Virus record (IMG/VR): IMGVR_UViG_3300049459_000325
Coordinates: 1 to 22,549 of that record
Length of the DNA: 22,549 bases
From: a virus
Direction: 5' to 3' (one strand)
The position numbers and the translations under genes are program-made. The notes under the pieces are model-generated. The model saw only the letters and a program-made list of their open reading frames with translations. It ran no database searches and was not told the DNA's origin. This document shows positions 1 through 22,549 of the stretch, piece by piece. Numbering within the stretch: the stretch's first letter is position 1; every line of letters begins with the position of its first letter.

Positions 1-162
1 ACCGGCGTTAACCGGCAGGTCGACGAAGCGGCGCACCTTGCTGCCGTACTCGGGCCGCATCACCCGCGAGCCCAGCGGCGTGCCGAGGATGTCGGCAATG
101 GACTGGCGCAAGTGCTCGATGCCCGAGATTGGCAACCCCGTTTGGCGGTCCATTCCGATCAT
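1..162 (-). CDS. Baseplate assembly protein W (gp25-like), 3' part missing
   Basis: The first 54 residues are present; the gene runs off the left edge. The motif pattern (SGIEHLRQSIADILGTPLGSRVMRPEYGS) is typical of the GPW/gp25 family, which forms part of the wedge of contractile-tail baseplates. The ATG at 162 lies just after the stop of the 68-aa gene (stop codon at 169-167). It follows gpV and the 68-aa gene on the same strand, which matches the V-W order of P2-like baseplate operons. Family assignment is secure; the C-terminus cannot be seen. Confidence 0.85.
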   Translation of the reverse strand, partial: MIGMDRQTGLPISGIEHLRQSIADILGTPLGSRVMRPEYGSKVRRFVDLPVNAG

Positions 163-166
163 GGGT

Positions 167-373
167 TTACTCCGGCAAGCGCTGGAAAGCCGGGTCGCTG
201 TCGAGGAACGCCAGCGCCTCGGCGTCGGCACTGCTGACCGTGACCTTGCCGGCGGCCACCGCATGCGGCCGGCCGCTGTCCATGATCAGGGTCCGCGACG
301 TAAACGCGGTGTCCTGGTAGGTGATCGGCCGGGGGCTTTGCGCCTCGGCCTTGGGTGGAGTGGGATTGGCCAC
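167..373 (-). CDS. Small phage protein in baseplate operon, 68 aa
   Basis: This is a short soluble protein with no signal peptide or membrane segment. It starts with GTG at 373, preceded by GGAGAACACT, a good ribosome site. It sits between the gpV spike gene and the gp25-like gene, ending five bases before the latter's start. The N-terminal third is proline- and alanine-rich; the C-terminal third (SSADAEALAFLDSDPAFQRLPE) is acidic. No function is recognised. The position suggests a tail or baseplate accessory role (inference). It is the first gene after an internal terminator. Confidence 0.65.
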   Translation of the reverse strand: MANPTPPKAEAQSPRPITYQDTAFTSRTLIMDSGRPHAVAAGKVTVSSADAEALAFLDSDPAFQRLPE

Positions 374-390
374 AGTGTTCTCCAGGTAAC

Positions 391-413
391 AAAAAGCCCG
401 CGCGCGGCGGGCT
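391..413 (-). terminator. Rho-independent terminator inside the baseplate operon
   Basis: Read on the minus strand, a 7-bp GC stem (AGCCCGC pairing with GCGGGCT, arms 407-413 and 395-401) with a 5-base loop is followed by TTTTTG. It lies in the gap between gpV and the 68-aa gene. A terminator in mid-operon implies reduced or antiterminated expression of the downstream baseplate genes. Confidence 0.75.
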
Positions 414-430
414 GGTTAAAGGGTTGCGTT

Positions 431-1012
431 TTAGTGCTGGTGGTTCGGCGTGTTGCCGGCGGTGTCGATGATCGAGCCGCCGCCGAGAATGTCCGCCGTT
501 ACGCGTAACGCGCCGTTGATCTTTACGTCACCGTAAATCGTCACGTCACCGTCCAGGGCGATCGCGCCGGACGTCACCACCACGGCGTCATCCGTCACGG
601 TGGCGGCCGAACTGCCGACCGCAATTTCCACCGATCCGCTCGGCAGGACAATGCTGTAACGCTTGGCCTGCCAGTCATAGGTCAGTGAACCGCCATCGTC
701 GAACAGCCAGCGCTCGACATGGTCGCGGCTGTCCGGCGCCGGTCCCGCATTGCCGTACAGCCCCGGCACAAAGGTGCCTTGTGACACGTCACCGCTGGCA
801 CTGATCAACGCGCCCTGCTCGTTCATGCTCGGCACTCGCCAGTGCCGCGCCTTGCCGGCGGCCAGGCTGTGCCAACGCACCCAGGCGCTGGTCCATTCGC
901 CGTCCGAGACCCGACACACCGGCGGCACCGCCGCCAGGTCCAGGGCGACCACGTAGCACGGCTTGACCAGCCCGGCCAGCATGCGGTCATGCTCGGCGCC
1001 GGCGTAACTCAT
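431..1012 (-). CDS. Baseplate assembly protein V, central tail spike
   Basis: The 193-aa protein resembles phage gpV, the spike at the tip of contractile tails that pierces the cell envelope. An N-terminal OB-fold-like part (about residues 1-95) is followed by beta-rich repeats (IALDGDVTIYGDVKINGALRV, about 150-170). The C-terminus ends in TPNHQH, an HxH motif that in gpV-type spikes coordinates iron at the apex. The ATG at 1012 overlaps the stop of the gp37-like gene (ATGA) and has a GGGGGAAAC ribosome site. Length is close to P2 gpV (about 210 aa). Confidence 0.9.
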   Translation of the reverse strand: MSYAGAEHDRMLAGLVKPCYVVALDLAAVPPVCRVSDGEWTSAWVRWHSLAAGKARHWRVPSMNEQGALISASGDVSQGTFVPGLYGNAGPAPDSRDHVERWLFDDGGSLTYDWQAKRYSIVLPSGSVEIAVGSSAATVTDDAVVVTSGAIALDGDVTIYGDVKINGALRVTADILGGGSIIDTAGNTPNHQH

Positions 1013-1557
1013 GTTTCCCCCGGCGCCACCAGCGGCGCGTCAGAATCAACCGCGCCAGGGTGAACGCCGAACAGCATCGAGCCGGGCGGCTCATCCTCCC
1101 AGGGCCATTCAAACTCGCCAAAGTGCACGACTTGAAACCACTCGACGACCCACACGCAGTATTGCGCCAACTCCGGCACCGAGCCGTCCGGCAGCACCTG
1201 GATATGCGTCGGTTCCTCCACAAAGTCCACGCCCCAATACTGCCCATCCAACACCACCGCCACGCGGCTGGCCAAAATGGCCGCCTGCAACGGCGCGCGC
1301 TTACGGGTCGCATCGACCAGCACCGCCGCCTGAAACCGGCACTTCAAGGCGGTTTTGCCCGTGCCGGTGGCCGGCGCCGGCGCGGCCCCGGTCATCGCAA
1401 ACAACAGAGCCGGTTCGCCCATGTCCTGGCCCAACTCGGCATAGGCCTCGACATGTCTGAAGGCCGGTATGCGCGCCTTAAACTCGGCCTCAATGGCCTG
1501 ATGCAAGGCCGTCAGCTCACTGACAGCGGCCTCATTGGATATCGTCTGTTCGCTCAT
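1009..1557 (-). CDS. Gp37-like phage tail/head-tail protein, 182 aa
   Basis: The protein resembles the Gp37 group of Mu-like and lambda/P2-mosaic phages, small structural proteins placed between head completion and tail genes. Visible features are an N-terminal helix (SELTALHQAIEAEFKARIPAF) and a central block with TALKCRFQAAVLVDATRK, followed by a tryptophan-rich segment (VWVVEWFQVVHFGEFEWPWE). The ATG at 1557 (MSEQT) is chosen; an in-frame extension to 1596 exists but would overlap the upstream gene more deeply. It overlaps the gpFII-like gene by 26 bp and gpV by 4 bp, so it is translationally coupled to both. The exact family name is less certain than the structural role. Confidence 0.65.
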   Translation of the reverse strand: MSEQTISNEAAVSELTALHQAIEAEFKARIPAFRHVEAYAELGQDMGEPALLFAMTGAAPAPATGTGKTALKCRFQAAVLVDATRKRAPLQAAILASRVAVVLDGQYWGVDFVEEPTHIQVLPDGSVPELAQYCVWVVEWFQVVHFGEFEWPWEDEPPGSMLFGVHPGAVDSDAPLVAPGET

Positions 1558-1912
1558 TGTCCGCCCCCAGCACCAGGTCAACCATGCCCGCGCCATCCGG
1601 CTCAGGCCTGACCAGCTTGTAACGCCCGCCGCCGTCTTCGGGCGTCAGGTCGATGGTGATAAATGCCCCACGCACCACCTTGGCGGCATCCACCGCCCGC
1701 ACCGTGAAAGTGGGCTCTTTGACCGGATCGGCATTGATCGTCGCGCCAAGGCGATTACCGCTCGCCTTGGCGCCGATCTGCGCCCCGAGGAAAGGCGACG
1801 CAAACGCGCCGCGAATCGTCGAGCCATCCGCCAGGGTGGCCTGATCGCCGAGGCGATCGACCAGCACCGAGTCCATCCGCGCCGCCCGCTCGCGAAAGCG
1901 ATCAGCGCCCAT
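1532..1912 (-). CDS. Head-tail joining protein, gpFII-like
   Basis: The 126-aa protein has the size, composition and place of lambda gpFII/Gifsy-2 type head-tail connector proteins, which finish the head and provide the tail attachment surface. Recognisable parts are an N-terminal MGADRFRERAARMDSVLVDRLGD helix and a beta-rich second half (EPTFTVRAVDAAKVVRGAFITIDL). Its ATG at 1912 overlaps the stop of the DUF2190 gene (TGATG). The neighbours, DUF2190 upstream and gp37-like downstream, fit a head-completion role. Confidence 0.65.
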   Translation of the reverse strand: MGADRFRERAARMDSVLVDRLGDQATLADGSTIRGAFASPFLGAQIGAKASGNRLGATINADPVKEPTFTVRAVDAAKVVRGAFITIDLTPEDGGGRYKLVRPEPDGAGMVDLVLGADNERTDDIQ

Positions 1913-2226
1913 CAGGGGATCAGCAATGCGGTGGCCACGTTGCTGACCATGTCGCTGGTCAACTTGCCGAACGGCACCGACCCAGCGGTGGCCGGCGCCA
2001 CCAGCACTCCGTCCTTGACGTTGACCTTCTGCCCCGTCGTCAGCGCGCCGTTAGCCGCCACACGCCACTCACCACGGGTAAAGCCCACCAGCTTGGTGCC
2101 GGCCGGGCCACCACTGATCGGGACCAGCACCAGGTCATTGATCACCACCGGCACGCCGGCCACTGCGCCACCGGCCGGTGCGATAAAGTCCAGGGTCTCG
2201 CCGCTGCTTACACCATTTTTAGCCAT
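1912..2226 (-). CDS. DUF2190 family protein, probable capsid decoration protein
   Basis: The 104-aa protein is a clear DUF2190 member: after the start come GETLDFIAPAGG, then GVPVVINDLVLVPISGGPAGT and EWRVAANGALTTGQKVNVKDG, the usual beta-rich pattern. Such genes stand next to the major capsid gene in many phages and are thought to stabilise the shell (family knowledge and inference). The ATG at 2226 is preceded by AGGAGAAATGGTAC. The gene is separated from the upstream capsid gene by an internal terminator. Confidence 0.75.
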   Translation of the reverse strand: MAKNGVSSGETLDFIAPAGGAVAGVPVVINDLVLVPISGGPAGTKLVGFTRGEWRVAANGALTTGQKVNVKDGVLVAPATAGSVPFGKLTSDMVSNVATALLIP

Positions 2227-2242
2227 GTACCATTTCTCCTGC

Positions 2243-2277
2243 CTACTGAAACAACAAGCCCCGCTCTAGGCGGGGCT
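2243..2277 (-). terminator. Terminator between capsid gene and DUF2190 gene
   Basis: On the minus strand an 8-bp stem (AGCCCCGC pairing with GCGGGGCT, arms 2270-2277 and 2257-2264) with a 5-base loop is followed by TGTTGTTTC. The T-tract is interrupted, so it may be partial. It would set the ratio of capsid to downstream tail proteins unless antiterminated. Confidence 0.6.
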
Positions 2278-2296
2278 CCGGGAATTGCTGCGCGGC

Positions 2297-4363
2297 TTAG
2301 GCGCCGTTCGACCTGTTCAGGCCGCGCGAATCCAGCGGCGCCACGCCGGCATCGATCCGCACCTTGGACGTCACACCGTCGATGGTGAAGCCCTGCTGCT
2401 GCTCCAGGTACGGCAGCTCGACACCGTCCAGGTACGCCACTTCGATGGTGTCGGTGCCCTTCTTGGCCGCCAGATACCAGGCGGTCGCCGACGCATCGTC
2501 CAGGCGCGGTTCGGCGATCACATCGGCAAAGTTGCGGATCGGGTTGTCGATGCCGGCATTGGTGTCGGCACCTGGCACCGAGGCCGAGCGGATCAATTGT
2601 TTGGCCTTGTCTTCCAGCGCCACCGGCACCAGCACGAAGGCTGGGCGGATGTTCAAGGTACGGGCCCGCTCTTTCGAGTCCTTATCAACCTGGCCTTTCT
2701 GCAAGGCCATGGCGGTCTTGGCCTTGCTCAGCGAATCGATCGACAGCGCCGAACCGGCACCGGTGAACAGGTTCTTGTGCGCCACGTCGAACAACGCCTT
2801 GCCGTCGCTCATCAGCGGGTTGTTGATCAGGGTGTCATACACCAAATCACCAATGGTGCCGCGTGCGGCCTCGCCCATGCGTCTTGGCACGGTGGTCAGC
2901 TGATCCAGGTCATCGTTGAGGATGGCCTGGCGGGTGATCGAGAACAGCTCACCGTAGGTCGCCAGGCGAATGGTTTCGCCACGGTCGCCGGTGGTGATGT
3001 ACTTGTATTCAGCGCCCGGGCGCACTTCGCGCAGGCTGGTGAACTCGCCCATACCCACGCGCTTGGCGGTTTTGAAGTCGCTCAGGCGACCGGTTTTGGT
3101 CCACAGATGGAAGGTTTCGGCGGCTTCTTCCCAACCCTGCAACACCGACTTGGCGGCAATGTCGACCAGGATATTGCCAAAGTCGCTGGAATCATGGGTG
3201 AACGCCATGCCGACCATCTGCATCGGGGCCATCGAGCCGACCAAGATGCCGCGATCCGCCAACGACGCACGGGCCAGCTCGCGCAGACTCATGTGGTTAT
3301 AGGCGTTATCCGCCTGGGCTTCGGCCTGGCCGGTTCGGCTGGCCAAGGACGCACGCACCGAGTCGCCCACCAGGTTGCCGTTGCTGACATGGCCGGGGTG
3401 ACGCAGGCCAGGGCCGCCGGTCGGGGTAGTGTTGGCCCCCAGGGCCACCAGCAGCTTTTCGCGAGCGGTGGCCACGCTGCACTCCATGTCGTTGAGGCAG
3501 ACATTCAGCAGCTCGGCATGGCCGGTGCCAAAACCACCAAACGCCGCGGTGATTTCGTTACGGCGGGTGGTGTTTTCCGCCATCACCTGCGCGCGGATTT
3601 GCTCCGGGGTCAGGGCCGAACCGCTGGGGGCCGGCGCGGGAGCGGGAGCCGGCGCAGGTGCAGGAGCAGGCGGGGTAACCGAACCGCGCGGGTTGAATTG
3701 AGCCTTGAACTCGGGGGGCATATTGGTGAACTCCTGAATGCGGTTGGAATTGATTTGGCCAAAGGCCGTGAGCGGATCGAGAACTTTGTCAGCGAAGCCG
3801 GCCGCCACCGCTTCGCTGCCAAACATCCAGGTTTCAGCATTGAGTAATGCGTAGATTTCTTCGGCGGTCTTGCCGGTCTTGGTCATATAGGCCTGGACCA
3901 ACGAGCCCTCGACCTGATCGAGCAGCTCGGCATACTTGCGCATGTCATCGGCGTCACCGCCCTGAATGCCCCAGGGCTTGTGCACCATGATCGCGGCGTT
4001 TTCGGGAATGCTGATCAGGTCGCAGGCCATCAGTATCACGCTGCCCATGGACGCCGCCAGGCTGCCCACGGTGCCCTCTACGCGGGACGGGTGATGCTTG
4101 AGGATGTTGTAAATCGCCAGGCCGTCGAACACGTCGCCGCCGGGTGATTGCATGTACAGCTTGATAAGCGACACATCGCCAAGCGCCTTGAGGTCCTTGG
4201 CGAACTGCTTGGCGGTAATGCCCCAGGCGCCAATCTCGTCTTCAATGCGCAGCTCAGCGACACCGGCCGCCGCGCGCATGGAATACCAGCTTTCGCCCTG
4301 GGGCTTAGGCGCCGCTGTTGAGCCCCTGGGTCGCATGAGCGGCTTATTTTTTTTTCGTTTCAT
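2297..4363 (-). CDS. ClpP-like prohead protease fused to gpT-like major capsid protein
   Basis: A single 688-aa protein contains two head functions. Residues about 25-205 are a ClpP/S14 serine protease: IKLYMQSPGGDVFDGLAIYN, then GSLAASMGS with the likely nucleophile Ser105, and VHKPWG with His128. A low-complexity Pro-Ala stretch (about 231-246) links to a helical segment (250-310) that could act as a scaffold. The rest is the capsid domain, with EYKYITTGDRGETIRLATYGELFSITRQA and LINNPLMSDGKALF resembling Mu gpT. This protease/capsid fusion is known in Pseudomonas prophages. The ATG at 4363 overlaps the portal stop by 20 bp and has GGAAGAA upstream; an alternative ATG lies at 4336. The frame stays open upstream to 4552, but that part lies inside the portal gene. 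Confidence 0.85.
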   Translation of the reverse strand: MKRKKNKPLMRPRGSTAAPKPQGESWYSMRAAAGVAELRIEDEIGAWGITAKQFAKDLKALGDVSLIKLYMQSPGGDVFDGLAIYNILKHHPSRVEGTVGSLAASMGSVILMACDLISIPENAAIMVHKPWGIQGGDADDMRKYAELLDQVEGSLVQAYMTKTGKTAEEIYALLNAETWMFGSEAVAAGFADKVLDPLTAFGQINSNRIQEFTNMPPEFKAQFNPRGSVTPPAPAPAPAPAPAPAPSGSALTPEQIRAQVMAENTTRRNEITAAFGGFGTGHAELLNVCLNDMECSVATAREKLLVALGANTTPTGGPGLRHPGHVSNGNLVGDSVRASLASRTGQAEAQADNAYNHMSLRELARASLADRGILVGSMAPMQMVGMAFTHDSSDFGNILVDIAAKSVLQGWEEAAETFHLWTKTGRLSDFKTAKRVGMGEFTSLREVRPGAEYKYITTGDRGETIRLATYGELFSITRQAILNDDLDQLTTVPRRMGEAARGTIGDLVYDTLINNPLMSDGKALFDVAHKNLFTGAGSALSIDSLSKAKTAMALQKGQVDKDSKERARTLNIRPAFVLVPVALEDKAKQLIRSASVPGADTNAGIDNPIRNFADVIAEPRLDDASATAWYLAAKKGTDTIEVAYLDGVELPYLEQQQGFTIDGVTSKVRIDAGVAPLDSRGLNRSNGA

Positions 4364-5843
4364 CGGGTTTGTTCTTCCCGTAGTACAGGTGATAGGCGTC
4401 CGAGCTGAAAACCAGCCCTTTTTCCCGGTTGGTTTGAATCTCCGCCGTGCGCGTGCGTTTAAGCTCCTGAGGGTTGCGCTGACGCGCCCGAGCCACCTCG
4501 GCCTCATCGGCGAAACCCGCCTCCACAAGAATTTTCCAGGCGTTGGCCTCATGCACCGGGTTGATCCAGGGCATCACCGGCCCCTGATAGATCGCGCCGT
4601 AAACGGTGCGCGGGTCGACGTCCCCCGGCACTTTCAGCACGCCGCTCACAATCGCGATCCGCAACCACTCGCGGTACACCCGGCGACACCAGTAGTCGAT
4701 GAATTCGTGCTGCAACAGGTCGTAACCCAACTGCCCCTCGACCAGCTCCTGACGCTGCGCCGAATAGGTGCCGTCGTAGCTGCGGGCCACACTGGAATAC
4801 GTGCCCCGGGTGCCGGCCGCCACCGCCTTGAGCTGACCGTTACGGAAGCCCTCCAGGAACGGGTTGGGCCGGTTGCTTTCGATCATGCCGACGTCTTCAC
4901 CCGGCAACAGCGTGTCGACCACCACCCCGGGGGCCAGCGGAAAAGTCCGCTCCGGCGCCTGGGTCTTGGCGGGCACGAAGTCGTCCGGCGTGCCCTTCTT
5001 GATGTACATGGCCAGCGCGGCACTGATCCGCGCGGCCACTCGCTCGCTTTCCTCGTAATCCTTGATGTCCGCCAAACGAACCAACACCGCGTGCAACAAC
5101 GGCTGGCCACGGTTCTGGCCAATCCGTTTGCGGTGCGCGATGTGAATCATCCGATCGGCCGGCACGGCCTTGGTATCGAGCGTCAGCCCGTAGCCCAGGC
5201 CATCGCCCGGATGTTGCTTGAGTAGGTGATAGGCCTTGGCCCGTCGCCAGCTATTGCGCTCGATGCCCTGGACAATGCCCTTGGCCAGGTCCGTGTAACT
5301 CCACGGCAGGTAATCGGGCTCCAGTAGCTCCAGGGCAAACGGCACCGCATGCAGGTGCTCATAGTTGGCCACTCTGCCGATCAGCATTTGCGCCAGGCCT
5401 TCACCGTCGCGTAACCAGGTGCGGCACATGAGGCGTTCCATTTGCGGCCGCGACAACTCGCCCGAGGTTTCCGGCGACAGCGACCACTCCGACCAGGCCG
5501 CCTTGATCGCGGCGGCAAAGTCCAGGTGCACATCGCCGGCATGCGTCAGCGGAATGGGCTCGACGGAAATGCCCGGGCCACCCACCACGCGTTCCTCCAG
5601 GCGATCAAACAACCCGGTAACAATGTCGTGATCCTCGTCCAGCTTGCGGCACTGCTCGCGCAGCGAAACCGCCGCTTTCTGTAACGACTTATTCGCACTG
5701 CCCGACTGTTTTTTAGCCTTGTGCGTGCGGGTCACGTCCGCCGCCTCAAACGCCTGAATCACATTGCGCGCCCGCAAGCGCTGGGCCACAGCACCGGGAA
5801 ACACCGGCGCCAGGACCCGGTCGAGCAAATTCATGCGACTCAT
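4344..5843 (-). CDS. Phage portal protein, lambda gpB family
   Basis: The 499-aa protein forms the dodecameric ring at one head vertex through which DNA enters and leaves. Family marks include LREQCRKLDEDHDIVTGLFDRLEERVVG, TWLRDGEGLAQML, LELLEPDYLPW and GQLKAVAAGTRGTYSSVARSYDGTYSAQRQE. Length is near lambda gpB (533 aa). The ATG at 5843 overlaps the gpW stop (ATGA); a second in-frame ATG at 5834 is possible. The C-terminus is encoded by an uninterrupted run of nine A (4347-4355) within the overlap with the protease-capsid gene. Confidence 0.9.
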   Translation of the reverse strand: MSRMNLLDRVLAPVFPGAVAQRLRARNVIQAFEAADVTRTHKAKKQSGSANKSLQKAAVSLREQCRKLDEDHDIVTGLFDRLEERVVGGPGISVEPIPLTHAGDVHLDFAAAIKAAWSEWSLSPETSGELSRPQMERLMCRTWLRDGEGLAQMLIGRVANYEHLHAVPFALELLEPDYLPWSYTDLAKGIVQGIERNSWRRAKAYHLLKQHPGDGLGYGLTLDTKAVPADRMIHIAHRKRIGQNRGQPLLHAVLVRLADIKDYEESERVAARISAALAMYIKKGTPDDFVPAKTQAPERTFPLAPGVVVDTLLPGEDVGMIESNRPNPFLEGFRNGQLKAVAAGTRGTYSSVARSYDGTYSAQRQELVEGQLGYDLLQHEFIDYWCRRVYREWLRIAIVSGVLKVPGDVDPRTVYGAIYQGPVMPWINPVHEANAWKILVEAGFADEAEVARARQRNPQELKRTRTAEIQTNREKGLVFSSDAYHLYYGKNKPDETKKK

Positions 5844-6055
5844 TCAAACGTCGCCAGGGAATAACCCGGGCGCCCCCCCGCGGCGGCATTCTGCTGTGCC
5901 GCCAGGCGGCGCTCCCATTCCAGCCGACCCGCCCGAATCTGCGGCAGGTCGGCCATCACCTGCTTGCGGCCGGCGAAAATAATTTCCTTGCCCTCCAGCA
6001 CGGCCATTTCGGCCTCCAGATAGCGGTCGACCATCGCCTGTGCATTCACAGCCAT
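5840..6055 (-). CDS. gpW-like head completion protein
   Basis: The 71-aa protein begins MAVNAQAMVDRYLEAEMAVLEGKEIIF and contains the helix RAGRLEWERRLAAQQN. This is the two-helix pattern of lambda gpW, which closes the filled head and forms part of the tail attachment site. Its length matches the family (68-75 aa). Position between large terminase and portal is the lambda order A-W-B. It overlaps the terminase gene by 10 bp and the portal gene by 4 bp. Confidence 0.85.
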   Translation of the reverse strand: MAVNAQAMVDRYLEAEMAVLEGKEIIFAGRKQVMADLPQIRAGRLEWERRLAAQQNAAAGGRPGYSLATFE

Positions 6056-8106
6056 GCGCCTTGTCCTGTAGTGATCCAGCCACCGGCAGGCGCCGGCTCA
6101 GCTGCGGGTTGAAGGTCCGCCGGTTCCGGCACGGGGGCCGGGGCGGGTGTCTCGATAGGCTCAGCGGCCGCTTGCGACTGCTCAATTTCCGATTGCTCGT
6201 CGTCGGGCTCATCGTCGGGCTGGGCGTAGTCTTGCGGCAGCCCCTTGGCCAGCTCGTCCAGGTCCAGACCGAAACGCTGCTGGCTGATTCGCAAGGCCGC
6301 GAGCACGTACACGAAGTTATCCAGGGCCTCGTTGCGCTTCTTGCTGGCATCCCAGCGGAACACCCGCCGCCCCTTAATCACGACCCACTTCTTGGTCTCC
6401 GACGTGAGCTGTTTCAGCTCGTCGTCATCGCAAATGTCGTCATTGAGCGGGAAGTGCACGCAGCCAGGCACCGGCTGGTCGCCGTTGGGCGGCAACTTCA
6501 GGCGGTTGTAAATCAGCTCTTTGGCGTTATCCGTGCCCACCTCGGTCAGGTAGGTTTTGCTTTTCTTCTCTTTCTTGCGCGGCATGTTGGCAATGGGCTT
6601 GCCGTAGGTGCTGGCCCCGAAAATCGGGATCACCCAATGCACGCCATGCTTGCGGCTCTCGGCCCGGACCTCATCGGAATAGTGGCCGCCGGCGTCCCAG
6701 CACCAACGCTCGACGCCCATAACCTGGCCATCGGCCCGCATGAACTGGCGATGCAGCTCAATGCCCACTTTGCGCCGCAACTCGACGCTGGCCGGGTCGC
6801 CGTACAAGATGAACCGGTGTACCAGCCAGCTTTCCTCACCAGCACCAAATGCCCAGACTCGGCCCTCATAGCGGTCGTCTTGGGTATCGACGGAACCGAA
6901 CAGCGCCACGCCTCGGCCAGGCACCTGCGCGTGATACATCTCGCGACGATCGCGCAGCTGCTCCCAGCTGACTTTTTCCGACTGGTCTTCTTCCCACACC
7001 TCGCCCAGGGTGGTGTTGACGAAGGTCTTGAGCTTGCCCAGGTCCTTGCCGACTTCCAGCCGCTCGGCCGCAATGTCGACCCAGGTGGTGAACGTCGAAT
7101 AGATCGTCCAGATATGAAATGTGACCGAGCGCGGGGTGTTGATCGGCTGATCATTCTTGCCGAACCACTCCATGCCGTTGCGGGTCCAGATGCCGGTGTA
7201 ATCGCAGATATACCGGCCGGTGTTCGACGCCTCGACCATCTCGTGATATTCGAAAGTGCCGCCCTGGCAGTGCTCGCACAGATACCAGGCGCTTTCGACT
7301 TCGCCCAGCTCGTCCTTGCGCCACTTGAGCCCATAGGGATCGTCTTTGCCGCCCCACTTTAGGTACTGCTCGCCGCCACAGCAGGGCGGCTTGATGTGAA
7401 AGCGCAAGAAGTGCGGCGACTTCTCGGCCGCCCGGCTGATCTGGCACTGCCCGGCAATGCCGAGCGTGGAACCGCGTATCGATTTCTTGTAGGTCGCTCC
7501 CTCAAGGCGCTTATCCCCCAAGGAAGTTGGCGAGCCCTCCCCCTCAATGTCGTGATCGAATTTCGACAGCTCGTCGTAAATCACCTCGTCCGGGCTTTTC
7601 TCACGGTAGTTACGGGCCGCCTTGCCACCCAGGCACCACAACATTTTCTGGTTTTCGAAACGCTTGGCGTCTTGCGTGTTGTCGCTGTTCTTTTTGCCCG
7701 ACCAGGGCGCCAAGGCCAGCAGCACCGGTACGTCACGAATCATCGTGTCGACGTGCCGTTTCATCAGCTCGTCAGCATCGGGATCGGTCGGGCAGTAGCT
7801 CAGCACGTTGCGTTTTTTGTGCTGGATCTTGTAGCCGATGTTCGCCATCAACATCTTGGTGTAACCAACGCGGGCCGACTTGTGCAGGTTGAACACCCGG
7901 ATCAGGTCGTTGCCCATGGCGTTGAGAATGGCCACCTGAAACGCGGCCGTCTCCCAGCGCCCTTGCTGGTAGGAGGATTCCGACGATAGATAAAAATGTT
8001 TGTCGGCCCACTCCACCGCTGTCATCGGTGGTTCTTTGTACAGCGAATCAAGTCCCCGGCGAACAGCCTCAGCCAGACCCCTGATCCAAGGTGGCGATGT
8101 AGTCAT
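6046..8106 (-). CDS. Terminase large subunit, lambda GpA family
   Basis: The 686-aa DNA-packaging motor protein has an N-terminal ATPase and a C-terminal nuclease. The Walker A-like motif KSARVGYTK lies at about 76-84 and the Walker B segment DEVIYDEL at 173-180. CC (242-243) and CEHC (277-280) could bind zinc. The nuclease part begins near GSVDTQDDRYEGRVWAFG (about 404-421, Asp407) and continues with WCWDAGGHYSDE. The acidic, Pro/Ala-rich tail fits a portal-binding tail. The ATG at 8106 has GGAG eight bases upstream and overlaps the small subunit gene by 38 bp; the frame extends to 8163 but without a better start. Confidence 0.92.
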   Translation of the reverse strand: MTTSPPWIRGLAEAVRRGLDSLYKEPPMTAVEWADKHFYLSSESSYQQGRWETAAFQVAILNAMGNDLIRVFNLHKSARVGYTKMLMANIGYKIQHKKRNVLSYCPTDPDADELMKRHVDTMIRDVPVLLALAPWSGKKNSDNTQDAKRFENQKMLWCLGGKAARNYREKSPDEVIYDELSKFDHDIEGEGSPTSLGDKRLEGATYKKSIRGSTLGIAGQCQISRAAEKSPHFLRFHIKPPCCGGEQYLKWGGKDDPYGLKWRKDELGEVESAWYLCEHCQGGTFEYHEMVEASNTGRYICDYTGIWTRNGMEWFGKNDQPINTPRSVTFHIWTIYSTFTTWVDIAAERLEVGKDLGKLKTFVNTTLGEVWEEDQSEKVSWEQLRDRREMYHAQVPGRGVALFGSVDTQDDRYEGRVWAFGAGEESWLVHRFILYGDPASVELRRKVGIELHRQFMRADGQVMGVERWCWDAGGHYSDEVRAESRKHGVHWVIPIFGASTYGKPIANMPRKKEKKSKTYLTEVGTDNAKELIYNRLKLPPNGDQPVPGCVHFPLNDDICDDDELKQLTSETKKWVVIKGRRVFRWDASKKRNEALDNFVYVLAALRISQQRFGLDLDELAKGLPQDYAQPDDEPDDEQSEIEQSQAAAEPIETPAPAPVPEPADLQPAAEPAPAGGWITTGQGAWL

Positions 8107-8623
8107 CCAAAATCTCCGGAATGGCTTCGGACAACCCAACAGCCTCGTTACGCGTAACGGCAATTTCGCGCTCGATTCCTTCCATGTGCCGGATGGCCAG
8201 GTCGGGATGTTTGCGTTTTAAATTCTTGGGAATGGTGTCCAGCTTCGAACCCAATAGGGCGGACAAGCGACCCAGGGCAAACACCATAAAACCCACGGGC
8301 ACCAGCTCCTTTTCCAGGACCTGGTTTTTGCGCTCTTGGGCATCGGCCTGGGCCGAAGTCAGGCGCAGGCGTTCTTGCTGCAAGCGGTAATCAATGAGCG
8401 GGTCGATGATTTCGCCGTCAGGTCCTGTCGGTTGTTGTTTGTCGCCGTGGTGTTTGAGCCGGTTATCCAGCACCGAACGCACGTCATAAAACGACTCGCG
8501 TCCGATCTTGGCTACCGGCTCGACGCCCCATTTATCAAAGGCCTGGACAGAAATATCCAAACTTTCGGCCATTTGCTTTTTGTTAAGCCAGCCCGGCTTT
8601 CGTGCGATCGAAGAAATGGCCAT
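8069..8623 (-). CDS. Terminase small subunit, Nu1/DUF1441-like
   Basis: The protein binds phage DNA and recruits the large subunit. The N-terminal winged-helix part (GWLNKKQMAESLDISVQAFDKWGVEPVAKIGRESFYDVRSV) is typical of Nu1-like terminases, with DUF1441-like spacing. A long helix follows (YRLQQERLRLTSAQADAQERKNQVLEKELVP), which usually mediates dimerisation. The start is uncertain: ATG 8623 gives 184 aa and begins MAISSIARK, while ATG 8662 would add 13 residues; neither has a clear ribosome site. It directly precedes and overlaps the large subunit gene. Confidence 0.82.
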   Translation of the reverse strand: MAISSIARKPGWLNKKQMAESLDISVQAFDKWGVEPVAKIGRESFYDVRSVLDNRLKHHGDKQQPTGPDGEIIDPLIDYRLQQERLRLTSAQADAQERKNQVLEKELVPVGFMVFALGRLSALLGSKLDTIPKNLKRKHPDLAIRHMEGIEREIAVTRNEAVGLSEAIPEILDDYIATLDQGSG

Positions 8624-8808
8624 AACTAAACAACAACCAACCTCTGAAAATGCCTCATACATAACGAAAGAGCGGGGCCCGAATTACCCCCTATGCCCCA
8701 CTATCCCGGGAGGACCCACTGCCCACGGGCCAGCCACGACCAAACCCCGACCGTCAAGCGAAAAACCCACGAAAACCGGCCTTTTTCGATCTTTTCGGAG
8801 TCGACGGG
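8624..8808. other. Gap before small terminase; expected place for cos/pac
   Basis: No gene is seen in this stretch. It has a GC-rich middle (about 8674-8740) with several GGG/CCC runs, including CCCGGGAGGACCCAC. In lambda-type phages the packaging start lies just upstream of the small terminase gene, so this is the likely location of cos or pac. I cannot define the cut site or any terminase-binding repeat with confidence. Confidence 0.25.
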
Positions 8809-9546
8809 TCAAGACTTGGCTGTGGCGATGGCGTCGGCCAGCGCGACAGCAAACACCTGGTCCTTATTGGCCTTGACGATGTTTTCCGCGATCTTGAAGA
8901 ACGGGAAGATTGTGCGATAACCCGGTGGGCCATCGCTGAAGATGAACACGGGTCGAACAGCATCACCCCACTTCGTATTCATTCGCTCCCAGACCCCCGA
9001 CTCATCACCGACCACACCACCAAAGAAGCGCCTATTGCCCTTACTCAAACTGCGCTTGCTGTCCGTGGCATTGGCCCCATAGCCTCGACCTGACTCGGCC
9101 GCACCCAAACCGGATAGCACCTTGGTCATCGTCCCCCGCGATACGTTGCCATACTGATTGAGGAACGACGCCGAGGGCAGCGCGTACTGGCCTGCCCGCA
9201 TGATGCCGCGTGCTATCAGCGATTTTTCAAAGCGCTTATGTGGCCGCAAGCCACCGAACACCGCCTGTTGTAGGTAGGTGTCGGCGGGTATGCCTGACGT
9301 CCATTGGTCCTTGAAATAGACATGCGCGGGCTTGCCCTTGCTGGCCATTTTCACAAACAGGCTATTGAGCGTGGTCGGGGTCGGCCGATCCAAACGCTGT
9401 TTCAGCACCGCCAATTCGCCCTTCTTGACCCGCTGGGCAAGGCGCGTCGCCGTGAGCGTCAACGCAAAGGGGATATGCCGCTGCTGCAACTCCATCGCTG
9501 ACTTAGTCAGCGGTGCGTCATTGACGCCGATGTCGAGCTTGAACAT
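8809..9546 (-). CDS. Phage structural-type protein of unknown function, 245 aa
   Basis: The protein begins MFKLDIGVNDAPLTKSAMELQQRHIPFALTLTATRLAQRVKKGELAVLKQRLDRPTPTTLNSLF. The pattern, a helix with conserved 'IPFA...TA' and 'RPTPTTLNSL' followed by KGKPAHVYFKDQW, recurs in uncharacterised proteins of Pseudomonas prophages and vaguely resembles minor tail proteins. The ATG at 9546 is preceded by GGAGGTGAGGGGGAAA, a strong site. It lies between holin and small terminase, an odd place for a tail protein. No catalytic motif is visible, so I give no function. Confidence 0.65.
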   Translation of the reverse strand: MFKLDIGVNDAPLTKSAMELQQRHIPFALTLTATRLAQRVKKGELAVLKQRLDRPTPTTLNSLFVKMASKGKPAHVYFKDQWTSGIPADTYLQQAVFGGLRPHKRFEKSLIARGIMRAGQYALPSASFLNQYGNVSRGTMTKVLSGLGAAESGRGYGANATDSKRSLSKGNRRFFGGVVGDESGVWERMNTKWGDAVRPVFIFSDGPPGYRTIFPFFKIAENIVKANKDQVFAVALADAIATAKS

Positions 9547-9562
9547 TTTCCCCCTCACCTCC

Positions 9563-9886
9563 CTATGAGTTACGGGAGTTAATACCGGCTTTCTTAGCCA
9601 GGAACTGGGTGTATAGACCGCCCGCGACGTCTGCACCGATCACAGCAGTAACGATGCCTAAGCCGGCAGCCAAGTAGAGGTTGCTCCATAGCGCCATCGC
9701 GAGCAGCAGCGTGGCCATACCCAATAGGCCAGACGCGAGAAAGCGCAAGGCCACTCTTTGGAGGATCTGCCGAAGCCCAAGGTCGGTACCCGATGCCCTT
9801 AGCATTTCCCCTGACAAACCGGCCATGCTCAACAATACCAATAGCCAAAGGGGCACATCAGCAAGAGCCTGGTGCTCAGTGTTCAT
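9563..9886 (-). CDS. Holin, phage holin family
   Basis: The 107-aa membrane protein is made of hydrophobic segments at about 12-26 (VPLWLLVLLSMAGLSGEM), 47-66 (FLASGLLGMATLLLAMALW) and 72-92 (LAAGLGIVTAVIGADVAGGL), with a charged C-terminus (AKKAGINSRNS). This three-span pattern and the starting MNTEHQALADVPLW are usual for holins of Pseudomonas phages and pyocins. It would form the membrane lesion that triggers lysis. The ATG at 9886 has GAGG seven bases upstream; the frame extends to 10006 but crosses a terminator. No endolysin is in the window; it must lie beyond the left edge. Confidence 0.82.
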   Translation of the reverse strand: MNTEHQALADVPLWLLVLLSMAGLSGEMLRASGTDLGLRQILQRVALRFLASGLLGMATLLLAMALWSNLYLAAGLGIVTAVIGADVAGGLYTQFLAKKAGINSRNS

Positions 9887-9954
9887 CTGTAGTCCTCGAA
9901 TAGATCCGGCCTCCATGTCACTGTCATCCGCTAGGAGCAAAGAGCCAGGCATGG

Positions 9955-9992
9955 GGCCGAAAACGAAAAAGCCCCGCTCAATGGCAGGGCTT
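9955..9992 (-). terminator. Terminator upstream of the lysis/late block
   Basis: On the minus strand the arms AAGCCCTGC and GCGGGGCTT (one mismatch, 6-base loop) are followed by TTTTTCGTTTTCG. It stands upstream of the holin gene and downstream of any late promoter, the position of lambda tR'. It would block late genes until the Q protein acts. Confidence 0.7.
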
Positions 9993-10250
9993 GTAAATGG
10001 GCACAAAAAATCCGACTCAATGGCCGGGTTCGTGGAAGCGTCTCGCTGCGTTCACAGCAACACACGCTGCTATGAAAACAGATGTATTACGCGCGGAAAA
10101 CCTTTTTAACATGCATGTACTCATTTTTTTAAATGCAACGGAGCCGGGAGGCAGAATCAGAAAAATGGCTTTTTGCCACACCTACATTTAACATCTGCGG
10201 GTTTCGCGCCGCATTGCGTCGCCACAATTAGATTAGGAATGCATCGACCT
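9993..10250. promoter_or_regulatory. Intergenic region between late terminator and cargo gene
   Basis: No convincing gene lies here. The right part is AT-rich (a run of T at 10125-10132 and AAAAATGGCTTTTTG near 10162). It should hold the start signals of the plus-strand cargo gene, and possibly the late promoter reading left, because the cargo gene separates Q from the holin. I could not identify a clear -35/-10 pair on either strand. Confidence 0.3.
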
Positions 10251-11219
10251 ATGGACTCATTCTACGAATTTTTTACCACAACCTATGTAAAAATATTACC
10301 AATAGCAGCAATAACAGTAACGTTAGGAGCTATGATTTTCGCACTAGAAAAAAGCGGATTTTTAGCAAGAATGCTCAAAATAACTCGCTTTATGTTTTAC
10401 TCCGAGTCGGACTTATTTCAAACGAAGAAACTACTCAACAGAATACACATCCTAGAGCATCAAATAACACAACTCAGGAAAGCATCGGAAAATAAAAATC
10501 TTGAAAGCCAACGAAAGGCTATTGAAAGTGAATTAGAGCTTCAGCTGACTCAAAATTTCCCTGCACTTGTAAGGGAAAAGCTCTCCCAACTAAAAGAACT
10601 CAACACATCAATTGATTCAGATATCCGGCTAGCTGTAGAAGCTGAGGTTATAAAATTCCTTAACTCTCATGAGCCTACCAAGCTACTCGAAGATCGACGG
10701 GAACAACTGCGCGCATCAGAACGTACAGATCGAGGAAACACTTTAGAAAAAACAATTCAAGAGCAAATGCAAAGTGTTGGTCGCCTGAAGGCGGTAATGA
10801 TCAACCTATTTGTAATGGTTAATATCGGAATTCTGCTGATTTATATATTTGCAGGCACCGCCCTAACCAGCCAAGCAGTTTCCGGAATCGTCGGCCTCTA
10901 CATCAGCCTGGCAGCCTTTATTGTTTACATTTACAGGACTTCAAACTTTCGATCCGCAGTACTGCTAGCACTAAGAGAGGATGCGAAAAAATATTATGAT
11001 GCCGATGACTATATAAAAAGATTAAAACCCGGAGCCTCACCAAGCGAAAGAGATATTGAGGTTCTAAAGTTACTGCTTCTGAATCGTACAGAGCGGGAGA
11101 AAATGGCCCACCACCCTTACGAATTGATATTAAAGGGCGTCAACAACTCAAATATCCAACTAAAAGGCGGGAAGATGATAAGCGCGTCAAAAGCAGAAAA
11201 GGCGCCCAAGGCGACCTAA
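10251..11219 (+). CDS. AT-rich cargo gene: membrane/coiled-coil protein of unknown function
   Basis: The 322-aa protein has a hydrophobic segment at about 14-32 (KILPIAAITVTLGAMIFAL) and a long charged helical region (55-180) with heptad-like leucines. Two adjacent membrane spans follow, at 181-201 and 207-229, then a charged C-terminal domain ending in a Lys/Ala-rich tail. It is much more AT-rich than its neighbours and uses codons such as ATA and TTA. It is the only plus-strand gene between Q and the late genes, so it is a probable moron. The ATG at 10251 (MDSFYEF) is preferred; an ATG at 10239 is also possible. I recognise no family. A superinfection-exclusion or defence role is inference only. 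Confidence 0.75.
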   Translation: MDSFYEFFTTTYVKILPIAAITVTLGAMIFALEKSGFLARMLKITRFMFYSESDLFQTKKLLNRIHILEHQITQLRKASENKNLESQRKAIESELELQLTQNFPALVREKLSQLKELNTSIDSDIRLAVEAEVIKFLNSHEPTKLLEDRREQLRASERTDRGNTLEKTIQEQMQSVGRLKAVMINLFVMVNIGILLIYIFAGTALTSQAVSGIVGLYISLAAFIVYIYRTSNFRSAVLLALREDAKKYYDADDYIKRLKPGASPSERDIEVLKLLLLNRTEREKMAHHPYELILKGVNNSNIQLKGGKMISASKAEKAPKAT

Positions 11220-11232
11220 TCCACTTGAAGAT

Positions 11233-11264
11233 CCTTCAGTAGCCATAATCATGGCTGCTGAAGG
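11233..11264. terminator. Long hairpin between convergent genes
   Basis: The arms CCTTCAGTAGCCAT and ATGGCTGCTGAAGG pair over 14 bp (one T-G pair) with a 4-base loop AATC. It lies between the end of the cargo gene (plus) and the end of the Q gene (minus). There is no clear T-tract on either side, so termination is likely but not certain. Confidence 0.5.
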
Positions 11265-11293
11265 GGCAACGAAAAACTTACCATTGTTTTGTA

Positions 11294-11683
11294 CTAAGCC
11301 GCCGCTCGTAGCCAACCTACAGCACAGTCAATCCAAGCAGCTCCGGCTCTGGCTAACTCCCTAGCCTTACCCTCGCTAATACCGTAGTACCTCCCGACCC
11401 GAGCCATCGGCCATTTGGCGCCAAAGTACAGCCAAATAATATCGCCCATCTGCTGATCGCGTTGAGCCAGCCTGGCTACAGCATTGTCAATGGCAATTGC
11501 CCAGTCGTCGGTAATGCAGTAGTTCTTGCTCGCAGACGTGTGCGGCATCGTCTGGCGCATCAACGCAAAGCTAGGCGAGGTGTAAAGGGGGACGCCTGCC
11601 CCATCCATCCGCCACCATCCCCACTGCTCCAGCATGTACTCAGTATCACCCAGCGGCCGCTGTAACGGCTTACGAATCATCAT
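11294..11683 (-). CDS. Antitermination protein Q-like, late gene activator
   Basis: The 129-aa protein resembles the Q antiterminators of the phage 82/Pseudomonas type. Visible marks are LEQWGWWRMDGAGVPLY near the start, TDDWAIAIDNAVARLAQRD, and a helix-turn-helix WPMARVGRYYGISEGKARELARAGAAWIDCAV at about 92-123. Q proteins load on RNA polymerase paused at the late promoter and let it pass terminators. That matches the terminators seen upstream of the holin and inside the late block. ATG 11683 (or 11680) follows the stop of the zinc-finger gene by a few bases. Confidence 0.8.
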   Translation of the reverse strand: MMIRKPLQRPLGDTEYMLEQWGWWRMDGAGVPLYTSPSFALMRQTMPHTSASKNYCITDDWAIAIDNAVARLAQRDQQMGDIIWLYFGAKWPMARVGRYYGISEGKARELARAGAAWIDCAVGWLRAAA

Positions 11684-11687
11684 GCTC

Positions 11688-12008
11688 TCAATCCCCTGTG
11701 TAGTTTGTCCCGCCCGCCCCCAGGCGGTTGTCTTTATGGTTTTGGCTCTGTAACCAGTCCATCTGGTTTGGCCTTTTCAGAGCCAAAATTTCACGCTGAG
11801 CGTGCTGCAATTTGAAACTCAATTGGGTCACCAACTCGTCGGAAGAAAGCACCAACTTGCTGCCCCTAACAACCCAACCTGATCCGTTGCAATCAGTGCA
11901 AACCAGCTCATAAAACAGCCCTTTCACTACCGCTCTCCCCTCGCAGATCGAGCAGGACTCCAGCTCGATCCGTTCCCGCTTAAAGCCAGGCATCGGTCTT
12001 TTCTGCAT
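11688..12008 (-). CDS. Small zinc-finger phage protein, 106 aa
   Basis: Two CxxC pairs, Cys19/Cys22 and Cys37/Cys40, the second in CTDCNGSGW, form a DnaJ-like zinc ribbon. After it comes a probable helix (SDELVTQLSFKLQHAQREILALKR). The ATG at 12008 has GAGG upstream and overlaps the end of the recombinase gene by 29 bp. It lies directly upstream of Q, in the place of the lambda nin region. No specific function is recognised. Confidence 0.7.
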   Translation of the reverse strand: MQKRPMPGFKRERIELESCSICEGRAVVKGLFYELVCTDCNGSGWVVRGSKLVLSSDELVTQLSFKLQHAQREILALKRPNQMDWLQSQNHKDNRLGAGGTNYTGD

Positions 12009-13308
12009 GTTTTAAAACCTCGCCCTTAACAAATTGCGGAAGTGACTCGCAGGCCACGTTATTCAAGGCGTCTACGAGGTTTTGCGAATCCTCATATCTA
12101 GCGCCTGTCTGCTCATGGATCGCCTTGAAGCCACGCTCATCTAACCAGTTGTGCCACTTCACCAGCGCCAGCCGGCGCTGCTCCTTGGCCTGGGTGTTGA
12201 TGTAGGTCGAAGCGATCTTGCCCAAGGAATGGTTCAACAGCATCTCGCCGATATGGCCGTCGACCCCGAGGTCAGTCCAGGCGGTACGGGCCACCTTGCG
12301 CAAGTCGTGACTGGTCCAGGCGCCCTGCCCCAATCGGGTGAACACGGCACTGGCCTGGTTATCGCTCAGCGGCTTGCCTCGGCGGGACGGGAACAGAAAT
12401 GGTCCCTCATACCCGTGGGCGGCCTGCCGGTCGCGGTAGCGACGCAGCAACGCGCAGACCTGGTCGGTCAGTGGCACCCGCAGCTCGGTCTTACTCTTGG
12501 TGTGCTCGGCCGGCAGGTACCACTCACGCTCAGGCAACGCAATGTCGGCCCAGCGCGACTGGCGGGTTTCGCCAATGCGGGTGCCATGGCACAGCATCAT
12601 CAAGGCCAGCATGGCGTCAGCCGGCGCAGTCATGAATCGCTCAGTCAGCTGCTCTACCAACTCGGGCACCTGGACATCGCGCAGACGGGCAGGCTTGGGC
12701 AGGATGCGCGCCGTCGTGAAGTTGATGAACTTGAGCTCGGCCATCGGGTTGGCCGGGATCAGATCGAGCTTACGGGCCTGACGAAAGGCCACCGCGAGCA
12801 AGCGGTACAACTGCTGGACATATGACAGCGACAGCTCTGCCTGAGCCGGCCACATCAGCAGCTGGTCGAGGGTCTGGGCATTGACGTCGCGAATCAGCAG
12901 ATCACCCAGGCGCGGCTTGAGCTGGCAACTGATGGCTGACTTGCCGGCTGATCGACGCTTAGCGGACAGCGCGCGCGAGCGCGCCATGCGATCGTCAAAC
13001 CAGTCCAGCAGTTCGCCGACGGTCACCCAACCCGAAACGCTGGCGGCACCATCGGCCGCGACTCGCAAGCGCACTGCCGGCAACGCTGCAACCACTTGCT
13101 TGGTGCTCAGGTCGGGAAATCCGCCGATGCGGTGCCACTGGCGCTTGTTCAGCAGGTACCAGGAGCCGCGCGCGCGATTCTTCGCATAACGGAAATGCAA
13201 CGCCGGATGACTGGCATCACGCAGGTCACGCACATGCTCAAGCCTGGCGTTGCGCTGAATCTCGGCGTCTGACAGTTTCACGGTCAGGGTCTTGATCAGG
13301 GTGCTCAA
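11980..13308 (-). CDS. Second tyrosine recombinase, internal to the phage
   Basis: The 442-aa protein is a complete tyrosine recombinase. The catalytic residues are all visible: Arg244 (HGTRIGE), Lys271/273 (HTKSK), His334 and Arg337 (SHDLRK), His360 (LLNHS) and Tyr369 (ASTYIN). The N-terminal part (1-95) has an Arm-DNA-binding-like look, followed by a core-binding domain (95-190). It starts with TTG at 13308, supported by GGAGG seven bases before it and by the TTGA overlap with the upstream stop. It is not next to an att site but lies in the replication-to-late operon. It may therefore act in resolution of multimers or replication intermediates rather than integration (inference). Confidence 0.9.
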   Translation of the reverse strand: MSTLIKTLTVKLSDAEIQRNARLEHVRDLRDASHPALHFRYAKNRARGSWYLLNKRQWHRIGGFPDLSTKQVVAALPAVRLRVAADGAASVSGWVTVGELLDWFDDRMARSRALSAKRRSAGKSAISCQLKPRLGDLLIRDVNAQTLDQLLMWPAQAELSLSYVQQLYRLLAVAFRQARKLDLIPANPMAELKFINFTTARILPKPARLRDVQVPELVEQLTERFMTAPADAMLALMMLCHGTRIGETRQSRWADIALPEREWYLPAEHTKSKTELRVPLTDQVCALLRRYRDRQAAHGYEGPFLFPSRRGKPLSDNQASAVFTRLGQGAWTSHDLRKVARTAWTDLGVDGHIGEMLLNHSLGKIASTYINTQAKEQRRLALVKWHNWLDERGFKAIHEQTGARYEDSQNLVDALNNVACESLPQFVKGEVLKHAEKTDAWL

Positions 13309-13514
13309 TCGGTCGCCTCCGGTTGGGCGAGACGGTCCACCACCTCAAACGTGGAAGGCCACATCCACGCACCATAACGCTTGGCCATGGCCTCATCGGC
13401 AAACAGCGCTAGAGCATGGTCCGGTGTACTGCCCAACTCCATCTTGAAAGAGCAGCAGAACACCGCGAAGCGGTAGGTGGCCGGATCGGGAACAGCGAGT
13501 CGCTGAGAGTGCAT
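13305..13514 (-). CDS. Small phage protein, 69 aa
   Basis: This hypothetical protein is translationally coupled on both sides: its ATG at 13514 overlaps the helicase stop (TGATG) and its stop overlaps the TTG start of the recombinase. AAGGAA provides a ribosome site. Middle residues KMELGSTPDHALALFADEAMAKRYGAWMWPSTFEVV look like a compact alpha/beta fold. No family or function is recognised. Confidence 0.7.
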   Translation of the reverse strand: MHSQRLAVPDPATYRFAVFCCSFKMELGSTPDHALALFADEAMAKRYGAWMWPSTFEVVDRLAQPEATD

Positions 13515-14893
13515 CAGAACGATTCCTTTTTTCGGTAACGGTTGGCCAGGCTGGTAACCTTTTCCGGTTGCTCAACCGGCTCTGGCTTCCACCCGGCGGC
13601 AAGGTTCTCAAAACGGTTGTACTGCCCCAGAAACGCCGTGCGGACAGTGCCCATCTCGATGTCGCGCCCCTTGCCGATGATGATTTCGGCAATGCCTTTG
13701 GCTTCGGTGTTTTCGTGATAGACCTCGTCGCGGTACACGAACAAGATCACGTCAGCGTCTTGCTCGATGGCGCCTGACTCCCTCAAGTCGGAGGGGATGG
13801 GTCGCTTGTTTGGACGTTCTTCGCATTTGCGCGAAAGCTGGCTCAGCAGCACGACGGGAATACCCAGTTCCTTGGCGAGCAACTTGCTGCCACGGCTGAT
13901 GCTGCTGACCTCTTCGGTTCGATTGCCGCCCTCACCTTCCAGCAATTGCAGGTAGTCGATCATCAGCAGGTCCAGGCCGTAACGCATCTTGTGGCGGCGA
14001 GCCAGCGAGCGGATGCGACCAATCGACGAACCAGCGCGGTCGGCGATGTACAGCGGCGCGCGGCGCAGCACGCCGGCCGCCGCAGAGAGTTCAGCGCCAT
14101 GGCTCTGGCACGCCGTTCCGTTCTTCATCAATGTGAGCGGAATACGCCCTTCGGACGCCACAGCCCGGTCCAGCAGTTGGCCTTTGTTCATCTCCAGGCT
14201 GATGACGAGTGCTGACTTGCTCTGGCGCACCGCTGCCTCGACAACAAACCCCATGGCAAGCGTGGTTTTGCCCATGGCAGGACGGCCAGCGACGATGTAC
14301 AGGTGATCCGGCTGCAGGCCACCCAGCTTTTCGTCCAAGTCCCGCAGGCCGGTCGACAAGCCGATCAGTGTTTCACCGCGGGCATGACGATCATGTCGCT
14401 CCTGCCATACCTCCAGTTGGCCGGCCAGCACGTCACCCACTTTGACGATGTCGTCATCACCCGATCCGCAGTCAATGGCCATGGCCGCTGCCTGGACGGC
14501 GGCGATTTTCGCCTGCACATCCTGATCGCTGTGCGCGATATCCATCGCCTGGCTGCCAAGGTCAAACAAGGACCGTTCGATGGCCCTCTCTCGCACGATT
14601 CCAGCGTAGGTTTTGGCGCTGGCAACGCTGGGAGTGCCATTTACGATTTCGGCGCAATAGGCAAACGCCGGCGAGCCACCCGGCAAGACGCCAACGTGGT
14701 CACCCACGGTGAGGAAGTCGACGGATTTTCCGGCTGCGCGAACCGCTAGTATCCCTCGGTACACCTCGGCGTTTTCCGGGAAGTAGAACGATTCGGGGGA
14801 CAGGTCGTCGCTCAGGGAGTCGATCAGTTCAGGGCGCTGCATCATCGCGCCCAACAGGCCGTGCTCAGCCTCGGTGTTGTAGGGATCACGCAT
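13514..14893 (-). CDS. Replicative DNA helicase, DnaB family
   Basis: The 459-aa helicase has an N-terminal DnaB domain (MRDPYNTEAEHGLLGAMMQRPELID) and a RecA-like ATPase domain. Walker A is GRPAMGKTTLA; Walker B is LLMIDYLQLLEG; a downstream IPVVLLSQLSRKCEERPNKRPIPSDLRESGAIEQDADV block holds the arginine finger region. It unwinds DNA at the phage fork. A phage-borne DnaB means the phage need not capture host DnaB through a lambda P-like loader. The ATG at 14893 has GGAGGGC eight bases upstream and overlaps the initiator gene by 8 bp. Confidence 0.92.
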   Translation of the reverse strand: MRDPYNTEAEHGLLGAMMQRPELIDSLSDDLSPESFYFPENAEVYRGILAVRAAGKSVDFLTVGDHVGVLPGGSPAFAYCAEIVNGTPSVASAKTYAGIVRERAIERSLFDLGSQAMDIAHSDQDVQAKIAAVQAAAMAIDCGSGDDDIVKVGDVLAGQLEVWQERHDRHARGETLIGLSTGLRDLDEKLGGLQPDHLYIVAGRPAMGKTTLAMGFVVEAAVRQSKSALVISLEMNKGQLLDRAVASEGRIPLTLMKNGTACQSHGAELSAAAGVLRRAPLYIADRAGSSIGRIRSLARRHKMRYGLDLLMIDYLQLLEGEGGNRTEEVSSISRGSKLLAKELGIPVVLLSQLSRKCEERPNKRPIPSDLRESGAIEQDADVILFVYRDEVYHENTEAKGIAEIIIGKGRDIEMGTVRTAFLGQYNRFENLAAGWKPEPVEQPEKVTSLANRYRKKESF

Positions 14894-15593
14894 TGTAATT
14901 GCCCTCCACAACCTTAACGAAGTTGCTCGGGGCGATCAGCCAATCGAAGTTGCAACGGAATGGACTGCCACCGGAGGCAGCCACCTCCCCCATCAGGAAC
15001 CTGCTTGAGCGCACCTGAGCGAAATATTCAGCCCAGAAGCCGAGGTCCTGGTGCACGTCGCTCTCCTTCCAGCGAGCATTGATCTTGGCGATCCGATCCT
15101 TGGTCAACATCACCACTCGAGGAAACTCAGGGATCGTCGCGTTGAACAAGTCGACGATTGCCTGGGTTGGGCATTTCGGCTTCGAAATCTTCGATGGCGA
15201 TTCATCGTCAACAAGAGGTGACGGTTCACTTGATGGTTCTATTACGGTTCTGGGTGCGGCTGCTGCGGGGGTTTCTGTCGTGAGCTGCGGGGGTGAGGGT
15301 GCAGCTACTACGGGGTGCGACTCTTGCAGGGGTGCATATGCTGCCGGGGTCAAGGTGTACATCGTCGAGCGACCCATCCGTTCGCGGACAGTCAACAAGC
15401 CAACCTGACCCAGCCACTTGATGGCCGTTTGCACGGTCCTTTCAGCCAGGCAGGTGCGTTCTGAAATACGGGCAACCGATGGCCAGCAAACGCCCTCATC
15501 GTTCGCGTTATCCGCCAACGAGATCAGCACAGCTTTTTGTGGCCCGCTCATCCCCTGGAGCGGCCAGCACAAGCTCATTATTATTGTGCTCAC
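14886..15593 (-). CDS. Replication initiator, O-like, with winged helix-turn-helix
   Basis: The 235-aa protein has an N-terminal winged HTH (about 15-80: MSGPQKAVLISLADNANDEGVCWPSVARISERTCLAERTVQTAIKWL). A Pro/Ala/Ser-rich linker (about 83-135) leads to a C-terminal domain with FPRVVMLTKDRIAKINARWKE and a late SPFRCNFDWLIAPSNFVKVVEGNY. The layout matches phage O-type initiators, which bind repeats inside their own gene and recruit the helicase. It starts at GTG 15593 with GGAG upstream and a GTGA overlap with the 38-aa gene; an ATG at 15578 lacks a ribosome site. The linker DNA carries iteron-like repeats (15262-15350). Confidence 0.82.
   Translation of the reverse strand: MSTIIMSLCWPLQGMSGPQKAVLISLADNANDEGVCWPSVARISERTCLAERTVQTAIKWLGQVGLLTVRERMGRSTMYTLTPAAYAPLQESHPVVAAPSPPQLTTETPAAAAPRTVIEPSSEPSPLVDDESPSKISKPKCPTQAIVDLFNATIPEFPRVVMLTKDRIAKINARWKESDVHQDLGFWAEYFAQVRSSRFLMGEVAASGGSPFRCNFDWLIAPSNFVKVVEGNYNA
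15223..15350. repeat. Iteron-like repeats inside the initiator gene, candidate origin
   Basis: Five copies of an element close to GCTGCGGGGGT end at 15272, 15294, 15316, 15333 and 15350, giving spacings of 22, 22, 17 and 17 bp. Two copies are identical; the others differ by one to three positions. The spacings are not multiples of three, so they are not repeats of the protein. Next to them GGTTC occurs three times at 11-12 bp steps (15223, 15235, 15246). The location in the middle of an O-like gene copies the lambda origin. Confidence 0.55.
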
Positions 15594-15706
15594 AGCTGAT
15601 CTCCAGTTTCAGATTCAACCGTGACGCTAAGCCGTGACACGATTGACGATTGCTCGAAAAGTGTCGCGACACGGCGGGTATTGCCGGGAGTAGCGATCGT
15701 GTTCAT
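15590..15706 (-). CDS. Small gene ahead of the initiator, 38 aa
   Basis: The frame from ATG 15706 encodes 38 residues beginning MNTIATPGNTRRVATLFEQS and ending TGDQL. It is supported by GAGGGG six to seven bases before the ATG and by a GTGA overlap of its stop with the initiator start, a sign of translational coupling. It has no membrane segment or HTH. It stands where lambda has cII, but it is too small to be a CII protein. Function unknown; a leader-peptide role in initiator expression is possible. Confidence 0.55.
   Translation of the reverse strand: MNTIATPGNTRRVATLFEQSSIVSRLSVTVESETGDQL
15661..15672. repeat. Perfect 12-bp palindrome GTGTCGCGACAC
   Basis: The site lies inside the 38-aa gene. 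Its 10-bp core TGTCGCGACA occurs again at 18618-18627 in the plus-strand arm. Two copies of a 10-bp palindrome in this window are unlikely by chance and suggest a protein-binding site, but no partner is known. Confidence 0.35.
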
Positions 15707-15736
15707 AATGGCCCCTCAAGTGTTTGCGTTGTGAAG

Positions 15737-15762
15737 AAGCCGGTCTAGCCACCGGCTTTTTT
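15737..15762 (+). terminator. Terminator downstream of the Cro gene, strongest on the plus strand
   Basis: The stem AAGCCGGT/ACCGGCTT (8 bp, 6-base loop) is followed by TTTT on the plus strand. On the minus strand it is followed by CTTCAC, much weaker. As it lies after the minus-strand cro gene, it could act as a tR1-like site, but its T-tract points the other way, which suggests a short plus-strand transcript. Confidence 0.6.
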
Positions 15763-15823
15763 GTGGGTGTAATTTGAGTACTGGTTAAATTCACAGCTAA
15801 TCCGATGTTCTGCCGCTGCCGTC

Positions 15824-16099
15824 CTATTCCCGCGATACTTGCTTCAACAGCTCGACCGGGGATGAACCCAGGCGTGTCGTGGTTAAAGCGGCTGATTTAC
15901 GAGCCGCTTGGGGGCGGGAGCAAAGCTCGCGAGCCGTGATTTGCCCAGCTGTTAGCTCTTCTGCCTTGAAGGCCTTTTCGGCACTCATCAGGTGAATGCC
16001 AGACACCCAGTACGAAACCGCAGCCTGAGATACGCCGAGAGCCAAAGCTGTTTTGGTCTGCCCGCCGAAGAAGTCGACGAGCCTTTCGATGGGAGTCAT
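15824..16099 (-). CDS. Cro-like regulator
   Basis: The 91-aa DNA-binding protein has a helix-turn-helix at about 10-33 (FFGGQTKTALALGVSQAAVSYWVSG), as in Cro/YdaS-type proteins. It is transcribed away from cI out of the three-site operator, the position of cro. The ATG at 16099 has AAGGA seven bases upstream. It would switch the phage to lytic growth by repressing cI expression. The C-terminal half (ITARELCSRPQAARKSAAL) is not distinctive. Confidence 0.8.
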   Translation of the reverse strand: MTPIERLVDFFGGQTKTALALGVSQAAVSYWVSGIHLMSAEKAFKAEELTAGQITARELCSRPQAARKSAALTTTRLGSSPVELLKQVSRE

Positions 16100-16113
16100 T
16101 TCGATTCCTTCTG

Positions 16114-16174
16114 ATAAGCATGCTTATATCGTATTTAGAAGGACACTTATTTGCAAGCCAATAAGGAAACTTAT
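16114..16174. promoter_or_regulatory. Right operator with three 14-bp repressor sites
   Basis: Three sites follow the pattern ATAAG-N4-CTTAT: 16114-16127 (ATAAGCATGCTTAT, perfect palindrome), 16137-16150 (AGAAGGACACTTAT, one mismatch) and 16161-16174 (ATAAGGAAACTTAT). Their starts are 23 and 24 bp apart, close to the lambda OR spacing. The sites fill the cI-cro gap. The first is identical to a site in the left operator. Confidence 0.85.
16128..16156 (-). promoter_or_regulatory. Candidate PR promoter for cro and replication genes
   Basis: On the minus strand TTGCAA (16156-16151), a 17-bp spacer and TACGAT (16133-16128) form a plausible promoter. The middle operator site lies in the spacer, so repressor binding would block it. 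The -10 matches only four of six consensus bases. Confidence 0.5.
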
Positions 16175-16177
16175 AAA
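16172..16177 (+). promoter_or_regulatory. -10 box of candidate PRM promoter for cI
   Basis: TATAAA lies 9 bases before the cI ATG at 16187, overlapping the end of the third operator site. Transcription would begin around 16184, so the message would be almost leaderless, as in lambda cI from PRM. No good -35 is seen, which fits a promoter needing activation by repressor bound at the middle site. Confidence 0.5.
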
Positions 16178-16186
16178 TTCCAACGG

Positions 16187-16843
16187 ATGAGCACACTCGC
16201 CGAACGCATTAAATCCGCACGAAGTCACGCCAAGCTGACGCAAAAGGCTCTAGCCCAAAAGGCTGGAGTGGAGCAGCCAGTGATTTCACAGTTGGAGACT
16301 GGAAAGAATCTTCAAAGCGCACATCTGCCGAAGATCGCGCATGCATGCGGCGTGAGCGCTATCTGGCTGTCTGAAAATATTGGTCCAATGATCAGTGCCG
16401 CGAAGGTCGACTCAAACGTTGGTGAAGCTCGTCAGCCGGTTGAGTCTTTCCGGTATCCGGTAATCAGCTGGGTTGCCGCCGGCGCTTGGGCCGAAGCAGT
16501 TGAACCCTTCCCTCCTGGATACTCCGATCGGTATGAGCTGTCGGACTACGACTCAAAAGGTCCAGCATTCTGGCTCGAGGTAAAAGGTGACTCGATGACG
16601 TCTCCAGTCGGAACGAGTATCACAGAGGGGACACTGATCTTGGTCGACACAGAAGCTGATGCTCAATCAGGAAAACTGGTGGTAGCGAAGCTGGCGGACA
16701 GCGACCAGGCAACCTTTAAAAAGCTCGTCGATGATGGCGGTCGACGGTTCTTGAAGCCGCTAAACCCTGCGTACCCAATTGAAATGTGTGCAGAGAACTG
16801 CAGGATTGTCGGCGTCGTAGTCAGGGCGCTGCAAAAGCTGTAG
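16187..16843 (+). CDS. CI-like prophage repressor with S24 self-cleavage domain
   Basis: The 218-aa lysogeny repressor has an N-terminal HTH_3 domain (about 5-60: AERIKSARSHAKLTQKALAQKAGVEQPVISQLETGK). Its LexA/CI-type peptidase domain has cleavage site Ala98-Gly99 (WVAAGAW), Ser136 (KGDSM) and Lys178/179 (ATFKKL). The C-terminus (FLKPLNPAYPIEMCAENCRIVG) is very like lambda CI. RecA-stimulated self-cleavage on DNA damage is therefore expected. The start MSTLAERIK is chosen; the frame is open to 16151 but that part is operator. Only a weak ribosome site is present. Confidence 0.92.
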   Translation: MSTLAERIKSARSHAKLTQKALAQKAGVEQPVISQLETGKNLQSAHLPKIAHACGVSAIWLSENIGPMISAAKVDSNVGEARQPVESFRYPVISWVAAGAWAEAVEPFPPGYSDRYELSDYDSKGPAFWLEVKGDSMTSPVGTSITEGTLILVDTEADAQSGKLVVAKLADSDQATFKKLVDDGGRRFLKPLNPAYPIEMCAENCRIVGVVVRALQKL

Positions 16844-16870
16844 ATATTGTCCAAAAAGCACGCACCTCAA

Positions 16871-16896
16871 AGCCCACCGCCGAGTGGGTTTTTTTG
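16871..16896 (+). terminator. Terminator after cI
   Basis: AGCCCAC pairs with GTGGGTT around a 6-base loop and runs into a T-tract. It closes the cI transcript before the DUF1654 promoter. Confidence 0.8.
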
Positions 16897-16912
16897 CGTC
16901 TGACATCGGAAA

Positions 16913-16928
16913 GAGTACAAATGTACTC
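16913..16928. promoter_or_regulatory. Inverted repeat GAGTACAAATGTACTC
   Basis: A perfect 6-bp inverted repeat around AAAT sits just upstream of the -35 of the DUF1654 promoter. It is not a CI site. Its place fits an operator or activator site for another regulator. Confidence 0.4.
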
Positions 16929-16936
16929 CGCACATC

Positions 16937-16977
16937 TTGCCAAATTCGCTTCATATCAATACTGTACATTCATACAG
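16937..16977 (+). promoter_or_regulatory. Promoter with LexA (SOS) box for the DUF1654 gene
   Basis: TTGCCA (16937-16942), a 17-bp spacer and TACTGT (16960-16965) form the promoter. CTGTACATTCATACAG at 16962-16977 fits the LexA consensus CTGT-N8-ACAG exactly and overlaps the -10, so LexA should repress it and DNA damage should switch it on. Confidence 0.75.
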
Positions 16978-16996
16978 TTACGGTAAGGAAAACCGC

Positions 16997-17248
16997 ATGC
17001 TCTCCTCCTTGATTCCTACGACAAAACATCGCACTTCCTACGAATTAACCGGGCGGCGCTTACAAGCGATCATCGCAGCACCTGGCGTTCAAAAGGTTCA
17101 GGCGGTCACGGTGTTCAGGCTCGAGCACGAAACCGTTGAGGATTGGCAGCGTTTAATCGATGAGATCAGCGAGACGGCCGGCGTGATGGTCGAATCCTTA
17201 GAGGGAGGCGCCGTCAGAATAGGCTGGAGACAGTACTGCGAAGCATGA
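16997..17248 (+). CDS. DUF1654 protein under SOS control
   Basis: The 83-aa protein carries the DUF1654 pattern (SYELTGRRLQAIIAAPGVQKVQAVTVFRLEHETVEDWQRLIDEI, about residues 14-58), a family found mainly in Pseudomonas and its phages. The ATG at 16997 has AAGGA nine bases upstream. It is a single-gene unit between cI and PL with its own LexA-box promoter and terminator. No function is established for the family. An SOS-induced antirepressor or induction helper, in the manner of phage 186 Tum, is an inference from regulation and position. Confidence 0.8.
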   Translation: MLSSLIPTTKHRTSYELTGRRLQAIIAAPGVQKVQAVTVFRLEHETVEDWQRLIDEISETAGVMVESLEGGAVRIGWRQYCEA

Positions 17249-17252
17249 AATT

Positions 17253-17277
17253 AGCCCGCCACTGAGCGGGCTTTTTA
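17253..17277 (+). terminator. Terminator after DUF1654 gene
   Basis: AGCCCGC pairs with GCGGGCT over 7 bp with a 6-base loop, followed by TTTTA. It lies 4 bases after the stop codon. Confidence 0.85.
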
Positions 17278-17295
17278 TCGCCACGAAGAAATTTT

Positions 17296-17334
17296 ATAAG
17301 GTTGCTTATTGACGATTAAAATAAGCATGCTTAT
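17296..17334. promoter_or_regulatory. Left operator with two repressor sites
   Basis: ATAAGGTTGCTTAT (17296-17309) and ATAAGCATGCTTAT (17321-17334) follow the same ATAAG-N4-CTTAT rule as the right operator and start 25 bp apart. The second is identical to the cro-proximal right site. They overlap the -35 and -10 of PL. Confidence 0.85.
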
Positions 17335-17337
17335 ATT
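17309..17337 (+). promoter_or_regulatory. PL promoter of the plus-strand early operon
   Basis: TTGACG (17309-17314), a 17-bp spacer and TATATT (17332-17337) make a strong sigma-70 promoter. It is covered by two repressor sites, so it should be silent in the lysogen and drive the LuxR-type gene and genes beyond it on induction. Confidence 0.8.
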
Positions 17338-17344
17338 AATTCCA

Positions 17345-17646
17345 TCGCTGCCGAGTACTCAACCAGGGACTGGAAGCGAAAGGGTCAAGTGGCCCGCCTC
17401 TCTTTAACAATCAGCGCAACAAACAACAGACCGCTTTGCCTCTGCCGGCGACCGGCGAGCAGACAGGCCCGAACGCCTGCCAACGACAGGAACAACCTGG
17501 ACGGCTGCTCGATGGTGAAACGCCAAAACCGTGTGAGTGACCCGACAAGCAACGCGTCCCGCCTCTCCGGCGGTAATAGGACGGACAGTTTCACTGATGC
17601 ACCTGGTTGACCGGGTGCATTGGGAAAACAACCGGGAGTCAACGCG
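17345..17646 (+). promoter_or_regulatory. Long PL leader with boxA-like element and hairpins
   Basis: About 300 bases separate PL from the first supported gene. CTCTTTAACAATC at 17400-17412 matches the boxA antitermination element of rRNA leaders and lambda nut sites. A hairpin GCCGG-CGA-CCGGC follows at 17444-17456, a possible boxB-like structure, though 31 bases away instead of about 8. Another inverted repeat, TGCACCTGGT/ACCGGGTGCA (17598-17619, one T-G mismatch), stands just before the next ribosome site. I recognise no N gene. A 73-codon GTG frame at 17389-17610 is not supported. Confidence 0.5.
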
Positions 17647-18030
17647 ATGGAAACAGAGATCGTAAATGGCACATGGAAGGGTCACCTCGGACGTGGCCTG
17701 GCACCACGAGAACTTCAGTTCCTTTTATGGGTAGCCCTAGGACTGACCGCGAAGGAAATCGCTCGGGAAGTCGGGATTTCGCCGGCTGCCGTGGCGAAAC
17801 GCCTCAGCAACGCAATGTTCAAGCTAGGCGTCACCCGGCGCGCCGCACTGGTGGCCGAAGCAATACGCCGCCAAATCATTTCGCCGATGTGCGTCGTGCT
17901 GGTCGCACTCATCGCTATGCACGCCTTGCCCGATGGCGACTCAATGCGGCGTGATCGTCGAGTCCCTGAGCGACGTATCGCCCAAGTCCGGACGGCAAAG
18001 CGCGCCGAAGCATACGACCACCACGCATAG
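17647..18030 (+). CDS. LuxR-type HTH regulator with a C-terminal hydrophobic segment
   Basis: The 127-aa protein has a GerE/LuxR helix-turn-helix at about 18-73 (LAPRELQFLLWVALGLTAKEIAREVGISPAAVAKRLSNAMFKLGVTRRAALVAEAI) but no receiver or ligand domain. Residues 79-93 (SPMCVVLVALIAMHA) could span the membrane, followed by a basic tail rich in Arg. The ATG at 17647 has GGGAG eight bases upstream; the frame extends to 17620. It is the first gene of the PL operon, where lambda has N. It probably controls phage or host genes (inference). Confidence 0.75.
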   Translation: METEIVNGTWKGHLGRGLAPRELQFLLWVALGLTAKEIAREVGISPAAVAKRLSNAMFKLGVTRRAALVAEAIRRQIISPMCVVLVALIAMHALPDGDSMRRDRRVPERRIAQVRTAKRAEAYDHHA

Positions 18031-18106
18031 GTAGCGGAATTCAGAACGGAATGAAGTTGCACCTGAGCGGAAAAATTTTTCCAGTCGAACCAACCTAGGA
18101 AAGGAC

Positions 18107-18469
18107 ATGAACCCGACAATCCAACAGCGCCGCGCCATCCTTGATGGACTGCGTCAACGGGCTACTCTGGCCACCGCCGAGTTTTACAAAAAGGCCGGGA
18201 TCGCTGCAACGGTGGTAATACCGCGCTTCGCCGTCGTGCCACACGGAAACAATCTGTTTGGCGTAGTTGATCGCCAGACCGGTACCAAGCGCGCAGAAGT
18301 AGCAGGCCACATGAACGCCTGCCGCTCAGCGCAGAGTTTTGAAAGCGCCGCTCACTTCAGGCAGGCCGCGCACATCACTGTCGCTAATGTGGCGCGCTGG
18401 ATGACGCGATGGTCGCTGGTGTTTGTAGCTTTGCTTTCCGCCTTCGCCTTCATAGGAGCAACCCGATGA
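18107..18469 (+). CDS. Small phage protein with C-terminal membrane anchor, 120 aa
   Basis: The protein is basic and soluble for about 95 residues and ends in a hydrophobic segment (WSLVFVALLSAFAFIGATR), a tail-anchor pattern. AGGAAAGGAC precedes the ATG. It follows the LuxR-type gene in the PL operon. Its stop overlaps the ATG of a 22-codon frame with its own strong ribosome site. No family is recognised. Confidence 0.65.
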   Translation: MNPTIQQRRAILDGLRQRATLATAEFYKKAGIAATVVIPRFAVVPHGNNLFGVVDRQTGTKRAEVAGHMNACRSAQSFESAAHFRQAAHITVANVARWMTRWSLVFVALLSAFAFIGATR

Positions 18470-18534
18470 ACACCAGCCCGATGCCCATCCGGCGCTTGCT
18501 AATGCGCCGCAGCTTGGTGAGCGCCACGACTTAA
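18466..18534 (+). CDS. Candidate micro-ORF, 22 aa
   Basis: The frame reads MNTSPMPIRRLLMRRSLVSATT. It is supported by AGGAG seven bases before the ATG and by an ATGA overlap with the upstream gene; the peptide is strongly basic. It may be a real micro-protein or the shortened start of a larger gene lost in the rearranged region that follows. Confidence 0.35.
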   Translation: MNTSPMPIRRLLMRRSLVSATT

Positions 18535-18702
18535 AGGAATGACAAGAGACGGTGTCGACGCTCCTGCTCAGCTTGGCAGCCGTGCCTGCCGAAGAGTCCA
18601 CACCCGATTCGCCAGCGTGTCGCGACATGAAAATCGTCTTTACTGAAAAACAGTCGAGACACCCTGAAAAGTTCGCAAGGTCAGCTATGGAGGTCAACGC
18701 TA
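18535..18702. other. Junction region before the cargo block
   Basis: No supported gene is present. It contains a second copy of the TGTCGCGACA palindrome (18618-18627). GGAGGTCAACGC near 18689 looks like a ribosome site that has lost its start codon. Base composition drops sharply in GC at about 18700, where the cargo gene ends, so this is the likely left edge of an insertion. Confidence 0.4.
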
Positions 18703-19287
18703 CTAAACTTTATAAAGAACAGAGTTAATTAACTCAAGCTCATGCTTCATTTTAATTCTAAGCTGCTCGACCGTTTCAAATTCACCAAGAGATATATCAA
18801 CAGATAGCTTTACTAGCCTTGTGATTTCCCGCTCTGCCTTTTTTATGTTTTGGTCAACCCTTTCCAAATCATCAGTTCTAGGAACACCTGTCTCGCGAAC
18901 TATTTTAAAAATTCGCTCTCCCTCAGCATCATATCTATCAATTAGACGATCATACATCAGGATCTGCTGATCTAGCAGCTTAAGCTGAGCAGCCTTATAT
19001 TCAGAGACCCTAGCGCCAACTCCATCAGCTACGAAATGAGCACTTTGCTCGAGCTGTAGATCAATTGTCCGAAGCAGAGCAAGAAGTGTGACTATTGAAA
19101 TTCCCGGACCTATTAATCCGCCAAAAAAAGAACCAAAAGCAGACCAGTTATCAGGTGCGCGCGAAAGACCAACATTAAAAACGCTGACATAGAGCACTAT
19201 AACAACCAAAACAAAAGCAAGTAACAACACCAGACCATAATTGAGCGGCCTACCCCACCGCTTGATTACCTTTTTTTCCGATTCCAT
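18703..19287 (-). CDS. putAbiC-like membrane protein, candidate abortive-infection gene
   Basis: The 194-aa protein has two N-terminal membrane spans: about 17-38 (YGLVLLLAFVLVVIVLYVSVF), then WSAFGSFFGGLIGPGISIVTLLALLRTIDLQ at about 48-78. The 'W..FG.FFGG...P.......L.LL.T..LQ' pattern is that of the putative phage abortive infection (putAbiC) group. The remainder is charged, helical and cytoplasmic. The ATG at 19287 has GAGGT eight bases upstream; the frame extends to 19317. It is AT-rich and opposes the PL operon, so it is cargo and can be expressed in the lysogen. Family assignment is by pattern; defence activity is inferred. Confidence 0.7.
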   Translation of the reverse strand: MESEKKVIKRWGRPLNYGLVLLLAFVLVVIVLYVSVFNVGLSRAPDNWSAFGSFFGGLIGPGISIVTLLALLRTIDLQLEQSAHFVADGVGARVSEYKAAQLKLLDQQILMYDRLIDRYDAEGERIFKIVRETGVPRTDDLERVDQNIKKAEREITRLVKLSVDISLGEFETVEQLRIKMKHELELINSVLYKV

Positions 19288-19320
19288 TCTAATTACCTCA
19301 GTTTCTAGAAAAACCACTAT

Positions 19321-19566
19321 CAGATAGCGGGGTACGGTCTCGACAATACCCCATGTCCATATAAGCGGAGAAACACGCCTATTATTTCAAATCTCGAAAT
19401 CCACCTGCAGATGCTGCGCCCAGCCGAGGTGTACAGGGCCCAGGGCTTCACGGAGGATTACCTGACCAGCAACGGCGCCGACGGCAAGCCATTTACCAAA
19501 ACCCGCGGGAACAGCGTTATCCCTTCCCCCGATGGCAGCGCTAGAAAAAGCGAATGCTCCCTGTGA
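19321..19566 (+). pseudogene. Remnant of a phage cytosine-5 DNA methyltransferase C-terminus
   Basis: In the plus frame ending at TGA 19566 the translation contains MLRPAEVYRAQGFTEDYL, then GKPFTKTRGNSV. This matches the C-terminal target-recognition/motif IX-X end of Dcm-type enzymes, where family members read like 'MLTPRELFRAQGFPEDYI ... TKTAQVRMCGNSV'. About five residues are missing between TKT and GNSV, no catalytic motifs (PC, ENV) remain, and no start exists. The normal upstream part is gone and the cargo genes lie on both sides. Confidence 0.6.
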
Positions 19567-19612
19567 CGGCAGGCAACATACCAGGTTGAGGCAGCGTACC
19601 CGATAGCCGAAA

Positions 19613-20290
19613 TTACTTCCAAAGACTGTCGTCTAAATTTCTAACAATTTTATAATTCTTAAATGCTGTTCTAACCTTAAAACATTCAACTTCATCGCAG
19701 TTCTCGCCCAGCGAGCGCCTAAGCTGCTCTCTAGACACTGAAGAATTGCAACCAAGTATCACCTGACGCAACTTCCCTATCTCCGAGAATGGCTTGAAAT
19801 ATAATCCACCAGTCTTTTCCGTCCCAGCCAACAGAAATATTTGGCGAACCTCCTTTTCATAGGACCACTCAGAGTGCTTTATGCGCAACTGCCTTAACAT
19901 AATTTTAAAACGCTCATCTTTCGACCTTTTGAGAAAAACTTCAGGGTCGAATAACATACGCCCTCTTCGATACTCAACCGTATGCAGATCCTCGGTGCTC
20001 ACATCGAAAGCCAAGCATAATCCCTTATGCCTATCCCCATAATGCCCCCATTGAACGGGACTAACAAATGTTTTGCTAAAACAAAGCATTCCATATAAAT
20101 CAGCTACACGATTTTTGAAATAAGAAATGGCCTTCCTCATACTTTCCTCAGAAGAGGAGTAACACATCATTTCAAATGGATCATTCAAATCCATAACTGT
20201 TGCAACTTTCAGTCTAGATCTTTCAATGTTTTGCAAACCATATTCTTGATTGCAAAAATGATAAACCCTAATCGTTGACGCATTTGTCAT
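19613..20290 (-). CDS. DUF2971 protein, candidate defence gene
   Basis: The 225-aa protein shows the DUF2971 signature: VYHF at 9-12, LNDPFEM at 35-41, MLCFSKT at 68-74 and WGHYGDRHKGLCLAFD at 81-96. The biochemical activity of the family is not established, but members are common in mobile and defence regions. The ATG at 20290 has GTGAGGG upstream; the frame extends to 20491 but over GC-rich phage DNA. It is AT-rich, opposes the integrase operon, and shares orientation with the putAbiC-like gene 325 bp away. No signal peptide or membrane segment is present. Confidence 0.75.
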   Translation of the reverse strand: MTNASTIRVYHFCNQEYGLQNIERSRLKVATVMDLNDPFEMMCYSSSEESMRKAISYFKNRVADLYGMLCFSKTFVSPVQWGHYGDRHKGLCLAFDVSTEDLHTVEYRRGRMLFDPEVFLKRSKDERFKIMLRQLRIKHSEWSYEKEVRQIFLLAGTEKTGGLYFKPFSEIGKLRQVILGCNSSVSREQLRRSLGENCDEVECFKVRTAFKNYKIVRNLDDSLWK

Positions 20291-20345
20291 GTTTTCCCTC
20301 ACCTGACAGAAGACAAAGCGCCAAATATAGCGTCGAGGCTTCCCC

Positions 20346-20504
20346 TTGCCCACAGAAAACAAACCTGACGAGCCATTACAGCGCGAGAACCGCTGCATCG
20401 TCATCAGTGCAGCCCCATTGAGCGACTCTCCAGGCGATCGCTGGGTGGCTACTCGGCACCTGCGCAAACGCGTAGTCATGATCGCCCTCACCTGGTTCGC
20501 CTAA
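20346..20504 (+). CDS. Possible 52-aa gene or gene remnant
   Basis: A frame from TTG 20346, with GAGG about nine bases upstream, reads MPTENKPDEPLQRENRCIVI and ends ...RKRVVMIALTWFA. It has phage-like GC-rich codon use, unlike the adjacent cargo gene. It could be a real small gene of the PL operon or the end of a longer gene cut by the cargo insertion. No family is recognised. Confidence 0.3.
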   Translation: MPTENKPDEPLQRENRCIVISAAPLSDSPGDRWVATRHLRKRVVMIALTWFA

Positions 20505-20548
20505 CCTCCTCCCACCTTCTGCCGCCACCCGCGGCATGGAGAATCATC

Positions 20549-20791
20549 ATGGAAACCGAAATCCTCTCGGACGAAGAGCTCGCGGTACTCACCGGCTACA
20601 AGGCCAGGGCTTATCAACGCCGGTGGCTGATTGATCGGCAGTGGGTGTTCGTAGAAAGTCGCGGCAAACGCCCACTCGTTGGCCGCATGTACACCCGAAT
20701 GAAGCTGGGCATGCTCTCCCCGGCAATCGTCGATCCCAACCCTCCCCCGGTGGTCCCGGCATGGACGCCTGACTTTTCGCGAGTGAACTGA
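20549..20791 (+). CDS. DUF4224 protein, probable excisionase
   Basis: The 80-aa protein has the DUF4224 pattern (LSDEELAVLTGYKARAYQRRWLIDRQWVFVESRGKRPLVGRMY), a MerR-like helix-turn-helix for binding att DNA. Genes of this family stand directly upstream of tyrosine integrases in Pseudomonas phages. Here its stop is one base from the integrase ATG, so the two are translationally coupled. GGAGAATCATC precedes the ATG. Confidence 0.82.
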   Translation: METEILSDEELAVLTGYKARAYQRRWLIDRQWVFVESRGKRPLVGRMYTRMKLGMLSPAIVDPNPPPVVPAWTPDFSRVN

Positions 20792-20792
20792 T

Positions 20793-21842
20793 ATGCGACC
20801 CCGCAAAGCCGAGACACGCAATTTGCCGCCACGGATGTACCAATGGACAAGGAAACGAAAAAGCGGAAAGGATTGGATTGCGTATTACTATCTGGATCTC
20901 GCCGGCAAGGCTATTCCTCTGGGCAAGGATCTGGATCAAGCCAGAATCAAATGGGCCGAACTCGAAGCCAAGGAGAAACCGCTCGACCTACGCACCATGA
21001 AGGGCATCTTCGACCGATACATCCGCGACGTCGTCCCGAAGAAAGCGGCGCGCACACAAAAGGACAACCTGGCGGAGATCAAGCAACTACGCCCTATGTT
21101 CGACAGTGCCCCGATTGATTCGATCACACCAGCAACGATTGCCGGATACCGGGATGCAAGAACAGCAAAGGTACGGGCAAACCGCGAAATTGCGACCCTC
21201 TCTCATATCTTCAATACAGCTCGGGAATGGGGCCTGACCACCAAGGAAAACCCATGCCAGGGCGTTCGCAAGAACAAGGAGAAGCCGCGGGACTATTACG
21301 CAAATGACGTGGTTTGGGGTGCGGTCTACAAAAAGGCAGCACAAGAGCTGAAAGACGCGATGGACTTGGCCTATCTGACCGGGCAGCGACCGGCAGATGT
21401 CCTGGTGATGCGAAAAGATGACGTTGAGGGGGAATACTTGATGGTGCAGCAGAACAAAACCCACAAAAAGCTTCGCATCCAGATCAACGCCGGCGGGACG
21501 GCAAACAGCCTCGGGCAGCTGATCACGAAGATAACGGAGCGCAATGCCCGGCACCTGTCGAGCTACCTGATCGTCAGTCGGTATGGTAAGCGGATGACTG
21601 CAACGATGCTGAGAAAGCGCTGGGACGTCGCCAGGGAGGCAGCGCGATTGGAAGCCATCGAAGCTGGCGACACGCTTCTGGCGGGCAGAATTGGAGAGTT
21701 TCAGTTCCGCGACATCCGGCCAAAAGCCGCCTCGGAAATAACTGACGTCGGTGAGGCGAGTCTGCTCCTTGGACACACCAAAGGCGACATCACCGAGCGG
21801 GTATACCGCCGAGTGGGGGCCATTGCCAGGCCGTCAAAATAA
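20793..21842 (+). CDS. int: Phage integrase, tyrosine recombinase
   Basis: The 349-aa enzyme has an N-terminal arm-binding part (1-62), a core-binding SAM-like part (65-160) and a catalytic domain. Catalytic residues are Arg199 (LTGQRPADV), Arg309 (in FRDIRPKAAS), His328 (LLGHTKG) and Tyr338 (ERVYRR). The usual first His of the HxxR box is replaced by Arg306, common in this subgroup. It is about 130 bp from the tRNA-Ser fragment, so it is the enzyme that integrated the prophage. Confidence 0.93.
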   Translation: MRPRKAETRNLPPRMYQWTRKRKSGKDWIAYYYLDLAGKAIPLGKDLDQARIKWAELEAKEKPLDLRTMKGIFDRYIRDVVPKKAARTQKDNLAEIKQLRPMFDSAPIDSITPATIAGYRDARTAKVRANREIATLSHIFNTAREWGLTTKENPCQGVRKNKEKPRDYYANDVVWGAVYKKAAQELKDAMDLAYLTGQRPADVLVMRKDDVEGEYLMVQQNKTHKKLRIQINAGGTANSLGQLITKITERNARHLSSYLIVSRYGKRMTATMLRKRWDVAREAARLEAIEAGDTLLAGRIGEFQFRDIRPKAASEITDVGEASLLLGHTKGDITERVYRRVGAIARPSK

Positions 21843-21869
21843 GCCAAAAAAACCGTTATAAAACTCAAA

Positions 21870-21906
21870 CAGCACCCCTTGTAGAATGCGGCCTACAGAG
21901 GTGCTG
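21870..21906. repeat. Inverted repeat between int and att
   Basis: CAGCACC pairs with GGTGCTG, with an inner TGTAG/CTACA stem and a small bulge. There is no T-tract after it on the plus strand; on the minus strand it is followed by T-rich sequence. It may be an integrase arm site region or a terminator protecting int from host transcription. Confidence 0.35.
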
Positions 21907-21966
21907 CAAAATAAAAGTATTGGAACGAAAAAAAGCTGCAAGCCACGGATTCAGAGGACTTCTATA

Positions 21967-22027
21967 GCGGACTTGAAAACCGTCGACTGTAACAGGTCCA
22001 TGAGTTCGAATCCCATCGCCTCCGCCA
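21967..22027 (+). other. attR: 3' half of a tRNA-Ser(UGA) gene
   Basis: The sequence has the anticodon loop CTTGAAA (anticodon TGA, 21974-21976), the variable arm, the T-arm TTCGAAT and the acceptor end GCCTCCGCCA. The 5' acceptor strand and D arm that should precede it are missing; phage DNA with int lies there instead, and the anticodon stem has one mismatch (A21971). This is the host 3' end left after integration. The complete tRNA should lie at the other prophage end, outside the window. Confidence 0.75.
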
Positions 22028-22035
22028 TATTTATA

Positions 22036-22070
22036 CGACAAAGCCCTGATTATTCAGGGCTTTGTCGTTT
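22036..22070 (+). terminator. Terminator of the tRNA-Ser gene
   Basis: A perfect 14-bp inverted repeat, CGACAAAGCCCTGA with its complement, around TTAT, followed by TTT. It belongs to the host side of the att site. Confidence 0.85.
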
Positions 22071-22242
22071 CTGAGCTTACGACACAAGAACTGAAGCTCT
22101 CATCACCGCCCAAGGTGCGCACTGCCTACGCTGGTACGCTCACCACAGGAATCGGCTTCGCTTTGAGTGTGTTTTGTGCAGTCTGGCGTCGCGCTGCAGA
22201 AGTTGAAAAGGTCGTCGATCTCGAGCAGATCCTACTGAACAA
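22071..22242. other. Host DNA without a recognised gene
   Basis: No frame here has a ribosome site or recognisable product. An 86-codon plus frame (22115-22375) runs through the terminator and antisense to the next gene and is not supported. Confidence 0.4.
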
Positions 22243-22282
22243 ACATAAAAAATCCGATGCCAGAGATCCGGTATCGGATTTT
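22243..22282 (-). terminator. Terminator of the minus-strand host gene
   Basis: AAAATCCGAT pairs with ATCGGATTTT, extended by three inner pairs, and runs into TTTTTTATGTTT on the minus strand. It lies about 36 bases after the stop of the 76-aa gene. Confidence 0.75.
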
Positions 22283-22318
22283 CGGGGAAACCTGCTGCGA
22301 TTCGAACGCATAAGAGCA

Positions 22319-22549
22319 TTACGACACTTTGCTGAGCTGAGCTTTTTCGTCAGTCTCACGATCCGAGTAAGCTGAAGTCTTCTCAGTTTTGTGTGCGTTC
22401 TTGATGGCCTCTGCTTTCTCGACAACATCGCGTTGAGAAGCAATGGCCTTGCTGATCACATTTTTGAACACGCCCCGTTTCGTCTCTGGGGACGCATTGC
22501 AGAAAAATTCAGCCATAGGACTGGTTTTTCCGGTCTTAGCTGCAGTCAT
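22319..22549 (-). CDS. Small host protein, 76 aa (may start beyond the edge)
   Basis: The frame begins MTAAKTGKTSPMAEFFCNASPETKRGVFKNVISKAIASQRDVVEKA and ends in a charged Lys/Glu-rich tail. Small proteins with this 'MAEFF..A.PE.K..V...V..KA...Q' pattern are, as I recall, frequent in Pseudomonas; no function is known. The ATG at the last base of the window is taken as start, but an upstream start cannot be excluded. It is followed by a strong terminator. Confidence 0.65.
   Translation of the reverse strand: MTAAKTGKTSPMAEFFCNASPETKRGVFKNVISKAIASQRDVVEKAEAIKNAHKTEKTSAYSDRETDEKAQLSKVS

Follow-up and report, generated by a model that had tools for sequence, protein, structure and literature searches.

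A small DUF1654 gene in a virus record with the organization of a temperate Pseudomonas phage reads as a terminator-insulated unit sited between two predicted CI operators, and its control by LexA is strongly supported by a LexA box kept across the DUF1654 family. We think it probable, with real room for doubt, that this stand-alone unit is repressed by LexA, that its product is made on DNA damage, and that the product helps to lift CI repression alongside self-cleavage of CI. The window (the whole stretch of DNA that was analysed) is a virus record of 22.5 kb, and its immunity region contains the following features:

15824..16099, minus strand: Cro/YdaS-like regulator (P22_Cro and YdaS_toxin matches), leading the leftward operon
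16115..16126: predicted left CI/Cro operator TAAGCATGCTTA on the cro/cI side, changing together with the CI N-domain among relatives
16187..16843, plus strand: CI-type repressor of 218 aa (HTH and Peptidase_S24 by Pfam scan)
16869..16895, plus strand: terminator-like hairpin 3' of cI (-11.5 kcal/mol, z -2.5, U run)
16915..16926: palindrome GTACAAATGTAC, resembling the P. putida LexA2 motif; putative LexA2 site
16937..16965, plus strand: putative promoter TTGCCA-17-TACTGT, read from the sequence; relatives have the same layout
16962..16977, plus strand: predicted LexA box CTGTACATTCATACAG over the -10, from the CTGT-N8-ACAG match and conservation
16997..17248, plus strand: DUF1654 gene, 83 aa (PF07867, E=2.6e-19; phrog_2707), with an ATG kept among relatives
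17253..17276, plus strand: terminator 3' of the DUF1654 gene (7-bp stem at 17253-17272; -13.5 kcal/mol, z -3.7)
17297..17333: predicted right operators TAAGGTTGCTTA (17297-17308) and TAAGCATGCTTA (17322-17333), covering the right promoter
17309..17337: right promoter TTGACG-17-TATATT, overlain by operator sequences
17650..18030, plus strand: LuxR/GerE HTH gene (phrog_3282, 'sigma factor'), leading the right operon

The hairpin at 16869-16895 is absent from the pattern-scan terminator list, and the promoter TTGCCA-17-TACTGT, which is our own reading, is absent from the consensus-scan list. Two further ORFs of the window were characterized by reading alone: that at 11980-13308 (minus strand), in the lytic operon, looks like a tyrosine recombinase, with an integrase encoded separately at 20793-21842, and a short one at 19411-19566 resembles the final part of a DNA cytosine methyltransferase and is possibly a gene remnant.

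The window protein clearly belongs to DUF1654 (69.2 bits against a PF07867 cut-off of 27), and both PF07867 and phrog_2707 are labelled as of unknown function, with an SOS link stated in neither model. The first-pass annotation had placed the gene at 16937-17248; the family and the end at 17248 stand, but the start has to be moved, because 16937 is the first in-frame TTG and forms part of the -35 hexamer (TTGCCA, 16937-16942), which is separated by a 17-bp spacer from the -10 (TACTGT, 16960-16965). The gene starts instead at ATG 16997, after AAGGA at 16985-16989, and spans 83 codons; the DUF1654 genes of relatives begin at the same ATG. The perfect CTGT-N8-ACAG box that had been reported over the -10 is indeed present (CTGTACATTCATACAG, 16962-16977) and is the sole perfect match in the window. 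A single box of this kind is only suggestive, since 0.17 are expected by chance in the window and 16 of 100 shuffles contained one.

That the box is genuine is settled by relatives, which keep it upstream of DUF1654. For this comparison, 150 bp upstream of 158 distinct DUF1654 genes were scanned (from 58 IMG/VR loci, named phages, 80 related-CI loci and Pseudomonas genomes), many of which are related and so do not count as independent cases. CTGT-N8-ACAG was found upstream of 137 of them, CTGT-N8-CCAG upstream of 15 and neither upstream of 6, so that 152 of the 158 carry the box when the CCAG variant is counted. It is kept in the F116, YMC and PS-1 phages although DUF1654 protein identity there is about 25-37%, its distance to the start codon is about 31-36 bases in named phages and in the majority of the other loci, and it was present at all 38 framed genus-wide DUF1654 loci. 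Of the perfect boxes in 1.3 Mb of these loci, 76 are sited ahead of DUF1654 and 10 occur at other places; this count was used instead of an all-ORF control (348/17,095), which includes DUF1654 itself and nested frames. The box is thus placed to block the promoter and kept in orthologues, as expected of an SOS regulon member. A universal box was ruled out by one clade lacking it (L149, L087, L150, L222 and L089) and by a locus with a decayed half-site (L017); the clade has a TTTGACA-containing region upstream of DUF1654 in its place. In phage YMC11/07/P54, a single LexA box sits between two divergently oriented DUF1654 genes (L064, 3620-4267).

Besides the family-wide conservation of the box, the first-pass annotation had missed a host DUF1654 copy and the upstream GTAC-N4-GTAC site. 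The latter (GTACAAATGTAC) lies at -82, and KT2440 has GTACAAATGTGC (GTAC-N4-GTGC) at the corresponding -83. We take GTAC-N4-GTGC to be the P. putida LexA2 motif; dual LexA control of the window gene is a lead only, with LexA2 possibly also at work on it. Among the tested loci, GTACAAATGTAC or GTGC-type sites about 74-83 bases before DUF1654 were seen only in the window group (L002-L007), L011 and KT2440 (L135, at about 2958).

Placement of the gene between two operators, also proposed earlier, agrees with TAAGCATGCTTA on the left and TAAGGTTGCTTA/TAAGCATGCTTA on the right. None of the CI operator sequences occurs in the DUF1654 promoter, which makes the proposed independence from CI a fair reading; judged by sequence alone, the gene shares with antirepressors the feature of being under LexA and independent of the phage repressor. 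In addition, the claim that the repressor has a RecA-responsive domain agrees with its S24 domain and retained cleavage residues: in 45 related CI proteins A98-G99 and S136 are invariant, as are the lysines, bar one K133R. Since these residues of RecA-stimulated self-cleavage (Ala-Gly/Ser/Lys) are kept, CI should itself sense SOS, and a cleavable CI together with a LexA-controlled gene is consistent with the suggested two SOS inputs.

At least three immunity types occur among the related phages. From one type to another, CI N-domains are 15-25% identical, whereas C-domains are mostly 92-99% and DUF1654 proteins mostly 92-100% identical; the operators flanking the DUF1654 gene left and right change along with the CI N-domain. 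Such swaps are seen in the pairs L021/L031, L032/L033, L014/L016 and L039/L046. Replacement in concert with the CI DNA-binding domain supports the predicted sites as CI operators, and the near-constancy of DUF1654 across swaps makes it unlikely to need the operator sequence or that domain. Any CI target may therefore be the S24 (C-terminal) domain; otherwise a host factor such as RecA may be the target. In a rank-correlation test over CI-selected loci, DUF1654 varied with the N-domain, the C-domain and Cro alike, with no C-domain specificity. Because that set is biased by its selection, the swap pairs are preferred, and the co-variation of DUF1654 with CI domains is suggestive only; a GerE-gene version of the test covered 5 loci only and was dropped.

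In the textbook view, an extra SOS gene is unnecessary for a cleavable CI. Against this speaks the near-constant pairing of DUF1654 with CI: by our own count, among the 54 related CI loci whose downstream sequence extends for 5 kb or more, 50 have DUF1654 on the same strand. The four related CI loci without DUF1654 (L189, L208, L210 and L218) rule out that CI always needs it, so the gene is usual rather than obligatory. The DUF1654-carrying F116, R656, PS-1 and P54 phages all have S24-type repressors, and DUF1654 also goes with S24 repressors of other kinds. Between cI and DUF1654 (L002-L059, L143-L222) lies a hotspot for variable cargo genes, 0.15 to 7.9 kb in length.

The nearest known thing to the window gene is PP_3901 of P. 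putida KT2440. In a study of P. putida mt-2, the promoter of the prophage gene PP3901 served as a DNA-damage reporter (PMC4595014). That paper reports, second-hand from Abella 2007, that PP3901 belongs to both LexA regulons (LexA1/LexA2), is inducible by mitomycin C and has to be present for DNA damage to induce other prophage genes (PMC4595014). The PP3901 qPCR primer printed there (PMC4595014) matches one IMG/VR record, IMGVR_UViG_637000222_000004, and the ORF that the published primers point to encodes an 86-aa DUF1654 protein (PF07867, E=1.7e-32). Upstream of its GTG start are CTGTCTATGCATACAG at 35 bases and GTACAAATGTGC at 83 bases. The IMG number 637000222 is presumably KT2440, with which the gene content agrees. 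PP_3901 is 33% identical to the window DUF1654 protein, and the GerE gene downstream of it is 65% identical to the window's gene at 17650..18030.

The two regions share the order repressor, DUF1654, terminator, operator-like palindrome and GerE gene, with an S24 repressor upstream and a LexA box at the same distance before DUF1654. They differ in the second site (GTAC-N4-GTGC before PP_3901, GTAC-N4-GTAC in the window) and in the repressor, PP_3896 of KT2440 having Leu-Gly where the window CI has Ala-Gly. Moreover, the KT2440 P1 prophage, unlike the window, has RexAB-type defence genes just 3' of PP_3896, in the PP_3896-PP_3901 stretch (PMC12894663), and HicAB-like genes just 5' of PP_3901. 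A poorly resolved tree places PP_3901 closer to host DUF1654 copies than to the window type. In the repressors of KT2440, PS-1, R656 and L137 (L136, L062, L063 and L137), the Ala in front of the conserved Gly seems to be replaced by Leu or Met, a call made by eye on a divergent alignment that leaves the cleavability of such repressors uncertain; if they are poorly cleaved, this could explain why PP_3901 is required. By analogy with this syntenic relative, a role of DUF1654 in prophage induction is supported.

Two AlphaFold models of DUF1654 (pLDDT 84 and 86) have a helix-strand-helix-strand-strand arrangement. Structure searches with both gave no confident match (Z at most 6.4, not informative); the weak likeness to folds that bind nucleic acids (R3H, Smr, IF3-C, S8) and to SepF at Z <=6.4 may reflect a common arrangement. 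The Pfam scan of the window protein returned DUF1654 alone above the cut-off, with no DinI-family match, and a PDB sequence search found no match. A DinI-like or Tum-like protein finds no support in the Pfam and PDB sequence searches, nor in a confident fold match. The earlier suggestion of a Tum-like role survives in part: an induction role fits the requirement reported for PP_3901, but the Pfam scan showed no relation to DinI or, by extension, to that half of Tum which is DinI-like.

In the mechanism that we favour, LexA (LexA1, possibly LexA2) would hold the DUF1654 gene off in the lysogen, independently of CI. DNA damage would remove LexA, the 83-aa protein would be made, and it would help to relieve CI repression in parallel with RecA-stimulated CI self-cleavage. 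Since exchange of the CI DNA-binding domain and operators leaves DUF1654 constant, the S24 domain at the C-terminus of CI would be its likeliest target; action there might block dimerization or operator binding, or favour cleavage. Because CI here looks cleavable, the DUF1654 gene may be dispensable for induction.

The host copy has to be weighed against this mechanism. DUF1654 is present in 173 of 199 sampled Pseudomonas genomes, and an endonuclease I (EndA) gene lies directly 3' of it, or overlaps it, in 25 of 39 inspected loci (L131:13566-14533; L091-L129); this host copy upstream of endA likewise has a LexA box. The five prophage copies among the 39 loci have no endA nearby. In a full-text literature search DUF1654 turned up in a single paper, which makes no SOS connection, and in many Pseudomonas the LexA-boxed host copy, often beside endA, seems to form an SOS unit not described before. 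Since the host copy occurs in many Pseudomonas, the ancestral role of DUF1654 may not concern CI; its function in the host may predate that in phages, which is the main reason to keep host targets in play. DUF1654 might act on the host SOS machinery (the RecA filament or LexA), for instance by stabilizing filaments so that CI is cleaved faster, the prophage copy being a co-opted host SOS gene. We regard this as unlikely, though it agrees with the wide occurrence of a LexA-controlled host copy, with the indifference of DUF1654 to complete exchange of the CI N-domain and operators, and with the several prophage genes said to be affected by PP_3901. The reported requirement for PP_3901 would be odd if a host copy, should KT2440 carry one, were interchangeable with it, and neither the Pfam scan, with no DinI match, nor the predicted fold, with no confident relative, points to such an activity.

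Alternatively, DUF1654 might be an effector of host physiology (DNA metabolism, a nuclease partner, division or lysis) that readies the cell in SOS without a direct role on CI. The host copy directly 5' of, or overlapping, the endonuclease I gene and the weak fold likenesses noted above speak for it, but the five prophage copies lack endA nearby, phage copies hold their position between cI and the right operator, and PP_3901 is reported as needed for prophage gene induction; we give this reading only a small chance. A chance origin of the boxed palindrome, with the gene outside SOS control, as the occasional box in shuffled windows would allow, is extremely improbable given that the box's position and sequence are conserved across the DUF1654 family.

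If help in relieving CI repression is the correct reading, the uncharacterized DUF1654 family gains a testable role, that of LexA-regulated induction factors whose partner repressors seem able to sense RecA on their own, and the immunity-swap pairs can serve as a natural experiment on the target of DUF1654. A seemingly undescribed SOS unit is added by the host copy with its LexA box, often beside endA. More speculatively, and with considerable doubt, DUF1654 could be a Pseudomonas-wide class of SOS-made effectors acting on the C-terminal domains of S24 repressors (or on RecA) whatever the operator specificity, so that a prophage whose CI can cleave itself would have a second input, gated by LexA; the host copy could then cross-induce prophages.

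Among known systems, the LexA-controlled antirepressors Tum of phage 186, AntC of N15 and GfoA/GfhA of the Gifsy prophages lift prophage repression after DNA damage (PMC3121763). DUF1654 is likewise a small, LexA-controlled phage protein, for which the lifting of repression is proposed by analogy, but a sequence relation to these proteins was not detected. In the Gifsy prophages the repressors are uncleaved and the antirepressor genes map outside the immunity region; the DUF1654 gene, by contrast, is located within that region, and the CI here looks cleavable, keeping Ala-Gly, Ser and Lys; an uncleaved repressor, shown for Gifsy, is not strictly a defining feature. The GIL01 protein gp7 is also a small phage protein adjusting an SOS-cleaved repressor, but its effect runs opposite to the one proposed for DUF1654, since gp7 binds the LexA of the host, makes repression stronger and inhibits cleavage of LexA (PMC4551915). 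Extending LexA control and an induction role to the whole DUF1654 family appears to be new within the papers searched. By analogy, DUF1654 would work most like the LexA-controlled antirepressors Tum, AntC and GfoA and is a candidate for an antirepressor in the strict sense, one that binds its cognate repressor and keeps it off the operators, although no sequence match to DinI was found and the CI here looks cleavable.
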